This document shows, piece after piece, positions 1-64,000 of a DNA stretch of 64,000 nt. The DNA comes from an uncultured Bacteroidales bacterium. Its GTDB lineage: Bacteria; Bacteroidota; Bacteroidia; Bacteroidales; F082. Every line of letters begins with the position of its first letter. Within the stretch, counting starts at the first letter, position 1. The notes below the pieces were generated by a model, which was not told the origin of the DNA, did not search any database, and saw only the letters and a list, made by a program, of their open reading frames with translations. The stretch lies in the NCBI GenBank assembly GCA_905234455.1, contig CAJOIH010000007.1, positions 62,001-126,000 on the forward strand, read 5' to 3'. The translations under genes and the position numbers were made by a program.

Positions 1-504
1 GAGGAAACGGAGTCCCTCGCCGATGTCGGTGCCGCGTTCCTCGGGCTTGAAATCGACGATTTCGCGGATGATGCGCAGGATATGGGTACTACCTTTCTTG
101 GGAGGGATGAACTTCTCGATTTTGCTGCTGAAGAAGATGACACCCACCTTGTCGTTGTTCTGGATGGCCGAGAAAGCCAACACGGCGGCAAGTTCGGCGG
201 TGAGGTCGCGTTTCGACTGCTCGCGCGAGCCGAAGTCGTTGGATCCTGACACGTCGATGAGCAGCATGACCGTCATCTCACGCTCTTCTTCGAAGATCTT
301 TACGAAGGGGTGGTTGAATCGGGCGGTGACGTTCCAGTCGATGTTGCGGATGTCGTCGCCGTATTCGTACTCACGCACTTCGCTGAAGGTCATACCACGT
401 CCCTTGAAGGCGCTGTGGTACTGTCCTGAGAAGATGTGGTTCGACAGTCCCCGCGTCTTGATCTCGATTTTTTTGACTTTCTTGAATATGTCGTTTGCTT
501 CCAT
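1..504 (-). CDS. DUF58 domain protein, C-terminal part cut by window edge
   Basis: Reading the minus strand from ATG at 504 gives 168 codons with no stop before the window edge. The DUF58 signature GRGMTFSEVREYEYGDD followed by IRNIDWNVTAR lies near residues 35-62, and a von Willebrand A-like DVSGS metal-site motif lies near residue 84. It starts inside the stop codon of the upstream moxR-like gene (TAATG, 1-nt overlap), so the two are translationally coupled. DUF58 proteins accompany MoxR ATPases in Bacteroidota aerotolerance (Bat)-type operons, probably as partners or substrates of the chaperone-like ATPase; that role is family knowledge. The C-terminus is outside the window. Confidence 0.93.
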   Translation of the reverse strand, partial: MEANDIFKKVKKIEIKTRGLSNHIFSGQYHSAFKGRGMTFSEVREYEYGDDIRNIDWNVTARFNHPFVKIFEEEREMTVMLLIDVSGSNDFGSREQSKRDLTAELAAVLAFSAIQNNDKVGVIFFSSKIEKFIPPKKGSTHILRIIREIVDFKPEERGTDIGEGLRFL

Positions 505-1496
505 TACGGAACCTCCACGGTATTCAGAATTTCGTTGATGATTTCTTCGGTGGTAACATTCTCAGCTTCAGCCTCGTAGGTCAAACCGATACGATGGCGC
601 AGCACATCGTGGGCGACGGCGCGGACGTCTTCGGGGATCACGTAGCCACGGCGTTTGATGAAGGCGTAGGCCTTGGAAGCCAATGCCAGGTTGATGGTGG
701 CACGGGGCGAGCCGCCGTAGCTGATCATGTTGGCGAATTGTTTCAGTTTGTAGTCGCTCGGGAAACGAGAGGCGAACACGATGTCGGTGATATAGTTCTC
801 AATCTTCTCGTCGAGGTAGATCTCGCGGCAGACCTCACGGGCACGGATGATGTCCTCGGGCTTGATGACTGCGTTGATCTTGGTGGCGGCGTTGCCGATG
901 TTCTGACGGAGGATGAGTTTCTCTTCTTCTTTCTTGGGGTAGTTGATCACGACCTTGAGCATGAAGCGGTCCACCTGGGCTTCTGGCAGCGGGTAGGTGC
1001 CTTCCTGTTCGATGGGGTTCTGGGTAGCCATCACGAGGAAGGGATCCGGCAGTTTGAAGGTCTCGTCGCCGATAGTCACCTGATGCTCCTGCATGGCTTC
1101 GAGCAGGGCGCTTTGCACTTTGGCGGGAGAACGGTTGATTTCATCGGCCAGGATGAAGTTGGCGAAGATGGGGCCGCGGCGGGTCACGAACTCCTCATTC
1201 TTTTGGCTGTAGATGAGGGTGCCGATGAGGTCGGCCGGCAGCAGGTCGGGGGTAAACTGAATACGGCTGAAGTCGGCATCGATCGCTTGTGCCATGGATT
1301 TGATGGCCAGGGTCTTTGCCAATCCCGGCACACCTTCGAGCAGGATATGACCGTTGGCCAGAAGGCCGATCAGCAAACGTTCGGTCATCTGTTTCTGTCC
1401 GACGATGACCTTGTTCATCTCCAGGTTGATCAAGTCAACGAATTGGCTCTCACGCTGGATTTTCTCGTTCAATTCACGAATGTCAGTCTCTATCAT
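504..1496 (-). CDS. MoxR-family AAA+ ATPase
   Basis: An AAA+ ATPase of the MoxR group, predicted to be a cytosolic chaperone that remodels or inserts metal into partner proteins. In the open frame beginning at 1547 the Walker A EGVPGLAKT is at residues 71-79 and the Walker B FILADEIN at 131-138; from the start chosen here subtract 17. I prefer ATG at 1496, because the first 17 codons of the longer frame are low-complexity AACTC-type repeat sequence and MoxR proteins normally begin close to this point. The product is 330 residues, normal for the family. It is followed by the coupled DUF58 gene. The upstream spacer is shared with the divergent aspartokinase gene. Confidence 0.94.
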   Translation of the reverse strand: MIETDIRELNEKIQRESQFVDLINLEMNKVIVGQKQMTERLLIGLLANGHILLEGVPGLAKTLAIKSMAQAIDADFSRIQFTPDLLPADLIGTLIYSQKNEEFVTRRGPIFANFILADEINRSPAKVQSALLEAMQEHQVTIGDETFKLPDPFLVMATQNPIEQEGTYPLPEAQVDRFMLKVVINYPKKEEEKLILRQNIGNAATKINAVIKPEDIIRAREVCREIYLDEKIENYITDIVFASRFPSDYKLKQFANMISYGGSPRATINLALASKAYAFIKRRGYVIPEDVRAVAHDVLRHRIGLTYEAEAENVTTEEIINEILNTVEVP

Positions 1497-1617
1497 TTTA
1501 TGTTGAGTTGTTGAGTTGTCGATTTGTTGGATGGGGCAGTTCGTCAAAAAGCGTGCAAATTTACGCCTTTGTCAGTAAAAAAACTCCTATTTAATAATTT
1601 TATTGTTGGGAGTTTGT

Positions 1618-1625
1618 TATTTTTG
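1618..1625 (+). promoter_or_regulatory. Bacteroidota -7 promoter element for aspartokinase
   Basis: TATTTTTG matches the TAnnTTTG -7 consensus and lies 23 nt upstream of the aspartokinase ATG at 1649. I see no good TTTG -33 partner at the usual 19-21 nt spacing, so the call rests on the -7 box and its position. Confidence 0.55.
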
Positions 1626-1648
1626 TACGTTCATCTGTTTTAGGCTTT

Positions 1649-2932
1649 ATGATCAAGAAAATCTATAAATTCGGCGGCGCGTCGGTGAAGGATGCCGATG
1701 CCGTCAGGAATCTCAAGAATATTGTGGCGCAGCATAAGGATGAGGACATCTTTCTCGTGGTGTCAGCCATGGGCAAGACCACCAATATGTTAGAAAAGGC
1801 ACTTAAGGATTTCCGAGAGCATAACGGTGAACTTAACATGGATGCTCTTCACGAGGTCATCGCCTATCACGACGGCATCATCGATGGTTTGTTCGGTGAT
1901 AAAGTCAATCCCGATTTTACTGAAAACATAGCGAGGCTTTTCATCGAGCTATGGGAGAAGCTCCAAAAGACTGACCAACCTTACGATTACCAATATGACC
2001 AAACCGTGAGTTACGGCGAGCTCATCTCCACCACCATCATCCAAGAGTACCTCAACCATTGCGAAGTGCCATGTCGCTGGCTTGATGCCCGAAAATATGT
2101 GCTCACCGATGACCGCTTTCGCTCAGCCTCCCCCGACTGGGACGAAACTCGATTGAGAATCACAAAGTTGAACGACGAGCACATCCACGGCATCGTGTGC
2201 ATCACACAAGGCTTCATCGGAGCTACCGCCGACGGCAAACACAGCGTCACACTGGGTCGCGAAGGTTCCGACTATACCGCCGCCATTTTTGCCAACTGTC
2301 TCGATGCCGAGGAGGTCACCATATGGAAGGATGTCGATGGGTTGCTCAACGCCGACCCGAAACGTTTCGACCAAACCGTACAGTTGCCTCACATCACCTA
2401 TTCCGAAGCCATCGAGTTGGCCTTTTACGGCGCCTCCATCATCCACCCCAAGACCATCAAGCCGCTGCAAAACAAGGACATCACCCTCAAGGTGCAGTCG
2501 TTCCTCAACCCTGACCATCAGCCTTCTGTCATCGACGGCCAGCCCGACCCGAGCATCGAGAAAATCCCGTCGTATATCGTCAAGGACAACCAGACGTTGG
2601 TTTCCATCTCGCCTCGCGACTATTCGTTCATGAACGAGCACAACCTGCAGCTCATCTTTGCCGCCTGCGACGAGTTGAACATCCACGCCAATGTGATCCA
2701 GACCTCCGCTTTGATGCTCTCGTTCTGTTTCGACCATGACGACCAGAAACTGAAAGGTCTCGCCGCCATGCTGCGCGAGACCTTCCAGGTGAAATACAAC
2801 AAGGGGTTGACCTTGTTTACGATAAGGCATTACGACTATTCCTACACCATGGGCGACCGTTTCCTCGAAGGGAAGAAGGTCTACTTGAAGCAAAGCAGCC
2901 GAAGCACCTTACAGTTTGTAGTGAGGAGTTAG
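1649..2932 (+). CDS. lysC: Monofunctional aspartate kinase
   Basis: Phosphorylates L-aspartate, the first step to lysine/diaminopimelate, threonine and methionine. The N-terminal KFGGASV (7-13) is the kinase signature. GREGSD (203-208) and WKDVDGL (226-232) form the nucleotide and aspartate site, and the remainder (about 300-427) fits the ACT regulatory region. At 427 residues it lacks a homoserine dehydrogenase domain, so it is not the ThrA-type fusion. The last codons and stop lie in a simple GAGGAGTTAGGAGT repeat that also occurs elsewhere in the window. The symbol lysC is by function; I cannot tell which amino acid inhibits it. Confidence 0.93.
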   Translation: MIKKIYKFGGASVKDADAVRNLKNIVAQHKDEDIFLVVSAMGKTTNMLEKALKDFREHNGELNMDALHEVIAYHDGIIDGLFGDKVNPDFTENIARLFIELWEKLQKTDQPYDYQYDQTVSYGELISTTIIQEYLNHCEVPCRWLDARKYVLTDDRFRSASPDWDETRLRITKLNDEHIHGIVCITQGFIGATADGKHSVTLGREGSDYTAAIFANCLDAEEVTIWKDVDGLLNADPKRFDQTVQLPHITYSEAIELAFYGASIIHPKTIKPLQNKDITLKVQSFLNPDHQPSVIDGQPDPSIEKIPSYIVKDNQTLVSISPRDYSFMNEHNLQLIFAACDELNIHANVIQTSALMLSFCFDHDDQKLKGLAAMLRETFQVKYNKGLTLFTIRHYDYSYTMGDRFLEGKKVYLKQSSRSTLQFVVRS

Positions 2933-2944
2933 GAGTGAGGAGTT
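2921..2944 (+). repeat. Simple GTGAGGAGTTAG-type repeat, copy 1
   Basis: A 24-bp tract of GTGAGGAGTTA/GGAGT units straddles the aspartokinase stop codon and supplies the TAG. The same 24 bp recur exactly at 32809-32832, and a related tract in reverse orientation lies at 59763-59793. Confidence 0.85.
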
Positions 2945-3366
2945 TAATAATCCCACTTGTCGTAGGTGAGCTTGGCGTTGGCTGCTTTGCGCTCGGCGTT
3001 GACGGCGTCGTACTTTGAAGTGTCGACTTTGTTGTTGGTTTTCTTGCCGGAGTTCTTGGCCTTGGCGGCTTCCTGTTCGGCTTCGAGTTGTTCTTGCTCT
3101 TCGTTCAAGGCGTCGTTGGTCTCTTGGATGGCCTGATTGATGGAATCGAGACGGGCGTTTTGCTTCTCGATTTGTTTTTCAGCCTGTTTCTCGACTTCTT
3201 TTTCGATTTCATTGGAGATCTTCTCGGCCTGTTTGTCAGCCTCTTTTTGGACGGCTTTTTCCACGCCTCTTGAGACGGCTCTACCGATGATGCCGCCAAT
3301 TTGGGCACGAGCCGGAACCACTGCCACGGCGAACACGATGACGATCAATGCGAGTAATTTTTTCAT
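2944..3366 (-). CDS. Small exported Lys/Glu-rich coiled-coil protein
   Basis: 140 residues. A signal peptide (about 1-21) ends in a VPARAQ cleavage site. A glycine-rich stretch (IGGIIGRAVSRG) follows, then a long charged segment (about 35-105) of repeated KEADKQAEK / EKEVEKQAEK units predicted to form an alpha-helical coiled coil. The tail is basic and Tyr-rich. The product is probably periplasmic or surface-associated. I do not recognise a functional family. It lies 21 nt downstream of the next minus-strand exported-protein gene and is probably co-transcribed with it. Confidence 0.8.
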   Translation of the reverse strand: MKKLLALIVIVFAVAVVPARAQIGGIIGRAVSRGVEKAVQKEADKQAEKISNEIEKEVEKQAEKQIEKQNARLDSINQAIQETNDALNEEQEQLEAEQEAAKAKNSGKKTNNKVDTSKYDAVNAERKAANAKLTYDKWDY

Positions 3367-3387
3367 ATCATTTTGATTTTTAGAGGG

Positions 3388-4023
3388 TTATTTTTTAATT
3401 GAGGTCAACACTGAACTGCTGAAGAGTTCGCCTTTGGAGTAGGTCTCGGTCTTCACTTGACCGATGCCACGGGCGTACCACACTTTGAGGGTGGTTTCGC
3501 TCTTGATGCCCATCACGCGGCCTTCGGAGGTTTGCTGGACCACATAGCATTTGAAGGTGCCAGCGGGGGTAGTGAGTTCTTCACGAGCAACAACTTCGTT
3601 TTCGGTGATGGTGCTCTTCACGCGGAAGCCACCGAGGTCGACGTAGATATCGCCCAGAGGCAGCTTATAACCGACGGCGAGTTTGTTGGGGATCTGCATC
3701 AGCTCAGGGTCGGTAGCGGTGAAGTCGACCGTTCCTTGGCCCATGGAGATCACGGCGTTGCCGTTGCGCACTTCCATATTGCTTTCGAGAGAAGTCACAT
3801 TGCCACCAGCGTTGACGGTGGTTTCTACGAGCACGTCGTAGTCGAGGTCGCTGATGACATTCACGTCTTTGTACACCATGACGGTGGTACCCGCCTCACG
3901 GCCCTTGCCGTCATAGTCGGTATAGGTCAGTTCGGCGCCCTTGGTAGTGCAGCAATAAGGTGCTTGGGCAAAGAGCGATGCTGCTCCGGCTATCATTACC
4001 AATAATAAAAGAACTTTTTTCAT
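3388..4023 (-). CDS. Exported TapB/DUF3108-like protein
   Basis: 211 residues with a signal peptide (MKKVLLLLVMIAGAASLFAQ, cleavage after AQ). The mature part is beta-rich, with the motif TPAGTFKCYVVQQ (about 150-162) followed by VWYARGIGQVKTE. This TPAGTFxCY...VWYxxGxGxVK pattern is characteristic of the DUF3108-like proteins annotated as TapB family in Bacteroidota. The biochemical role is unknown. It is transcribed divergently from trmO and has its own TATCTTTG element at 4052-4059 on the minus strand. Confidence 0.75.
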   Translation of the reverse strand: MKKVLLLLVMIAGAASLFAQAPYCCTTKGAELTYTDYDGKGREAGTTVMVYKDVNVISDLDYDVLVETTVNAGGNVTSLESNMEVRNGNAVISMGQGTVDFTATDPELMQIPNKLAVGYKLPLGDIYVDLGGFRVKSTITENEVVAREELTTPAGTFKCYVVQQTSEGRVMGIKSETTLKVWYARGIGQVKTETYSKGELFSSSVLTSIKK

Positions 4024-4043
4024 GATTATTTCGTATTAAGGTT

Positions 4044-4059
4044 TAACTTTGCAAAGATA
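4044..4059. promoter_or_regulatory. Back-to-back divergent -7 elements (trmO / TapB-like gene)
   Basis: TAACTTTG on the plus strand (4044-4051) abuts TATCTTTG on the minus strand (4059-4052), giving the near-palindrome TAACTTTGCAAAGATA. Each box points to the adjacent gene start (TTG 4076 on +, ATG 4023 on -). RNA polymerase could not occupy both at once. Confidence 0.6.
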
Positions 4060-4075
4060 TAAAAACTTTTTTAGA

Positions 4076-4744
4076 TTGAAAGTTATCGCGCACATCCACA
4101 CTGAATTCCCAACGAAATTCGGCATTCCCCGGCAGAGCGGCATCATCGGTTCGCTCCAAGGGACCATTGTGTTTGAGCCGGAATACCGTAGTCCCGAAGC
4201 TGTCAGGGGATTGGAGGAGTTCTCGCACCTCTGGCTCCTCTGGGAGTTCTCGGAGGCCAAACGCGATGGGTGGTGGCCCACCGTGCGTCCTCCCCGGCTT
4301 GGAGGCAATGTGCGCAAAGGGGTATTCGCCACCAGATCGCCATTCCGGCCCAATCCCATCGGGCTTTCTTCCGTGAGATTGGAGCGCATTGAGACGGACT
4401 CCGCACTCGGTCCGGTGCTTCATGTCAGTGGCGCCGACTTGATGGACGGCACACCTATTTATGATATCAAGCCCTACATCGTCTACACCGACAGCCACCC
4501 GGAGGCCGTCAGCGGATTCGCCGTCCAACCTGCGGAATATCTATTGGATGTGACCATTCCGGAAGAGTTGCTTGATCGCATTCCCGAGGCCCAGCGCGAG
4601 AGCCTCATCGCTGTGTTGGCCCACGATCCCAGACCCCAGTATCAGGATGACCCAGAGCGGGTTTATGGGATGGAGTTTGCCGGCATGGAGATAAAGTTCA
4701 CCATTCACGAAAAACAATTAAACGTAATCAACATTATTACATGA
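4076..4744 (+). CDS. trmO: tRNA (N6-threonylcarbamoyladenosine37-N6)-methyltransferase TrmO
   Basis: TrmO (formerly TsaA/YaeB) uses SAM to methylate t6A37 of certain tRNAs. Hallmarks are the N-terminal IGSLQGTIVFEPEY, then FSHLWLLWEF, PPRLGGN.RKGVFATRSPFRPNPIGLSSV and the DLMDGTPIYDIKPYIVYTD segment. I start it at TTG 4076, because the upstream TTG at 4049 lies inside the -7 promoter box and would be at or before the transcription start. The product is 222 residues, normal length. It ends in an ATGA overlap with the DUF1963 gene. Confidence 0.92.
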   Translation: MKVIAHIHTEFPTKFGIPRQSGIIGSLQGTIVFEPEYRSPEAVRGLEEFSHLWLLWEFSEAKRDGWWPTVRPPRLGGNVRKGVFATRSPFRPNPIGLSSVRLERIETDSALGPVLHVSGADLMDGTPIYDIKPYIVYTDSHPEAVSGFAVQPAEYLLDVTIPEELLDRIPEAQRESLIAVLAHDPRPQYQDDPERVYGMEFAGMEIKFTIHEKQLNVINIIT

Positions 4745-5424
4745 TGAAAGCTATCAAAATTAACCTCAGCAAGAGCAACGACAAGCTTTACGGACAAAGC
4801 AAGTGGTGGGGACAGCCCGACCTGCCCGAAGGACTCGCCCTCCCCATGATCGAGTATGAAGACGGCGAGGACGACCCGATGACGTTGGTCTGCCAGATCC
4901 GCTGTGCCGACCTTGCCCCCATCGACCCCGACAACCTGCTACCCCACACGGGCATGCTTTATTTCTTTGCCGACATCGACCGGTATGTAGAGGCCCTTCA
5001 CAAGGATTATCCCGAGGAGGAGGAAGAGGACCTTGACGAGGAGATCTTTGTCGACGATGACTATAACGGCATGGGGGAATGGGCGGAAGAGGCTTTCTGT
5101 GTGCTCTATAGTCCCACGGCGGACCATCTGGAGACACACAGCGTAATCGGTCCCGACGGAGAGCCTTACGAACTGCTTGCCGAAAAGATTACTTTCGAGG
5201 CGACCGACAATCCCCTTGAACCGGATTTCAAGTTGCTCGGAACGCCTTATTACGGAGAGCTCCAAGAGTGGTACCCCGAGTACATCAACCTGTTACAGAT
5301 TGACGAGAACGACGATTGGGGCATGACTTTCTATGACTGTGGAATGATCAACTTCCTCATCAAACCCGAGGACCTTAAAGCCCTCAGGTTTGACAAGGTA
5401 ATGGTTTATCTCCACTCCTTGTAA
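4741..5424 (+). CDS. DUF1963 (YwqG-like) protein
   Basis: 227-residue acidic cytosolic protein. It fits DUF1963/YwqG: the early KWWGQPDLPEGLALP segment, LVCQIRCADLAPID, a MLYFFADID strand and a C-terminal DDWGMTFYDCGMINFLIKPEDL block. The run EEEEEDLDEE (about 92-101) is unusually acidic. Function is unknown across the family. It starts at ATG 4741 overlapping the trmO stop (ATGA) or at the adjacent ATG 4744, so expression depends on trmO. Confidence 0.82.
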   Translation: MMKAIKINLSKSNDKLYGQSKWWGQPDLPEGLALPMIEYEDGEDDPMTLVCQIRCADLAPIDPDNLLPHTGMLYFFADIDRYVEALHKDYPEEEEEDLDEEIFVDDDYNGMGEWAEEAFCVLYSPTADHLETHSVIGPDGEPYELLAEKITFEATDNPLEPDFKLLGTPYYGELQEWYPEYINLLQIDENDDWGMTFYDCGMINFLIKPEDLKALRFDKVMVYLHSL

Positions 5425-5435
5425 TAGCACATGGC

Positions 5436-6755
5436 TTACTTCACCTTGCCTATGGCAGTCTGGAGGATTTTCATATCGTCGGTATCGCTATAGACATAAG
5501 CGACGATATAGCAGTTGTCAGCATTGTATTCCTCAGGAAGGACGAGTTTGAACGTGTTGGTGTACAGCCCATATCCGTCTCCAAAGTCCAAGTCGTCGCC
5601 ATAGGCGCCGTTCAAGGTGGTCCGGAATACATGACGATGTACGTAGTCGTCCACCACTCCACCAGGAGCGACCTGTTTCCCGATGATGCCATCTTCCATC
5701 AGGCAGACTGTGACTGACAAGTTCTCGAAGTAGTCTTCAAGTTGGCAGATATCAACGGTGGTCTTCAGTTGACGGGTAGCCTCATCAAAGCTGTTTTCCA
5801 CCCTAAGTTCCATGATCTGTGTCTCCTCGAAGGCAGCTGCCACTGCGTCGGTCCAGGCACTCGACTGAAGGGTGTAACCTGGGAGCAGTTTAGCGCGGTT
5901 TACCGAGCCCAGCGGATTGGAGCTGTTGTTGTTATACCATTCTGTTCCCTCTTCGGTGGTGAAATCCGGGAAGTCGCCCACCGGTTGGGCCAGGAAGCCT
6001 GCATGGACGCTCAGCACTACGAGGCGCTCGCCGTAAGAGGCTTGAAGCTCGTGGGCGAGTTCGGAGGCAGCAGGGCAGTTCACGCAACGCACGCCGGTAT
6101 AGTCATGAAGCAACACCGTCTTGCCTGTAGCAGCCCAAGGTACCAGAGCTCTCACCGTATAGACCACAGAAGTGCCGTTCAAGGCAGTCACCGTATATTC
6201 GACGGGAGCGGTAAAGTCCTGAGGCTCGCCGGAGGCGGGTGTCACCGTGGCGCCTTCCGACACTTCGATCACGGGCACCAGCTGGGTGACGTCAGCACCT
6301 TGTGGGTAGTATAGCGTGATGGTCTTGGCAACCTCGTTGATCACACCCCTGGCCTGAGGATCTTCCACAACGAACGAAAGTATGCGTTTCTCGTCATCGG
6401 CGTTGTAGATGGCTGTCGACACCAGGTAATCGGCCGTCGACCCGTCATAAGCGGTCACCTTATATACTATAGGCTGGGTGAAGTCCTGGGCGACACCGGA
6501 GGCAGGCGAAATGGTGGCATATTGCGACACCTTGATGGTTGGAGTCAGATGAGTCAGGTCGGCATCTTCGGGAAACACCAGGGTAACGGTTTTCTGTTCA
6601 TAGTCAATCTCACCCTCGATGGTGTCCACAACGAAAGACAGGATCTCAGTTTCGGACTCAGCTCCCACGATAAAGGGTTCCTCAATGACCTCGCAAGAAG
6701 TGAGCAACAATACGAAGGTTGTCAACAGAAGGCTTATTTTTTTCATGATGTTCAT
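5436..6755 (-). CDS. Omp28-related lipoprotein with thioredoxin-like CxxC and two N-terminal beta domains
   Basis: 439 residues. The signal peptide ends in a lipobox (LLLTSC, lipidated Cys 21 or nearby), so it is an envelope lipoprotein. Two tandem ~90-residue domains follow (about 35-120 and 122-205), each with an F.V....G.ID...KTITL.....D.T.L.P.I.VS..A...P.SG..QDFT.PV.Y.VTA..G pattern typical of DUF5018-like repeats. Next comes a thioredoxin-like Omp28 domain with TGVRCVNCP and DYVHRHVFR. It is the last gene of an exported cluster with the DUF6029 barrel and a TlpA-like thiol protein upstream, which suggests a shared redox or surface-assembly role (inference). The start may instead be the third-codon-downstream ATG at 6746. 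Confidence 0.83.
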   Translation of the reverse strand: MNIMKKISLLLTTFVLLLTSCEVIEEPFIVGAESETEILSFVVDTIEGEIDYEQKTVTLVFPEDADLTHLTPTIKVSQYATISPASGVAQDFTQPIVYKVTAYDGSTADYLVSTAIYNADDEKRILSFVVEDPQARGVINEVAKTITLYYPQGADVTQLVPVIEVSEGATVTPASGEPQDFTAPVEYTVTALNGTSVVYTVRALVPWAATGKTVLLHDYTGVRCVNCPAASELAHELQASYGERLVVLSVHAGFLAQPVGDFPDFTTEEGTEWYNNNSSNPLGSVNRAKLLPGYTLQSSAWTDAVAAAFEETQIMELRVENSFDEATRQLKTTVDICQLEDYFENLSVTVCLMEDGIIGKQVAPGGVVDDYVHRHVFRTTLNGAYGDDLDFGDGYGLYTNTFKLVLPEEYNADNCYIVAYVYSDTDDMKILQTAIGKVK

Positions 6756-6772
6756 GGTGATCGGTTTTTATT

Positions 6773-8524
6773 TTAGAAACTGGTGGAAACGGTAAGTGTG
6801 ACGCCGCTTGAGGCGGGTACGGCGCGGCACACGCCGCCGACACAAACCACGCCGGCGCTTTGGCGGCCGCCGCTCAGCATGATACGGGTGGCATCATGGA
6901 TATAGCAGACCGTTCCGGCGTAATAGTGGTCGCGGAATTCAGGCACGGGGTTGCCATAATTCCATTTGTCGGCAATAGAGAACGACCAATGCGGGTTGAT
7001 GGTGTATTCCAGCAAACCGAAAGCCCAGTCGCCACGCTTCTGATAGTCGTCGATGGCATTCTCATCGTAGGCGTAACCGGCCTTGACTTCATATTCCCAG
7101 AGGCCCTGGAGCTCGAGACGAAGGCTTTGTCTTCTATTGATTTTATAGGTCACGTCAAGGAAGGCAATGTTGGCTTGTACCGCCGGTGCATCCACATGGC
7201 CTTCGAGGGTCTCTATGTCGTAATAAAGATTGATGTATTGTGCGGTAACATGCCAGTCGCGGCTGATTCTCTTGTCAATCTCGAAATTGATGTCGCGGAA
7301 GAAGCGGTGGTCGCCCACGGCGAAGAAGTTGGATTGGTAGCCCAAGGTACCACTGCCGCTGCCTGTGCCGTTTTCCAACACCATGATATTACCGGCTTGC
7401 ACCGAGTCGCGCACAATGTCGTTCACCTGGCTCATGTTGAGGGTCAGCTTGGTGCCGTATTTCCCGCCGAGGGCGGTGCCTTTCGGAATGGTGTAGTTCA
7501 TCTGGAACTGGGCAGCCATCTCACCGTTGGGCTGAGTTGAGTAGGTATACATCGACGGCAGGCTGTGCGTATGCGTGTAGTTGATAGGCGGGATGAAGTT
7601 GATGTCAAGGTCGTTTTCCAGAGCGGTGTACATCGACTTGAAACTCATGTTGTCGGTACGTTTCACTTGGAGCACGACACCCAGTCCCTTTTGCGAGTAG
7701 GAAAGGGAGGAGAGCAGGGCGCGACCCGGTTTGTATATGAAGTTGTTGATGGCCGAGGGGTCATTGGTTTTGTAGGCGTATTCCGTGGCGAAAGCGAAAC
7801 CTCCATAGCCGAGGTTGATGCGTCCGGCGGCGGCAGCCACATTTTGTGGGATTTTATAATAAGCGCTTTTCTTATCGATGCCCTTGCTGACGAAGCTACC
7901 TCCAAGGCTCATTTTGAACTCGGAGTTGTTCATGGAAGGGATGCTTTGGTTGAGGTCCCATTCCCCGTCGATACCTCTGACGATGCCGCGGTAGTCGCTT
8001 TCCTTGAAGTCGCGGTCCAGGTAAGGAGCCCAGAAGTAACGATGACGGCCGTAGACGCCTTTGAGGGTCACTCCTTGGGTGGGACGCACGATGGTGCGCA
8101 CGCCGCGCAGGGCGTTATCCATGCCGAGCGACCATTCCTCGTAGCTACGGAACACCAGGCCGCTGCCGAACTGGTCGTAGATGTCGCCCACGGTGATGCC
8201 GATGAATCCATTGTCGTAGGTAGCGTAGAAGTTTGCCAGTCCCACGCCGTTCAGTTCTTGGCGGAAGCCGTTGAGCTCAGGCAGAAAGGCTTCGAAGCGC
8301 AGGCCTGCCGAGAAGTTGCCGTTGGTGTAGCCGACCTTGCCGAAGCCGTTGATGCCAAGCTGTTTGCCATTGAGGTCGTCGATGCCTATACCTTGGTCGA
8401 GCCTGTAATATTGGGCGTCGGTCTGGAAGCTGCCGTTCACTTGGCTGTTCTCAAGAAACGACTGAGCACCCGCCTTGAATCCAAACAGGGCGAGTGCCAA
8501 GGTGATCAGTATATATTTTCGCAT
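6773..8524 (-). CDS. DUF6029-family outer-membrane beta-barrel protein
   Basis: 583 residues with a signal peptide (cleavage near FKAGAQ). The mature chain alternates polar and aromatic residues (e.g. GFGKVGYTNGNFSAGLRFEAFLP, FYATYDNGFIGITVGDIYDQFGSGLVFRSYEE) and ends in a phenylalanine (STSF), as barrel proteins do. The DQFGSGL.FRSYE..SLG.DNALRG segment is typical of the Bacteroidota DUF6029 family. It sits between a TlpA-like gene and an Omp28-like lipoprotein, spaced 12-18 nt, clearly one operon. The substrate or function is unknown. Confidence 0.82.
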   Translation of the reverse strand: MRKYILITLALALFGFKAGAQSFLENSQVNGSFQTDAQYYRLDQGIGIDDLNGKQLGINGFGKVGYTNGNFSAGLRFEAFLPELNGFRQELNGVGLANFYATYDNGFIGITVGDIYDQFGSGLVFRSYEEWSLGMDNALRGVRTIVRPTQGVTLKGVYGRHRYFWAPYLDRDFKESDYRGIVRGIDGEWDLNQSIPSMNNSEFKMSLGGSFVSKGIDKKSAYYKIPQNVAAAAGRINLGYGGFAFATEYAYKTNDPSAINNFIYKPGRALLSSLSYSQKGLGVVLQVKRTDNMSFKSMYTALENDLDINFIPPINYTHTHSLPSMYTYSTQPNGEMAAQFQMNYTIPKGTALGGKYGTKLTLNMSQVNDIVRDSVQAGNIMVLENGTGSGSGTLGYQSNFFAVGDHRFFRDINFEIDKRISRDWHVTAQYINLYYDIETLEGHVDAPAVQANIAFLDVTYKINRRQSLRLELQGLWEYEVKAGYAYDENAIDDYQKRGDWAFGLLEYTINPHWSFSIADKWNYGNPVPEFRDHYYAGTVCYIHDATRIMLSGGRQSAGVVCVGGVCRAVPASSGVTLTVSTSF

Positions 8525-8536
8525 TGCTCTCAGTGT

Positions 8537-9031
8537 TTACTTTTTCAGTTTCAGTATTTCCTGGTAGAGGTCTTCCTCGCTGCCGTCGAAATAGCCGGTA
8601 TGCTGGTACACGATCTTGCCTGTGCCGTCGAAGAGGAAGGTATGCGGCGGGTTGCTCACGTTCATGGCGCGGGCAAGGTCTTTGTTCACGTCGAGCAGCA
8701 CCTCGAACTCCCATCCCTTGCCTTCTACGAAGGGTTTCACCTTGGCGGTGGTACGCGAGTCATCGATCGACACGGCGAAGATCTTCACGCCGGTCTCGTC
8801 TTTCCAGTCCTGGTAGACCTCGTCGAGGGCGTTGTGTTCTTTGATGCAGGGACCGCACCAGGTGGCCCAGAAGGTCATCACGAAAGGTTTGCCATTGTTG
8901 TTGAGTTTGGCAATGTTGACGTCCTTGCCCTGAAGGTTCTTGATGGTGACGTTCGGGAGGTCCGATTTGGTCTGAGCTTGAAGGCCGGCTACGACCATCA
9001 CAGCGATGAGGAGAGCGAATAGTTTTTTCAT
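8537..9031 (-). CDS. Exported TlpA/ResA-like thiol-disulfide oxidoreductase
   Basis: 164 residues with a signal peptide (to LQAQ). A thioredoxin fold carries the active site FWATWCGPCIKEHNALDEV, redox cysteines WCGPC around residue 60. KVKPFVEGKGWEFEVLLD and the cis-Pro region NVSNPPHTFLFD also fit the AhpC/TSA-like TlpA group. It is predicted to be periplasmic and to reduce or oxidise thiols of envelope proteins. It is first in the cluster with the DUF6029 barrel and Omp28-like lipoprotein, and 8 nt after manA. Confidence 0.92.
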   Translation of the reverse strand: MKKLFALLIAVMVVAGLQAQTKSDLPNVTIKNLQGKDVNIAKLNNNGKPFVMTFWATWCGPCIKEHNALDEVYQDWKDETGVKIFAVSIDDSRTTAKVKPFVEGKGWEFEVLLDVNKDLARAMNVSNPPHTFLFDGTGKIVYQHTGYFDGSEEDLYQEILKLKK

Positions 9032-9039
9032 TTTGCGGT

Positions 9040-10023
9040 TTATTTGTCGTTATAGATTTCTAGGATTTTACTGTGATCCGCCTTGATATTCACCTTTTCG
9101 ATGACGTTTGGAATCAAGACGACTTCGCCTGTATTAACAAATATCGAGCCATTTTCCCATTGCAGCTCAAAATTCCCTTCCACAGGGAAGAGCAGCACGA
9201 ACGAGTCGAGTTCCGAATAGTCCTTGGCGATTTCGCCTTTGAGGGTCAGCATGTTGGTGGTGAAGTAAGGCGAGTCGACCACGGGCACGGTTTTGTTGAG
9301 CACTGGCTCGTAGGGAGTCTTGTAGTTGTCGACAGGGTCGAAGTCGACGGCATCGAGCGACTGTGGGATATGCAGTTCACGGCGCATGCCGGCCACGTCG
9401 ATGCGATCCCAGTCATAGATGCGGTAGGTGGTGTCGCTGGTCTGCTGGATCTCAGCCACCACGATGCCGGGACCGAGAGCGTGGACGCGTCCTGCAGGGA
9501 TGTAGAACACGTCGCCTTGGTTGGCGGTTTCATGGTTGAGCACGCTCTTGATGTCGTTATCCTTGAGGACGCGGATGTATTTCATGCGGTTCATTTCGCA
9601 ATTGAAGCCTGCGATGAGTTCCGCTTCGGGATCGGCTTGTATCACATACCACATCTCCGTCTTTCCGAAGCCGATGTCGCGTTTGGCGGCCAGTTCGTCG
9701 TCCGGGTGCACTTGTACTGAGAGCCAGTCGTTGGCGTCGATAATCTTGATGAGCAGCGGGAACTGTTCACCATAGCGGTCGAACACATCTTCGCCCACCA
9801 GGTCGCCCATGAAAGTCTCCACGAGGTCGTTGATCTCGTCGCCTGCGAAGTCGCCATTGGTGACGACGCTTTGTTCGTCCCACAGGCCTGAGAGCAGCCA
9901 GGCTTCGCCGCAGTTGGGCAAGGGGCCGTAGTCGAGGCCGATGACTTCCTTGATTTTGCGACCGCCCCAGATCTTGTCCTTGAAGATGGGTTTGAACTTG
10001 AGAGGATAAAGCACTGTTGACAT
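9040..10023 (-). CDS. manA: Mannose-6-phosphate isomerase, class I
   Basis: Interconverts mannose-6-phosphate and fructose-6-phosphate, feeding GDP-mannose or mannose catabolism. The cupin zinc ligands are visible: VQVHPDDE (H106), KTEMWYV (E123) and GDVFYIPAGRVHALG (H181). YDWDR (203-207) is the usual active-site signature. At 327 residues it matches the short bacterial/Bacillus-like class. A minus-strand TATCTTTG box (10053-10046) lies 23-30 nt upstream of the ATG. Confidence 0.95.
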   Translation of the reverse strand: MSTVLYPLKFKPIFKDKIWGGRKIKEVIGLDYGPLPNCGEAWLLSGLWDEQSVVTNGDFAGDEINDLVETFMGDLVGEDVFDRYGEQFPLLIKIIDANDWLSVQVHPDDELAAKRDIGFGKTEMWYVIQADPEAELIAGFNCEMNRMKYIRVLKDNDIKSVLNHETANQGDVFYIPAGRVHALGPGIVVAEIQQTSDTTYRIYDWDRIDVAGMRRELHIPQSLDAVDFDPVDNYKTPYEPVLNKTVPVVDSPYFTTNMLTLKGEIAKDYSELDSFVLLFPVEGNFELQWENGSIFVNTGEVVLIPNVIEKVNIKADHSKILEIYNDK

Positions 10024-10045
10024 AAAGCTTTTTTGTTTTCGGCCG

Positions 10046-10103
10046 CAAAGATAAGATAAATAGTTAAAAGTTAAGAGTTAAAAGCTAAAAGTGATTACCT
10101 TTG
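10046..10103. promoter_or_regulatory. Divergent promoters of manA and the M20 amidohydrolase with a repeat tract between
   Basis: Minus-strand TATCTTTG (10053-10046) serves manA and plus-strand TACCTTTG (10096-10103) serves the M20 gene at 10125. Between them (10059-10092) is an imperfect tandem AGTTAAAA / AGTTAAG repeat. No clear -33 box is seen in the repeat for the + strand. Confidence 0.6.
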
Positions 10104-10124
10104 CCGCTACAATAGCTCAACTTC

Positions 10125-11255
10125 ATGGAAAATCTCATTGAACTACGGCAACTCCTTCATGCTCACCCTGAACTATCGGGGAAAGAGGCGTTGACCAATA
10201 GGATTTTGAACGAATGGGTAAAACAGACCCAGCCTGACCTGTTGATTGAGAAGATTGGCGGCTACGGGTTGGCGGCGGTATACAAAGGCACGACGCCTGG
10301 AAAACGAATCATGATTCGGGGAGATATCGACGCACTGCATATTCCTGAGCCGAATGACATTCCCTATCGTTCACAAAACCAAGGCGTGTCGCACAAATGC
10401 GGACATGACGGACACGCTACCATTCTTTGCGGACTGGCGCAATGGCTCGGTGAGCAACGGCCTGACACCGGAGAAGTGGTGCTGCTGTTCCAACCTGCCG
10501 AAGAGACAGGGCAAGGCGCCAAGGCTATACTGGAAGATCCTCTGTTTGAACAGATTAAGCCCGATGTAGCCTACGGACTGCATAACCTCCCCGGGTTCGA
10601 GAAAGGACAAATCGTGGTACGCGAGGGGTGCTTTGCAGCAGCTTCATTTGGTTTGAAGCTGACCTTTGACGGACGCACGGCCCATGCCTCGCAACCCGAG
10701 ACGGGCCACAGTCCCTCAGAATTGTTGGCCCAGTTGATCCATGCCTTGGAGAAGAAGCGGGAACTATTAAAAGAGGTGAAACCGCTGACCACCTTCGTAA
10801 TCACCCATGCCATCTTGGGTGAAGAAACCTTTGGGGTGGCTCCCGGCCATGCCGAGATCTGGCTCACCTTGCGCAGTTACGACGACCGCAACCTTCAACT
10901 GATGGCCACACAGATTATCGAGCTCTGCCGCGCCAAGGCTAAAGACTATCTCTTCGATTTCGACTTCTCTGAACACGAAGCATTTGCCGCCACCAACAGT
11001 GACCCCAACTGCGTTCAGATGATTGAGCAAGCCGCACAAAACCTCGAACTCCAGGTGAGCCGCCTAAGCGAGCCTTTCCGCTGGTCGGAAGATTTCGGCA
11101 GGTTTGGAAGCGTTTGCCCAATTGGGTTCTTTGGACTGGGTTCAGGCTTGGAGCAGCCCGCCCTTCACAATCCGGAATTTGATTTCCCCGATGACATCTT
11201 GGAAATCGGGATGACGATGTTTTGGGAAATTATTCGACAAGAATTGGAAGGATAA
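10125..11255 (+). CDS. M20-family N-acyl amino acid amidohydrolase
   Basis: 376-residue metallopeptidase-fold hydrolase of the hippurate hydrolase/IAA-amino acid hydrolase group. HPELSGKE (14-21), RGDIDALHIPE (65-75), CGHDGHATILCG (92-103) and PAEETGQGA (124-132) carry the metal ligands and the catalytic Glu pair. A dimerisation insertion domain (about 170-280) includes GRTAHASQPE. It probably deacylates N-acyl amino acids in the cytosol; the exact substrate cannot be read. It is the last host gene before the restriction island. Confidence 0.9.
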   Translation: MENLIELRQLLHAHPELSGKEALTNRILNEWVKQTQPDLLIEKIGGYGLAAVYKGTTPGKRIMIRGDIDALHIPEPNDIPYRSQNQGVSHKCGHDGHATILCGLAQWLGEQRPDTGEVVLLFQPAEETGQGAKAILEDPLFEQIKPDVAYGLHNLPGFEKGQIVVREGCFAAASFGLKLTFDGRTAHASQPETGHSPSELLAQLIHALEKKRELLKEVKPLTTFVITHAILGEETFGVAPGHAEIWLTLRSYDDRNLQLMATQIIELCRAKAKDYLFDFDFSEHEAFAATNSDPNCVQMIEQAAQNLELQVSRLSEPFRWSEDFGRFGSVCPIGFFGLGSGLEQPALHNPEFDFPDDILEIGMTMFWEIIRQELEG

Positions 11256-11311
11256 TTGGATAAAAATCAATTTAGTAAACTCGATACTATAATTTTTTTT
11301 GTAAATTATAC

Positions 11312-11341
11312 TTGACTTTTTCAAAAAGTTTTGTACCTTTG
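11312..11341 (+). promoter_or_regulatory. Strong promoter of the restriction-modification operon
   Basis: TTG (11312-11314), 19-nt spacer, TACCTTTG (11334-11341): a full match to the Bacteroidota vegetative promoter. Only 4 nt separate the -7 box from the first ATG at 11346, so the first gene is predicted to be leaderless or almost so. Confidence 0.8.
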
Positions 11342-11345
11342 CAGT

Positions 11346-11936
11346 ATGAAAAATTGTAGAAACGAAAATACTAAACCTAAAAAGATTCTTTCTGAAATAG
11401 CAGAAGTAGCTTCTGGTGTATACTTAAAGGCCGAACCTTACGGGGACGTCTCCTATTTACAGATAAAGGACCTACTCTCCGAATTGCCTGAGAAAACAGC
11501 TTCAAAAGTCACTCTTTCTCCAAAAAACGAACGTTATTTGTTGGCAAAAGGCGACCTGTTGTTTGCCGGGAAAGGGACAACCTACCTTTGCAAAGTGTTT
11601 GACCTCAACATTCCAGCCATCGCCTCCACCACCTTGTATATGATACGCCTAACCTCAAAAAGCATTCTTCCCGACTACCTTTGCTGGTATTTGAATCAAC
11701 CCAGCGTGATGGCGGTGATGAAAGCACAACAAGTTGGCACAGGTACGCCGCTTATTCGCAAGCAAGTCGTTGAAGATTTTGAAATCCCTATTCCAGATAT
11801 AGACACGCAACGTCAGATTGTGGAATTGGCAAAGCTTCAAACCAGAGAAAAAGAACTTTACCAAGCCCTTGCAGAAAAACACGAACAACTTACCAATCAA
11901 TTGATAATGAATAAAATAAACAGATATGGAAAATAA
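11346..11936 (+). CDS. Half-size type I specificity subunit (single TRD HsdS)
   Basis: 196 residues, about half the length of a normal HsdS. One target-recognition domain (about 15-150; SGVYLKAEPYGDVSYLQIKDL, LLAKGDLLFAGKGTTYL, SVMAVMKAQQVGTGTPLIRKQVVEDFEIPIPD) is followed by one coiled-coil helix (RQIVELAKLQTREKELYQALAEK). A single-TRD subunit would recognise DNA as a dimer or supply an alternative half-site. It overlaps hsdM by 11 nt. A full-length HsdS lies further down the same operon. The only plausible start is ATG 11346. The gene is AT-rich relative to hsdM. Confidence 0.85.
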   Translation: MKNCRNENTKPKKILSEIAEVASGVYLKAEPYGDVSYLQIKDLLSELPEKTASKVTLSPKNERYLLAKGDLLFAGKGTTYLCKVFDLNIPAIASTTLYMIRLTSKSILPDYLCWYLNQPSVMAVMKAQQVGTGTPLIRKQVVEDFEIPIPDIDTQRQIVELAKLQTREKELYQALAEKHEQLTNQLIMNKINRYGK

Positions 11937-13455
11937 AAAGATCACCCAAGACGACATCAACCGCACGGTTTGGAAGGCTTGCGACACGTTTCGCGGCGTC
12001 ATCGACCCGAGCCAGTACAAGGACTACATCCTTACCATGCTGTTTCTGAAATATGTGAGCGATGTCTATAAATCGAAGTTGAACGACTACCTTATTAAAT
12101 ACGAAGGCGACAAGGAACGCGCCGAGCGTGCCATGCGTCATGAACGCTTTGTGGTGCCAGAAAAAAGCTCGTTTGATTTCCTTTATGAACATCGCAACGC
12201 CACCAACATCGGCGAACTGATTGACGAGGCCTTGGCCGACCTCGAAGACGCCAACCGCGAGAAGATGAGCAGCGAGGACGGCAGCAGCATCTTCCGCAAT
12301 ATCAGCTTCAACAGCGCCAATCTGGGCGAGACGAAAGAAAAGAACGCCCGACTGAAAAACCTCTTGCAGGACTTCCAAGGTGTAGACCTGGACGAGTCGC
12401 ACTTGGAAAACAACGACATCATTGGCGATGCATATATGTACCTCGTTTCCACCTTTGCGGGTGAGGCGGGCAAGAAAGCTGGCGACTTCTTCACACCTGC
12501 CGAAGTGTCTACCCTACTCGCCAAGCTCACCAAGAGCAAACCTGGTGCGCGTATCTGTGATGTGACTTGTGGTTCCGGCTCTTTGTTGATTAAGGCAGGC
12601 AAGGAAGTGGGCAACAACAACTTCTCGCTATACGGGCAAGAGGTGAACGGCAGCACTTGGGCATTGGCCATGATGAACATGTTTCTGCACGGCTTCGACA
12701 ATGCTGTCATCCGTTGGGGCGACACGTTGCGCAACCCCAAGCTGAAGATGAACGACAAGCTGATGAAGTTCGACACGGTGGTGGCCAATCCGCCCTTCAG
12801 CCTTGACAAATGGGGCGCCGAGGAGGCCGCCAGCGACCCTTACAACCGTTTCTGGCGCGGCATTCCGCCAAAAAGCAAAGGCGACTGGGCCTTTATCAGC
12901 CATATGCTGGAGGTGGCCGACGACCAAAACGGCAAAGTGGGTGTCATCATCCCTCACGGCGTGCTGTTCCGCGGCGGCAGCGAAGGCAAGATCCGCCAAT
13001 ACATCCTTGAAAACGAGCACACTTTGGAAGCCGTCATCGGTTTGCCCGCCAATCTATTCTACGGCACAGGCATCCCCGCAGCCATCGCCATTTTCCGCAA
13101 AGGTCGTTGCTCTGAGAACGTGCTGTTCATCGATGCCAGCCGTGAGTACGAAAACGGCAAGAACCAAAACAAGCTCCGCCCGCAGGATATCGAGCACATC
13201 GTTGGCATCTACCGCAAATTTGCCAATGGCGAATTGCAGCCCGGCGTAGTGGAAGACAAATACGCATACGTGGCCACCCCCGACGAAATCCGCGAAAACG
13301 ACTTCAACCTCAACATCCCGCGCTATGTGGACACCTACGAAGAAGAAGCCGAAATCGACATCCCCGCCGTGCAGAAAGAGATTGAGCAGTTGGAAACGGA
13401 ACTGGCCGAAGTGCAGGGGAAAATGAAAGAGTATTTAAAGGAATTAGGATATTAA
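11926..13455 (+). CDS. hsdM: Type I restriction-modification DNA methyltransferase subunit
   Basis: 509-residue N6-adenine methyltransferase subunit. The N-terminal helical HsdM domain begins RTVWKACDTFRGVIDPSQYKDYILTMLFLKYVSD. SAM motif I is ICDVTCGSGSLLIKAG (about 208-223) and the catalytic motif IV is NPPF (288-291). The acidic C-terminal tail EIEQLETELAEVQGKMKEYLKELGY is a coiled coil for contact with HsdS. With HsdS it protects host DNA; with HsdR it forms the restriction complex. Base composition resembles the host chromosome, unlike the passenger genes that follow. Confidence 0.96.
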   Translation: MENKKITQDDINRTVWKACDTFRGVIDPSQYKDYILTMLFLKYVSDVYKSKLNDYLIKYEGDKERAERAMRHERFVVPEKSSFDFLYEHRNATNIGELIDEALADLEDANREKMSSEDGSSIFRNISFNSANLGETKEKNARLKNLLQDFQGVDLDESHLENNDIIGDAYMYLVSTFAGEAGKKAGDFFTPAEVSTLLAKLTKSKPGARICDVTCGSGSLLIKAGKEVGNNNFSLYGQEVNGSTWALAMMNMFLHGFDNAVIRWGDTLRNPKLKMNDKLMKFDTVVANPPFSLDKWGAEEAASDPYNRFWRGIPPKSKGDWAFISHMLEVADDQNGKVGVIIPHGVLFRGGSEGKIRQYILENEHTLEAVIGLPANLFYGTGIPAAIAIFRKGRCSENVLFIDASREYENGKNQNKLRPQDIEHIVGIYRKFANGELQPGVVEDKYAYVATPDEIRENDFNLNIPRYVDTYEEEAEIDIPAVQKEIEQLETELAEVQGKMKEYLKELGY

Positions 13456-13466
13456 AACATAAGATT

Positions 13467-14789
13467 ATGAATAAGATAGAGACATTATTCAAAGAATGGC
13501 AGGCTCTTCAACCGGTAAAGGAAGAGTATCAACAGAGACTGGACCAGAAATTCATGCTGGAGTTTAATTTCAACTCCAATCATATCGAGGGCAACACCCT
13601 TACATATGGCCAGACAGAAATGCTTCTTATGTTTGGCAAGGTCGTAGACGAGGCCAACATGAAAGACCTGGAAGAAATGAAAGCTTCCAACGTGGGATTG
13701 AAGATGGTAAAAGAAGCCGCTCTAGACAAGGGGCAACCCCTTACTGAGTATTTCATCCGCACCTTGCATAAGACATTACTTCGCGAAGATTACACTGTAT
13801 ATCGACAACTTCCAGAGGGAGCTACAACATCTTATGTCGTCCATGCAGGACAATACAAAACCCGGCCAAATTCTGTTATCACAGCCACCGGTGAGCGTTT
13901 CGAATATGCCACACCCGAAGAAACACCGGCATTGATGACAGACCTGATCCAGTGGTATAACCAAGCCGAAGCAGAAGGCACTATGACACCCATAGAATTG
14001 GCGTCGTTGTTTCATTATCGCTACATCAGAATCCATCCCTTCGAAGATGGAAACGGAAGAATCTCCCGACTAATGGTGAACTACATTCTGTATCGCAATG
14101 GTTATCCGATGATTGTGGTGAAAAGCAAGGACAAAAACAATTATCTTACTGCTCTTAACAAATGTGATGTTGTCGTTGGTCCTGTTCCATCTGATGGGGC
14201 CCATGCAGAGTTATTGCAGATCACGCCTTTTGTTGAATACACGAGCAAATGCTTAGTGAGGTCATTGGAAATCAGCATCAAAGGCGCAAAAGGAGAACGC
14301 ATTGACGACGATGATGATTGGAAGAAAAAATTCAAGACCAAGTATCGCGACAAAATAAACAAACCAGAAATCACTGATGAAGCCATCCAAAAAATCGTTG
14401 GGGAAGATTATTCTTCATTACTCCAACTAATTGACTCAGAGTTATCCGAATTCTATTCTGTTTTTACTTTTGTCAGTTGGGATCCCGAAAAAGCCAAATT
14501 CAGCCATTCCAACCAAGGAGATTATTATTCGAACATATACTTTTCTAAAGAGTTCGGAAACATCAATTCGGAATTTACAATCCAAATAGCATTAACCACT
14601 CAACAATTCCTGTACAAACTAAAAGTGTTCAAAATCAGAAATGGAATAGGTAGCATTATGCATAATAAAGAGTATTCATACGACGAGTTTATTTCAGAGC
14701 AAGACAAAATTGACATTGTCAACATCATTGGCAATTGTTTAACCAACTTTATTGAGACTAAGGGGGGTTATTTCCCCATCAATGGCTAA
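13467..14789 (+). CDS. Fic-domain protein (predicted AMP transferase) inside the RM operon
   Basis: 440 residues. The catalytic Fic motif HPFEDGNGRISR (190-201) is intact. Upstream, S37NHIEGN43 matches the inhibitory helix motif (S/T)xxxE(G/N), so autoinhibition is N-terminal (class II, inference). The C-terminal ~200 residues show no known domain to me. Fic enzymes usually AMPylate Ser/Thr/Tyr hydroxyls of target proteins. It lies 11 nt after hsdM and before the full-length hsdS. Such a position is seen in other Bacteroidota type I loci and suggests a guard or toxin role. The target is unknown. Confidence 0.92.
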   Translation: MNKIETLFKEWQALQPVKEEYQQRLDQKFMLEFNFNSNHIEGNTLTYGQTEMLLMFGKVVDEANMKDLEEMKASNVGLKMVKEAALDKGQPLTEYFIRTLHKTLLREDYTVYRQLPEGATTSYVVHAGQYKTRPNSVITATGERFEYATPEETPALMTDLIQWYNQAEAEGTMTPIELASLFHYRYIRIHPFEDGNGRISRLMVNYILYRNGYPMIVVKSKDKNNYLTALNKCDVVVGPVPSDGAHAELLQITPFVEYTSKCLVRSLEISIKGAKGERIDDDDDWKKKFKTKYRDKINKPEITDEAIQKIVGEDYSSLLQLIDSELSEFYSVFTFVSWDPEKAKFSHSNQGDYYSNIYFSKEFGNINSEFTIQIALTTQQFLYKLKVFKIRNGIGSIMHNKEYSYDEFISEQDKIDIVNIIGNCLTNFIETKGGYFPING

Positions 14790-14888
14790 AACTTATACCT
14801 CATCAAAAACAGTTGGATAAACACTGATAAACAAACCATTCCGCCGACCAAGATGACATAAAATCAAAGTGGTAGATAAACAAAGACA

Positions 14889-16088
14889 ATGAACAAACAA
14901 GCCCAACATATCCCCACCGGCTACAAATCCTCTCCCCTCGGCCCCATTCCCGAAGATTGGGAACTGAAGAGGCTGGGAGATTTCTCCAATTTCTTCAGTG
15001 GCGGTACTCCAAAATCAGGCAATACCTTGTATTATAATGGAACAATTCCGTTCATTCGTTCGGGAGAAATAAACAGAGATAGAACAGAACTGTTTTTATC
15101 ACAAGAAGGCATTGATAATTCATCTGCAAAATTCGTAGAAATAGGAGATATTCTTTATGCATTATATGGTGCAAATAGCGGACAATGCTCTTTGTCAAAG
15201 ATAAATGGTGTCATTAACCAAGCAATTCTATGTATAAGACCTAAAGCTGTTAGATACTATATAATGACCTTTCTTCAACTTAATAAAGACCATTATTACA
15301 ACTCATATTTACAAGGAGGACAAGGTAATCTTTCAGGAGAGATTGTTTCTAATTATAAGATTGCCATCCCTCCCATAAAAGAACAAGAAAGAATCTGCGC
15401 AGTTCTTCAGCTTTGGGACACCGCCATAGAGAAGCAGACCGCCCTGATAGAGCAACTCACCCTGCGCAAGCGCGGCCTCATGCAGCAACTGCTTACGGGG
15501 AAGAAGCGGTTGAAAGGGTTTAGCGGGGAATGGAAACGGATAAAGGCTGAAGAAATCTTCAAAAGCATTTCTGTAAAAGGGAATGGTTCAGAAGTATTGT
15601 TATCCGCCACGCAAGAACATGGTGTAATTCCACGTGACCAATTAGAAGGCAGGGTTACTATGCCGACAGGCGATACTAATTCATTCAAACTTGTTGAAGT
15701 AGGAGACTTCGTTATAAGCCTTCGCTCTTTCCAAGGGGGACTTGAATATTCTGAACATAGAGGCATCGTAAGTCCTGCATATACGGTGCTCAAACCCATT
15801 GTTGAGATTGACAAGCCCTTTTATCGTTATTATTTCAAAAGTGCGGAATTAATTGGACATTTGGCAATTGCAGTAATTGGTATTAGAGACGGTAAACAAA
15901 TCAGTTACGAGGATTTCTGTTTCGTCAAAATACCATATCCAAACATAGAAGAACAAAAAGCCATTTCAGCAGTCTTGTTACAATCCGACAAAGAAATCGA
16001 GATACAAAAACAAAAACTGACAGCCATGCAGGCGCAGAAAAAGGGGCTGATGCAGGTGCTGTTAACAGGGAAAAGGAGGATAAAATGA
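14889..16088 (+). CDS. hsdS: Type I restriction specificity subunit, full length with two TRDs
   Basis: 399 residues in the classic HsdS layout. TRD1 (about 15-175; GDFSNFFSGGTPKSGNTLYYNGTIPFIRSGEI) is followed by a conserved helix ending RKRGLMQQLLTGKKR. TRD2 (about 210-365) is followed by the second helix ending QKKGLMQVLLTGKRR at the C-terminus. The two helix ends are an internal repeat, as expected for HsdS circular pseudo-symmetry. It recognises a bipartite DNA site and holds two HsdM. It ends in an ATGA overlap with the AbiTii gene. The ~100 nt upstream (14790-14888) hold no recognisable element. Confidence 0.95.
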   Translation: MNKQAQHIPTGYKSSPLGPIPEDWELKRLGDFSNFFSGGTPKSGNTLYYNGTIPFIRSGEINRDRTELFLSQEGIDNSSAKFVEIGDILYALYGANSGQCSLSKINGVINQAILCIRPKAVRYYIMTFLQLNKDHYYNSYLQGGQGNLSGEIVSNYKIAIPPIKEQERICAVLQLWDTAIEKQTALIEQLTLRKRGLMQQLLTGKKRLKGFSGEWKRIKAEEIFKSISVKGNGSEVLLSATQEHGVIPRDQLEGRVTMPTGDTNSFKLVEVGDFVISLRSFQGGLEYSEHRGIVSPAYTVLKPIVEIDKPFYRYYFKSAELIGHLAIAVIGIRDGKQISYEDFCFVKIPYPNIEEQKAISAVLLQSDKEIEIQKQKLTAMQAQKKGLMQVLLTGKRRIK

Positions 16089-17017
16089 TTGACTTAAAGA
16101 AACAAATCGAAAGCATTATTGAAGATTTAGTTAATAACGCTTCTATATCCAGTGTTCTACTAAAGGCACAAACAATAGCCTTTTATTTAAAAGACGAATC
16201 TTTTACAAACTGGATAAAATCAGAACAAAATGGTTATTCGAACATTAATGAAATACCCGAATACCGCAAACTCAAATGTGCTATAAAAGTAGATGTATCC
16301 ATCCCATTCAGAGGAATCATGTATGGTGTGGATTTCCCAATAGATGCTATTGAAAATGAAATCATTAGAGACGATTTGTCGCATATTTGTTTCTGCGACT
16401 CTATTTCCATAATTGAACAGATGGGGAATGACCAGAAAAACGATATGCTTAAGATGACTGCTTCTGCTTATACGTACAGTATTATAAACAAATCTTTCCC
16501 CAACGGGAACATTGAGGGTGTCCATAAAATAACCAATACATCATCTGCCATAGCAATAATTGACATTGTTAAATCAAAACTCCTTGACTTTTTTCTAAAA
16601 ATAGAAGAACAGATAGACTTAAATGTAAACTTCGATGTTATGGCAAACAAAGAGAAAATACAAACAATTATGAATCAAACCATTAAAGCCGGTGTAGTTA
16701 ATACTGGTAATGGCAACATCTCAATAAATCAAAGCGAGATAATTGGCGGAAATGAGAATGTATCCATATCCTCAACAAACAAAGAAGAATTGAAAAACAT
16801 CCTAAACAGAATCGAAGAAATCAATAAGAAATACAACAACAAAGATATAGTTTATGAAATTTCTGAAATAAGAAGCGACTTGGAAAAACCGAGCCAAAAT
16901 CCTCGAATTATTAAAAGAGCTTTCAATGCAATGAAAGGAATTGCGTTGGGAATCATGGCAAATGAGTTATCACCCTTAATTGACAAAGGCATAGAACTGC
17001 TTTCTAATTTGTTCTGA
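16085..17017 (+). CDS. AbiTii-domain protein, candidate abortive-infection sensor
   Basis: 310 residues, AT-rich. The N-terminal ~190 residues fit the AbiTii domain, with LLKAQTIAFYLKDESFTNWI, EQNGYSN and IPEYRKL (the LxxAxxLAxxLxxxxxxxWixxELxGYxxxxxxPxYR pattern). A central VNTGNGNISI..SEIIGGNENVSIS beta segment (about 213-235) and a charged helical region (250-285) follow. The C-terminus is a hydrophobic or amphipathic helix (GIALGIMANELSPLIDKGIELLSNLF region). It starts in the hsdS stop (ATGA), so it is made with the RM system. It is followed 2 nt later by a membrane-protein gene. AbiTii is an abortive-infection-associated domain; the mechanism of this protein is unknown. Confidence 0.72.
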   Translation: MIDLKKQIESIIEDLVNNASISSVLLKAQTIAFYLKDESFTNWIKSEQNGYSNINEIPEYRKLKCAIKVDVSIPFRGIMYGVDFPIDAIENEIIRDDLSHICFCDSISIIEQMGNDQKNDMLKMTASAYTYSIINKSFPNGNIEGVHKITNTSSAIAIIDIVKSKLLDFFLKIEEQIDLNVNFDVMANKEKIQTIMNQTIKAGVVNTGNGNISINQSEIIGGNENVSISSTNKEELKNILNRIEEINKKYNNKDIVYEISEIRSDLEKPSQNPRIIKRAFNAMKGIALGIMANELSPLIDKGIELLSNLF

Positions 17018-17019
17018 TA

Positions 17020-17925
17020 TTGGATTTTAAGAATTTTATATTAGACTTCTTCACACCAAGAGAATGGGCTACCATAACTCTTGTAGGCGCATTTATTTTG
17101 TTCTCAGCAATAAACAAAAGTGTCAGAAACAGCATTTTTGGCGTTATTAATGCTTTTTTTCATTGGAAAATCATCGTTCCAATTATTTGTGCACAATTAT
17201 ATCTGTCCTTATTCTATTACACTCTTTACAGGTTTAACATTTGGAATAATAACATCTTCCGAGAGGTTTTATTCTTTTCTCTATTTACAAGCATATCTCT
17301 TATTTTCAAATATGCGAGCAACAACGACCGCATTTCATCATTAAAAGGAATCATAGAAGATACTGTCACAGCCTCGATCATTATCGAATTCTATCTTCAG
17401 ATTTACACCTTTTCTTATCCCATTGAATTGCTAATACAATTCCTATTAGCATTTTTCTATTTAATGGGGGTCTATAACAAAAGAGAAACAAAGGATTATG
17501 AAAGAACTTATTTTGTTACTCAATTTATTTTTTATTCCCTAACACTCTTTTTGTTTGTTTATAGCATATATATGGCAATAATACACTGGGATAACAGCTT
17601 TTCAAGCCAAACCGTGGCTTCCTTACTATTTCCCATCATAACCACAATTGTCTATTGGCCATTCCTTTATGTATTTGCAACAATTTGCGCCTATGAAACC
17701 TGGTTTGTACGCATATTCTTTGCATCTAAAAAAGACAAAGATGTTTATAGATTTAGAAAAAACCAAGTAATAAAAACCTGCAAGTTGAACCTAAGCAAAA
17801 TCAACTTCATTCGCAAAGACTTTCATGTTTTCATTCCGCAAACACAGGAAGAGTTCATTCGTGATCTACAAATTTCCGAAGACAGATATAATAACCAACA
17901 CATAAAAAAAGAGTCGCCACCTTGA
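17020..17925 (+). CDS. Polytopic membrane protein paired with AbiTii gene
   Basis: 301 residues starting at TTG 17020, two bases after the AbiTii stop. About seven hydrophobic helices are visible (near 15-32, 48-68, 80-96, 112-130, 134-150, 168-190, 200-228). A basic cytosolic tail with KDKDVYRFRKNQVIKTCKLNL follows. I do not recognise a family. Its coupling to the AbiTii gene suggests a sensor plus membrane-effector pair (inference). The last residues (KKESPP) and the TGA stop are encoded by the start of repeat copy A, so the original C-terminus may have been altered. Strongly AT-rich compared with hsdM and hsdR. Confidence 0.75.
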   Translation: MDFKNFILDFFTPREWATITLVGAFILFSAINKSVRNSIFGVINAFFHWKIIVPIICAQLYLSLFYYTLYRFNIWNNNIFREVLFFSLFTSISLIFKYASNNDRISSLKGIIEDTVTASIIIEFYLQIYTFSYPIELLIQFLLAFFYLMGVYNKRETKDYERTYFVTQFIFYSLTLFLFVYSIYMAIIHWDNSFSSQTVASLLFPIITTIVYWPFLYVFATICAYETWFVRIFFASKKDKDVYRFRKNQVIKTCKLNLSKINFIRKDFHVFIPQTQEEFIRDLQISEDRYNNQHIKKESPP

Positions 17926-17990
17926 CAACCCTTTTCCAACCGGGGACTCCCCAAGCCAATAGAGTTTAATACCGATGCAAAAACACAAAG
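17902..17990 (-). repeat. ~90-bp dispersed repeat, copy A
   Basis: Aligned with copy B (19629-19718), the first 59 bp show 8 mismatches and the whole about 80% identity. Shared parts are an A7 tract with GAGTCGCC, TGACAACCCTTT, CCGGGGAC, CCCCAA and TGCAAA. Read on the minus strand it contains a short GGGG...CCCC hairpin and then a GUUGU/GCGAC stem followed by U7, resembling a terminator. The minus-strand -7 box is degenerate here (TGTTTTTG). It overlaps the end of the membrane-protein gene. Confidence 0.8.
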
Positions 17991-18003
17991 AACCAATAAT
18001 ACC

Positions 18004-18714
18004 ATGACAACAAAACCCGAACTACAATATCTCAACATTGATTTTAAATACACTTTCAGCTCTCCTCTTGGGCCTATGGAAGGCGAACGATACATCCAAG
18101 ACATTGCTGTCGAAATAATCAAAACCGATGAATATGGGAACAACCCTATTATCATTGGGAAAGGCAACGTGAAGATTTTACTACTGGCACAAGCCATAAA
18201 CGACCATTACGACATCTTTGAGATCTTCGACACCGAATCATATACCATGCGCATTGGCAATATGATCTATGATTTCGACAATTATGAAATCAAGGAAGAT
18301 TTGCAAAAAAAGTTGTTTGGTGACGACATTATGATCAATCCAAACATCTGCATTTTCGAACGAATGATGATTCTCCCAGAATACAGGGGATTAGGAATTG
18401 GTGCCAAATTTGTCAAAGACAGATTTCATTATTTCAATACCGCTTGCGGTCTCATCGTCATGCAGCCATTTCCCCTCCAACTCGAGCCATCAAATACTTT
18501 GGGAAGGGACAATGAGTTTGAAAGCAAAATGGGGTATGAAGAGATGGAACATGATTCGAGAAAAGCCATGAAAAGCTTAAAAGACTATTACAAAAGAATC
18601 GGATATATCACCGTTAGAGGATATAAAGACCTAATGTTTCTTATCCCCGATTTCAAAAACGACAAACTTGATGCTATCGATTTAGAAGAATCGATAATTA
18701 ATCCAAAACCATAA
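18004..18714 (+). CDS. GNAT-fold acetyltransferase, cargo of the RM island
   Basis: 236 residues. The acetyl-CoA binding motif A is MMILPEYRGLGIGAKF (R-x-x-G-x-G/A near residue 128), preceded by the NICIFERM beta strand. MQPFPLQLEP follows in the position of beta5. The first ~100 residues do not match a known domain to me. The acceptor is unknown; GNAT enzymes can modify proteins, tRNA or small molecules. It lies between repeat copy A and a gene remnant. Lower G+C than the core RM genes. No promoter is obvious in the 78-nt gap before it apart from the repeat. Confidence 0.8.
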   Translation: MTTKPELQYLNIDFKYTFSSPLGPMEGERYIQDIAVEIIKTDEYGNNPIIIGKGNVKILLLAQAINDHYDIFEIFDTESYTMRIGNMIYDFDNYEIKEDLQKKLFGDDIMINPNICIFERMMILPEYRGLGIGAKFVKDRFHYFNTACGLIVMQPFPLQLEPSNTLGRDNEFESKMGYEEMEHDSRKAMKSLKDYYKRIGYITVRGYKDLMFLIPDFKNDKLDAIDLEESIINPKP

Positions 18715-18719
18715 TCATC

Positions 18720-18839
18720 ATGACCCTCCCCGTAAACATAGAATCGCTGATTGAAAATGGCACTCAAGATGTCACTCAAGGTGATTCCCAAGATGATACC
18801 CAAGGTGATACCCAAAAAGATGTTCATATACCCAGATAA
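18720..18839 (+). pseudogene. 39-codon remnant of a Schlafen/AlbA_2-type ATP-binding protein
   Basis: A small intact frame encodes MTLPVNIESLIENGTQ followed by TQD/TQG repeats (DVTQGDSQDDTQGDTQKD). MxLPVNIExL is the usual N-terminus of Bacteroidota AlbA_2/AAA_4 (Schlafen-like) DNA-binding proteins, and (D)VTQ repeats are their usual linker before the C-terminal winged helix. The product looks like both ends of such a gene joined by an internal deletion. It could still be translated. The identification is from family memory, not alignment. Confidence 0.5.
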
Positions 18840-18867
18840 TGCCAAATAATACAAAAGCTAATAAAAA

Positions 18868-19632
18868 ATGGTCCTTCCAGTAAATATACACACCAACAAA
18901 TACTACCTGTTTTTAGACGAATGCGGAGACCAGAACTTGTCGAATTTCGACCCGTCTTTCCCCATTTTCACCCTATGCGGGGTCATTATGTCCCAATCCC
19001 AATTAGATTGGGTTTCAAATGAAATTAACGCTTTGAAAAAAGATTATTGGGGCGACAAGAAAATCATACTGCATTCAAGAGACATACGCAAATGCCAAAA
19101 TGGTTTCGAGATACTGTTCGACTTAGAAGTCAAGCAGAGCTTCTACAATAGGGTCAACAGTATTTTGAAAGAAAAAATGTATGTCATCGTATGCTGCTCC
19201 ATTCTGAAAGAGCCCTATATCCGCCAATACGGACGCCTTAATGACGTGTATGGACTGTCTCTATCTTACATTATGGAAAGAACCGTGTTCTACTTGGATA
19301 GTTTGACGAAAGACAACATTCATCTTACAACAATAGTTGAAAGCAGAGGAAAAAAAGAAGATCGGACGCTGTTGGATTATTATAATAAAGTCTGCGACCG
19401 AGGAACTTACTGGGTAACATCCGAAAGAATAAAAAACTATTTCAAGGATTTTGAACTGAAAAAGAAATCCGACGACCTCATAGGATTACAAGTAGCAGAC
19501 CTAATTGCATATCCGATTACAAGATATGTATTAGACGAGCAAGCCGTAAACTTAGCTTATGACATCATCAAAGACAATATTTATCAAAAAGAAGGAAAAC
19601 TGTATGGCATGAAAGTGTTCCCAAACAAATAA
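18868..19632 (+). CDS. DUF3800 protein (predicted RNase H-like fold)
   Basis: 254 residues. DUF3800 marks are FLDECGD (15-21; usually DESGD), FTLCGVIM, LHSRDIRK (about 70-77), a central VESRGKKED and the C-terminal GLQVADLIAYPI. The acidic residues suggest a metal-dependent nuclease-like site, but no activity is established for the family. The first residues MVLPVNIHT are unusual for DUF3800 proteins, which normally begin close to YYLFLDE. They copy the MxLPVNI start of the preceding remnant. It ends at repeat copy B. Confidence 0.82.
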   Translation: MVLPVNIHTNKYYLFLDECGDQNLSNFDPSFPIFTLCGVIMSQSQLDWVSNEINALKKDYWGDKKIILHSRDIRKCQNGFEILFDLEVKQSFYNRVNSILKEKMYVIVCCSILKEPYIRQYGRLNDVYGLSLSYIMERTVFYLDSLTKDNIHLTTIVESRGKKEDRTLLDYYNKVCDRGTYWVTSERIKNYFKDFELKKKSDDLIGLQVADLIAYPITRYVLDEQAVNLAYDIIKDNIYQKEGKLYGMKVFPNK

Positions 19633-19718
19633 AAAAAGAGTCGCCGCAATGACAACCCTTTCCCGACCGGGGACACCCCAATCCAAGAATCTTTCGATTC
19701 CGCTGCAAAGATACAAAC
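19629..19718 (-). repeat. ~90-bp dispersed repeat, copy B, possible small RNA
   Basis: Second copy of the repeat at 17902-17990. On the minus strand it has a full promoter: TTG (19737-19735), 21-nt spacer, TATCTTTG (19713-19706). About 70 nt follow with a GGGG-UGU-CCCC hairpin and a GUUGU/GCGAC stem, then the U7 tract at 19637-19631. This is the architecture of a short independently transcribed RNA ending just behind the DUF3800 gene. Whether it is transcribed is unknown. Confidence 0.7.
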
Positions 19719-19737
19719 AAAAAAACATAACACGCAA
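19706..19737 (-). promoter_or_regulatory. Minus-strand promoter reading into repeat copy B
   Basis: TTG-N21-TATCTTTG in the gap between DUF3800 and hsdR, directed away from hsdR and into the repeat. No protein-coding gene of convincing quality lies downstream on this strand. Confidence 0.6.
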
Positions 19738-19783
19738 GAGTTATCATCACTTTTTTATATAGAAATCCTATAACGCTTTGATT

Positions 19784-22700
19784 ATGAGCCTCATCTCCTT
19801 CAAAGAAAACGATATCAGCCAAATCCCGGCGTTGGAGCTTCTGCAAAAGCTAGGCTACCAATACCTCTCGCCAGAAGAGGCCTTGGAAATGCGTGGCGGC
19901 AAGACCTCCAACGTGCTGTTGGAAGACGTTTTGCGTCGACAACTGCGTGCGCTGAACTCCATCCGCATCGGCAGCCACAGCGAGGCGCGCTTCTCGGAAC
20001 AGAACATCGAGAACGGTGTCATCGCCATGCGCAACGTGACCATGGAAGGCGGCTACCTCAGCGGCAACGAGGCGGTGTATAACATGCTCACCCTCGGCAA
20101 GGCCTTTGAGCAAAGCATCGATGGCGACAAAAAGAGCTACACCATGCGCTACATCGACTGGCAACACCCCGAGAACAATGTCTTTCATGTCACCGAAGAG
20201 TTTGCCGTCAACCGCACCGGCTCCACCGACACCTACCGTCCCGACATCGTGCTCTTCGTGAACGGCATCCCGCTGGTCATCATCGAATGCAAGCGGCCCG
20301 ACATCAAAGGTGCTGAGGAGCAAGCCATCTCTCAACACCTGCGCAACCAAAAGGACGACGGCATCCGCAGCCTCTATGTCTATAGCGCCTTGCTGTTGGC
20401 CATCGGCAACAGTTTCGGCAGTTATGCCACCACAGGCTCGGCATCCCAGTTCTGGAGCAAATGGCATGAGTTGTTCCTAAACAAAGACGAGGAAATAGAC
20501 TACCACAAGCAACTGTTTGAATCGGTAAACGAAGGATTTGACGAAGTTCGCACCCCTACCCTACAAGACGAATACATATACAACCTCTGCCGCCCCGAAC
20601 GGTTGCTGGAGCTGATGTTCCACTTCACCATTTTCGACGCAGGCATCAAGAAACTGGCACGCTACCAACAATACTTCACCGTGAAAGAGATCGTTGAGCG
20701 CGTGAAGACCATCGAGGCAGGTCGTCGCAACGGCGGCGTGGTGTGGCACACCCAGGGCAGCGGCAAGTCGCTGACCATGGTGATGCTAGCACAAAAGATA
20801 GCGCAAGAACCGAGCATCCGCAACCCATGCATCGTCTTGGTCACCGACCGCACCGACTTGGACAACCAAATCACCAAGACCTTCCGCAAATGCGGCAAGC
20901 AGGTGGAGAATGCCACCACAGGAAAACGGCTTGTGGAACTTTTGGAAAGCGACACTGATGCGGTCATCACCACCGTCATCAACAAATTCGCCACAGCCAT
21001 TAAAAAGATCAAGCAGCCCCTCACCGACCCTAATGTTTTCATTCTCATCGACGAAGCCCACCGAAGCCAATACAAGGAACTGGCCATACAGATGAATCGC
21101 GTGTTGCCCAAGGCCTGCAAGATTGCCTTCACTGGTACGCCTTTGATGAAGAAAGACAAAAACACCGCCTTGACCTTCGGCGGCATCATCAAACCAGTTT
21201 ATACCGTCAAACAAGCCGTCGATGACAAGGCCGTGGTGCCGCTGCTCTACGAAGGCAGACTATCACCCCAAACGGTGAGCGAAAGCCCCATCGACAACTT
21301 CTTCAGCCAAGCATGTGAAGACCTCACCTATGAGCAGTCCACCGACCTAAAAAAGAAGTTCTCGCGCACCGACATCCTCAACCAAACCGAACAACGCATC
21401 TATTCCATTGCCTCCGATATCTCCGACCATTACTTGAAAAACTGGCAAGGCACAGGCTTCAAAGCCATGCTGGTGACACCCGTCAAGCGCGTGGCCATCC
21501 TATACAAAAAGTATTTGGACGAGATTGGAAAAGTGTCGTCGGAAGTGCTCATCACAGCCCCCGACGACCGTGAGGGAGAAGAAATCGCCTACGGCGGCAC
21601 ACCACAAGAGGTAAAGGCTTTTTGGAAGCAGATGATGGACGAACACGGAACGCCAGCCAAATACCAAGAAAACCTCATCTCACGGTTTAAAAACCACAAG
21701 TTGCCCGAGATAATGATTGTGGTTGATAAGTTGCTCACCGGCTTCGACGAACCCAAAGTGGCCATCATGTACCTCGACCGTAACCTCAAAGGTCACACCC
21801 TGCTGCAAGCCGTTGCCCGTGTCAACCGCACCTGCGAAGGAAAAGACTTTGGTTACATCATCGACTATTACGGTGTTTTGAGGGAATTGGACGATGCCCT
21901 CAGCATCTACTCCGAATACGATGAAGATGACCGGCAAGTGTTCCGCGAAACCCTAGTCCCTGTTTCCGACAAAATCGCCGAGCTGCCCCAGCGTCATTCC
22001 GACCTATGGGAACTGTTCAAGACCATCCCCAACAAACGCGACTTGGAAGCCTATGCCCAGTCGTTGCGCATGGAAGACCGCCGTCATGAGTTTTACGACC
22101 GACTCACCGCCTATTCTTCGGTGTTGCAATTGGCTTTATCCACCATGGAATTCCATGAGAATACCGATGAAAAAACCATACGACGCTATAAAGACGACCT
22201 GAACATGTTCGCCAAGTTGCGCACCGCCGTCCAGCTCCGCTACTCCGACGCGGTCGATTACAAGAAATACGAAGCACGCATCGAGAAGCTCATCAACCAC
22301 CATGTAGAGAGCGATGCCGTGAAGGTCATTACCAACCTAGTCAACATTTTCGACAAGGAGGATTTCAAGAAAGAAGTGGACAGCATCGTAGGAACGGCCG
22401 CCAAAGCCGACACCATCGCAACACGCACTTCAAAATACATCCGCGAAAACATGGACTCCGACCCTGCGTTCTACAAGAAATTCTCCCAACTCATCAAAGA
22501 AGCCATCGAGTTGTACGAGCAAGGCCGCTTGACCGACAATGAGTATCTGGAAAAGATGATGCAGTATAAGGAAGACGTGCTCAACCATACCGACAGCGAG
22601 TTGCCTTCGGAGTTGGAACACAACAATGCTGCAAAAGCCTATTTCGGCATCGCCTTGGAGAACTACAAACGACTCTTCCCCGACATGCCTGTACGCGAAA

Positions 22701-22936
22701 TGGCATTGGCAACCACCCATGCCTTCGACGAGATCATCCGTCAGTCGGTGATTGTGGACGGTTCCGTCTTGGTGGACTGGCAATCGAAAAGCGATATCAT
22801 CGGGAAGATGAAAATCCGCCTCGAAGACGAACTAATCGACAATATCAAACGCAAATACGAATTGAACTTTGCCTTCGATGACATGGACATCATCATTGAC
22901 GGCTGCGTGGACGTGGCAAAAATATGGATCCGATGA
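19784..22936 (+). CDS. hsdR: Type I restriction endonuclease/translocase subunit
   Basis: 1050 residues from ATG 19784 (an in-frame TTG lies 6 nt upstream). The N-terminal nuclease has PD(153-154)...IIECK (E168, K170), the PD-ExK core. The superfamily 2 motor has Walker A QGSGKS (G325-S329), DEAH (423-426), FTGTPL and the later LLTGFDEP and QAVARVNR motifs. The long C-terminal helical part contacts the MTase. It cleaves unmethylated DNA after ATP-driven translocation. Here it is separated from hsdS by five genes or remnants, instead of adjoining it. Confidence 0.97.
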   Translation: MSLISFKENDISQIPALELLQKLGYQYLSPEEALEMRGGKTSNVLLEDVLRRQLRALNSIRIGSHSEARFSEQNIENGVIAMRNVTMEGGYLSGNEAVYNMLTLGKAFEQSIDGDKKSYTMRYIDWQHPENNVFHVTEEFAVNRTGSTDTYRPDIVLFVNGIPLVIIECKRPDIKGAEEQAISQHLRNQKDDGIRSLYVYSALLLAIGNSFGSYATTGSASQFWSKWHELFLNKDEEIDYHKQLFESVNEGFDEVRTPTLQDEYIYNLCRPERLLELMFHFTIFDAGIKKLARYQQYFTVKEIVERVKTIEAGRRNGGVVWHTQGSGKSLTMVMLAQKIAQEPSIRNPCIVLVTDRTDLDNQITKTFRKCGKQVENATTGKRLVELLESDTDAVITTVINKFATAIKKIKQPLTDPNVFILIDEAHRSQYKELAIQMNRVLPKACKIAFTGTPLMKKDKNTALTFGGIIKPVYTVKQAVDDKAVVPLLYEGRLSPQTVSESPIDNFFSQACEDLTYEQSTDLKKKFSRTDILNQTEQRIYSIASDISDHYLKNWQGTGFKAMLVTPVKRVAILYKKYLDEIGKVSSEVLITAPDDREGEEIAYGGTPQEVKAFWKQMMDEHGTPAKYQENLISRFKNHKLPEIMIVVDKLLTGFDEPKVAIMYLDRNLKGHTLLQAVARVNRTCEGKDFGYIIDYYGVLRELDDALSIYSEYDEDDRQVFRETLVPVSDKIAELPQRHSDLWELFKTIPNKRDLEAYAQSLRMEDRRHEFYDRLTAYSSVLQLALSTMEFHENTDEKTIRRYKDDLNMFAKLRTAVQLRYSDAVDYKKYEARIEKLINHHVESDAVKVITNLVNIFDKEDFKKEVDSIVGTAAKADTIATRTSKYIRENMDSDPAFYKKFSQLIKEAIELYEQGRLTDNEYLEKMMQYKEDVLNHTDSELPSELEHNNAAKAYFGIALENYKRLFPDMPVREMALATTHAFDEIIRQSVIVDGSVLVDWQSKSDIIGKMKIRLEDELIDNIKRKYELNFAFDDMDIIIDGCVDVAKIWIR

Positions 22937-23631
22937 ACAGAGACAGCATCCAATACGGCACGACGCTTATCGAATATGAAATCACATACGCGCCAAGAAA
23001 AACGCTAGGCATCAGCGTGCATCCCGACAGCACAGTCACTTTGAAAGCCCCACTTGAAGCCACAACCGAAGACATCCGGGAAAAGGTACGCCGTAGGGCA
23101 GCATGGATACTTCGACAGAAGCGATATTTTGATTCGTTTGGCATCCCAACCACCAAAAGGCAATACATCAGCGGCGAATCGCATCTCTATTTGGGCCGCC
23201 AATACATGCTCAGAGTCAAAGAAAGTTCACAGAATGCCGTCCGTTATCATAGCAACATTCTCGAAGTGGAGTGCCATGACAGAAACAAGGCAGAAAAAGT
23301 ACTTAAGCTTTGGTATCTGGAACGGGCGCAAATAAAGTTTCCCGAATACGCCCAGCCTATCATAGACCAGTTTGTTGTTTACGGAGTAAAACCTAACAGC
23401 CTTTCCATTCGAAAAATGGAAAATCGCTGGGGTTACTGCACTAATGACGGTGACATTTATCTAAACCCCAGACTAATATGCGCTCCAAGATGCTGCATTG
23501 AATATGTCATCACCCACGAAATGTGCCATTTGATCCATCGCAACCACACCCAAGAATTCTACACCCTGCTCAGTAAGGAAATGCCCCATTGGGAAAAATG
23601 GAAGACAAAGTTGGAACGAATGCTCATTTAA
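22933..23631 (+). CDS. YgjP-like (DUF45/M48-type) zinc metallopeptidase, RM-associated
   Basis: 232 residues from ATG 22933, which overlaps the hsdR stop as ATGA (an in-frame ATG at 22924 is the alternative). The zincin motif HEMCHLIHRNH is near residue 195. RKMENRWGYC and the WILRQKRYF segment match the YgjP/DUF45 family. Members commonly sit directly after hsdR; a role in processing or controlling the restriction complex is suspected from that linkage only. Its last four bases overlap the convergent mtnN gene. Confidence 0.88.
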   Translation: MNRDSIQYGTTLIEYEITYAPRKTLGISVHPDSTVTLKAPLEATTEDIREKVRRRAAWILRQKRYFDSFGIPTTKRQYISGESHLYLGRQYMLRVKESSQNAVRYHSNILEVECHDRNKAEKVLKLWYLERAQIKFPEYAQPIIDQFVVYGVKPNSLSIRKMENRWGYCTNDGDIYLNPRLICAPRCCIEYVITHEMCHLIHRNHTQEFYTLLSKEMPHWEKWKTKLERMLI

Positions 23632-24380
23632 ACCAATCGCATCATCTCACTAATGATTGCTCTCGAATAGGCGTTGGCGACTTCGGCGATGAATTTACTG
23701 AAGTCGACACGGGCGTTGTGGTCGGCGCTGTCGCTGATGGTGCGGATCACCGTGAAGGGAGTGCCGAACTCGAGGCAGACCTGGGCGACGGCGGCACCTT
23801 CCATCTCCACACAGAGCACATCAGGCAACAAACCAAGGATTTCCAGACGCTTCTCGTTGCTATTGATGAATTGGTCACCGCTGGCAATGTCACCGAAATA
23901 AAGCTTGGGGCTGAGGTTGAACTCCTTCACGGCATCCTCGCCTACGATATTTTCCACGCCTTTTTCAAGGAGGTTGGACACTGCCTTCCCTGCCAGCTCC
24001 GATAGCTGGTAGTCGCTACCCACATACATCCGGTTGAGCAGAGGCAGCTCGAAGCGAGGGATGATGGGACGGGCATCCAAGTCGTGCTGCACCAACCGGC
24101 GCGAAACCACAATGTCACCCACCTTCAACCCATCGGCCAATGCACCAGCCGTGCCGATAAAGACCAGGTCGGTGACGCCGAACTCTTGTATTAATAATGT
24201 TGCAGTGATGGTGGCTGCCACCTTACCCCACTTGGAAAAGGCTACTACGCAACGGGTGGTCCCAATCTTGCCCACCACAAACTCGCGGTTGGCGATGGTA
24301 ACGGTGGTTTTCTCCGTCAGGAGAGCCTTCACCTCATCTATTTCTTGCGCCATAGCGCCAAGGATGCCAATATTTCTCAT
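23628..24380 (-). CDS. mtnN: 5'-methylthioadenosine/S-adenosylhomocysteine nucleosidase
   Basis: Cleaves adenine from MTA and SAH, recycling the by-products of SAM use. The N-terminus MRNIGILGAMAQEI, FIGTAGAL, GDIASGDQFI, the purine-site VEMEGAAVAQVC and the catalytic-loop RTISDSAD are all present. At 250 residues it is slightly longer than E. coli Pfs. It converges on and overlaps the YgjP-like gene by 4 nt. A minus-strand TATCTTTG (24409-24402) sits 22-29 nt upstream of the ATG. Confidence 0.94.
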   Translation of the reverse strand: MRNIGILGAMAQEIDEVKALLTEKTTVTIANREFVVGKIGTTRCVVAFSKWGKVAATITATLLIQEFGVTDLVFIGTAGALADGLKVGDIVVSRRLVQHDLDARPIIPRFELPLLNRMYVGSDYQLSELAGKAVSNLLEKGVENIVGEDAVKEFNLSPKLYFGDIASGDQFINSNEKRLEILGLLPDVLCVEMEGAAVAQVCLEFGTPFTVIRTISDSADHNARVDFSKFIAEVANAYSRAIISEMMRLV

Positions 24381-24401
24381 AATTTCAAGATTTCAAGATT
24401 A

Positions 24402-24424
24402 CAAAGATAAAAAAACTATCTTTG
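24402..24424. promoter_or_regulatory. Divergent -7 elements for mtnN and LOG gene
   Basis: TATCTTTG on the minus strand (24409-24402) and TATCTTTG on the plus strand (24417-24424) are 7 nt apart and face opposite genes. Neither has a clear -33 TTG at standard spacing. Confidence 0.55.
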
Positions 24425-24438
24425 CAAAAAATATTCAA

Positions 24439-25032
24439 ATGAAGAAGATTTGTGTTTTTTGTGGCAGCAGCATGGGTTTCAACCCCGTCTATCGCGAGAA
24501 GGCTGTCGAACTGGGCCGGGTGTTGGCCGAAAACGGATGCGAATTACTTTACGGAGGCGGTAGCGTAGGTCTGATGAAGGTCATCGCCGACGTGATGCTG
24601 GAACGCGGCTGCAAAGTCACTGGCACCATCACCCAACATTTGATGGACATGCATGTCGGTCATTCCGAGATTGACGAAATGATCGTGGTGGACTCGATGG
24701 CCGAGCGCAAAAAGTATCTGGAAGACGAGGCCGACGGCTTCATTGCGATGCCAGGCGGCATCGGCACCATGGACGAGTTTTTCGAGGTCTACGTGCTCAG
24801 CCAGCTGCGCGTGTTCGACAAGCCCGTGGCGCTCTTCAACGTCAACGGCTACTACGACGGCATCATTGAGTTCATCGCCCACATCGCCAAAGAAGGCTTC
24901 ATGCGCAAGGAACATGCTGAGAACCTCATTGTCAGCGACGACCCGAAGGACATGCTCGAAAAGATGAAGCAATTCCAGCCGGCCGATGTGACGAAGTGGG
25001 TGGTGGAAATCAAAGAACAGGTGAGAGGTTAG
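24439..25032 (+). CDS. LOG-family (lysine decarboxylase-like) nucleotide 5'-monophosphate phosphoribohydrolase
   Basis: 197 residues from ATG 24439, 14 nt after a TATCTTTG box. The Rossmann motifs ICVFCGSSMG, LLYGGGSVGLM and the catalytic PGGIGTMDEFFEV are intact; the PGGxGTxxE motif marks LOG proteins, which release free bases from cytokinin-type or other nucleoside monophosphates. Older annotation calls these lysine decarboxylases, which is not supported by the motif. The last codons (VRG) and the stop lie in a GTGAGAGGTTAGAG simple repeat. Confidence 0.9.
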   Translation: MKKICVFCGSSMGFNPVYREKAVELGRVLAENGCELLYGGGSVGLMKVIADVMLERGCKVTGTITQHLMDMHVGHSEIDEMIVVDSMAERKKYLEDEADGFIAMPGGIGTMDEFFEVYVLSQLRVFDKPVALFNVNGYYDGIIEFIAHIAKEGFMRKEHAENLIVSDDPKDMLEKMKQFQPADVTKWVVEIKEQVRG

Positions 25033-25050
25033 AGGTGAGAGGTTAGAGGT
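25021..25050 (+). repeat. Simple GTGAGAGGTTAGAG repeat
   Basis: Two tandem GTGAGAGGTTAGAG units (25021-25050) overlap the stop codon of the LOG gene. Similar in style and position to the GTGAGGAGTTAG tracts at 2921 and 32809. Confidence 0.8.
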
Positions 25051-25069
25051 AATTAATACAGTTTTAAAA

Positions 25070-26098
25070 ATGATAATCATTGGAATTACGGGGACGTTGG
25101 GCGCTGGGAAAGGCACCATCGTCGACTATTTGATCAAGAACAAGGGCTTCGTGCATTACTCCGTGCGGGCCTTCATTGCCGAACAAATTGAGAAAAGAGG
25201 ACAGGAGGTGAACCGCGACACGCTCACTGCCATGGGCAACGAACTGCGGGCGGCCCATTCGCCGAGCTACATCACCGACCAGCTCTACGAACGTGCCAAA
25301 GCCGAAGGCAAAAACGCCGTCATCGAGAGCGTCAGAACCCCTGGCGAGATCGCTTCCTTACGGCAAAAAGGCGAGTTTTACCTCTTCGCCGTCGACGCCG
25401 ACCGTAAGATCCGTTACGACCGCATCTACCTGCGCGGCTCGGAGACCGACCACGTGAGCTTCGAGACTTTCGTGGCCAACGAGGAACGCGAAATGACCGC
25501 TACCGACCCCAACAAGCAGAACCTCGGCGAATGCATCAAGCAGGCCGATTTCGTCTTTATGAACGACGGCACCATCGGCGAGCTGCACCAGCAGGTGGAG
25601 AAGGTGCTCACCCAACTTCATGTGCGCCCTTCGTGGGACGACTATTTCCTGAATCTGGCCGACACCGTGTCGGAGCGCGCCACCTGCAACCGCGGACGCA
25701 GCGGCTGCGTCATCGTCAAAGACAAGCAGATCCTTGTGACCGGCTACGTTGGCTCACCCAAGGGACTCCCCCACTGCGACGACGTAGGTCACTTGTTCCG
25801 CAAGACCATCCATGAAGACGGCTCGGTGACCCAGCACTGCGTGCGCACCGTCCACGCCGAGCAGAACGCCATCTGCCAAGCTGCCCGCAGGGGCATCGCC
25901 TTGGATGGCAGCACCTTGTATTGCCGCATGACCCCCTGCCGCACCTGCGCCATGCTCATCATCAATTGCGGCATCGTCCGCGTGGTGTGCGAACGCCGTT
26001 ACCACGACGGCGCCGAGTCGGAAGAGATGTTCCGCCAAGTGGGCATCCAACTTGAATACAAATACGACGAGGTACAGCAGTACGAGGGACAGAAATAA
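25070..26098 (+). CDS. Fusion of P-loop nucleotide-kinase-like domain and dCMP/cytidylate-type deaminase
   Basis: 342 residues. The N-terminal ~185 residues have a P-loop GTLGAGKG (9-16) and a dephospho-CoA kinase/AAA_18-like layout (VIESVRTPGEI, FYLFAVDADRKIRYDRI). The C-terminal half is a zinc deaminase with HAEQNAICQAA and TPCRTCAM, the HxE and PCxxC signatures of dCMP deaminase. It would make dUMP for thymidylate synthesis. The fused P-loop domain may be a dNMP kinase or a regulatory nucleotide sensor (inference). Tail-to-tail with the next minus-strand gene, 3-nt gap. Confidence 0.87.
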   Translation: MIIIGITGTLGAGKGTIVDYLIKNKGFVHYSVRAFIAEQIEKRGQEVNRDTLTAMGNELRAAHSPSYITDQLYERAKAEGKNAVIESVRTPGEIASLRQKGEFYLFAVDADRKIRYDRIYLRGSETDHVSFETFVANEEREMTATDPNKQNLGECIKQADFVFMNDGTIGELHQQVEKVLTQLHVRPSWDDYFLNLADTVSERATCNRGRSGCVIVKDKQILVTGYVGSPKGLPHCDDVGHLFRKTIHEDGSVTQHCVRTVHAEQNAICQAARRGIALDGSTLYCRMTPCRTCAMLIINCGIVRVVCERRYHDGAESEEMFRQVGIQLEYKYDEVQQYEGQK

Positions 26099-26101
26099 AA
26101 C

Positions 26102-26863
26102 TTAAAGCTCGCGGCCGGTAATATCGTATTTCTTACCGTCCTTGATGATGACGATACCGCCATTCTCAAAGACTTTCTCCACTTGGGGTTCGGGTTGGAG
26201 AATTTCCTCCACGCCAAAGCCTTCCACTATGATACGGACCTGCTTGGCCGGCAAACCGTCGGCATAGCAAATGCCTCCGTAACTGTCGTTGAGGCCGCCT
26301 CCGCGAGGCTTCTGAAGCCAGCATTCCTTGAGGTTCATCACCGACGTGTGCACGGCCAACTCAGCGGTGGTCACTTCCGCATGAAGTATTGCAGCGTTTA
26401 CCGTAAGCTCTTCGCAATCAAGCGCATACATATTATTCTGTGAATTGCGTGAAAGCAAGTCGAGAAACACTTTGGGCTGAAGCGTCAACGATTTGCATTT
26501 CAAGGCAGAGCCAGAGATGTTGGAGGTGATCTTCAAATAGCCGTCACCCACCGTTTCCACTACAATGGGATCGTCACTACTAATGGATGCCGCAAACTTG
26601 GCATTGCCTTCCAACACCACATGGAATTCGTTGCCGGTATGGATTTCCACCAAGCCGTGACTTAGATTGTACCCGAAACCATCGCGAAGCACCAAGCCAT
26701 TCCCTTCCACATCATACGAGGCCATGCCGTCGCCAAAGATGTCGGCGGCGTTTTCGGCCGTCACCTCAAGGTCGCCAAACACGATACCGTAGTTTTGGCT
26801 TACAAGAGGTGTGGCGGTCATCAGCATCGCCATGACCGCCAACAGATGAGCAAATCTCCTCAT
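26102..26863 (-). CDS. Exported protein of unknown function with conserved C-terminal tail
   Basis: 253 residues with a signal peptide (to PLVSQ). The body is predominantly beta (parallel-strand-like alternation: LVEIHTGNEFHVVLEGNAKFAASI, LKITSNISGSALKCKSLTLQPKVFL), compatible with an adhesin-like or DUF2807-type beta-helix. The C-terminus, FENGGIVIIKDGKKYDITGREL, resembles the short tail found on many secreted Bacteroidales proteins (IxxxGKxYDxxGxxL). Function not recognised. It is 6 nt downstream of a GRAM/PH-like gene in the same orientation. Confidence 0.72.
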   Translation of the reverse strand: MRRFAHLLAVMAMLMTATPLVSQNYGIVFGDLEVTAENAADIFGDGMASYDVEGNGLVLRDGFGYNLSHGLVEIHTGNEFHVVLEGNAKFAASISSDDPIVVETVGDGYLKITSNISGSALKCKSLTLQPKVFLDLLSRNSQNNMYALDCEELTVNAAILHAEVTTAELAVHTSVMNLKECWLQKPRGGGLNDSYGGICYADGLPAKQVRIIVEGFGVEEILQPEPQVEKVFENGGIVIIKDGKKYDITGREL

Positions 26864-26869
26864 ATCACC

Positions 26870-27223
26870 TTATTTGTTGATTCTTTCCTCGAGAGCTGCG
26901 ATGATGCCGTTGCGTTTCTTGCGGAACACATTGGAGAAACGAAGGGTGTTGCCATCCTTCAGGTCGATCTTGAAGCCACCGAGGCCGAATTTGCCATACG
27001 TGGCAACTTCGCTCAAGTCGATGCACCACGACTTAGGAGTGCCACCGAGTTTGTCAAAGCCACTAGCCGTCTGGTTGGGCGACACAAGGTAATAAATCTT
27101 GTCGGGGGTGATGTACATGGTACCCTCACATGTGGAAACGCGGGTTTTGTTGTAAAGGACCTCGAAGGCCTCTTTTTTCATGTCGGCCAGGTCGGCCAAA
27201 GTCAAATTTTCAAGTTCAATCAT
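26870..27223 (-). CDS. Small PH/GRAM-like domain protein
   Basis: 117 residues, no signal peptide. The alternation MYITPDKIYYLVSP...SWCIDLSEVATYGKFGLGGFKIDLKDGNTLRFSNV and the final helix (KRNGIIAALEERI) give a seven-strand plus helix layout like bacterial PH or GRAM domains, which bind lipids or proteins. This is a structural guess from the pattern. It lies between the antiporter gene and an exported-protein gene, all on the minus strand. Confidence 0.62.
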   Translation of the reverse strand: MIELENLTLADLADMKKEAFEVLYNKTRVSTCEGTMYITPDKIYYLVSPNQTASGFDKLGGTPKSWCIDLSEVATYGKFGLGGFKIDLKDGNTLRFSNVFRKKRNGIIAALEERINK

Positions 27224-27249
27224 GATACAATTATTTTAAAGTTAAACAG

Positions 27250-28818
27250 TTATACTTTCTTTCCTGCAAAACGTACGATTACGCCAAGAATGGCAAAGGC
27301 GATGAGAAACGCCACCCAAGAGGGCAGTCCCAAAGCCGTGGGCAACACACCCACCAACAAAGCCACACCGCCTACGGTGAGGGCGTATGGCATCTGGGTG
27401 CCTACATGGCTCAAATGGTCGCATTGCGACGACAAGGAGCTCATGATGGTGGTATCGGAGATTGGCGAACAGTGGTCGCCCATGACGGCACCGGCCAACA
27501 CCGAGGCCACCACATTGTAGAATATAGGCAGGGTCTGCTCAACGGAGAAGCCCTGGTCCTGACACAACAGCCATGAGGCCGGTAAGATCAATGGATAGAG
27601 GATGGCCATGGTTCCCCATGAGGTACCCGTGGAGAAGCCTATCAAAGCCGCCAGCACAAAAGTGATGACCGGCACCAAGGCGGGCGACAGCGACCACTGC
27701 ACCAGCAGCTGCGAGACAAACTCGGCGGTATGCATATCCTTAGTAACCAAGGCGATGGACCATGCCATGGTAAGGATGACCACTGCGTTGAACATCGATT
27801 TGAAACCTTCCACCGAGGCCTCCATGACCTTGGCGAACTTCACCTTGCGACGCAGCAGCGTTATGATGATGGCCGTAAGCAATGAGCACAGCGACGACCA
27901 AAGCAGGGCAGTGTAGGAGTCGGCTTGGCCGATGGTGGCGGAGAGTCTGGAGAAGAATCCGTGACTCGCATCCGACCACACACTTGCATCGTAACCCGTG
28001 GCAAACAGTCCTGCCACCGTGCCGACAATAAGCACCACCAGGGGAATCAGTGCGTCGATGGCATGCCCCTGTTCCTGTGTTTCGGTATTTTCACCTTCTT
28101 GAACAACACCTTGGCTTCGGGCCTTGCGTTCCGCCTTGAGCATGGGACCGAAATCGCGGCCGCTCAAAATCAGCATCAGCACGAAGGCGAGCGTAAGGAA
28201 GGGATAGAAACTGTAAGCCAACGACTGGAAGAACACCGAGTACGACGACATCTCCAGTCCCAGATGGTTGATACCGTCCTGGATGTAGCTCAGCTCGGCC
28301 CCAATCCATGTTGTGATGAAGGCTACCGCCACCACAGGCGCCGAGGTGGAGTCGACGATGTACGCCAGCTTCTCGCGTGAAATCTTCAGCTTGTCGGCCA
28401 ACGGGCGCATGGTGTTGCCCACCACCAAAGTGTTCGAGTAGTCGTCAAAAAACACGCAGAGGTCCATCACGAAGGTCATCAGCTGTCCCGAACGCGGTCC
28501 CCTAGCTCTTCTGGAGAGCCTATTGACGATGCCACGCATGCCTCCGTTCACGGTAATCACCTTCACCATGCCGCCAATCAACAAGGTGAAAATGATGATT
28601 TTCACATGGTCGGAATCGTAAAGCGAGCCCACCATGTAGGTGTCGACCGTCCTCAAAAGGCCGCTACCCAAAGCTTCTAGGGGACCGCAGCCACCGTAGA
28701 GCGACATGATGAAGGTTCCGGTGAGGATACCAAAAAACAAGGAAGAGATCACTTCCTTGAGCAGAAGTGCCATTAGTATGGCCACCAAAGGGGGCAATAT
28801 GGACATCCACAATGGCAT
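27250..28818 (-). CDS. NhaC-family Na+/H+ antiporter
   Basis: 522-residue inner-membrane transporter with about 11-12 hydrophobic helices. Family signs are FFDDYSNTLVVGNTMRPLADK, the VDSTSAPVVAVAFITTWIGAELSYI segment, the IGFSTGTSWGTMAILYPL block and the ion-site GDHCSPISDTTIMSS. A hydrophilic loop rich in E and Q (about 238-255) connects the halves. Likely exchanges Na+ for H+, possibly coupled to an organic acid as in some NhaC relatives. 26 nt upstream of the PH/GRAM-like gene. Confidence 0.9.
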   Translation of the reverse strand: MPLWMSILPPLVAILMALLLKEVISSLFFGILTGTFIMSLYGGCGPLEALGSGLLRTVDTYMVGSLYDSDHVKIIIFTLLIGGMVKVITVNGGMRGIVNRLSRRARGPRSGQLMTFVMDLCVFFDDYSNTLVVGNTMRPLADKLKISREKLAYIVDSTSAPVVAVAFITTWIGAELSYIQDGINHLGLEMSSYSVFFQSLAYSFYPFLTLAFVLMLILSGRDFGPMLKAERKARSQGVVQEGENTETQEQGHAIDALIPLVVLIVGTVAGLFATGYDASVWSDASHGFFSRLSATIGQADSYTALLWSSLCSLLTAIIITLLRRKVKFAKVMEASVEGFKSMFNAVVILTMAWSIALVTKDMHTAEFVSQLLVQWSLSPALVPVITFVLAALIGFSTGTSWGTMAILYPLILPASWLLCQDQGFSVEQTLPIFYNVVASVLAGAVMGDHCSPISDTTIMSSLSSQCDHLSHVGTQMPYALTVGGVALLVGVLPTALGLPSWVAFLIAFAILGVIVRFAGKKV

Positions 28819-28856
28819 CTTTTAAAAATTTTGCACCAAAATTACATTTTTTTTTG

Positions 28857-28864
28857 TACTTTTG
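28857..28864 (+). promoter_or_regulatory. -7 promoter element of lipoprotein gene
   Basis: TACTTTTG (28857-28864), 28 nt before the ATG at 28893. A TTTG at 28830-28833 gives a 23-nt spacer, slightly long for a -33 box. Confidence 0.55.
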
Positions 28865-28892
28865 CAATCTGAAATCCTAAACTTACAACAAT

Positions 28893-29747
28893 ATGAAAAA
28901 ATTATTCTTTGCATTGGCTTGCGTGATCGGTCTGATGACCTTTGCAGGCTGCACTCAGGAACAGATTGACGACATCATGGCCCAGAAGCCCACTGTTGAA
29001 TTCGTGTCAGGCGAAGGCCTCATTTCAACCAACAACAGTTTTTATGTTGACACTGAGCTGAATTTCAAGGTGAAGATCGCCCCGAACGCTGGCAGCAATC
29101 AACCCTTGACCAACTTCGACTTCTCCATCACGAACCTCAATGGCAACACTGTGTATAACAGAAAGCCTGAATTCAACGCCTCGGCCGAGAATATCCTCGA
29201 CTTCCAGTTCACTCCTACAGAGGCTTCGACCTACACCGTCACTGCCACTGTCACTGACCAGGCCGGCAAAGTGAACGTCGCCACCCTCGTCATCGACATC
29301 GCCCAACCCGTTATCGAAGGCATCGGCACTTTCACTGGCGCCTTGAACATCTCAGGCCATGTCACCACCAACGAAGTGGTCGGCTATTCCTACGATGACG
29401 ACTACAACATGGAGAACCTTGTCACCACCATCACCCTGGGCGCTATCGACGACAACAACCGTGTGAGTGCCACCATCGAAATTGACGGCACCCCCGTCAC
29501 CCTCTATGGCACCATGGTGAACGACGTCATCACCTTCGACGAGTTCCACTTCAACAAGAGCATCAGCATCACTGTTGACGTCACCCTTGACCTCATCATG
29601 AACATGACCGGCATCCTCGCCAACGACGAATTGGTTCTGAGCGGTACCGCCACTGGTTCTGGTTCTGCCACTGTGCTTGTGGTCACCGTTACCGCCAACT
29701 ACACTGGCGACATCGAAGGCACCCTCACCAAGGTCGTTGAGGAATAA
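28893..29747 (+). CDS. Lipoprotein with Ig-like beta domains
   Basis: 284 residues. Signal peptide with a lipobox ending in TFAGC (Cys near 20). Two beta regions are visible. The first (about 33-135) reads like an Ig/PKD fold (STYTVTATVTDQAGKVNVATLVIDI). The second (140-284) is a repetitive beta sheet (GTFTGALNISGHVT...ILANDELVLSGTATGSGS...TANYTGDIEGTL), similar to calycin or CBD-type folds. No enzyme motif. Probably surface or periplasmic. Followed at 29770 by a terminator. Confidence 0.8.
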   Translation: MKKLFFALACVIGLMTFAGCTQEQIDDIMAQKPTVEFVSGEGLISTNNSFYVDTELNFKVKIAPNAGSNQPLTNFDFSITNLNGNTVYNRKPEFNASAENILDFQFTPTEASTYTVTATVTDQAGKVNVATLVIDIAQPVIEGIGTFTGALNISGHVTTNEVVGYSYDDDYNMENLVTTITLGAIDDNNRVSATIEIDGTPVTLYGTMVNDVITFDEFHFNKSISITVDVTLDLIMNMTGILANDELVLSGTATGSGSATVLVVTVTANYTGDIEGTLTKVVEE

Positions 29748-29769
29748 TCCTGATCCAACGAATGGAAAT

Positions 29770-29802
29770 AAAAAACGGGCCTCGAAAGAGACCCGTTTTT
29801 TT
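29770..29802. terminator. Bidirectional rho-independent terminator
   Basis: AAAAAACGGG...CCCGTTTTTTT with a CTC-GAAA-GAG upper stem (one C.A mismatch). It separates the lipoprotein gene from the convergent initiator tRNA and serves both strands. Confidence 0.85.
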
Positions 29803-29805
29803 GAG

Positions 29806-29877
<72 letters not shown>

Positions 29878-29932
29878 TCGTGATACATCAATTTTTCTTT
29901 CACCGCAAGAGTTTTAACGATTTTTTTCAAAA

Positions 29933-30814
29933 ATGAGCCATAAAGCAGGTTACGTCAACATCATCGGGCGGCCCAACGTGGGCAAGTCGACCCTCATGAA
30001 CCAACTGGTGGGTGAGAAGATCTCCATCATCACCTCCAAGGCCCAGACCACACGCCACCGCATCCTCGGCATCGTCAACGGCGACGACTTCCAGATCGTC
30101 TTCTCCGACACCCCGGGCATCATCAAGGACCCGGCCTACAAGATGCATGAGGTAATGAACCAATTCGTCAACGTGGCCCTCATCGACGCCGACTTGATCC
30201 TCTTTGTGGTCGACATCACCGACAAGAAGGTAGAGGAAAAGACCGTGGAGCGCCTGAAGACCATCGACATCCCCGTATTCGTGCTCATCAACAAGATCGA
30301 CCTGTCGGACCAACAGGGACTGGAGAAGGCCGTTGCTTATTGGGAGCAGGAGCTGCCCAACGCCACCATCTTCCCCATCTCGGCCCAACACAATGCCAAT
30401 GTGCAGCATGTGTTCGAGCAGATCCTCACCAAGCTGCCCGAATGCCCGCCCTATTTCCCCAAGGACGAACTCACCGACCGCTCCATGCGTTTCTTCATCA
30501 CCGAGATCATTCGCGAGAAGATCCTCTTAAACTACCAGCAGGAGATTCCCTATTCCGTGCAAGTCGAAGTGGAATCGTACGAAGAGACGGAGAGGCACGT
30601 GCACATCCGCTCGGTCATCTACGTGGCCCGCGACTCGCAAAAGGCCATCATCATCGGCAAGGGCGGCAGCGCCATCAAGAAACTCGGCATGCAAGCCCGG
30701 GCCGACATCGAAGAATTCACGGGAAAGAAGATCTTCCTGGAATTGTTCGTGAAGGTCGACAAGGACTGGAGAGACAACGAACAAGAACTGAAACGCTTCG
30801 GGTATGAAGCATAA
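29933..30814 (+). CDS. era: GTPase Era
   Basis: 293 residues. The G domain has [10 protein letters not shown] (12-21), SDTPGI and NKID. The C-terminal KH domain has IIIGKGGSAIKKLG (about 239-252) and binds the 3' end of 16S rRNA. Era assists 30S maturation and couples it to growth. Length is normal (E. coli Era 301). It is transcribed together with a lipoprotein gene and der, another ribosome GTPase gene, downstream. Confidence 0.97.
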   Translation: MSHKAGYVNIIGRPNVGKSTLMNQLVGEKISIITSKAQTTRHRILGIVNGDDFQIVFSDTPGIIKDPAYKMHEVMNQFVNVALIDADLILFVVDITDKKVEEKTVERLKTIDIPVFVLINKIDLSDQQGLEKAVAYWEQELPNATIFPISAQHNANVQHVFEQILTKLPECPPYFPKDELTDRSMRFFITEIIREKILLNYQQEIPYSVQVEVESYEETERHVHIRSVIYVARDSQKAIIIGKGGSAIKKLGMQARADIEEFTGKKIFLELFVKVDKDWRDNEQELKRFGYEA

Positions 30815-30847
30815 ATAAAAACACCAACCTCAAAAAACAAAACCAAC

Positions 30848-31462
30848 ATGAAAAAACTGCTATTCATCTCCTTGCTGTTCACTGTAGCCTGTGTCAGCTC
30901 ATCCTACAAAGACCAAAACGCCGACAAACAGCTGGTTAAAAACCTGATAGGGACCTGGAACGGATCGGTCTACATCGATGACGAGGAAATCCCCACCGAT
31001 TACCAGTTTTTCGAGAGCACCGACGGCACCACGGGCCACTTCGTCGAAATCTCTTATCTTCACGAATATGACGGAGACTTTGACATCCGTTACTTTGCTT
31101 ATGTGAGCGGAGATTATTCCGTAAAAGACGGACGGCTATCCTTGACTTATTATCCGGAGACGACGGATGCCGAGGCCTACGACGACGATTATTTAATGGA
31201 GTATGTCGCTGCCCTGATGAGATACTATCAGGAAGAAGGCAGGGAACTCCTTTGGGACAACGATGAAGAATTGGCCGGTTCGGTCCTCGAAATGTTAGCG
31301 GAGCAATGGAGTGAGGTTTGCGAAGAACGCAACAAAACAGGTGTCAACTTCAACAACTTGACCGTCACCGAGGACAAGATGAGCTTTGTGGCGGGTGAAC
31401 GGACCTTGGAGTTCACCAAGGCCGAACAGGATTGGTTTACGGCCTATCCTTTTGCTGAGTAA
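30848..31462 (+). CDS. Lipoprotein of unknown function
   Basis: 204 residues. Signal peptide with the lipobox LFTVAC (Cys 15). The mature domain begins LVKNLIGTWNGSVYIDDEEIPTDYQF, a lipocalin-like opening (GTW followed by strands). A helical acidic insertion (EYVAALMRYYQEEGRELLWDNDEE) follows, then a final strand pair (NNLTVTEDKMSFVAGERTLEFTK). Not assigned to a characterised family. Lies between era and der; the downstream der gene has its own TATCTTTG box. Confidence 0.75.
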   Translation: MKKLLFISLLFTVACVSSSYKDQNADKQLVKNLIGTWNGSVYIDDEEIPTDYQFFESTDGTTGHFVEISYLHEYDGDFDIRYFAYVSGDYSVKDGRLSLTYYPETTDAEAYDDDYLMEYVAALMRYYQEEGRELLWDNDEELAGSVLEMLAEQWSEVCEERNKTGVNFNNLTVTEDKMSFVAGERTLEFTKAEQDWFTAYPFAE

Positions 31463-31477
31463 TCCCAAGAGATTTCT

Positions 31478-31485
31478 TATCTTTG
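31478..31485 (+). promoter_or_regulatory. -7 promoter element of der
   Basis: TATCTTTG 19 nt upstream of the der ATG (31505), with TTTG at 31451-31454 (23-nt spacer) as a possible -33 box. It lies just after the stop of the preceding lipoprotein gene. Confidence 0.6.
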
Positions 31486-31504
31486 CCGCCAAATTCAAAA
31501 GACC

Positions 31505-32812
31505 ATGTCAAACATCGTAGCAATTGTAGGTCGCCCCAACGTGGGCAAATCAACCCTGTTCAACCGCATGTTGAAGGAACGCAAGGCCATCGTGGAGGAG
31601 ACCAGTGGCGTCACCCGCGACCGGCATTACGGCAAGAGTGACTGGAACGGCAAGGAATTCACTGTGATCGACACCGGGGGCTATGTGGTCGGGTCGGACG
31701 ACATCTTCGAGGAGGAGATCCGCAAGCAGGTCGACCTCGCCATCGACGAGGCCGACGTCATCGTCTTCGTGGTGAATGGCCGCGATGGGCTCCATGTGCT
31801 CGACGAAGAGGTGGCCCTGATCCTGCGCCAGCAGAAGAAACCCGTCCTCTTGGCTGTCAACAAGATCGACGAGCCGAGCAAGGAGGTGCTGACCGCCGAG
31901 TTCTACGCCCTTGGGTTGGGTGAGCCCTACCCTATCTCCGCCATGACTGGTGGCGGCACCGGCGATCTGCTTGACAAGGTGTGCGAGCTGCTGCCCAGCG
32001 ACACCACCGACTTCGACACCTCGCTACCCCGCTTCACCGTGGTGGGTCGCCCCAACGTGGGCAAGTCGTCGTTGATCAACGCCTTCCTTGGCACCGACCG
32101 CCATATCGTCACCGACATCGCCGGCACCACCCGCGACACCAACGACACGCGCTACAACGCCTTCGGCATGGACTTCATGCTCGTCGACACCGCCGGGCTC
32201 CGCAAGAAGAGCAAGGTGGAGGAAGACATCGAGTTTTACTCGGTGATGCGCTCCATCCGCGCCATCGAGAGCTGCGACGTGGCCATCCTCATGATCGACG
32301 CGCAGAACGGCTTCGAGGCCCAGGACATGAACATCCTCCGCCTCGTCGAGAAGAACCGCAAAGGCCTGGTGGTGGTAGTCAACAAATGGGACCTCATCGA
32401 GAAGGACTCCAACACCCACCTGGAATACGAACGCGCCATCAAGGCACGCACCGCTCCGTTCACCGACTATCCCATCATCTTCACCTCGGCCATCAACAAG
32501 CAGCGCATCTTCAAGGTGCTCGAGACCGCCCATCAGGTCTACGAGAACCGCGAGCGCCGCATTCCCGTACGCGAGCTCAACGACGTGATGCTCGAGATCA
32601 TCGGATCGGTGCCGCCCCCGACAGCCTCGCGTGGACGATACATCAAGATCAAGTACATCACCCAGCTCAAGGGCATCTTCCCGCAATTCATCTTCTTCTG
32701 CAACCTCCCCAAGGACGTGAAGGAGTCGTATGAAAGATTCCTTGAGAACAAAATCAGGGAGAACTGGAACTTCACCGGAGTGCCGATTCAGATGATATTC
32801 AAGGAGAAGTGA
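31505..32812 (+). CDS. der: Ribosome biogenesis GTPase Der (EngA)
   Basis: 435 residues with two tandem G domains: [11 protein letters not shown] (9-19) with DTGGY and NKID, then [11 protein letters not shown] (about 181-191) with DTAGL and NKWD. A C-terminal KH-like domain ends in [18 protein letters not shown], normal for EngA. It is needed for 50S assembly. The stop codon adjoins a GTGAGGAGTTAG repeat tract followed at once by the next lipoprotein gene. Confidence 0.97.
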
Positions 32813-32832
32813 GGAGTTAGGAGTGAGGAGTT
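32809..32832 (+). repeat. Simple GTGAGGAGTTAG-type repeat, copy 2
   Basis: The same 24 bp as at 2921-2944, here overlapping the der stop codon (TGA within AGTGAGG) and touching the start of the next gene. Confidence 0.85.
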
Positions 32833-33258
32833 ATGAAAAAGAATTTACTATATTTTCTATTAATATTGTTGCTGTCATCTTGCGGTAACAACCGACTCAC
32901 GGAGAAGGTCATCACCACCTACGACAACGGCCAACCTGCCAAGGTGTATTATTATGACGCTGAAGGCCGATGGGTGAGCGAGGCGGATTATTATGACCAG
33001 GGCGCCCTCATGATGGAAGGCCCGATCGCCAACAATGTCCGGCAAGGGGAATGGACGTCCTATTTCCCTGATGGCAAGGTCCAAAGCACGGGGATCTATG
33101 AAGGGGGACTGCGCACTGGAGCAGCCAAGATTTATCACGAGAACGGCCAACTCTTCATGGATGGCTTCTATGCCAACGACTTCAAATGCGGCGAATGGGT
33201 TTTCTATGACGAGCAGGGTTACGAGGTAGACCGTCGCGATTACGGTCCTTGCGACTAA
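32833..33258 (+). CDS. MORN-repeat (YwqK-like) lipoprotein
   Basis: 141 residues with the lipobox LLLLSSC. The mature chain consists of MORN-like strands: YDNGQPAKVYYYDAEG, QGEWTSYFPDGKVQSTGIYEGG, TGAAKIYHENGQLFMDGFY and CGEWVFYDEQGYEV. These YxNGxxxxxGxYxxGxxxGxWxxY units are typical of the YwqK family, sometimes called an antitoxin on weak grounds. No toxin partner is adjacent. Probably an envelope protein of structural role. Confidence 0.82.
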   Translation: MKKNLLYFLLILLLSSCGNNRLTEKVITTYDNGQPAKVYYYDAEGRWVSEADYYDQGALMMEGPIANNVRQGEWTSYFPDGKVQSTGIYEGGLRTGAAKIYHENGQLFMDGFYANDFKCGEWVFYDEQGYEVDRRDYGPCD

Positions 33259-33656
33259 AGGTCGTCTTTCATTTTCTCGATCAAGCGGCGTTCCTTTTTG
33301 GTAGGACGTCCCGCACCACGGTCGCGCCATTCGCTCTTGAAGGCGTGCATAAACTCGATGCGTTCGTATTCCTCCTGGGGAGTGAGGTCGGCATAGACCT
33401 CGGGTACCATTTTGGCAGGGACCCGGTTTTTGATCACCGACTTCACCTGAACCACTTTGTGCAGCTGTTCGATCTGCACTTGGATAACGTCGCCTTCCTT
33501 GACTTCGCGTGAGGGTTTCACCGGGGTGTCGTCGATCTTCACCTTGCCGCCTTTGATGGCGTCGGTGGCGATGGCGCGCGTCTTGAAGAGACGCGCCGCC
33601 CAGAGCCATTTATCGATTCGCACTAAAGAGCAATCTTTCTCCTCTGTATTCTTCAT
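33255..33656 (-). CDS. S4-domain RNA-binding protein (Hsp15/HslR-like)
   Basis: 133 residues from ATG 33656. The S4 fold has VRIDKWLWAARLFKTRAIATDAIKGGKVKIDD (12-43), as in Hsp15, which rescues stalled 50S subunits carrying nascent chain. The basic tail (GRPTKKERRLIEK) is typical. The ATG start makes a 47-nt overlap with the preceding dihydroorotase gene. The in-frame GTG at 33623, preceded by AGGAG, reduces this to 14 nt and gives a 122-residue protein, so it may be the real start. Tail-overlaps the MORN lipoprotein gene by 4 nt. Confidence 0.88.
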   Translation of the reverse strand: MKNTEEKDCSLVRIDKWLWAARLFKTRAIATDAIKGGKVKIDDTPVKPSREVKEGDVIQVQIEQLHKVVQVKSVIKNRVPAKMVPEVYADLTPQEEYERIEFMHAFKSEWRDRGAGRPTKKERRLIEKMKDDL

Positions 33657-34983
33657 GGAACAAACCGTTTTCAAAAACCAAATTGCCATTCACGAAGGTA
33701 TGGGTCACACGGGTGTGGACCGTCATGCCATTATAGGGTGTCCAACCGCACTTCGAAAGCTCCTGCTCGCCCGTGATCATTTCTTGGGAATCCATATCCA
33801 CCAGGGCCAGGTCGGCGTGATAGCCTTCGCGGATGAAGCCACGGCGGTCGATGCGGTAGAGGATGGCGGGGTTGTGGCACATCAGCTGAACCAGCAGGGG
33901 CAGGCCGTTGTGCGGCAAGTCGAAGCCACTGGAGCGCATCACCTCCACCATCACCTGCAAGGAATGCTGGATGGAGGGGAACCCCGACTTCGAGGTGAAG
34001 TAGTCGCCGGTCATCTTCTCGGGAAGCAGATGCGGGGCATGGTCGGTGCCGATGGTGTCGATGCGGCCCTCGCTAAGGGCTTGCAGCAGGGCTTCCCTAT
34101 CGCGGTGCGACTTGATGGCGGGGTTGCATTTGATGGCGTAGCTCTTCGTCTCGTAGTCACGATCGGTGAACCAGAGGTAATGCGGACAAGTCTCGGCGGT
34201 GATGCGCTTTTGCTCCAAAGGAATGTCGTTTTTGAACAGCGACAACTCCTTCTGGGTGGAGATGTGCATCACATGCAGACGCGCACCGAATTTCTCGGCC
34301 ATGTCGACAGCCTTTGATGAGGATTTGTAGCAAGCCTCGGTGGTGCGGATAAAAGGATGGATGCTGGCATCAACGACCACTTGGTCTTTCGAGGCCAGGT
34401 CCTTGCAGCATACCGTGTTCTCGTGAATGGTCTGCTCATCTTCGCAGTGGGCGGCGATCAGGCAAGGCGACTCACGGAAGAGGCGTACCAGCACCTCGTT
34501 TTTGTCGACCAGCATATTGCCCGTGCTCGAGCCCATGAAGAGCTTGATGCCGCAAACCTTGTGGGGATCGGTCTTTTTCACCTCTTCGAGGTTGTCGTTG
34601 GTGGCGCCCAGGTAGAATGAGTAGTTGGCCAGGGATTTCTGGGAGGCGAGGTCGAACTTCTGTTCCAGCAGTTCCTGTGTGGTAGTCTGGGGGATGGTGT
34701 TGGGCATGTCCATGAACGAGGTCACGCCTCCGGCCACGGCGGCACGGCTCTCGGTATGGATATCGGCTTTCTGGGTCATTCCCGGCTCGCGGAAGTGAAC
34801 GTGCTCGTCGATAAGTCCTGGGATCAGATACTTTCCTGTGGCGTCGATCACTATGGCGGAGCCGGCGTCAAAAGGCTCGTCTTGGCGGATGATTTTGGCG
34901 ACCTTGCCCTCAGAAACAAAGACACTTGCCACAGAGGTCTCACCCTCGTTGACAAGTGTCGCATTTTTAATGAAATAGTTCAT
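33610..34983 (-). CDS. pyrC: Dihydroorotase
   Basis: 457-residue amidohydrolase that closes carbamoyl-aspartate to dihydroorotate in pyrimidine synthesis. The metal ligands HVHFREPG (H61, H63), GIKLFMGSSTG (site of the carboxylated Lys), AAHCED, HVMHIST and GTDHAPH are all present, so it is catalytically competent and not the inactive PyrC' form. It is followed by the S4-domain gene with overlap and preceded 3 nt away by a glycosyltransferase gene. Confidence 0.93.
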   Translation of the reverse strand: MNYFIKNATLVNEGETSVASVFVSEGKVAKIIRQDEPFDAGSAIVIDATGKYLIPGLIDEHVHFREPGMTQKADIHTESRAAVAGGVTSFMDMPNTIPQTTTQELLEQKFDLASQKSLANYSFYLGATNDNLEEVKKTDPHKVCGIKLFMGSSTGNMLVDKNEVLVRLFRESPCLIAAHCEDEQTIHENTVCCKDLASKDQVVVDASIHPFIRTTEACYKSSSKAVDMAEKFGARLHVMHISTQKELSLFKNDIPLEQKRITAETCPHYLWFTDRDYETKSYAIKCNPAIKSHRDREALLQALSEGRIDTIGTDHAPHLLPEKMTGDYFTSKSGFPSIQHSLQVMVEVMRSSGFDLPHNGLPLLVQLMCHNPAILYRIDRRGFIREGYHADLALVDMDSQEMITGEQELSKCGWTPYNGMTVHTRVTHTFVNGNLVFENGLFHEEYRGERLLFSANR

Positions 34984-34986
34984 TTT

Positions 34987-35724
34987 CTATGCTTTACGCG
35001 GTTTTATTTTTCCGATCATCCCTCTCCAACGCAGGTTGATGACGCCGAACACGGCTTCGCGGAAGATGCCTTTGCTCATCTTCGACTGGCCTTCACGGCG
35101 GTCGGTGAAGATGATCGACACCTCTTCGATGTGGAAGCCCAGTTTCCAGGCGGTGTATTTCATCTCGATCTGGAAGGCATAGCCCACGAATTTGACGCGG
35201 TCGAGGTCGATGGTCTCGAGCACTCGGCGGGTGTAGCACACGAATCCTGCTGTGGTGTCACGCACTTTCATGCGGGTCACGAAGCGCACGTAGGCCGAGG
35301 CGTAGTAGGACATCAGCACGCGGCCCATGGGCCAGTTGACCACGTTGACGCCAGTCTTGTAGCGTGAGCCGACGGCCAGGTCGGCCCCGTTGGCGCAGGC
35401 GTCGTGCAGACGGATCAGGTCGTCGGGGTTGTGGGAGAAGTCGGCATCCATCTCGAAGACATACTGGTAGTCGCGTTCGAGGGCCCATTTGAAGCCTGTG
35501 ATATAGGCTGTGCCCAGTCCCAGTTTGCCAGGACGCTCGAGGATGAACAGCTTGTCGGAGAACTCAGCCATCATGCCTTTCACGATATCGGCGGTACCAT
35601 CGGGACTGTTGTCGTCGATGATCAGGATATCGAAGGCCATCGGCAGGTTGAAGACATAACGGATGATCTTCTCGATGTTCTCTTTTTCCTTATAGGTAGG
35701 AATGATGACTAAGTTCTCTGACAT
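34987..35724 (-). CDS. Polyprenol-phosphate mannosyltransferase-like GT2
   Basis: 245 residues of the dolichol-phosphate mannose synthase group. NLVIIPTYKEKENI (N-terminal nucleotide strand), IDDNSPDGTADI, EMDADFSHNPDDL (DxD metal site), VGSRYKTGVNVVNWP and the C-terminal RREGQSKMSKGI match bacterial Dpm1-like enzymes. No transmembrane helices, so it acts at the membrane surface on undecaprenyl phosphate. In Bacteroidota these feed lipid-linked sugar for O-glycosylation or envelope glycans. Likely co-transcribed with pyrC. Confidence 0.9.
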   Translation of the reverse strand: MSENLVIIPTYKEKENIEKIIRYVFNLPMAFDILIIDDNSPDGTADIVKGMMAEFSDKLFILERPGKLGLGTAYITGFKWALERDYQYVFEMDADFSHNPDDLIRLHDACANGADLAVGSRYKTGVNVVNWPMGRVLMSYYASAYVRFVTRMKVRDTTAGFVCYTRRVLETIDLDRVKFVGYAFQIEMKYTAWKLGFHIEEVSIIFTDRREGQSKMSKGIFREAVFGVINLRWRGMIGKIKPRKA

Positions 35725-35739
35725 GGCTTGAAAACAAGT

Positions 35740-38403
35740 TTATTCAACCACAAAATTCTTCACTTCCCAGGTGGCTGAAGCGTTATTGGAGCTGGTGTAC
35801 CTGAAGGCGATGGTCACTCTTTGTCCGGCGTATGGGGTCAGGTCGGCGGTGGAGGGGATAAAGGTCCAGTCGCTACCGGCGGGCCAGGCGCTGAGTTGCA
35901 GTTCTTCCCAATCGATGCCGTCGATGGTGTCGACATACTCGGTGGTGATCATCACTGACAGGGCACCTTGCGGTGAGGCGTAATTGACTGCTTGGTCGAA
36001 CTTCAGCGTAGCTGTATTGACGTTGGACAGGTCGATGTAGGGTGACACCAGCCAGCTCTCGGCCTCGAAGGCTTGACCCACGAAGGCGCTAGCCTTCATG
36101 CAGGAGTAGTTGGGAGCATGGGCCCAAACATAGGTCAACTCGCTAGGCAGCAGCACGTCTTCGATGACGAAGTTGCCTTGTCCCGAGGCGAAGGACTCGG
36201 AGAAGATCTCCGTACCCGGGGTGGGGGGCACATAGCCTTCAAGCACAAAGTCATTCTCGGTACCGTTGCTGTCGCGCAGACCGGCTTTGCCAAAGTACTT
36301 GCGGAGCTTGCCGTTCACCGAGAGCATCTTACCCAGGTTGTCGGGGTTGTCGGCCAGGTTTACCATGGTACGCAGGGGCTTGCCTGCGGGCAGGTTGACG
36401 ATGATGCAGAGGTCGATCTCGCGACAGGTGGGATCGTCGGCAATCACCACATTGGTCTGGCTATCGAAGGGAGCGCTCCAGAGGATGTCGTTGTTGCTCG
36501 AGACGGACGAGGTGCCATTCTTCACAGAGCCCACGATATAGCCATGCACCCAAGCGATGGGTTCGTTGTTTTGCTGACCGATACCAGCGGCCACGTTGTA
36601 GGGATCGTCGGCTGTGCCGCTACCCTGGGGGTCGCCCGGAGTCGGGGGTTCGGGAGGTGTGACACCGGTGCCTTCCTGGACGGTGATGCTTTGGATTTCA
36701 ATCGTGCCGGCCTTGACGTCGTCGGACAGGTATTTCACTGCCAAGGTCACTGTCTGGCCCACAAAATCGGTCAAAGCAATGTCGGTGGTCACGAAGTCGG
36801 ACCAGTTGGAGCCTTGGGCCAACGTGGCGGGCACTCGTGTCCAGTTAGCGGTAGCGGGAGCGGCACCGAACTGGTAATCGGTTGAAGCCCAGATGGTGAT
36901 GTTCTCATTGAGATCATTGAAGTAACGGGCGATATAGACCATGGTCATCTTAGCGTCGTTGACACCGGTGATGGCCACGGGTGAGGAGATCAGCCAGTCT
37001 TCATTGGGGTTGTTGACGCCGTTCACATAGCCGGTCATCTTGGCGGTGCTGTAATCGATCATCCAGCTCTCCGAGCCAGCCACGTCGTACGTCATGTAAG
37101 AGCCGAAATCAGAGGCAAACGACTGGAAGTATGGCATGTTTTGCACCTCGCCGCTAGGTCCCGGTCCGGGAGGAGGTGTGGGGCCTGTTCCTTCTTGGAT
37201 GAGGATGCTTTGCACTTCGATGGTACCGGCCTTGACGTCGTCGGAGTAGTATCTTATGGCCACGTTGACTTTCTGACCCGCAAACTGCGAGAGGTCGACG
37301 GTGGTGGTGGCAAAGTCGGTCCAGTTGGATCCTGAGACCCAGTTGGCGGGAACTACTGTCCAATTGGCTTGGGTCGGGTCGCCGGCATAGTCGGTGGAGA
37401 CCTGAAGCGTGATGTCGTTAGGCAGATCATTGAAGTAGCGTGCGATGTAGCTCATTGTGAAGCTAACATTGCTGACTTCCTCCAGAGAGACCTGTTTCGA
37501 GATCAGCCAGTCCACGTTGGCCTTGTTGACGCCACCCACGAAACCCGTCATCTTGGCGGTGTTGTAGTCGATCTCCCAAGTCTCAGTGCCCAACTCGTTG
37601 AAGGTGGTATAGGTACCGAAGGAAGAGGAGAAGTCCTGATAGTAAGGCAGGCTGGCATCGCCGCCGCCACCCGGGTTGTAACCATCGAATTCAAGTTCGG
37701 AGGCCGAACGGATGAGGAGTTGCCAAGTGGAGCCATACACGCTGGCGATACAGGTCAGGTTGCCTGTGCCTTGAGGTAGCGAGTCCATGGCGAAGTTGGC
37801 ATAGTTGCTGGTACGCACGATGACGCTTTGGGAGTAGTCGGTAGGATCCACCAAGGTGCGGTTGCCGTAGGTATTAGCATCGGCAAAGGTATTCTGTTCG
37901 GTGAACATCACGTTGTTGAGTTTCACCAGGCCAGCCAGATGGTTACCGGCAATGATGTTGGCGATGGTGGTCTCCGTGGGTGCGATAGGCTTGTTGTTGG
38001 CCAGGATGACAATGTGTCCATCGGCCTCGAAATTGTTGAGTTGCGGGAGGCCGTTATACATGGAGTAGGTGACATCCTTCAGATACACACGGATGGAGTC
38101 GCCGATACGGACGCCCGAAGTGGCGTTCATGTAAAGTTCAATGGCTTTACCTGAAGCACGGTCCTGCATGAAGGCGGCTTTGTAGAGGTTACCCGACTTC
38201 TCATCGGCGGTAATGATGCCATACACCGAGGCATCCTCATTGAACACCGTTCCCGATTCCATTTCCAGGATGTCAGCGATGGTGTAGACCGTTCCAACGG
38301 GAAGCACTTGGATGGGTGGTTCCGGATAGTCTTTCTTGCACGACGTGAACAAAACGCCTAATAAGGCAAGAAGGATAAAACTGATTTTGAAATACTTTTT
38401 CAT
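35740..38403 (-). CDS. Large surface lipoprotein: DUF5689, choice-of-anchor J repeats, DUF6359
   Basis: 887 residues. Lipobox VLFTSC (Cys near 22). The DUF5689 region (about 38-235) begins TIADILEMESGTVFNEDASVYGIITADEKSGN. Two near-duplicate choice-of-anchor J domains follow (about 247-407 and 424-592), both ending SDDVKAGTIE.QSI..QEGTG, then a Pro/Gly linker. A DUF6359-like OB domain (about 610-735; NEPIAWVHGYIVG) and a third anchor J domain (740-887) complete the chain. No active-site motif. It lies 17 nt downstream of a TonB-dependent receptor gene and is probably its surface partner. Confidence 0.85.
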   Translation of the reverse strand: MKKYFKISFILLALLGVLFTSCKKDYPEPPIQVLPVGTVYTIADILEMESGTVFNEDASVYGIITADEKSGNLYKAAFMQDRASGKAIELYMNATSGVRIGDSIRVYLKDVTYSMYNGLPQLNNFEADGHIVILANNKPIAPTETTIANIIAGNHLAGLVKLNNVMFTEQNTFADANTYGNRTLVDPTDYSQSVIVRTSNYANFAMDSLPQGTGNLTCIASVYGSTWQLLIRSASELEFDGYNPGGGGDASLPYYQDFSSSFGTYTTFNELGTETWEIDYNTAKMTGFVGGVNKANVDWLISKQVSLEEVSNVSFTMSYIARYFNDLPNDITLQVSTDYAGDPTQANWTVVPANWVSGSNWTDFATTTVDLSQFAGQKVNVAIRYYSDDVKAGTIEVQSILIQEGTGPTPPPGPGPSGEVQNMPYFQSFASDFGSYMTYDVAGSESWMIDYSTAKMTGYVNGVNNPNEDWLISSPVAITGVNDAKMTMVYIARYFNDLNENITIWASTDYQFGAAPATANWTRVPATLAQGSNWSDFVTTDIALTDFVGQTVTLAVKYLSDDVKAGTIEIQSITVQEGTGVTPPEPPTPGDPQGSGTADDPYNVAAGIGQQNNEPIAWVHGYIVGSVKNGTSSVSSNNDILWSAPFDSQTNVVIADDPTCREIDLCIIVNLPAGKPLRTMVNLADNPDNLGKMLSVNGKLRKYFGKAGLRDSNGTENDFVLEGYVPPTPGTEIFSESFASGQGNFVIEDVLLPSELTYVWAHAPNYSCMKASAFVGQAFEAESWLVSPYIDLSNVNTATLKFDQAVNYASPQGALSVMITTEYVDTIDGIDWEELQLSAWPAGSDWTFIPSTADLTPYAGQRVTIAFRYTSSNNASATWEVKNFVVE

Positions 38404-38420
38404 ATTATGGCTATATTAAA

Positions 38421-40988
38421 TTATTTTCTAACTGTCAGACTGATATAGAAGTTGGTTCCGTACATATAGGAGTACTTCGACGGGAACATATCGGGGTCGT
38501 TGGCGTTGAAACGCAGTTGGTCGAAGCCGTAGAGCACGGTGCTCTTGTTGTTGAGCACGTTGTTGACGCTGGCGGTGAACAGGAAGTAGTAGCCTTTGTA
38601 CCTGCGTGAGAAACCGCCGTAGAAGTCGAGTGTGAAGGCCGGTTTCAGCGGATTTTGGGCCAGTACTTGTTCGATGCGGACATCGCCCTCGGCATAGTGC
38701 AACATACCGTATTCAGTATGGTTATAGGGATTCACGTCGAAATACATGTTGGCCAGATAGTTGCCGTTGAGGCTCACCCACCAGTTCTTCGGGTCGTTGT
38801 ATTTGATGCCCAGTGAGGCCACGGTCTCGGGACCTGTGGAGACATGGTAATCTTTCAGGTAGGCGACTTGGTTTTGGATATAGGCCTCTGTGTTGTTGTC
38901 ATCATAGATGGAGAAGATCGGGTTGTTGTTGTAGACATGGATGCCGTTGGCGGCAGCGGCTTGAATGGTGATGGTCGGGGTGACTTTGTATTCCGCTCCC
39001 ATCTCCAGGCCCAGGCTCTTCTGGTTGATGTTGGTCATGATGAAATTGACGAACTCGCTCTTGTAAGTCGTACCTGCTCCAGTCTCGCCAATGTACACGT
39101 TCTCGCAGTAGAAGCTACGGTTCCAAATCATGTTCTGGTAGGTGTAGTAATAGCCTGTCAGGCGGAACTTAAACACCGGAGAGCGATACAGATAGCCCAG
39201 ATCGAAGGCATTGATGCGTTCGCTGCCCAGTTTGCCTTCCACCAAGGTATGGCGGGTACGCGGGGACACGTAGATATCCCTAAACTGGGGTGCTTGGAAC
39301 AGGTAGGTCATATTGGCCACGATATGGTTACGTCCGTTGATGGCGTAGGTGGCGCCGGCTTTGACACCTGGATCCAGGAAGTTGTGCATGACATCCTTGC
39401 CGTAGGAGTTGTCGGCAAAGGCACCGTTTTTGAACAGGCCTTCACGCCAGATCTGGGTGAAAGAGAGCTGGAGGCCAAGGTACAAGTCCCAGTTGCCTGT
39501 CAGGAAGTCGACCTGATCCCAAATCCGTCCATAGTTGCGGTTGGCGTTGTAGTTATAGCTGATGATATCGCCCACCTTGGCCACATGGTTGGGGTTGTTC
39601 AAGTCGACCTGGCATTCGTCGGTTTCCTGGTTTTCCGCATATTTGTTGATGTCGTAGTAATAGTCGCCACCCAGCAGGTCGTTTACCATTTCATAATAAT
39701 GGGTTCTTGAGGCGCTGACTTGGAAACCGCCCGACATGATCAGGTAGGGGCGGAACTCGTGCTTGAAATAGGTGGAGTTACCCAGTTGGTGCTTGTCGTA
39801 ATGGCGTTCTGCCACGATATATTTGGAGGCTCTTCCTGTGACGGTGTTACCCAAGGTGCCGTTGGCGTTTTCGACGGTGGCGAGGTGGTTGCGGTTGGCG
39901 TCGTAGAGGGCGTCCCAGTCGACTTGTGTGACGGACGGGTCGCGGTCGAGCCAGGCCTGCAACTGAGCCTCGTATGCTGCCGTACCGTGTGCGTTTTCGG
40001 CATAATAGCTCGGCATGTTGCGGTAGTAGTCGGGACGCGGGTCGGGAGCTTCACCCCATTCCAGTGTGGTCTGACCGCCGGGACCGGCAAAATAGAATGC
40101 CGTGGTGGTGAACTGCGTCCGCGGGCTGGGGGTCCAGTACCAAGTCAACTGTGCCATAGGCTGGTGGTAGCTACCCACGCGGGAATTGCGTTTGATCTGT
40201 GTGCCTATCTCGTCGATGGTCTGATAGCCCCAGCTAGGGTTGTAGTAATTGGTATGGGTGAGATCATAGGCTTCCTGCACCACCGAGGACGAACCTCCAC
40301 GGCGAGACGGGGCTCCGAAGAAGGTGAAGTCGAGGCTGTGTTTGTGGTTGAACTTCTTCTCGACGGAGAGGAAGTAGCTGGCTGCCTCGTAGAAGGTGCC
40401 TTCGGTGTAGCCTTCTTTGGCGTAACGGCCGCTACCGGCCACCATGAGGTACCATCCCCTGCCGATCTCACCCGTGCCGACTGAGGCCATCAGGCGGTGG
40501 TTGTAGGAGCGGTTGGAGAAGGCGTAACTCACCGAGACCTGTTTGCGGTACTGCGAGGCGCGGGTGCTGTAGGCAGTAAGACCGCCAAGGCCGCCAAAGC
40601 CCGCATCGGTACGGCCGATGCCTTCGACGGTGACCATGTTGCGGAAGGCGTCGTTGAGTCCACCCCAGTTGGAGAACACTGGGCGACCTGTCTCCGGGTC
40701 GTTCATCAAGATGCCGTTGATCATCACGTCGGAATACTTCGAGTCGTTGCCACGGATGCGGTAACGGAGCGTGCCGAAGTTGAAGGCCGCAATGGAGTTG
40801 AACACGTCGCGCGAGGAGGTGAGCAATGTTGACGCATCGTTCACCGAGGTCGACGACTCATCGAAATCGGATTCCACCAAAAGAATTGTGGGTACCTCTT
40901 GGTTCTGAGCGTCCAACGTGTCAACCACTTGGGCCGATAGCCGCGCCACACAAAGCACGGCCACGAATAAGAGTAGTAGTTTCTTCAT
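38421..40988 (-). CDS. TonB-dependent outer-membrane receptor
   Basis: 855 residues from ATG 40988 (an in-frame ATG at 41003 is the alternative). Signal peptide to RLSAQ. The plug region holds SSRDVFNSIAAFNFGTLRYRIRG and MINGILMNDPETGRPVFSNWGGLND. The beta-barrel has many aromatic-rich strands and a C-terminal SYMYGTNFYISLTVRK. There is no N-terminal carboxypeptidase-like domain. It imports a ligand across the outer membrane with TonB energy. The ligand is unknown, but the neighbouring surface lipoprotein and divergent exported nuclease/phosphatase suggest nucleic acid or phosphate compounds (inference). Confidence 0.9.
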   Translation of the reverse strand: MKKLLLLFVAVLCVARLSAQVVDTLDAQNQEVPTILLVESDFDESSTSVNDASTLLTSSRDVFNSIAAFNFGTLRYRIRGNDSKYSDVMINGILMNDPETGRPVFSNWGGLNDAFRNMVTVEGIGRTDAGFGGLGGLTAYSTRASQYRKQVSVSYAFSNRSYNHRLMASVGTGEIGRGWYLMVAGSGRYAKEGYTEGTFYEAASYFLSVEKKFNHKHSLDFTFFGAPSRRGGSSSVVQEAYDLTHTNYYNPSWGYQTIDEIGTQIKRNSRVGSYHQPMAQLTWYWTPSPRTQFTTTAFYFAGPGGQTTLEWGEAPDPRPDYYRNMPSYYAENAHGTAAYEAQLQAWLDRDPSVTQVDWDALYDANRNHLATVENANGTLGNTVTGRASKYIVAERHYDKHQLGNSTYFKHEFRPYLIMSGGFQVSASRTHYYEMVNDLLGGDYYYDINKYAENQETDECQVDLNNPNHVAKVGDIISYNYNANRNYGRIWDQVDFLTGNWDLYLGLQLSFTQIWREGLFKNGAFADNSYGKDVMHNFLDPGVKAGATYAINGRNHIVANMTYLFQAPQFRDIYVSPRTRHTLVEGKLGSERINAFDLGYLYRSPVFKFRLTGYYYTYQNMIWNRSFYCENVYIGETGAGTTYKSEFVNFIMTNINQKSLGLEMGAEYKVTPTITIQAAAANGIHVYNNNPIFSIYDDNNTEAYIQNQVAYLKDYHVSTGPETVASLGIKYNDPKNWWVSLNGNYLANMYFDVNPYNHTEYGMLHYAEGDVRIEQVLAQNPLKPAFTLDFYGGFSRRYKGYYFLFTASVNNVLNNKSTVLYGFDQLRFNANDPDMFPSKYSYMYGTNFYISLTVRK

Positions 40989-41035
40989 ATTTATGGTATT
41001 CATTTATATCTCATGTACACTATGCATGATAAATG

Positions 41036-41083
41036 CAAAAATAAAAAAAATCTTGATGTCTTTTCCTTATTTTTTTATTTTTG
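41036..41083. promoter_or_regulatory. Divergent promoters of the TonB receptor and the EEP gene
   Basis: Plus strand: TTG (41053-41055), 20-nt spacer, TATTTTTG (41076-41083), 22 nt before the ATG at 41106. Minus strand: TATTTTTG (41043-41036), 47-54 nt upstream of the receptor start, with no clear -33 box. Confidence 0.68.
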
Positions 41084-41105
41084 CAGTTACAAAATGCATC
41101 ATCCC

Positions 41106-42155
41106 ATGAAAAAGGCAACTTTCGCACTCCTATTGACCACGGTGTTTTTCTTCATGTCCAACACCCATTACGCTCAGGAACAGCAAGCATACAAGATCGG
41201 TTTGATTGGCTTTTACAACCTGGAGAACCTGTTCGATACCATCAACGATCCTTTGATCAACGATGAGGAGTTCCTTCCCGAGGGTCTCAACCAGTGGAAC
41301 ACGGAGAAATACCTGGCCAAGCTGCACAACATGGCCTATGCCATCTCCACCATTGGCACGGATTACACGCCTGATGGCGTGGCGGTGTTGGGAGTGTCGG
41401 AGATTGAGAACCGAAGGGTATTGGAGGACTTGGTGGCGCAGCCGGAGATCGCAGGCCGCAACTATCAGATTGTGCATTACGATTCGCCTGACCGCCGTGG
41501 TGTGGATGTAGCTTTGCTTTACAACCCCAAGTACCTCAAGGTGACTGGCACCAAGTCGTATCGCACGGTAGTGCCTGGCGAGCCCGACTTCATCACCCGC
41601 GACCAGCTGTTGGTCTCCGGAGTGTTTGACGGTGAGCCGATGCATTTCATCGTGATGCACTGGCCTTCGCGTTATGGCGGCGAAAAGCGTTCCATGCCCG
41701 GCCGTATGGCCGCTGCCACCTTGTGCCGTCACATTGCCGACTCGCTGTTGGCCGACGACCCCAATGCCAAGGTCATCATGATGGGCGACTACAACGACTA
41801 TCCTACCAACAAGAGCATTACCAAGCACTTGCGTGCCGTGGGCGACCGCAAGCGCATGAAGGAGGGCGACTATTTCAATCCCATGTATGAGTTGCACCAG
41901 AACGGCATCGGCACCAACTATTACAACGACGTGCCCGGTGTGCTCGACCAGACCATCCTCACCCCTGCCCTTTTGCCTGGCGACTACAGCACTTACCAGT
42001 ACAAGAACGCCAAGGTCCACAACAAGGAGTTCCTGAAGCAACATGGTGGCCGTTACAACGGTTTCCCCTTCCGCACCTTCGCCGGCGGCGTCTGGATGGG
42101 CGGGTATAGTGACCACTTCCCGGTGTATGTGATACTGTTAAAGAAGGTAGAATAA
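41106..42155 (+). CDS. Exported endonuclease/exonuclease/phosphatase-family protein
   Basis: 349 residues from ATG 41106, with a signal peptide (to NTHYAQ). EEP-fold motifs: GFYNLENLFDT (metal Asn/Glu strand), GVSEIENRRVLEDL (catalytic Glu), HYDSPDRRGVDVALLY, VMHWPSRYGGEKRS, MGDYNDYP (Asp/Asn) and YSDHFPVYV (final SDH). It hydrolyses phosphodiester or phosphomonoester bonds outside the cytoplasm. Divergent from the TonB receptor and DUF5689 lipoprotein genes, a grouping that points to scavenging of phosphate or nucleotides (inference). Confidence 0.9.
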   Translation: MKKATFALLLTTVFFFMSNTHYAQEQQAYKIGLIGFYNLENLFDTINDPLINDEEFLPEGLNQWNTEKYLAKLHNMAYAISTIGTDYTPDGVAVLGVSEIENRRVLEDLVAQPEIAGRNYQIVHYDSPDRRGVDVALLYNPKYLKVTGTKSYRTVVPGEPDFITRDQLLVSGVFDGEPMHFIVMHWPSRYGGEKRSMPGRMAAATLCRHIADSLLADDPNAKVIMMGDYNDYPTNKSITKHLRAVGDRKRMKEGDYFNPMYELHQNGIGTNYYNDVPGVLDQTILTPALLPGDYSTYQYKNAKVHNKEFLKQHGGRYNGFPFRTFAGGVWMGGYSDHFPVYVILLKKVE

Positions 42156-42174
42156 GGATCGATTGAAAAAAAAC

Positions 42175-42205
42175 TTGCGAGGAATAAAAAGATTACTTAC
42201 CTTTG
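42175..42205 (+). promoter_or_regulatory. Promoter of the tRNA-like RNA
   Basis: TTG (42175-42177), 20-nt spacer, TACCTTTG (42198-42205). The predicted start of transcription falls at about 42209-42212, exactly where the tRNA-like sequence begins. Confidence 0.78.
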
Positions 42206-42211
42206 AAAAGT

Positions 42212-42286
42212 AATCGGTTGATGGTCGCAACATGGTAGCGAGGCTCCTGGTTAGCAGATTGAGGGTTCGACTCCCTTCGCCGATTC
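42212..42286 (+). ncRNA. tRNA-like small RNA, not a normal tRNA
   Basis: 75 nt, own promoter, own terminator. The ends pair (AAUCGGU with GCCGAUU), a T-arm-like hairpin GAGGG-UUCGACU-CCCUU is near the 3' end, and a D-arm-like UCGC-AACAUGGUA-GCGA stem has the conserved A14, GG and A21 order. However, four extra bases (AUGG) sit between acceptor and D stem. The anticodon arm is only a 3-bp stem (GCU/AGC) with C at the usual U33 position. No sensible anticodon can be read. It may be a degenerate tRNA or a tRNA-mimic RNA. Confidence 0.55.
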
Positions 42287-42291
42287 AAAAG

Positions 42292-42315
42292 ACGGGACGC
42301 TAAGTCCCGTTTTTC
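42292..42315 (+). terminator. Rho-independent terminator of the tRNA-like RNA
   Basis: ACGGGAC-GCTAA-GTCCCGT, a 7-bp perfect stem followed by a T run, six nt after the tRNA-like 3' end. Confidence 0.88.
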
Positions 42316-42429
42316 TTTCGCTCCCAAATCACCAACAGCCCATATTCGTCTATAGGCAACAATGATCCTTTCTTTGATTTGGGATGGTATTATATTAGTG
42401 GTTTTTCTTCAAATAAAAGGCTTTTTTAT

Positions 42430-42437
42430 TACCTTTG
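42430..42437 (+). promoter_or_regulatory. -7 promoter element of the GH20 gene
   Basis: TACCTTTG 17 nt upstream of the ATG at 42455. No TTG at the expected -33 position. It also argues against the upstream in-frame start at 42362. Confidence 0.6.
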
Positions 42438-42454
42438 CACAAAATCCATTGACA

Positions 42455-44596
42455 ATGAAAAAACTCTCTCTCCTTTGCTTCGCGGTGCTATTGCTTGCCG
42501 CCTGCACGCAACAATTGCCTGAAGCCAATTATGACGTTATTCCTCAACCGAAAGAGGTGAAACTCAATGAAGAAAAACCATTCGTGCTTCAGCAGTCAAC
42601 CAAAGTCTATTACGAGGAAGGCCTCCAGCGGGAAGCGCAGTTCCTTAGCGAGTATGTGAATGACATTTTAGGCTTTAAGATGGATTGCTTCGTCGCTAAC
42701 GCCCCTCGCAATGACGCAAGCAATGTGATATTACTCACAACCGATCCAGAGTGTATTGATCATTCCGAAGCTTATGAAATCGACATCACCACAAAGCAAG
42801 TCACCATCAAAGGTTCCGATGCCGCTGGCGTGTTCCACGGTGTCCAAACGATAAGAAAGAGTTTGCCGATGGCCTCTTCTGACACCAAACTGCCTGCATC
42901 CCTGACTTGCGGCACCATCCGCGACTGGCCGGAGTTTGCCTACCGCGGCATGCACCTTGACCCCTGCCGGCATTTTATGGATATTGACTCGGTGAAGATC
43001 TACATCGACATGCTGGCCTTGCACAACATGAATCAATTCCATTTCCACCTCAGCGAGGACCAAGGCTGGCGCATCGAGATCAAGAAATATCCTGAATTGA
43101 CTAAAGTGGGCGCCTACCGCAACGGCACCGTCATCGGACGCAACGGTCGCCTCTACGACACCATCCGCTATGGCGGCTTTTATACCCAGGAACAGCTACG
43201 TGATCTCGTTCAATACGCCGCCGAACGCCACGTCAACATCATCCCGGAGATTGACCTCCCGGGGCACATGCAAGCGGCTTTGGCCTCCTATCCTTGGTTG
43301 GGTTGCACCGGCGGTCCCTACGAGGTGTGGAAACGCTGGGGCGTGTCGGACGACGTGCTCTGCGCCGGCAATGAAAAAACGATGATGTTCGTCGAAGATG
43401 TTTTGAACGAGGTGATGGATATCTTCCCCTCACCGTACATCCACATCGGCGGTGATGAATGCCCCAAGGTGCGCTGGGAGCAATGCCCGAAATGCCAGAA
43501 GAAAATCAAGGAGCTTGGCATCAAAGGTGACGAACGCTTCTCGAAAGAGGACTACTTGCAGAGCTATGTGATGAACCGCATGGCCAAGGTGGTGGAAGCC
43601 CGAGGCCGCCGTGTGATTGGCTGGGACGAGATCCTTGAAGGCAACGTCTCTGAGACGGCCATCATCATGAGCTGGCGCGGCACTGAAGGCGGCATCGAGG
43701 CAGCACAAAAAGGTCATGATGTCATTATGTGCCCCACTTCACACCTTTATTTCGACTACTACCAAAGTGAAGATCCCTCCACCGAGCCTTCCTGTGTGGG
43801 CGGCTACTTGCCCGTGTCTAGGGTGTATGAGTTCCGCCCCCTGCCCAAGGAGCTGACACCTGAGCAACAGAAACATATCATCGGAGTCCAAGCCAACATC
43901 TGGACGGAATACATCACCTCGTTCCACCATGTGCAGTATATGGCCATGCCGCGTATGGACGCCCTGGCGGAGATCCAATGGAACAACCCCGATCCCGAGA
44001 GCCGCGACTTCGACGCCTTCGTGGAACGCTGCCGCCGGATGGCCGAGCTCTACGACCTCTACCATTACAACTACGCCAAGCAAATCTTCAACCCCCAGGT
44101 GTGGACCGACACCGTGGTACCGAACCTCGCCACACGTAAGCCCATCTTCCTGCGCGAGCAACCTAACGAGAAATATGCTTCGAGAGGGGCTGTGGTGCTC
44201 AACGACGGCGAAATGGGGCGTATCGCCTACACCTCAGGCCGTTGGTTGGGTTTCTGGGGACAGCCGCTCGACGCCGTCATCGACTTGGAACAGCCTTCCC
44301 AAATGAGCCATGTGCGTTTCCGCTCGTTAGTGAACAAAGGGGCGTGGATCTACAATCCGAGCCACGCCAGCGTGCTGGTCTCCGACGACGGTGAGAACTT
44401 CCGCGAAGTGGCACAACTCGAGATCCCGATCACCACTTGGATGGATAATGACGGGAATTTCACGTACGAACTGGAGTTTGAGCCGGTGACGGCAAGGTAT
44501 GTGGAAGTGATCGTCAAAGACCACATGCTACCTGAGGACCATGACGGATTTGGCTATCCGGCATGGATCTTCGTGGACGAGATCGAGGTGTTCTAA
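42455..44596 (+). CDS. GH20 beta-N-acetylhexosaminidase lipoprotein
   Basis: 713 residues from ATG 42455. Lipobox LLLAAC. An N-terminal GH20b alpha/beta domain is followed by the GH20 barrel, with GMHLDPCRHFMDID, FHFHLSEDQGWRIEIKKYPEL, IPEIDLPGHMQAAL and the catalytic pair in HIGGDECP (D334, E335; substrate-assisted mechanism). A C-terminal galactose-binding/discoidin-like domain (about 585-713) is present. It releases terminal GlcNAc/GalNAc from glycans or chitobiose at the cell envelope. Transcribed alone between the tRNA-like RNA and the convergent murF-alr gene. Confidence 0.93.
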   Translation: MKKLSLLCFAVLLLAACTQQLPEANYDVIPQPKEVKLNEEKPFVLQQSTKVYYEEGLQREAQFLSEYVNDILGFKMDCFVANAPRNDASNVILLTTDPECIDHSEAYEIDITTKQVTIKGSDAAGVFHGVQTIRKSLPMASSDTKLPASLTCGTIRDWPEFAYRGMHLDPCRHFMDIDSVKIYIDMLALHNMNQFHFHLSEDQGWRIEIKKYPELTKVGAYRNGTVIGRNGRLYDTIRYGGFYTQEQLRDLVQYAAERHVNIIPEIDLPGHMQAALASYPWLGCTGGPYEVWKRWGVSDDVLCAGNEKTMMFVEDVLNEVMDIFPSPYIHIGGDECPKVRWEQCPKCQKKIKELGIKGDERFSKEDYLQSYVMNRMAKVVEARGRRVIGWDEILEGNVSETAIIMSWRGTEGGIEAAQKGHDVIMCPTSHLYFDYYQSEDPSTEPSCVGGYLPVSRVYEFRPLPKELTPEQQKHIIGVQANIWTEYITSFHHVQYMAMPRMDALAEIQWNNPDPESRDFDAFVERCRRMAELYDLYHYNYAKQIFNPQVWTDTVVPNLATRKPIFLREQPNEKYASRGAVVLNDGEMGRIAYTSGRWLGFWGQPLDAVIDLEQPSQMSHVRFRSLVNKGAWIYNPSHASVLVSDDGENFREVAQLEIPITTWMDNDGNFTYELEFEPVTARYVEVIVKDHMLPEDHDGFGYPAWIFVDEIEVF

Positions 44597-44605
44597 GAAA
44601 TCGCC

Positions 44606-47074
44606 TCACTCCTGATAGTACACCCGTTTCACGCGTTGGGAGATGCGGGTCATCACCTCGTAGGGGATGGTCTGGCAGGCACGGGCGATGTCGTTGATGG
44701 GGTGTTCGGCGTCGAAGATCACCACGGTGTCGCCTTCTTGGGCGTTAATACCGGTGAGGTCGATCATGCACATATCCATGCAGATATCGCCGACGATGGG
44801 TACTTGTTGGCCGTCGATGTAGAACTTGCCGTTGCCGTTGCCCAGCAGGCGTGAGAGGCCGTCGGCATAGCCGATGGGCACGATGCCGATGCGCATGTCG
44901 TGGAAGGCACGACCGTGACGGTTGTAGCCGATGCTGTCGCCTGCCGGAATGTCCTTGATCTGATTGATGGTAGTCTTCAACGACACCACGGTCTCCAACA
45001 CTCCCTCGTCGGCCTTGCAGGTAGGCACGCCATAGAGGCCGATGCCCAGTCGTACCATGTCGAATTGGTATTGAGTGAATCTTGTGATGCCTGCTGTATT
45101 GAGGATATGGCGTAGCACCTTGTAGGGGAAGGCGTCGACGATCATCTGGCTGCCTTCTTGGAATACCCGGATCTGGCTCATGGTGAATTCGTCCTCCTCG
45201 GGGTTGTCGGCGGTGGCCAGGTGCGAGAACACGCTCTGCACATGGATCAGCGGGTTGTCCTGGATACGGCTGATGAGTTCAGGCAGTTCCTTCAGCGAGA
45301 AGCCCAGGCGGTGCATGCCTGTGTCGAGTTTGATGTGGACATTCAGGGGGATGGTGACGCCGGTGACGGCCAGTGTACGTTCGATCAGTTCCAAGTTGCG
45401 GAAGCTGAACACCTCGGGTTCGAGATGGTATTTGATGATGTTGTCGTAGCTGTTCACTTCAGGGCTCATCACCATGATGGGCAGGTTGATGCCTGCGCGA
45501 CGCAACTCCACGCCCTCATCGGCGAAGGCCACCGTCAGATAGTCGGCACGATGGTATTGCAAGATGTTCGAGACCTCGTAGTTGCCGCTACCGTAGCCGA
45601 AGGCCTTCACCATGACCATGATCTTGGTCTCGGGCTTGATGAGCGACCGGTAGTGGTTGAAGTTATTGACCAGGTGGTTGAAGTTGATCTCGAGCACTGT
45701 CTCATGGGCTTTTTCTTGCAGTTCCATGCTGATCTGCTCGAACTCGAAGGCGCGGGCACCTTTCAGCAGGATGGTCTGGTTGCGGAACTGAGAGAACGGA
45801 AAATGCAGCATGAAGTCGCCCACATTTTCGAAGAAGCGGCTGTCCTTCTTGAACTGGCGTGCCTGTCGGCTGATGGCTGGGCCGATGCCGATAAGTTGGG
45901 TGACGCCTTTTTCTTCGATGAGGCGGGCGATATAGGCATACAGTTCTTCTTCGTCGCGGCCGCTTTGGAGGATGTCGGACAGCACCAGCACCTTCTCCTT
46001 ATGTTGCCGCTGTTGGTTCATCATGTCGAGTGCGATGGCCAGGGAGTTGACGTCGGAGTTGTAGTAGTCGTTGACGATGGTGCAGTTGTTGATGCCCGCC
46101 TTGATTTCGAGACGCATGGCGATGGAGGCCAGGTTGCCGAGACGTTCGGCAAGCACTTTGGGGTCCATCTGCATCAGCAGGCAGACGGCGATGCAGTGGA
46201 TGGCATTCTCGATGGAGGCGTCGTCGATGAATGGAATGGAGAAAGACAGCGTATCGCCATGATAGACGATTTTCAGGGAGGTGTTTTTTTTCTTTTTCTC
46301 GATGGCGGCGACGTAGAGCTCGGCTTCTTGGAACTTACGGCTCCATGGCAGCAGTTTCACCTTCTTGTCGAGCCGTGCCCGGAGGATCACCTGTTGGATA
46401 TCGTAGTAGTCCATGCAATACACCAGGGTCTCCACTTGGGTGAAGAGGTTGAGCTTCTCCCCTGCCTTCTGTTCGAAGCTGATGAAGTTCTCCTGATGTG
46501 CCTGTCCGATGTTAGTGAACACGCCGATGGTGGGTTGGACGATTTTCTGTAGGGCAGCCATCTCGTTGGGCTTGGAGACGCCGGCTTCGAAGATGCCCAG
46601 CTGATGGGTGCTGTTCATCTGCCACACGGAGAGAGGCACGCCCACTTGGGAGTTGTAGCTCTTGGGGCTGCGCACGATGTGGTAGTCGGGGCTGAGCAGT
46701 TGTGCGAGCCATTCCTTGACGATGGTCTTGCCGTTGCTGCCGGTGATGCCGATGACGGGGATGTCGAACTGTTGTCGATGCCAGGCGGCCAGTTTTTGTA
46801 AGGCTGCCAGGGTGTCGTCGACCACGATGAAGGCCGCCTCGGGGAAGTCTTTTGTTGCAGGTGTGTGTGACACCACGAAGGCACGGACGCCGTTGTCGTA
46901 GAGGTCCTTGAGATATTTATGACCATCATTTCTTTCACTCGTCAGTGCGAAGAAAAGTGTCTTGGAGGCCGACATGAGCCGACGGCTGTCGATGAGCAGG
47001 TCGGTGATCTCGTAATCCACCGAGGAGCCCATCAGACGGCCGCCGACGATTTCCGATATTTGTTGGATGATCAA
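44606..47074 (-). CDS. murF-alr: MurF-alanine racemase fusion
   Basis: 822 residues. The N-terminal ~455 form UDP-MurNAc-tripeptide:D-Ala-D-Ala ligase, with the P-loop GITGSNGKT and FEAGVSKPNEM. The C-terminal ~365 form PLP-dependent alanine racemase, with the PLP-lysine segment MVMVKAFGYGSG, HIKLDTGMHRLGF, RLGIGLYG and the catalytic-Tyr region SIGYNRHGRA. The fusion joins D-Ala production with its use in peptidoglycan and is known from Bacteroidota. It starts at TTG 47074 in a TTGA overlap with the ackA stop. Confidence 0.94.
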   Translation of the reverse strand: MIIQQISEIVGGRLMGSSVDYEITDLLIDSRRLMSASKTLFFALTSERNDGHKYLKDLYDNGVRAFVVSHTPATKDFPEAAFIVVDDTLAALQKLAAWHRQQFDIPVIGITGSNGKTIVKEWLAQLLSPDYHIVRSPKSYNSQVGVPLSVWQMNSTHQLGIFEAGVSKPNEMAALQKIVQPTIGVFTNIGQAHQENFISFEQKAGEKLNLFTQVETLVYCMDYYDIQQVILRARLDKKVKLLPWSRKFQEAELYVAAIEKKKKNTSLKIVYHGDTLSFSIPFIDDASIENAIHCIAVCLLMQMDPKVLAERLGNLASIAMRLEIKAGINNCTIVNDYYNSDVNSLAIALDMMNQQRQHKEKVLVLSDILQSGRDEEELYAYIARLIEEKGVTQLIGIGPAISRQARQFKKDSRFFENVGDFMLHFPFSQFRNQTILLKGARAFEFEQISMELQEKAHETVLEINFNHLVNNFNHYRSLIKPETKIMVMVKAFGYGSGNYEVSNILQYHRADYLTVAFADEGVELRRAGINLPIMVMSPEVNSYDNIIKYHLEPEVFSFRNLELIERTLAVTGVTIPLNVHIKLDTGMHRLGFSLKELPELISRIQDNPLIHVQSVFSHLATADNPEEDEFTMSQIRVFQEGSQMIVDAFPYKVLRHILNTAGITRFTQYQFDMVRLGIGLYGVPTCKADEGVLETVVSLKTTINQIKDIPAGDSIGYNRHGRAFHDMRIGIVPIGYADGLSRLLGNGNGKFYIDGQQVPIVGDICMDMCMIDLTGINAQEGDTVVIFDAEHPINDIARACQTIPYEVMTRISQRVKRVYYQE

Positions 47075-48276
47075 TTTTGAACCAAATTAAAGGTATCTTG
47101 TGCGATGACGAACTCCTCGTCGGTCGGGTACACCACCACGGTGACTTTGGAGTCGGGGGTAGAGATGATGCCGGCTTCGCCGATGAGATCCTTGTTGGCG
47201 CGGTGGTCGAGGACGATGCCGAGGCCTTCCATGTTCTCGAGGATGGCCTCACGCATGAACCAGGCGTTTTCGCCGATGCCACCAGTCATGACGATGATGT
47301 CGGCGCCGTTCATCACGGCCATATAGCCGCCGATGTATTTCTTCACGCGGTGGGCGAACATGTTGAAGGCGTAAGTGCAGCGTTCGTCGCCTTCTTCCTT
47401 GCCGGCACGGACATCGCGCATGTCCTGTTTGCCGCCGGTGATACCCACGAGGCCCGACTTCTTATTGACCAGGGTGTTCATCTCCTTGGTGTTATAGCCT
47501 TCCTTGTCCATGATATACATGAAGGCGCCCAGGTCGAGGTCGCCAGTACGGCTACCCATCACGAGGCCTTCCACTGGGGTGAAGCCCATGGAGGTCTCGA
47601 CCGACTTGCCGTATTCGACGGCGGCGATGGAGGCGCCGCTACCGAGGTGGCAGGTGACAATCTTGGTCTTCTTCCAATCTTTGTCGACGAAGGCGGCAGC
47701 CTTTTCGGCGACGAACTTATGGCTGGTGCCGTGGAAGCCGTAGCGGCGTACGCGGTACTTCTCGTAGTATTCATACGGAAGAGCATAGAGGTAGGCCTCG
47801 GGCGGCATGGTGCTATGGAACGAGGTGTCGAACACGGCAGCCATGGGGATGCCGGGCAGCACTTCCTGCATGGCGGCGATGCCTTGCAGGGCGCCGGGGT
47901 TATGGAGGGGAGCCAGGTCGCACAGGTCCTTGATCATGCTGATGACATTGTCGTCGATGCGGACGCTCTGTGAGAACTTCTCGCCGCCATGGGCCACGCG
48001 GTGGCCGACGGCATTGATTTCCTTCAGGTCCTTGATGACGCCCATCTTCGGGTCGACCAAAGCCTTGAGTACCAGCTTGATACCTTCAGTGTGGTTCGGG
48101 ATGGGAAGTTGTTCATAGTACTTCTCGCCGTTGTATTTATGGGTAAACTCGCCCATTTCGAGGCCGATGCGCTCGAGCAGGCCCTTGGCCAGCAGGTGGG
48201 CGCTGTTGGCGTTTTCCATATCCAGCAGCTGGTATTTGATGGAGGAGCTGCCGCAGTTTAAGACTAATATTTTCAT
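47071..48276 (-). CDS. ackA: Acetate kinase
   Basis: Converts acetyl phosphate and ADP to acetate and ATP, the energy-yielding end of mixed-acid fermentation. 401 residues. LNCGSSSIKYQL (5-16), DTSFHSTMPPEAYLYALP, GFHGTSHKFV, CHLGSGASIAAV and MTGGIGENAWFMREAIL are the ASKHA-fold motifs. It starts in the pta stop codon (ATGA) and ends overlapping murF-alr, so the three genes are coupled. Confidence 0.97.
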   Translation of the reverse strand: MKILVLNCGSSSIKYQLLDMENANSAHLLAKGLLERIGLEMGEFTHKYNGEKYYEQLPIPNHTEGIKLVLKALVDPKMGVIKDLKEINAVGHRVAHGGEKFSQSVRIDDNVISMIKDLCDLAPLHNPGALQGIAAMQEVLPGIPMAAVFDTSFHSTMPPEAYLYALPYEYYEKYRVRRYGFHGTSHKFVAEKAAAFVDKDWKKTKIVTCHLGSGASIAAVEYGKSVETSMGFTPVEGLVMGSRTGDLDLGAFMYIMDKEGYNTKEMNTLVNKKSGLVGITGGKQDMRDVRAGKEEGDERCTYAFNMFAHRVKKYIGGYMAVMNGADIIVMTGGIGENAWFMREAILENMEGLGIVLDHRANKDLIGEAGIISTPDSKVTVVVYPTDEEFVIAQDTFNLVQN

Positions 48277-49280
48277 TTTTGTGCAATTGCTTGGTTACAG
48301 GTAATAGCGACTAATTTATACACGTCATCGATGGAGCATCCGCGGCTGAGGTCGTTGCAGGGTTTGGCGAGGCCTTGGAGGACGGGGCCGACGGCTTCGG
48401 CGCCGGCGAGACGTTGGACGAGCTTATAGGCGATGTTGCCCACTTCGAGGCAGGGGAACACGAGGGTGTTGGCTTTACCGGCGACGGGGCTGCCCGGGGC
48501 CTTGCTGGCACCCACTGAAGGCACGATGGCGGCATCGGCTTGGAGTTCTCCGTCGAGGACGAGGTCGGGACGGCGTTCCTTGGCGATGCGGGTGGCTTCG
48601 ATGACCTTGTCGACGACTTCATGCTTGGCGCTGCCCTTGGTGGAGAAGCTCAGGATGGCGGTGATGGGGTCGATCTTGGCGATGGCCTTGGCGGTGTCGG
48701 CGGTGCAGATGGCGATCTCGGCCAGCTGTTCGGCGGTGGGCATGGGGGTCACGGCGCAGTCGGCAAACACCATACGTCCGTCCGTGCCGTAGGGGCAGCC
48801 TTCGGGAAGGAACATGGTGAAGGCGCCGCTGACACAGCTCACGCCGGGGACGGTCTTGATGATCTGCAAGGCGGGACGGAGCATGTCGCCTGTGGTGCTG
48901 CGGGCGCCGCTGACGAGACCGTCGGCTTCACCTGCCTTGACCAGCAAGATACCGAGGTACATGAAGTTGCCAGCCAGGTCGTAAGCCTGTTCGGGGGTCA
49001 TGCCTTTGGCTTTGCGGATCTCGAAGAGGAGGTCGGCATATTTCTGACGGTCGGGATTGTCCATGGGGTCGATGAGGCGGGCCTTGCCGATGTTCTGGAG
49101 GCCGAATTCAGCGGCCATCTCCTTGATCTTGGCGGCAGGGCCGATGAGGATGATGTCGGCCACGCCGTCGGCGAGCAGACGGTCGGCGGCTTTCAGGGTA
49201 CGGGGTTCGTCACCTTCGGGAAGCACAATGCGTTGCTTGTGGGCTTGGGCATTGGCGATGATTTCTTGCATTAAGTTCAT
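48273..49280 (-). CDS. pta: Phosphate acetyltransferase
   Basis: Forms acetyl phosphate from acetyl-CoA. 335 residues, the short catalytic-domain form (E. coli Pta has an extra N-terminal regulatory half). RIVLPEGDEPRTLKAAD, ADGLVSGARSTTGDMLRPALQII, VFADCAVTPMPTAEQLAEIA, ILSFSTKGSAKH and NTLVFPCLEVGNIAYKLVQRL are PTA signatures. Coupled to ackA by an ATGA overlap. A minus-strand promoter TTG-N20-TAAATTTG sits just upstream. Confidence 0.96.
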   Translation of the reverse strand: MNLMQEIIANAQAHKQRIVLPEGDEPRTLKAADRLLADGVADIILIGPAAKIKEMAAEFGLQNIGKARLIDPMDNPDRQKYADLLFEIRKAKGMTPEQAYDLAGNFMYLGILLVKAGEADGLVSGARSTTGDMLRPALQIIKTVPGVSCVSGAFTMFLPEGCPYGTDGRMVFADCAVTPMPTAEQLAEIAICTADTAKAIAKIDPITAILSFSTKGSAKHEVVDKVIEATRIAKERRPDLVLDGELQADAAIVPSVGASKAPGSPVAGKANTLVFPCLEVGNIAYKLVQRLAGAEAVGPVLQGLAKPCNDLSRGCSIDDVYKLVAITCNQAIAQK

Positions 49281-49320
49281 GTTGCGATGTATTTGTTGGA
49301 TGATGAATTGTTCAGAAGCG

Positions 49321-49351
49321 CAAATTTACAAAATTAGGAAAAGGTAAACAA
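49321..49351 (-). promoter_or_regulatory. Promoter of pta-ackA-murF/alr, partly inside gtrA
   Basis: Minus strand: TTG (49351-49349), 20-nt spacer, TAAATTTG (49328-49321), 41 nt before the pta ATG. The -33 box lies within the 3' end of the gtrA-like gene. Confidence 0.68.
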
Positions 49352-49726
49352 CAAATTTCCAAAGAAATTCCAAAGCATGGCCGCTCCCACGGCAAATACC
49401 TTGCTGAGGTAGAAATTCCATTTCAGCTTACCGTTGAGGAGGTAAACGGTGAGGGTGTCGATGCCCAAGCCGATCACCGAAACCAGGAAGTATTTGGCGT
49501 ATTCGGTCCCTACTTGGGGGTTGGTGCTTTGGAAAGTCCACCAGCGGTTGAGGAGGTAGTTGTTAGTGGCGGCGAAGACAAAGCCAAGGATGTTGCTGAG
49601 GTATTTGTTGAACTTGCAGACCTCCTTGAAGAACCAGGTGACGCCAAAGTTCACCAGCACTCCGGAGGCACCCACGGCGCCAAACTTCATGAACTTGAAC
49701 AAGAAGGCTTTGTCGAGTCCCATCAT
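49334..49726 (-). CDS. GtrA-family membrane protein
   Basis: 130 residues with four hydrophobic helices and the GtrA marks FGAVGASGVLVNFGVTWFF and NNYLLNRWWTFQ. GtrA-like proteins flip or assist transfer of polyprenol-linked sugars across the inner membrane and often work with Dpm1-like glycosyltransferases; one such enzyme is encoded at 34987-35724. It begins in a 4-nt overlap with the cytidine deaminase stop. Confidence 0.9.
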   Translation of the reverse strand: MMGLDKAFLFKFMKFGAVGASGVLVNFGVTWFFKEVCKFNKYLSNILGFVFAATNNYLLNRWWTFQSTNPQVGTEYAKYFLVSVIGLGIDTLTVYLLNGKLKWNFYLSKVFAVGAAMLWNFFGNLLFTFS

Positions 49727-50214
49727 AAGAACTTGGTAAGGAAGATGAAGGGCATCAGGGTCTCGACGCCGTCGAACACGAAGACCTTGCCGGTATTGCC
49801 CTGGCAGATGATGCGCATAGGCAGACCCGAACGCTGCTCAGCTTCCACCATCACCTGACGGCAGGCGCCACAAGGTGCCACGGGTTCGGTGACCTCGGTG
49901 ATCTCGGAGCGGGCGGTGATGGCCAAGGCTTCGATAGGAACGCCGGGGTGTTGGGCCTGAGCCGAAAACAGGGCCACACGCTCAGCGCAGAGGCCGCTGG
50001 GATAGGCGGCGTTTTCGATGTTGTTGCCTTTGACGACGGCACCGTTGGCCAGCCTGACGGCCGCGCCCACATGGAACTTCGAATAGGGCACATACGAGTT
50101 GTCGGTGGCTTCGTGGGCCTTGAGGAGAAGCTCGGCGTCGGCCGCGGCATGGGCGGCCAATTCCTTCTCGTCCTCATAAACGGTGTAGTCGGAAATAAAC
50201 TGTTGTTTCTTCAT
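49723..50214 (-). CDS. cdd: Cytidine deaminase
   Basis: 163 residues from ATG 50214 (the longer frame to 50283 overlaps the ligase gene and is unlikely). Zinc site: CAERVALFSAQ (CAE) and PCGACRQVM (PCxxC). SYVPYSKFHVGAAV is the N-terminal substrate segment. It deaminates cytidine and deoxycytidine in pyrimidine salvage. The C-terminus LMPFIFLTKFL resembles the usual LLPxxF tail. Lies between the O-antigen ligase-like gene (upstream, 2-nt gap) and gtrA (overlap). Confidence 0.95.
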   Translation of the reverse strand: MKKQQFISDYTVYEDEKELAAHAAADAELLLKAHEATDNSYVPYSKFHVGAAVRLANGAVVKGNNIENAAYPSGLCAERVALFSAQAQHPGVPIEALAITARSEITEVTEPVAPCGACRQVMVEAEQRSGLPMRIICQGNTGKVFVFDGVETLMPFIFLTKFL

Positions 50215-50215
50215 G

Positions 50216-51829
50216 TTATTGTTTTTGGGGCTCTTCCTCCCTGTTTCCGAGTGCAAAGATAAGCAAAGTATTGAAAAAAGCAAACCACATCACCCCGGCC
50301 TGGGTCTCGATGGTATCTTCGGGCAGCATCGAGAGCAGGGCGATGACCAGGAAGACGGTGTAGAGGTAGGTGCGGTAACGTTTGGCTGAACAGTAGGGCA
50401 ACAACAGCGTCACCAGGAAGAGCAGCAGTCCCACGATGCCGAAGCCCACGGTGATGGAGAGGTACTGGTTGTGGGCACGGTGGCGGTATTGCGGCTCCAA
50501 GGGCGACTGCAGTTCGTCGTAAGCCCGTTGATAGGCATCGGGGAGGTCGCCGGTGCCCACTCCAAAGACGGGATGCTGTTGGATCAAGTGCCACGAGGCC
50601 CTAGTGTATTCGATGCGTTGCGACAACGAGCCTCCGTTAGGGTTGTTGTAACGACGGTACTGGTTGTATTCGAAAGCGGTCTCCGAGAGTCTTGCCCTGA
50701 CGCCGGGATGCGTAAGGTTGTTGTAGTTGGCAACACCATTCTCCACATTGCGGAGGTCCTCGTCGGTCAAAGCGGCCACCCCCGAGGCATCTTTTCGCAA
50801 TCCTTTGGAAGTCAGGTATCTAGCTAATGTCGCCTCCAGATTTTCCCCATTGCGTGTGAGCCCGTCATAGTCCAGCGCACTGCGTTGGTTCCAGGCCTCG
50901 CACATCTCGGGACGGCAGAAATACAAGCCGATGTATTGGCCATCCTCCACGGGGAAGCAGATCGTGTCGTGCCAGTAGTCGTTGCCCAGTGCGGTTTTTT
51001 TCTCGAGTGTGGCGAGATCGACCGGTTCCACTTCCAAAAGACGGTTGAAGGTACGGTGGACGAGCAATCCGGCCACCACGGGAACGGCGATGACCACAGC
51101 CAGTCCCACCACTTTCCACGTGGTGCTTCTCACCTTGGTGAAATAAAGGTAAAGCAAAGAGGCGACTACCAATCCGGCAAAGGCCAGATAGCCCGAGAGG
51201 GATTCAAAGAGGTAAATCTGGGAGACGAACCAAAACAGCAGGAACCACATGACATACCCATTCAAGGCGGTTTTGGTGCTGAAGGCCGGAACGACTTTCC
51301 CTTTGGTGATGGGTCTCTCGTAGATGTAATAGAGGATGATGCCCATCGCCATCACGATGTTCAGGCAGAAACGGATGTGGCTGATGAAGTGCGAAATCTC
51401 GCGGATGTCGCCATAGTCGTTTTTCAAATAATAGCCGAAGCTGATGCAGGTGGCGACGAACACCGAGGCCACATAAATGAGCATCAGCAGGTCGAAGTGT
51501 TTTTTGTCCAAGGGTCTCTCTGACGACAGCACCAGGGGCAGGATCAGCAGGGGCAGCTTCACCCTGAGGTCCTTGAAGGCGTAGGCGAAGTCGGAGGTGT
51601 AGATCAATCCGATAAGGTGGAGCAGATAAAGGGAGACCAGCACCAGGGCGATCTTATTGTGGAAGAAGCGTTGCAGTTTGACTTTGACCGGGTCGCCGGT
51701 GAAGAGCCACACGCCCATGATGAGAAACTGCGAGGCGCCCATCAGAAATGGCGAAAGCGTGAGGCTTACGGCCATCAGGGCGAGGCAAATGAAATATGCC
51801 GTTCTCCGTTTTTCGTTATCCGTTCTCAC
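50216..51829 (-). CDS. O-antigen ligase/polymerase-family membrane protein
   Basis: 537 residues with 10 or more membrane helices split by a large periplasmic loop (about 268-415). The loop contains Wzy_C-type landmarks, and [20 protein letters not shown] with [16 protein letters not shown] follows it, the H/G-rich motif of Wzy_C/WaaL proteins. It transfers or polymerises lipid-linked glycans at the outer face of the inner membrane. Overlaps the YidD-protease gene by 4 nt upstream. Which glycan is handled is unknown. Confidence 0.86.
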
Positions 51830-53688
51830 GGTCTCAGAATGGATTCGTATCTATTCTTGTCGAGCAGGATGTCGAAGGCTTCTTTGAGTTCCGGGTCGTT
51901 GGTGAGCGAAGCCTCGATACGGCCCACTTGGTAGTAATAGCGGCTCACGATCTCAAGTCGCAGCAGGTCCTCGATGTCCTTGCGGTTTTTGACGAGATCG
52001 TTCTCTTTGTCGGTCAGCAGTTCTTTCTCCAGGTTCTCGATTTGGGTGCCGATACTCTCGAGATAGCCTTCTTCCTTGGCCCATTTCTTGAGCTCTTTTA
52101 GTTTTTTCTCACTCTCGGTGGTGTAGGTGAAGCCTTTGTCCTTGACGAACTTCATGAAGTCGTTGTAGGTGGCGTCGTCAATGCGGAACTCCTTGGCCGG
52201 GGCGATGCTAGGGTGTTCGAAGACGTATTTGGTGGCGTAGTCGAAGATGTAGCTCTTGCCGTAGAGGTAGGCGGTGGCGGTGGAGTATTTGATGGGTTCG
52301 ACTTTCACGTCGGGCATGATGCCGTGGCCTTCGTAGACGGTACGGCCAGCCGCAGTCTTGAAGGGCTTGCCGAGGGTGTCTTGGGTTTTGAGCGCGTCCG
52401 TCTCCAACTTCCTGTTTTTAGAGTAGTCTATTTCCTGGATGCAGCGACCGCTGGGGATGTAGTATTTGGCCACGGTGACTTTCACCTGGGTGTTGTATGA
52501 CAGGGGCAGGATGTTCTGCACCAGTCCTTTGCCGAAGGTACGTTGGCCGATGACGACGCCGCGGTCGTAGTCCTGGATGGAGCCGGCGAGGATCTCGCTG
52601 GCCGAGGCGCTGCCGCCGTCGACGAGGATGGCCAGGGGCAGTTGCTCGTCCACAGGCAGGTTGGTGGTGCCGTACATGCTGGCGGCGTGTTGGGCTTTGC
52701 CTTTGGTGGCGACCACGGGTTTGCCTTGGGGGATGAAGAAGTTGACGATGTCGACGGCCTCGTTCATCAGTCCGCCGCCGTTGCCTCTGAGGTCGATGAT
52801 GAAGCCTTTCAGGTCATGTTCCTTCTTCATGTCGAGGAGATGCTGTTTCATCTCGTTGGCGGCGTTTTTGGTGAAGCTGCCGAAGCTCACGTAGCCGATG
52901 CCGTTGTCGAACACGGTGGCGTACGACACATTGTCGATCTTCACCTTTTCGCGTTTCATGGTGAACTCGATGGGTTGTTCCACACCGTAGCGCTTGACTT
53001 TGAGGGTCACCTCGGTGCCGGGCTGTCCCTTGAGCAGTTCGCTCACCTGGTCGGTAGGTTTCTTATGGGCATCAATACCGTTGACCGAGAGGATGGCGTC
53101 GCCGGCTTGGAGTCCGGCTTTCTGTGCGGGCCAGCCCTCATAGGGTTCGGAGATGCGGGTATATTCGCCGTCGTATTGGATGAGGGCGCCGATGCCGCCG
53201 TATTCGCCGGTGGTCATCAGCTTGTAGTTTTCGATTTCCGACTCGGGGATAAACACAGTGTAGGGGTCGAGGCCGTCGAGCATGGCGTCGATGGCGGCTT
53301 CGTTGAGTTCGGCGGGGTTGATCTCATCCACATAGTTCAGGTTGAGTTCGCGGAGCAGGCTGTTGTAGATGTCGATGCTCTTGGAGATCTCGAAGTTGTT
53401 CTGTTTCTCCTGGCTGAATGCCGTGGCGGGCAGCAGCAGCATGACGAAGACGGCGATGGCGGGCACGGGGTCGTATCCGCTGCCGCCCCAGGGGTTGCAC
53501 GAGAGCACCCGTTTGACGGTGAGCCAGCCGCCTTTGAAGGCGCCGTATTTCTGTAGGGCCTCGATGCCGTAGTTCGAGCAGGTGGGGGTGTAACGGCAGG
53601 CTTTGCCGAGCCAAGGCGACAAAGTGATCTGATAGAGCCTGATGAGCAGGATGAACAGGCTAGTGAGGGGTCTGAAGCGATGTTTCAT
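51826..53688 (-). CDS. YidD-S41 C-terminal processing protease fusion
   Basis: 620 residues in one open frame. Residues 1-76 are a complete YidD (membrane insertion factor): [31 protein letters not shown] and [14 protein letters not shown] hydrophobic segment [17 protein letters not shown] (77-93) follows, then a tail-specific protease: PDZ (about 155-250), RGNGGGLM, catalytic GGSASASE (358-365) and Lys in TFGKGLVQ (K387). These are normally two adjacent genes. The fusion would place the protease in the periplasm, anchored by the joined YidD. It overlaps rnpA upstream by 29 nt. Confidence 0.88.
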
Positions 53689-54061
53689 ATCTCTTGATAA
53701 GTTCGTTGACGGCTTTCGCGGTCTTGTCGAGCATACTCTCGTAGGAATGGATGACTGTTGCGTTATATACTAACGCCACATCGAGCGAAATAGTATCGCG
53801 GTGGCAGATTTCGTAGAGCTTGGCTTTGTTTTTGCGCCAAGCCTCGCGGACGAGGCGTTTCACGCGGTTGCGCTTGATGGCGTGGTGGAAGCGTTTTTTC
53901 GACACGGAGAGCAGGAGCCTGCAGGTCACGGGCTTGTCGCCGACGGGTCTCACCAGAAACACGACACGGTAGGGATAAGACGAAAAACCAGCCCCTTTCT
54001 GGAAGAGGGACTGGATTTCGCTTTCCTTGCAGATACGTTCGTATTTTGGGAAATCTTCCAT
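53660..54061 (-). CDS. rnpA: Ribonuclease P protein component
   Basis: 133 residues. The conserved RnpA core [25 protein letters not shown] (about 55-79) binds the P RNA and the tRNA leader; [17 protein letters not shown] is the N-terminal strand. It precedes yidD, the usual bacterial order. Here rpmH is not upstream; hemD is, ending directly at this start codon (TAA followed by ATG). Confidence 0.95.
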
Positions 54062-54826
54062 TTATTTCTTTTTGTTCTTCTTGGCTTCGGCGGCCAGGAA
54101 CTCCTCGATGGCCATGGTCATCGAAGGGGCCGTTGGCGTGGGGGCGCGGAAGTCGAGGTTGAATCCGGCGTCGGTGATGGCTTTGCAGGTGGCGTCGCCA
54201 AAGCCTCCGATGGCCACTTCCTTTTGCTTGAACTTCGGGAAGTTGGCCTTCAGCGACTCGATGCCTGCGGGGCTGAAGAACACCAGCATGTCGTAGTCGC
54301 CGATGGTGATGGTCTTGGTGAGGTCGGCCGACACGGTGCGGAACATCACGGCCTTGGTGACGTTGATCTTGGCCTCGGCCAGCATGTCCATGGCGGTGTC
54401 GGAGCTGATATCGGAGCAGCAGTAGAGGTAGTTCTCGTCCTTGTGTTTCTTGATAATCTCAAGCAGGTCCTCGAACTTCTGGTTGCCGTAGAACACCTTG
54501 CGTTTGCGGTATTGCACATAGCGTTGCAGGTACAGGGCGGTCGACTCGTTGATGCAGAAGTACTTCAAGGTCTCAGGCACGGCGTAGCGCATCTCCTTGG
54601 CGGCTCTGAAGAAGTGGTCGACGGCGTTGCGGCTGGACAGGATGATAGCGGTATATTCAGGCAACTTGATGTGGTTCTGACGCAGTTCGCTGGCGGTGAC
54701 ACCCTCCAGCTTGATGAACTTCTCGAAGGTGAAGTTGACCCCGTATTTCTTCATCAGGTCGCCGAAGGGGGTCTTGGCGATATCAACCGGCTGGGGTTGC
54801 GATATCAATATGTTTTTGATCTTCAT
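54062..54826 (-). CDS. hemD: Uroporphyrinogen-III synthase
   Basis: 254 residues from ATG 54826. HemD is weakly conserved but the layout fits: ILISQPQP at the N-terminus, YTAIILSSRNAVDHFF, the CSDISSDTAMDML strand, FRTVSADLT, MLVFFSPAGIESLKANFP and the C-terminal VAIGGFGDATCKAI. It closes the tetrapyrrole ring for heme. The Lys-rich tail (AAEAKKNKKK) is unusual. Directly abuts rnpA and follows the DUF4271 gene by 11 nt. Confidence 0.86.
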   Translation of the reverse strand: MKIKNILISQPQPVDIAKTPFGDLMKKYGVNFTFEKFIKLEGVTASELRQNHIKLPEYTAIILSSRNAVDHFFRAAKEMRYAVPETLKYFCINESTALYLQRYVQYRKRKVFYGNQKFEDLLEIIKKHKDENYLYCCSDISSDTAMDMLAEAKINVTKAVMFRTVSADLTKTITIGDYDMLVFFSPAGIESLKANFPKFKQKEVAIGGFGDATCKAITDAGFNLDFRAPTPTAPSMTMAIEEFLAAEAKKNKKK

Positions 54827-54837
54827 TTGTTTACTGG

Positions 54838-55602
54838 TTAAAGAACAGTGTTGTTGGCGAAAAACCGCGTCGCCGCTGTAAAAAGGAGTACGACGGGTAC
54901 AATTTCGAGGGTGCAAAAATACAAAAAAATGTAAAACGACGGCATTTTTGAAAAAACTCTCGTCTCGACAAACTCGAGAAACACCTTGAACACAGTCCCA
55001 ACAAAAATGATGCCGACGCCAATCCAGACCATGATGGAGCTGGGGATGTAGAGGATCAGCAGCAGGACGATCAGGAGGGCTGAGAAGCTATAGGTGGATA
55101 TGGAGAGGTCGACGGTGGTCTGGCGGGCCACGACATCTTTCTGCTGGAACAGCCAGCTGACCAGGGCGAAGGCCAGGTAGCGCAGGACGACCCATCCGGC
55201 GGCGCAGCCGCAGAGGATGGCAAAGAAGCTGAAGCTGTTGTACTGCGACACGTCGCGCGAGATGATGACGAAGGACTTTTGGACGAACAGGGCCACCATG
55301 GAGATATAGCAGAGGAAGAAGCTGTATCCGATGAAGCTGGAGGTGGGGTTCCACTCGCGCAGCAGCTGGTTGGTATGCGCCACGCCGGAGGGCACCGACA
55401 GCAGTTGCCGGAACTGGCGGGGGTAGACCTGCTTGTTGACGACCACCAGCAGCAGCACTACCGCCAGGATGATCAGATTCCAGCCCTCAAGCACTTCGTG
55501 GGTAACCCGTTCCATAGGGCTGATCACCCCTTCAAAACCCGATGTGACAAAATTGGAAAACATGGTCTTCGTGTTCGGCAACACCTTTATATTAATGATC
55601 AA
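54838..55602 (-). CDS. DUF4271 membrane protein
   Basis: 254 residues from TTG 55602, which overlaps the preceding stop as TTGA; an in-frame ATG at 55563 would give 241. About six membrane helices (near 42-56, 90-108, 122-150, 168-190, 192-210, 228-246) and the segment SSFIGYSFFLCYISM. DUF4271 genes commonly sit next to hemD in Bacteroidota, and the family's function is unknown. A role near heme synthesis is only a guess from linkage. Confidence 0.8.
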   Translation of the reverse strand: MIINIKVLPNTKTMFSNFVTSGFEGVISPMERVTHEVLEGWNLIILAVVLLLVVVNKQVYPRQFRQLLSVPSGVAHTNQLLREWNPTSSFIGYSFFLCYISMVALFVQKSFVIISRDVSQYNSFSFFAILCGCAAGWVVLRYLAFALVSWLFQQKDVVARQTTVDLSISTYSFSALLIVLLLILYIPSSIMVWIGVGIIFVGTVFKVFLEFVETRVFSKMPSFYIFLYFCTLEIVPVVLLFTAATRFFANNTVL

Positions 55603-55925
55603 CCTCTGTCATAATGCGGCATCTCTTCGGGGAGGATGATGGAGAACTCCACCAGGCCGGCAGGTGTGGTCTTGGCATCGTCGTCGTACCATGGCGTTTG
55701 GTAGATCAGTTTCTTTTTTCCTTTCTTCGAGATGGTGTAGACATTAGAAACATTCTCCTTAATCATATGGCAAATCATCTCCCACGACTTGGGGTTGTGG
55801 CATTGCTCAAGATTACGATTGCGGGCGTCGCCATTCACCTCGATGGAGCTGTCGTTCTGATAGATTACGTTGCCTTCTTTGTCGCTCACCGTGACAGCGA
55901 TATTGATACCTTTGAAGAAATCCAT
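55599..55925 (-). CDS. Small PAS-like sensor domain protein
   Basis: 108 residues from ATG 55925. Single-domain PAS pattern: INIAVTVSDKEGNVIYQNDSS, then a hydrophilic helix region (ARNRNLEQCHNPKSWEMICHMI), YTISKKGKKKLIYQTPWYD and GLVEFSIILPEE. Cys and His are present but no ligand site can be assigned. Such stand-alone PAS proteins may sense redox state or small molecules. First gene of the DUF4271-hemD-rnpA-yidD/protease run, with a TACCTTTG box at 55957-55950. Confidence 0.75.
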   Translation of the reverse strand: MDFFKGINIAVTVSDKEGNVIYQNDSSIEVNGDARNRNLEQCHNPKSWEMICHMIKENVSNVYTISKKGKKKLIYQTPWYDDDAKTTPAGLVEFSIILPEEMPHYDRG

Positions 55926-55949
55926 AATAATTGTATTGGTAATTCGTTG

Positions 55950-55973
55950 CAAAGGTAAATCTTTTTATCTTTG
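55950..55973. promoter_or_regulatory. Divergent promoter pair for PAS-like gene and lptF/G-like gene
   Basis: Minus-strand TACCTTTG (55957-55950) and plus-strand TATCTTTG (55966-55973) face opposite genes. The region is an imperfect palindrome (TTGCAAAG...CTTTGCAA) in which each -7 box supplies a TTG to the other at 16 nt, shorter than standard. Confidence 0.58.
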
Positions 55974-55988
55974 CAATTATTCTCTGTT

Positions 55989-57380
55989 GTGAAAAAGCTA
56001 TACAAACTCATATTGAAATCCTTCTTAGGCAGTTTCGTCTTCACGTTTTTCATCGTGATCTTTGTGCTGCTGATGCAGTTTCTATGGGTTTATGTGGATG
56101 ACTTGGTGGGCAAGGGGCTGTCGTTCAAGATCATCATGGAGCTGTTTTTCCATGCCTCGGTCACCTTTGTGCCCATGGCCTTGCCGTTGGCCATCCTGCT
56201 GGCCTCGATCATGAGTTTCGGCGACTTAGGCGAGCATTACGAGCTGGTGGCCATCAAAGCCTCAGGCATCTCGGTATGGACTGCCATGCGGCCGCTCTTC
56301 ATCTTCTCGGTGATGCTCAGCGGATTGGCGTTCATCTTCTCCAACAGCATCAACCCTGTGGCCACGCTGAAGTTCAAGACCCTGCTGTTCGACGTGCGGC
56401 GGCAGAAGCTGGCGTTCGACATCAAGGAGGGCGTGTTCTACAAGGACATCGAAGACTACGTGATTTATGTGGACAAAAAAGGCGAGGACGGCAGCACCAT
56501 CTACGGGGTGAAGATCTATGACCACACCGACCATCAGGGCAACAACAAGATCATGGTGGCCGACTCGGGCGTGATGTCGCTGAGTCCCAACCAGCGCAGC
56601 ATCATCTTTACGCTGTACAACGGCTGCAACTACACGGAGGACAACTCCAACAAGGAGAACTACAAGGTCAAGCGGCCCTTTGAGCGCATGTCGTTCCGCG
56701 AGGAGCAGATCAAGTTCAGCCTGGCCAGTTTCGACTTGACGCGGTCGAGCGAGGACATGTACAAGTCGTACCAGGCAATGATGAACATCCATCAGCTCAG
56801 CACGGCCCTGGATTCGCTGGAGCGGCATTATGACACCCGGCAGGAGGACTTCAGCAGGGGATTTGAGCGGAGATTGGCAAATTATGTTGCCATTGGCAGT
56901 TCTCCGTTAACAGTTAGCAGTTCCGACACCAACAGCCAACTATCCACTACCAACTGCCAACTCGAGTGGCCTCTGATTGAGCATCTAGACCCGGCGGTAC
57001 GCACCAGGGTGCTGGAGATCGCTTCGGGGACGGCACGCACGGCCAAGGACAACGTGGCGTTTAACAAACAGGACCTGGAGGCGCAGCACCTAAACATCAA
57101 CCGGCACAAGAAGGAGTGGCACAAGAAGTTCACGTTGAGTTTCGCCTGCATCATCTTCTTCCTCATCGGGGCGCCTTTGGGCACCATCATCCGCAAGGGC
57201 GGACTGGGACTGCCCGTGGTGGTCTCGGTGCTCTTCTTCGTCATCTATTACATCATCTCCACCGTGGCGGAACGCACGGCCGAGTACGGCGACCTCAACA
57301 TGTTCTTGGGCGTGTGGCTGTCGTCGCTCATCATCCTCCCTGTGGGCTTGTTCCTTACCATCAAAGCAACCAAGAATTAA
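55989..57380 (+). CDS. LptF/LptG-family lipopolysaccharide transport permease
   Basis: 463 residues from GTG 55989. Three N-terminal membrane helices (SFLGSFVFTFFIVIFVLLMQFLW; FFHASVTFVPMALPLAILLASIMSFG; LFIFSVMLSGLAFIFSNSINP), a periplasmic beta-jellyroll (about 125-270), a long linker and three C-terminal helices. It is half of the LptB2FG ABC exporter that extracts LPS from the inner membrane. Residues about 302-325 (SSPLTVSSSDTNSQLSTTNC) are encoded by an inserted palindromic repeat within the linker. Single-gene LptF/G is usual in Bacteroidota. Followed 2 nt later by glycosyltransferase genes. Confidence 0.9.
   Translation: MKKLYKLILKSFLGSFVFTFFIVIFVLLMQFLWVYVDDLVGKGLSFKIIMELFFHASVTFVPMALPLAILLASIMSFGDLGEHYELVAIKASGISVWTAMRPLFIFSVMLSGLAFIFSNSINPVATLKFKTLLFDVRRQKLAFDIKEGVFYKDIEDYVIYVDKKGEDGSTIYGVKIYDHTDHQGNNKIMVADSGVMSLSPNQRSIIFTLYNGCNYTEDNSNKENYKVKRPFERMSFREEQIKFSLASFDLTRSSEDMYKSYQAMMNIHQLSTALDSLERHYDTRQEDFSRGFERRLANYVAIGSSPLTVSSSDTNSQLSTTNCQLEWPLIEHLDPAVRTRVLEIASGTARTAKDNVAFNKQDLEAQHLNINRHKKEWHKKFTLSFACIIFFLIGAPLGTIIRKGGLGLPVVVSVLFFVIYYIISTVAERTAEYGDLNMFLGVWLSSLIILPVGLFLTIKATKN
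56893..56962 (+). repeat. In-frame palindromic CAGTT/AACTG repeat inside the lptF/G-like gene
   Basis: The tract opens with TTGGCAGT (56893-56900) and closes with its exact reverse complement ACTGCCAA (56953-56960). In between are TTAACAGTTAGCAGTT units and, in the opposite sense, CCAAC units. It keeps the reading frame and encodes about 23 Ser/Thr/Asn-rich residues. Confidence 0.82.
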
Positions 57381-57382
57381 TC

Positions 57383-58600
57383 ATGAAGATACTCATCCTC
57401 TGCAACAAACCACCCTATCCGGCCTTCGAAGGCGGTCCCATGGCCATGAACAGCATCGTCACCGGCTTGCTCAACGCCGGCCACGAGGTGAAGATCCTGA
57501 CGGTCAACAGCCCCAAATACAAGGTCAGCTTTGACGACATCCCCGACGACTACCGACAGCGTACCGGCATCGAGCTCATCGCCGTGGACCTGCGCGTTCG
57601 GCCCTTCAAGGCGCTGAAGAACCTGTTCTCGAAAAAGTCGTACCACGTGGAGCGCTTCATCTCGAAGGACTTCACCAACCGGCTCATCGAGGTGCTGAAG
57701 GCCGACATCTACGACGTGGTGCAGCTGGAGACCCTTTTCATGACCCCTTATGTGGAGACCATCCGCAAATACACCAAGGCCAGCATCGTGCTGCGCGCCC
57801 ATAACGTGGAACATCTCATCTGGGAACGCATCGCCAAAGGCACCCGTTTCTTCCTGAAACGCGCCTACATCAAGCATCTGGCCAGGACGCTGAAGAACTA
57901 CGAGCTCAACGCCATCAGCCAGGTCGACGGTCTCGCCGCCATCACCCGTAAGGACGCCGCCTTCTTCCGCAAGTACTGCGCCACTCCCACCATCGACATC
58001 CCCTTCGGCGTGTATCCCGAGGAGTTTACGCCCAATTTCGAGATCGACGGCAAGCCCACGTTTTATCATATCGGCTCGATGAACTGGATGCCCAACGAGG
58101 AAGGCATCCAATGGTTCATCGACGACTGTCTGCAGGCCGTGGTGGAGAAGACGCCCGACTTCGTGTTTCACCTGGCCGGCCGCCACATGCCTGAGTGGCT
58201 CAACGAGCTAAAGAACCCCCATGTGGACGTAGTGGGCGAGGTGGCCGATGCCAAGGAGTTCGTGGCCAACCACGACGTCGCCATCGTACCCCTGCTCTCA
58301 GGCAGTGGCATCCGCATCAAGATCATCGAGTCGATGGCCATGGGTAAGACCGTCATCACCACCCAGATCGGCGCCGAGGGCATCCTGTACGACGAGGACG
58401 TCAACCTCATCATCGCCGAGAACAAGGCTAAGATGGCCGAGGCCATACGCCGCATCAACGAGAACCCTGCCATGGCCGTGGAAATCGGCAAGGCCGCCAG
58501 GAAGCTCGTCGAAGAGGTTTACGACAACCGCAAACTCATCGAACGCCTTCTGATGTTCTACCAACAAATCAAGCCCTCCTCGAAAATCACTTTTGTATAA
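57383..58600 (+). CDS. GT4-type glycosyltransferase
   Basis: 405 residues from ATG 57383. GT-B fold: N-terminal NKPPYPAFEGGPMAMN with a glycine-rich acceptor loop, RAHNVEHLIWERIAKG, HIGSMNWMPNEEGIQWF (start of the donor domain) and LLSGSGIRIKIIESMAMGKTVITT (E-x7-E-like donor site). It probably adds a sugar to a lipid-linked or LPS glycan. It is followed 3 nt later by a second GT4 gene of similar build and preceded by the LPS permease gene, which suggests an envelope-glycan role. Confidence 0.9.
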   Translation: MKILILCNKPPYPAFEGGPMAMNSIVTGLLNAGHEVKILTVNSPKYKVSFDDIPDDYRQRTGIELIAVDLRVRPFKALKNLFSKKSYHVERFISKDFTNRLIEVLKADIYDVVQLETLFMTPYVETIRKYTKASIVLRAHNVEHLIWERIAKGTRFFLKRAYIKHLARTLKNYELNAISQVDGLAAITRKDAAFFRKYCATPTIDIPFGVYPEEFTPNFEIDGKPTFYHIGSMNWMPNEEGIQWFIDDCLQAVVEKTPDFVFHLAGRHMPEWLNELKNPHVDVVGEVADAKEFVANHDVAIVPLLSGSGIRIKIIESMAMGKTVITTQIGAEGILYDEDVNLIIAENKAKMAEAIRRINENPAMAVEIGKAARKLVEEVYDNRKLIERLLMFYQQIKPSSKITFV

Positions 58601-58603
58601 GCC

Positions 58604-59785
58604 ATGAAGATCTTCGTACTCCTTCCCCGCATCCCCTACCCTCTTGAGAAAGGCGACAAGCTCAGGGCTTACAACCAAATCAAGCAGCTCGCCAAGAACA
58701 ACGAGATCGTGCTGTGCGCCTTGAACGACAAGAACATCGATCAGCAGAAGGCTTTCCAGGCCCTTCAACCCTATTGCGGCTCCATCAACTTCATCAAGCT
58801 GTCGAAACTCCGCATCCTGACGGGACTGATCCGTGCTTTCTTCAAGGGGTTGCCCATGCAATGCGGCTATTTCTACAACCGCCAAGCCGCCCGCAAGGTG
58901 GATACCCTTATTGCCAAGCACCAGCCCGACATGCTCTATGGACAGCTAGTCCGCGTGGCCGAGTACATCCGCCACAAAGACATCCCGAAAGCCATTGACT
59001 ATCAAGACGTTTTCTCCTATGGCATGAAACGCCGCCGCGATATCGCCTCGTGGATCACCCGGCCGGTCTACCATATGGAATACCAACGGCTGTGCCGTTA
59101 CGAGGCCAAGGTGTTTGACGAGTTTGACGTAAAGACCATCATCAGCCAACCCGACCGCGACCTCATCCCCCACCCCAAGCATGAGGAAATCTTGATCATC
59201 CCCAACGGCGTGGACCATGAGTATTTCAGGCCCCGGCAGGAGGAGAAACGCTACGATGTGGTGTTCACCGGCAACATGAGCTATGCTCCCAACGTGAACG
59301 CTGTGGATTATCTTTCCAATGAGATTCTGCCAATAGTATGGAAAACACTGCCGGAAGCCAAGATGTACATCGCCGGTGCCACGCCCGACCCCAAGGTGAA
59401 GAAAGCCGCTTCGGACCGTATCGTGGTGAGCGGCTGGCTCGATGACATCCGCGACGCTTATGCCCAGAGCCGAGTGTTCATCGCCCCGATGCGCATCGGC
59501 ACGGGACTGCAAAACAAGCTGTTGGAGGCCATGTCGATGGGATTGCCCGCCATCACCACGCCCTTGGCCAACGCCTCATTGGGTGCCAAGCCCAACGAAG
59601 AAATCTTGGTCGGCAACAACGCCGAGGAGCTGGCGAAGCATATCATCACCCTTTTGACTGACCAAGGGAAAGCAGCGCAGATCGCCCAAGCCGGTTACGA
59701 CTTTACCAACCGCGTGTATGATTGGGGCAAATCTACCGAAATACTAGAATCAGAAATGAAAAAACTCCTCACTCCTAACCCCTAA
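58604..59785 (+). CDS. GT4-type glycosyltransferase, second copy
   Basis: 393 residues. PRIPYPLEKGDKLRAYNQIKQLAK at the N-terminus and VVFTGNMSYAPNVNAVDYLSNEILP match the PEP-CTERM/exosortase-type or TIGR03087-like GT4 group. The donor site is PMRIGTGLQNKLLEAMSMGLPAITT. Homologous in layout to the gene before it (3-nt gap). Its last codons (KKLLTPNP) and stop lie in a CTCCTCACTCCTAAC simple repeat. Acceptor and sugar unknown. Confidence 0.88.
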   Translation: MKIFVLLPRIPYPLEKGDKLRAYNQIKQLAKNNEIVLCALNDKNIDQQKAFQALQPYCGSINFIKLSKLRILTGLIRAFFKGLPMQCGYFYNRQAARKVDTLIAKHQPDMLYGQLVRVAEYIRHKDIPKAIDYQDVFSYGMKRRRDIASWITRPVYHMEYQRLCRYEAKVFDEFDVKTIISQPDRDLIPHPKHEEILIIPNGVDHEYFRPRQEEKRYDVVFTGNMSYAPNVNAVDYLSNEILPIVWKTLPEAKMYIAGATPDPKVKKAASDRIVVSGWLDDIRDAYAQSRVFIAPMRIGTGLQNKLLEAMSMGLPAITTPLANASLGAKPNEEILVGNNAEELAKHIITLLTDQGKAAQIAQAGYDFTNRVYDWGKSTEILESEMKKLLTPNP

Positions 59786-59793
59786 CTCCTCAC
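59763..59793 (-). repeat. Simple GTGAGGAGTTAG-type repeat, reverse copy
   Basis: Reverse orientation of the tracts at 2921 and 32809, with one extra unit. It supplies the last codons and TAA of the glycosyltransferase gene and ends 4 nt before the ettA ATG. Confidence 0.82.
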
Positions 59794-59797
59794 TATT

Positions 59798-61468
59798 ATG
59801 GTTGACGACAAAAAAATCATCTTCTCGATGGTCGGCGTAAGCAAGATCATCCCGCCGTCGAGACAAATCCTGAAAGACATCTATCTCTCGTTCTTCTACG
59901 GCGCCAAGATCGGCATCATCGGCTTGAATGGTGCGGGTAAATCCACCCTGTTGCGCATCATCGCCGGCAAGGAGAAATCCTACAACGGTGAAGTGGTGTT
60001 CTCGCCCGGCTACTCGGTGGGCATGCTCGACCAGGAGCCGCAGCTCGACGACAACAAGACCGTCCGCCAGGTGGTGGAGGAAGGCGTGCAGGAGATTGTG
60101 GACATCCTCAAGGAATATGAAGACATCAACAACCAATTCGCCGAGCCCGACGCGGACTTCGACAAGCTCATTGCCCGTCAGGGTGAGCTGACCGAGCTCA
60201 TCGAGCAGCACGACGCCTGGGAGTTGGACAGCAAGCTGGAACGCGCCATGGACGCACTTAACTGTCCCGAAGGCGACACCCCGGTGAAGAACCTCTCGGG
60301 CGGTGAGCGCCGCCGTGTGGCCCTCTGCCGCCTGCTGCTGCAAGAGCCCGACATCCTGCTGTTGGACGAGCCCACCAACCACCTCGACGCCGAGAGCATC
60401 CAATGGCTGGAGAGCCACCTGCAGCAATACAAGGGCACCGTCATCGCCGTCACCCACGACCGTTACTTCCTCGACCATGTGGCCGGCTGGATCCTCGAAC
60501 TCGACCGTGGCGAAGGCATCCCGTGGAAAGGCAACTACTCGTCGTGGCTCGACCAGAAGACCGCCCGCCTCGCCATGGAAGAAAAGACCGAGAGCAAGCG
60601 CCGCAAGACCCTCGAAAGAGAGCTGGAGTGGGTACGCATGGCCCCGAAAGCCCGTCACGCCAAGGGCAAAGCCCGTTTGGAGTCGTACGAGAAGATGCTC
60701 AACGAAGACGTGAAGGAAAAGGAAGAGAAACTTGAGATCTACATCCCCAACGGTGACCGCCTCGGTGCAAAAGTCATTGAAGCACATGATGTTACTAAGG
60801 CTTACGGCGACAAACTATTGTTTGAAAACCTGAACTTCAGCCTGCCTCAGGGCGGCATCGTGGGTGTGATCGGTCCCAACGGCGCAGGCAAGACTACCTT
60901 GTTCCGTCTCATCATGGGCTTGGAAAAGCCCGATTCAGGTACTTTCGAGGTCGGCGAGACCGTAAAGATTGGCTATGTGGACCAGCAGCATGCCGAGATC
61001 GACCCGGAGAAGACCGTCTGGGAGGTCATCAGCGGTGGCAACGAGCTCATTCAGCTGGGCAAGCGCAGCATGAACTCCAGGGCTTACGTGTCGCGTTTCA
61101 ACTTCGGCGGCACCGACCAGCAGAAGAAGGCCGGTGTGCTGTCGGGCGGTGAGCGCAACCGCATGCACCTGGCCCTCACCCTGAAGCAGGAAGCCAACGT
61201 GCTGCTTTTGGACGAGCCCACCAACGACATCGACGTGAACACCCTCCGTGCCTTGGAGGAAGGTCTGGAGAACTTCGCCGGCTGCGCCGTCATCATCAGC
61301 CACGACCGCTGGTTCCTCGACCGTGTAGCCACCCACATCCTCGCCTTCGAGGGCAACTCGCAAGTGTATTTCTTCGAGGGCAGCTACTCCGAGTATGAGG
61401 AAAACAAGCTGAAACGCCTCGGCAACGTCGAGCCTAAACGCTTCCGTTACAAGAAACTCAAAGAATAA
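59798..61468 (+). CDS. ettA: ABC-F protein EttA (energy-dependent translational throttle)
   Basis: 556 residues with two ATPase cassettes. Walker A GLNGAGKST (42-50) and GPNGAGKTT, signatures LSGGERRRVAL and LSGGERNRMHL, Walker B LLLDEPTNHLD and LLLDEPTNDID. The P-site tRNA interaction motif region and the arm domain (after GIPWKGNYSSWLDQK, then a charged helix linker) mark EttA among ABC-F proteins. There are no membrane helices. It binds the ribosomal E site and gates the first elongation step according to ATP level. Three nt before the DUF4296 gene. Confidence 0.95.
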   Translation: MVDDKKIIFSMVGVSKIIPPSRQILKDIYLSFFYGAKIGIIGLNGAGKSTLLRIIAGKEKSYNGEVVFSPGYSVGMLDQEPQLDDNKTVRQVVEEGVQEIVDILKEYEDINNQFAEPDADFDKLIARQGELTELIEQHDAWELDSKLERAMDALNCPEGDTPVKNLSGGERRRVALCRLLLQEPDILLLDEPTNHLDAESIQWLESHLQQYKGTVIAVTHDRYFLDHVAGWILELDRGEGIPWKGNYSSWLDQKTARLAMEEKTESKRRKTLERELEWVRMAPKARHAKGKARLESYEKMLNEDVKEKEEKLEIYIPNGDRLGAKVIEAHDVTKAYGDKLLFENLNFSLPQGGIVGVIGPNGAGKTTLFRLIMGLEKPDSGTFEVGETVKIGYVDQQHAEIDPEKTVWEVISGGNELIQLGKRSMNSRAYVSRFNFGGTDQQKKAGVLSGGERNRMHLALTLKQEANVLLLDEPTNDIDVNTLRALEEGLENFAGCAVIISHDRWFLDRVATHILAFEGNSQVYFFEGSYSEYEENKLKRLGNVEPKRFRYKKLKE

Positions 61469-61471
61469 GCC

Positions 61472-61801
61472 ATGAGAAGATCCTGGATGATTGCAGTCTT
61501 GCTGCTGTTGATAGCCGCCGCCTGTTCCCACGACGTGAAGAAGCCCGAGGTGTTTCTCGACGAGCCTCGGATGATCGACATGATGACCGATTCCTATCTG
61601 ATTGAAGCCCAGTTGAACCAGATGAAGGGAGAGGGCAAGGATGTTTCGGAGCTTCAAGGGGAGTATTATCGACAGTTATTCGAGCATTACGGCATCACCG
61701 ACAGCATCTTCGAGGAGAACCTGAACTACTACACCCACCACCCCGATGTATTGGAACGGGTGATGGACTCGGTGACGAACCGGTTTGTGAAGGCCCAATA
61801 A
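61472..61801 (+). CDS. DUF4296 lipoprotein
   Basis: 109 residues with the lipobox LLIAAAC. The mature chain is helical (FLDEPRMIDMMTDSYLIEAQLNQMKG, then YYRQLFEHYGITDSIFEENLNYYTHHPDVLERVMDSV), matching the DUF4296 pattern of a DxxLxEAxL helix, a HGITxxxFxxSxxYY motif and a final helix. Function unknown; confined to Bacteroidota. Transcribed with ettA and ended by a terminator at 61804. Confidence 0.85.
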   Translation: MRRSWMIAVLLLLIAAACSHDVKKPEVFLDEPRMIDMMTDSYLIEAQLNQMKGEGKDVSELQGEYYRQLFEHYGITDSIFEENLNYYTHHPDVLERVMDSVTNRFVKAQ

Positions 61802-61803
61802 CA

Positions 61804-61833
61804 AAAAAAGCCCCGCCTGCGGCGTGGCTTTTT
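61804..61833. terminator. Bidirectional rho-independent terminator
   Basis: AAAAAAAGCC...GGCTTTTT with an inner CCGCC/GGCG stem and TGC loop, between the convergent DUF4296 and DUF805 genes. Confidence 0.85.
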
Positions 61834-61847
61834 CATTCATAAGGTCT

Positions 61848-62210
61848 TTATTCAGGCTTTACGTCTTCCGGCACGGGACCGTATTGGTTCTCGTTGGGAT
61901 CGCCTTCCTGGGCCCACCAGATGATGAGGATGATCTCACCTACCAGCGGGATGAGAGCGAGCAGCAGCAGCCAGCCGCTCTTGTTGATGTCATGCAGACG
62001 GCGGGCTCCCACGCCGAGGGTGGGAAGCAGGATGGCCAAGGACCAAATGATGCTCAGGATGGTGCCGACTCTGCCAAACCAGCCCAGAACGAAGCTGATG
62101 ACAAAGCTGAACAGGAAGGCATACCAGAACTCTTTACGGTTGGCGCGGCCTTCGAAATTGATGTAGTTCTTTAAGTAAACGTGTTTTACTACAGCAAGAA
62201 ATTCGTCCAT
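61848..62210 (-). CDS. DUF805 inner-membrane protein
   Basis: 120 residues. YLKNYINFEGRANRKEFWYAFLFSFVISFVLGW opens with the DUF805 FxGRAxRxEFW motif. Three hydrophobic helices follow and the GVGARRLHDINKSGWLLLL motif (ARRLHDxxxSGW) lies between helices. The tail is acidic and hydrophilic. No function is established for the family. It sits between a terminator and the recQ gene, which reads in the same direction. Confidence 0.9.
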   Translation of the reverse strand: MDEFLAVVKHVYLKNYINFEGRANRKEFWYAFLFSFVISFVLGWFGRVGTILSIIWSLAILLPTLGVGARRLHDINKSGWLLLLALIPLVGEIILIIWWAQEGDPNENQYGPVPEDVKPE

Positions 62211-62255
62211 TTTTCTTATTTTATTTAATTAAACATTAATGTATTAAGATTTTAT

Positions 62256-64000
<1,745 letters not shown>

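Follow-up and report, generated by a model that had tools for sequence, protein, structure and literature searches.

A Type I restriction operon whose variable cargo slot holds an AbiTii-domain gene and the gene of an unnamed membrane protein, probably as separate accessory defence units

The window, meaning the whole 64,000-nt stretch of DNA that was analysed, contains a Type I restriction-modification (RM) operon in which two accessory genes follow directly on hsdS. The upstream one encodes an AbiTii-domain protein (AbiTii) and the downstream one a membrane protein from a family without a name (here called MEM); both are RM-embedded, that is, located between hsd genes and on the same strand. 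The features of the locus are:

11331..11936, + strand: half-length HsdS with one Methylase_S domain, 5' of hsdM (PF01420, E 8.5e-11)
11926..13455, + strand: hsdM, Type I methyltransferase (PF02384, E 3.9e-98)
13467..14789, + strand: Fic-domain gene between hsdM and hsdS (PF02661, E 9.7e-20)
14889..16088, + strand: hsdS, specificity subunit (PF01420, E 3.3e-31)
16085..17017, + strand: AbiTii-domain protein, 310 aa (PF18864, E 7.2e-33; PADLOC AbiTii, E 1.8e-36)
17020..17925, + strand: MEM, 301-aa membrane protein of a family without a name, TTG start
17897..17959, + strand: 63-nt repeat, copy 1, coding for the final MEM residues (87% identity to copy 2)
18004..18714, + strand: GNAT-like gene, additional slot cargo (PF13508, E 3.8e-4, 21.2 bits, below the cut-off of 27)
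18868..19632, + strand: DUF3800 gene, additional slot cargo (PF12686, E 2.2e-19)
19624..19686, + strand: 63-nt repeat, copy 2, at the 3' end of the DUF3800 gene
19778..22936, + strand: hsdR, Type I restriction subunit (HSDR_N, E 7.6e-39; SWI2_SNF2, E 3e-77)
22924..23631, + strand: YgjP-like metallopeptidase gene, 3' border of the locus (PF01863, E 5.5e-54)

The hsdS gene ends in ...ATAAAATGA at position 16088 and the ATG of AbiTii (16085-16087) overlaps its stop codon (ATGA), while the TGA of AbiTii (17015-17017) is followed, after a gap of 2 nt, by the TTG start of MEM at 17020. Both genes are far more AT-rich than the restriction genes (32.7% GC for AbiTii and 32.3% for MEM, versus 53.1% for hsdM and 52.0% for hsdR), and on the two junctions as well as on base composition the initial annotation had described the locus correctly. 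Its assignment of the AbiTii domain is likewise borne out by Pfam and PADLOC, with PF18864 scoring 114.8 bits over residues 8-194 against a curated cut-off of 27.6. The proposed hydrophobic C-terminal helix of this protein does not hold up: when its 19-residue segments are ranked by hydrophobicity, none of the top six falls in that helix, five beginning at residues 152-156 (with 1.46 as the best mean) and the sixth at residue 15. None of the protein's matches in Pfam or PADLOC is a HEPN family, and neither neighbour of the AbiTii gene carries an AbiTi label, a statement about PADLOC labels alone, whether or not these include an AbiTi model. Searches of phage records and of viral contigs gave no AbiTii relatives.

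The interval between hsdS and hsdR was compared at nine loci where it is readable, namely the window, L097, L099, L100, L101, L102, L103, L104 and L112. These loci were selected and are not a random sample: they derive from the eight best HsdR matches, among which L098 lacks a readable slot because of a contig end, and from the AbiTii search, which contributed L112. The interval ranges from 823 to 4214 nt, and its content at the other eight loci, all congeneric with the window, is:

L097: TIR_2, TIR/SLOG, ThsB-TIR and DUF3800 genes
L099: HAD gene
L100: 258-aa gene, GNAT-like gene and DUF3800 gene
L101: 239-aa gene with hydrophobic segments and Schlafen AlbA_2 gene
L102: 570-aa gene and 235-aa gene with hydrophobic segments
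L103: 571-aa gene
L104: 268-aa gene with hydrophobic segments
L112: 264-aa gene and AbiTii gene

The gene sets differ in all nine loci, with single genes sometimes common to two, such as the 570-571-aa gene of L102 and L103 (74% identity) and the 258-264-aa gene of L100 and L112 (62%). The GNAT-like gene of the window has a relative with 95% identity in the L100 slot, and its DUF3800 gene is 94-95% identical to the copies in L097 and L100. The cargo of the eight other loci is AT-rich as well (29-42% GC), and several slot genes had no Pfam match in a search that covered the slot genes apart from the 571-aa gene of L103 and the 264-aa gene of L112. HsdM identity to the window is 92.5-97.6% in the six loci with an alignment, and HsdR identity is 93-96% in L097-L101, 84% in L102-L103 and 58% in L104. 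The YgjP-like gene is conserved 3' of hsdR in L097-L104 and L112, and half-length hsdS homologues occupy the equivalent position at six loci (L097, L100, L101, L102, L103 and L112). The hsdM-hsdS interval is also variable, with the Fic gene retained in L101 and other genes present in L097, L099, L100, L102, L103 and L112. By this comparison, the stretch from hsdS to hsdR is a cargo slot of variable, partly defence-like content. Its HAD, DUF3800 and GNAT-like genes are not clearly defence genes.

The 63-nt repeat was considered as a general border of mobile cassettes and rejected in this role. With up to three mismatches allowed, a limit that more divergent variants would escape, the pattern occurs at only two places in the window genome and in 3 of the 99 genomes of the genus (one copy each in G997 and G998). 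It is tied to the 3' end of the DUF3800 gene, where it is also found in L097 and L100, and the copy behind MEM is therefore treated as local.

MEM represents a real protein family that has no name in Pfam, NCBIfam or PADLOC, in line with the initial annotation, which had recognised no named family in it. Nothing exceeded the Pfam cut-off (the best match, DUF6526, reaches 16.6 bits versus 23.7), and no match was obtained in NCBIfam at E 1 or in PADLOC at E 0.01. The seven helices it had been credited with reappear as seven long helices in an AlphaFold2 model (residues 13-31, 49-71, 77-100, 108-128, 133-155, 158-188 and 196-235; mean pLDDT 83.7, pTM 0.71), and structure comparison gave no relative or effector match that would back an effector function. 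The family is marked by an RE pair near the N-terminus, an F and an E in the middle helices and the seven long helices, all of which fit the window protein; R14, E15, F124 and E136 are invariant across 29 aligned rows. It comprises 45 distinct loci including the window, counted after removal of G625 and G791 (partial matches only), a second Arcobacter record and duplicate contigs (L061 = G875, L065 = G438, L071 = G363). Two loci come from Firmicutes and nine members have a C-terminal extension. In a tree of 40 of the 45 loci (L052, L059, L074, L078 and L080 omitted), the window sits on a long branch (2.35) of uncertain position. Distribution is patchy, with MEM in 2 of 344 genomes of the order, 11 of 395 of the class and 9 of 296 of the phylum, the window genome being counted each time. 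Within the genus, 7 of 99 genomes match the profile, six of them weakly (E 8e-6 to 2.5e-4), and the count is limited to the window; the one weak match that was inspected (L113, in G1064) is a 468-aa many-helix gene amid ribosomal-protein-like genes, which, judging from its position, is probably SecY. No MEM relatives were found in the phage and viral collections searched, nor was the DNA of a Salmonella plasmid relative found in the E. coli genomes searched.

A direct 5' partner, defined as a same-strand gene overlapping MEM or separated from it by at most 30 nt, is present at 18 of the 45 loci. These partners are Type IIG RM genes, 154-aa HEPN-like genes and 234-aa HExxH genes (four loci each), AbiTii, RecJ, a methyladenine glycosylase and a Cas4-like/DUF2779 gene (one locus each) and two genes without a name; at L053, the HExxH gene in front of MEM itself overlaps a Type IIG gene. 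One member (L023/L071) is fused to DUF4238, a domain for which single-protein protection against T7 has been demonstrated (PMC9122126). RecJ and methyladenine glycosylase are ordinary repair enzymes, and because these two are among the partners and 27 of the 45 loci have no same-strand gene within 30 nt upstream, the genomic context suggests a defence role of MEM but does so non-uniformly. The MEM proteins of L053, L054 and L055 are 88-90% identical to one another, the L054 and L055 Type IIG proteins align locally, at best, over 74 residues at 24% identity, and DNA homology around MEM in these two loci is a single block of 1,031 nt. Judged from these alignments, MEM travels as a cassette, with closely similar copies behind unrelated Type IIG genes. 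It may, as a tentative extension, be the membrane effector of an undescribed defence family that swaps partners: a cassette of about 1 kb, placed behind RM enzymes, HEPN-like RNases, metallopeptidases or AbiTii or fused to DUF4238, whose product would disturb the inner membrane on a signal from the partner once the latter detects infection or the loss of restriction.

AbiTii and MEM usually occur separately. A MEM profile (A4) that recovered 14 of 14 withheld family members found MEM at 0 of the 13 other AbiTii loci, two of which (L033 and L131) end near the AbiTii gene. Conversely, no AbiTii was recognised near the 44 other MEM genes, some with short flanks, by a local five-row profile that recovers the near controls (window and L112) and misses the distant control L036. 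Because this profile could miss distant AbiTii genes, 41 MEM genomes (three plasmid records excluded) were surveyed with PF18864, and AbiTii was detected in one, on a different contig. In the congener G1031, the hsdS-hsdR slot holds AbiTii without MEM. The initial annotation had named rare adjacency in other genomes as an argument against its two-gene module, and rare adjacency is what these surveys found. Its reading survives in the AbiTii identity, the RM-embedded site, the unnamed membrane protein and the defence-like company, and not in the single module; as a conserved arrangement, an obligate AbiTii-MEM module is rejected.

We favour, with a probability of about 0.7, the reading that the cargo slot of this Type I RM operon holds AbiTii and MEM as separate accessory defence units; most likely, they were acquired separately and are expressed with hsdS. 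Expression would proceed by read-through and translational coupling, and the two genes would add a second layer of defence beside restriction, AbiTii as a soluble protein that interferes with the phage or senses infection and MEM as a growth-stopping part in the inner membrane. MEM probably works with whichever nucleic-acid enzyme or sensor precedes it, or alone, and dependence on AbiTii may therefore hold here or not; that the two proteins functionally depend on each other is rather doubtful. One dependent abortive-infection module of soluble sensor and membrane effector would have to be a recent or rare pairing and seems fairly unlikely. The close spacing and the similar GC content, below that of the rest of the operon, speak for it, as do two precedents, the two-gene abiTi/abiTii system of L. 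lactis (PMC3985639) and tgvAB, a Type I-embedded pair of which both genes are required (PMC11411939), but the two genes are mostly found apart, including in G1031, and close spacing to varied partners is a habit of MEM.

It is also unlikely that the operon acts as a guardian in the manner of PrrC, HsdRMS holding one or both proteins inactive until phage inhibition of restriction releases growth arrest. The operon context matches published cases: PrrC, which inhibition of the RM enzyme activates, is encoded within a Type IC locus (PMC12707154). Of the 14 AbiTii loci examined, 3 (window, L112 and L035) have AbiTii within or adjacent to Type I genes, and MEM directly follows a Type IIG gene at 4 of 45 loci. 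At most of the AbiTii and MEM loci examined, however, comparison with the window Hsd and Type IIG references, which dissimilar RM genes could escape, marked no adjoining RM gene, and silencing by a linked RM enzyme is therefore not general. Of similarly low probability is a non-defence role of MEM as a general membrane protein, such as a transporter or a protein related to stress or repair, spreading as a hitch-hiker in the form of a small mobile cassette: many copies lack a close partner, partners include the two repair enzymes and structure comparison gave no effector match, whereas the patchy spread, the recurrent position behind RM, HEPN-like and metallopeptidase-like genes and the DUF4238 fusion argue against it. 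Truncation of a 440-aa protein by the 63-nt repeat, suggested by relatives of about 440 aa and by the repeat coding for the final MEM residues, is highly improbable and was rejected, largely refuted by the family lengths: 28 of the 44 other members have 280-300 aa, and the short form is therefore the commoner one. The analysis defines an unnamed membrane protein family, a small cassette that moves between restriction genes and genes of possible RNases; should MEM turn out to be an effector, a single protein would connect several defence genes that are otherwise unrelated.

Embedded defence is reportedly the subject of a paper by Payne and colleagues, cited in PMC11411939 and PMC12111858. Among known systems, the single-protein DUF4238 defence (PMC9122126) is related through the one fused MEM member, in contrast to the window MEM, which has no DUF4238 domain, and Lactococcus AbiT (AbiTi/AbiTii; PMC3710099, PMC3985639) has the AbiTii domain in common with the window protein. 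The anticodon nucleases PrrC and RloC (PMC12707154, PMC2610378) are likewise accessory genes, located within or close to a Type I locus, that provide a second layer, and the role which the initial annotation proposed for the pair, backup on restriction failure, is a published mode of PrrC and PARIS (reviewed in PMC12707154); AbiTii and MEM differ from them in having no PADLOC match to PrrC at E 0.01 and no identified nuclease domain. TgvAB, with a demonstrated defence role in a Vibrio Type I operon, resembles the window in its two embedded genes but is a GmrSD-like type IV enzyme and a true pair, and the passages of PMC11411939 consulted show no link to AbiTii or MEM. The rlo and mlo genes of Campylobacter Type I loci likewise intervene between hsd genes, in the hsdR-hsdS interval, where the rlo genes are located, and in the hsdS-hsdM interval; they belong to another host and are likened by position, not by sequence (PMC5183652). 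Beside these, the slot described here adds another gene set to the defence-like cargo known within Type I operons.

The window belongs to a contig of 188.6 kb in a draft genome (2.02 Mb, 82.8% complete), and the genes of its Type I restriction-modification (RM) locus are arranged as follows:

11331-11936, half-length hsdS, first in the gene order, 5′ of hsdM
11926-13455, hsdM
13467-14789, Fic, in the hsdM-hsdS interval
14889-16088, hsdS
16085-17017, AbiTii
17020-17925, MEM, a 301-aa membrane protein
18004-18714, GNAT-like
18868-19632, DUF3800
19778-22936, hsdR
22924-23631, YgjP-like

The initial annotation described the junctions and composition of this locus correctly: the start codon (ATG) of AbiTii overlaps the stop codon of hsdS, 2 nt separate the AbiTii stop from the MEM start, and GC content is low in both genes (about 32% vs 52-53% in hsdM and hsdR). 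AbiTii is likewise confirmed by a PF18864 match (E 7.2e-33), and MEM is indeed without a named family, giving no Pfam match over the cut-off and no NCBIfam or PADLOC match. Its AlphaFold2 model (29 aligned rows, mean pLDDT 83.7) shows the seven long helices that had been proposed, plus C-terminal helices. Hydropathy gives no support to the hydrophobic C-terminal helix of AbiTii that had been suggested to contact MEM; PMC3710099 describes the AbiTii domain as alpha+beta and conserved, with a glutamate that is also conserved, and records fusions to HEPN domains among its relatives. The half-length hsdS has the same position in six congeneric loci (identity 54-81% in five; the copy in L112, the AbiTii locus of genome G1031, was recognized by phmmer) and is therefore probably not a decayed fragment. 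A 63-nt repeat is found at the 3′ ends of the MEM gene (17897-17959) and the DUF3800 gene (19624-19686); the second copy is common to two congeners, and the first, which codes for the last MEM residues, was found only in the window genome.

A search for HsdR in 60 congeneric genomes gave some match in 49, and the eight best loci were compared with the window, together with L112 as a ninth, found via AbiTii; L098 runs to a contig border, leaving eight readable loci. All eight share the frame hsdS...hsdR...YgjP and differ in what lies between hsdS and hsdR: TIR and SLOG proteins with DUF3800, a HAD protein, a Schlafen AlbA_2 protein, hydrophobic-segment proteins, unnamed proteins or AbiTii. Some slot genes are shared, namely a 570-571-aa gene in L102/L103, a 258-264-aa gene in L100/L112, and the GNAT-like and DUF3800 genes in the window and L100. 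The AT-rich pair is therefore cargo at a type of site already known. A second variable slot lies between hsdM and hsdS, holding Fic in the window and L101 and membrane and other genes elsewhere, one type of which is, by resemblance, presumably DinD-like. At DNA level the hsdS genes resemble that of the window mainly in N-terminal, central and C-terminal blocks, as expected if target-recognition parts are exchanged.

Judged by sequence, MEM forms a protein family. A single-sequence search found it in 2/344 order genomes, a four-row profile in 11/395 class genomes (G625 being a partial match) and a twelve-row profile in 9/296 phylum genomes (G791 partial), the window genome included each time. 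In 84,980 species genomes a scan found 29 loci, of which 23 have Bacteroidota titles, two are from Firmicutes (L079, and L080 in Fictibacillus) and one each from Zetaproteobacteria, Deltaproteobacteria, Bdellovibrionales and Eremiobacterota; plasmid records of Salmonella, Arcobacter and a haloarchaeon also carry MEM. The total is 45 loci, without duplicates and the two partial matches. Length is 280-300 aa in 28 of the 44 other members; nine are extended at the C-terminus (L002, L003, L004, L030, L052, L068, L071, L072, L073), one of them by fusion to DUF4238 (PF14022, E 1.1e-27), and in L078 the extra length is N-terminal.

At 18 of the 45 loci a same-strand gene overlaps MEM or ends at most 30 nt 5′ of it; the remaining 27 lack one or meet a contig end. 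These partners are Type IIG RM genes at four loci (by PADLOC at L028, E 1.9e-192, L029/L065, E 1e-285, and L055, E 0; by phmmer to the L029 gene at L054), 234-aa genes with HExxH at four, and 154-aa genes in which an R-x(4-6)-H motif, taken to be of the HEPN kind, is conserved, at four. AbiTii, RecJ, a methyladenine glycosylase and a DUF2779/Cas4-like gene occur once each, and two partners (L023/L071, L073) have no clear family. In the Flavobacteriia loci L056, L057, L058 and L059 the 154-aa gene (no Pfam match in L056) lies 3 nt 5′ of MEM as a conserved pair, with MEM split into two frames in L059; as a true two-gene module, this pair is a stronger candidate than that of the window.

MEM is, as sequence comparison indicates, mobile as a cassette. 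The L053, L054 and L055 copies share 88-90% identity; the Type IIG proteins of L054 and L055 align locally over 74 residues at best (24%), and the DNA around MEM in these two shares a single homologous block (L054 6982-8011, 87%). In L053 MEM is separated from the Type IIG gene by an HExxH gene, and in a tree of 40 members RecJ-, Type IIG- and HExxH-linked copies fall within one supported group (95/92). Interspersed between genes around these three Bacteroidota cassettes are repeats about 80-280 nt long that contain inverted repeats and have GTTRGGC-like ends (e.g. L054 1862-2136, 3201-3320 and 9263-9370; L055 1634-1750 and 8010-8298); presumably attC-like by motif, they are possible sites of cassette recombination. 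AbiTii, by its distribution, is mobile on its own as well, occurring in 5/295 order, 2/99 genus and 8/247 phylum genomes (window genome in each count). A MEM profile that detects 14/14 family members held out of it finds MEM at 0 of 13 other AbiTii loci, and AbiTii is present in 1 of 41 MEM genomes, on a different contig. G1031, of the same genus and with the same RM frame, has AbiTii without MEM, 2 nt 5′ of hsdR.

The pair was observed correctly, and its interpretation is right in part only: the locus is an ordinary example of a known and interesting type, and what is new is the MEM family and the exchange of its partners. From their position and gene overlaps, AbiTii and MEM would be expressed together with hsdS. 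As a first guess MEM may be a membrane effector, given that it is a seven-helix protein with conserved charged residues (R14, E15 and E136) and tends to be encoded behind other enzymes. Like the window pair, the rlo genes (PMC5183652) and tgvAB (PMC11411939) are sited within Type I operons, different ones from this. Two ways in which such cargo can act are illustrated by PrrC, a Type IC locus gene triggered upon inhibition of the enzyme (as outlined in PMC12707154), and by TgvAB, which supplies a second restriction activity (PMC11411939).
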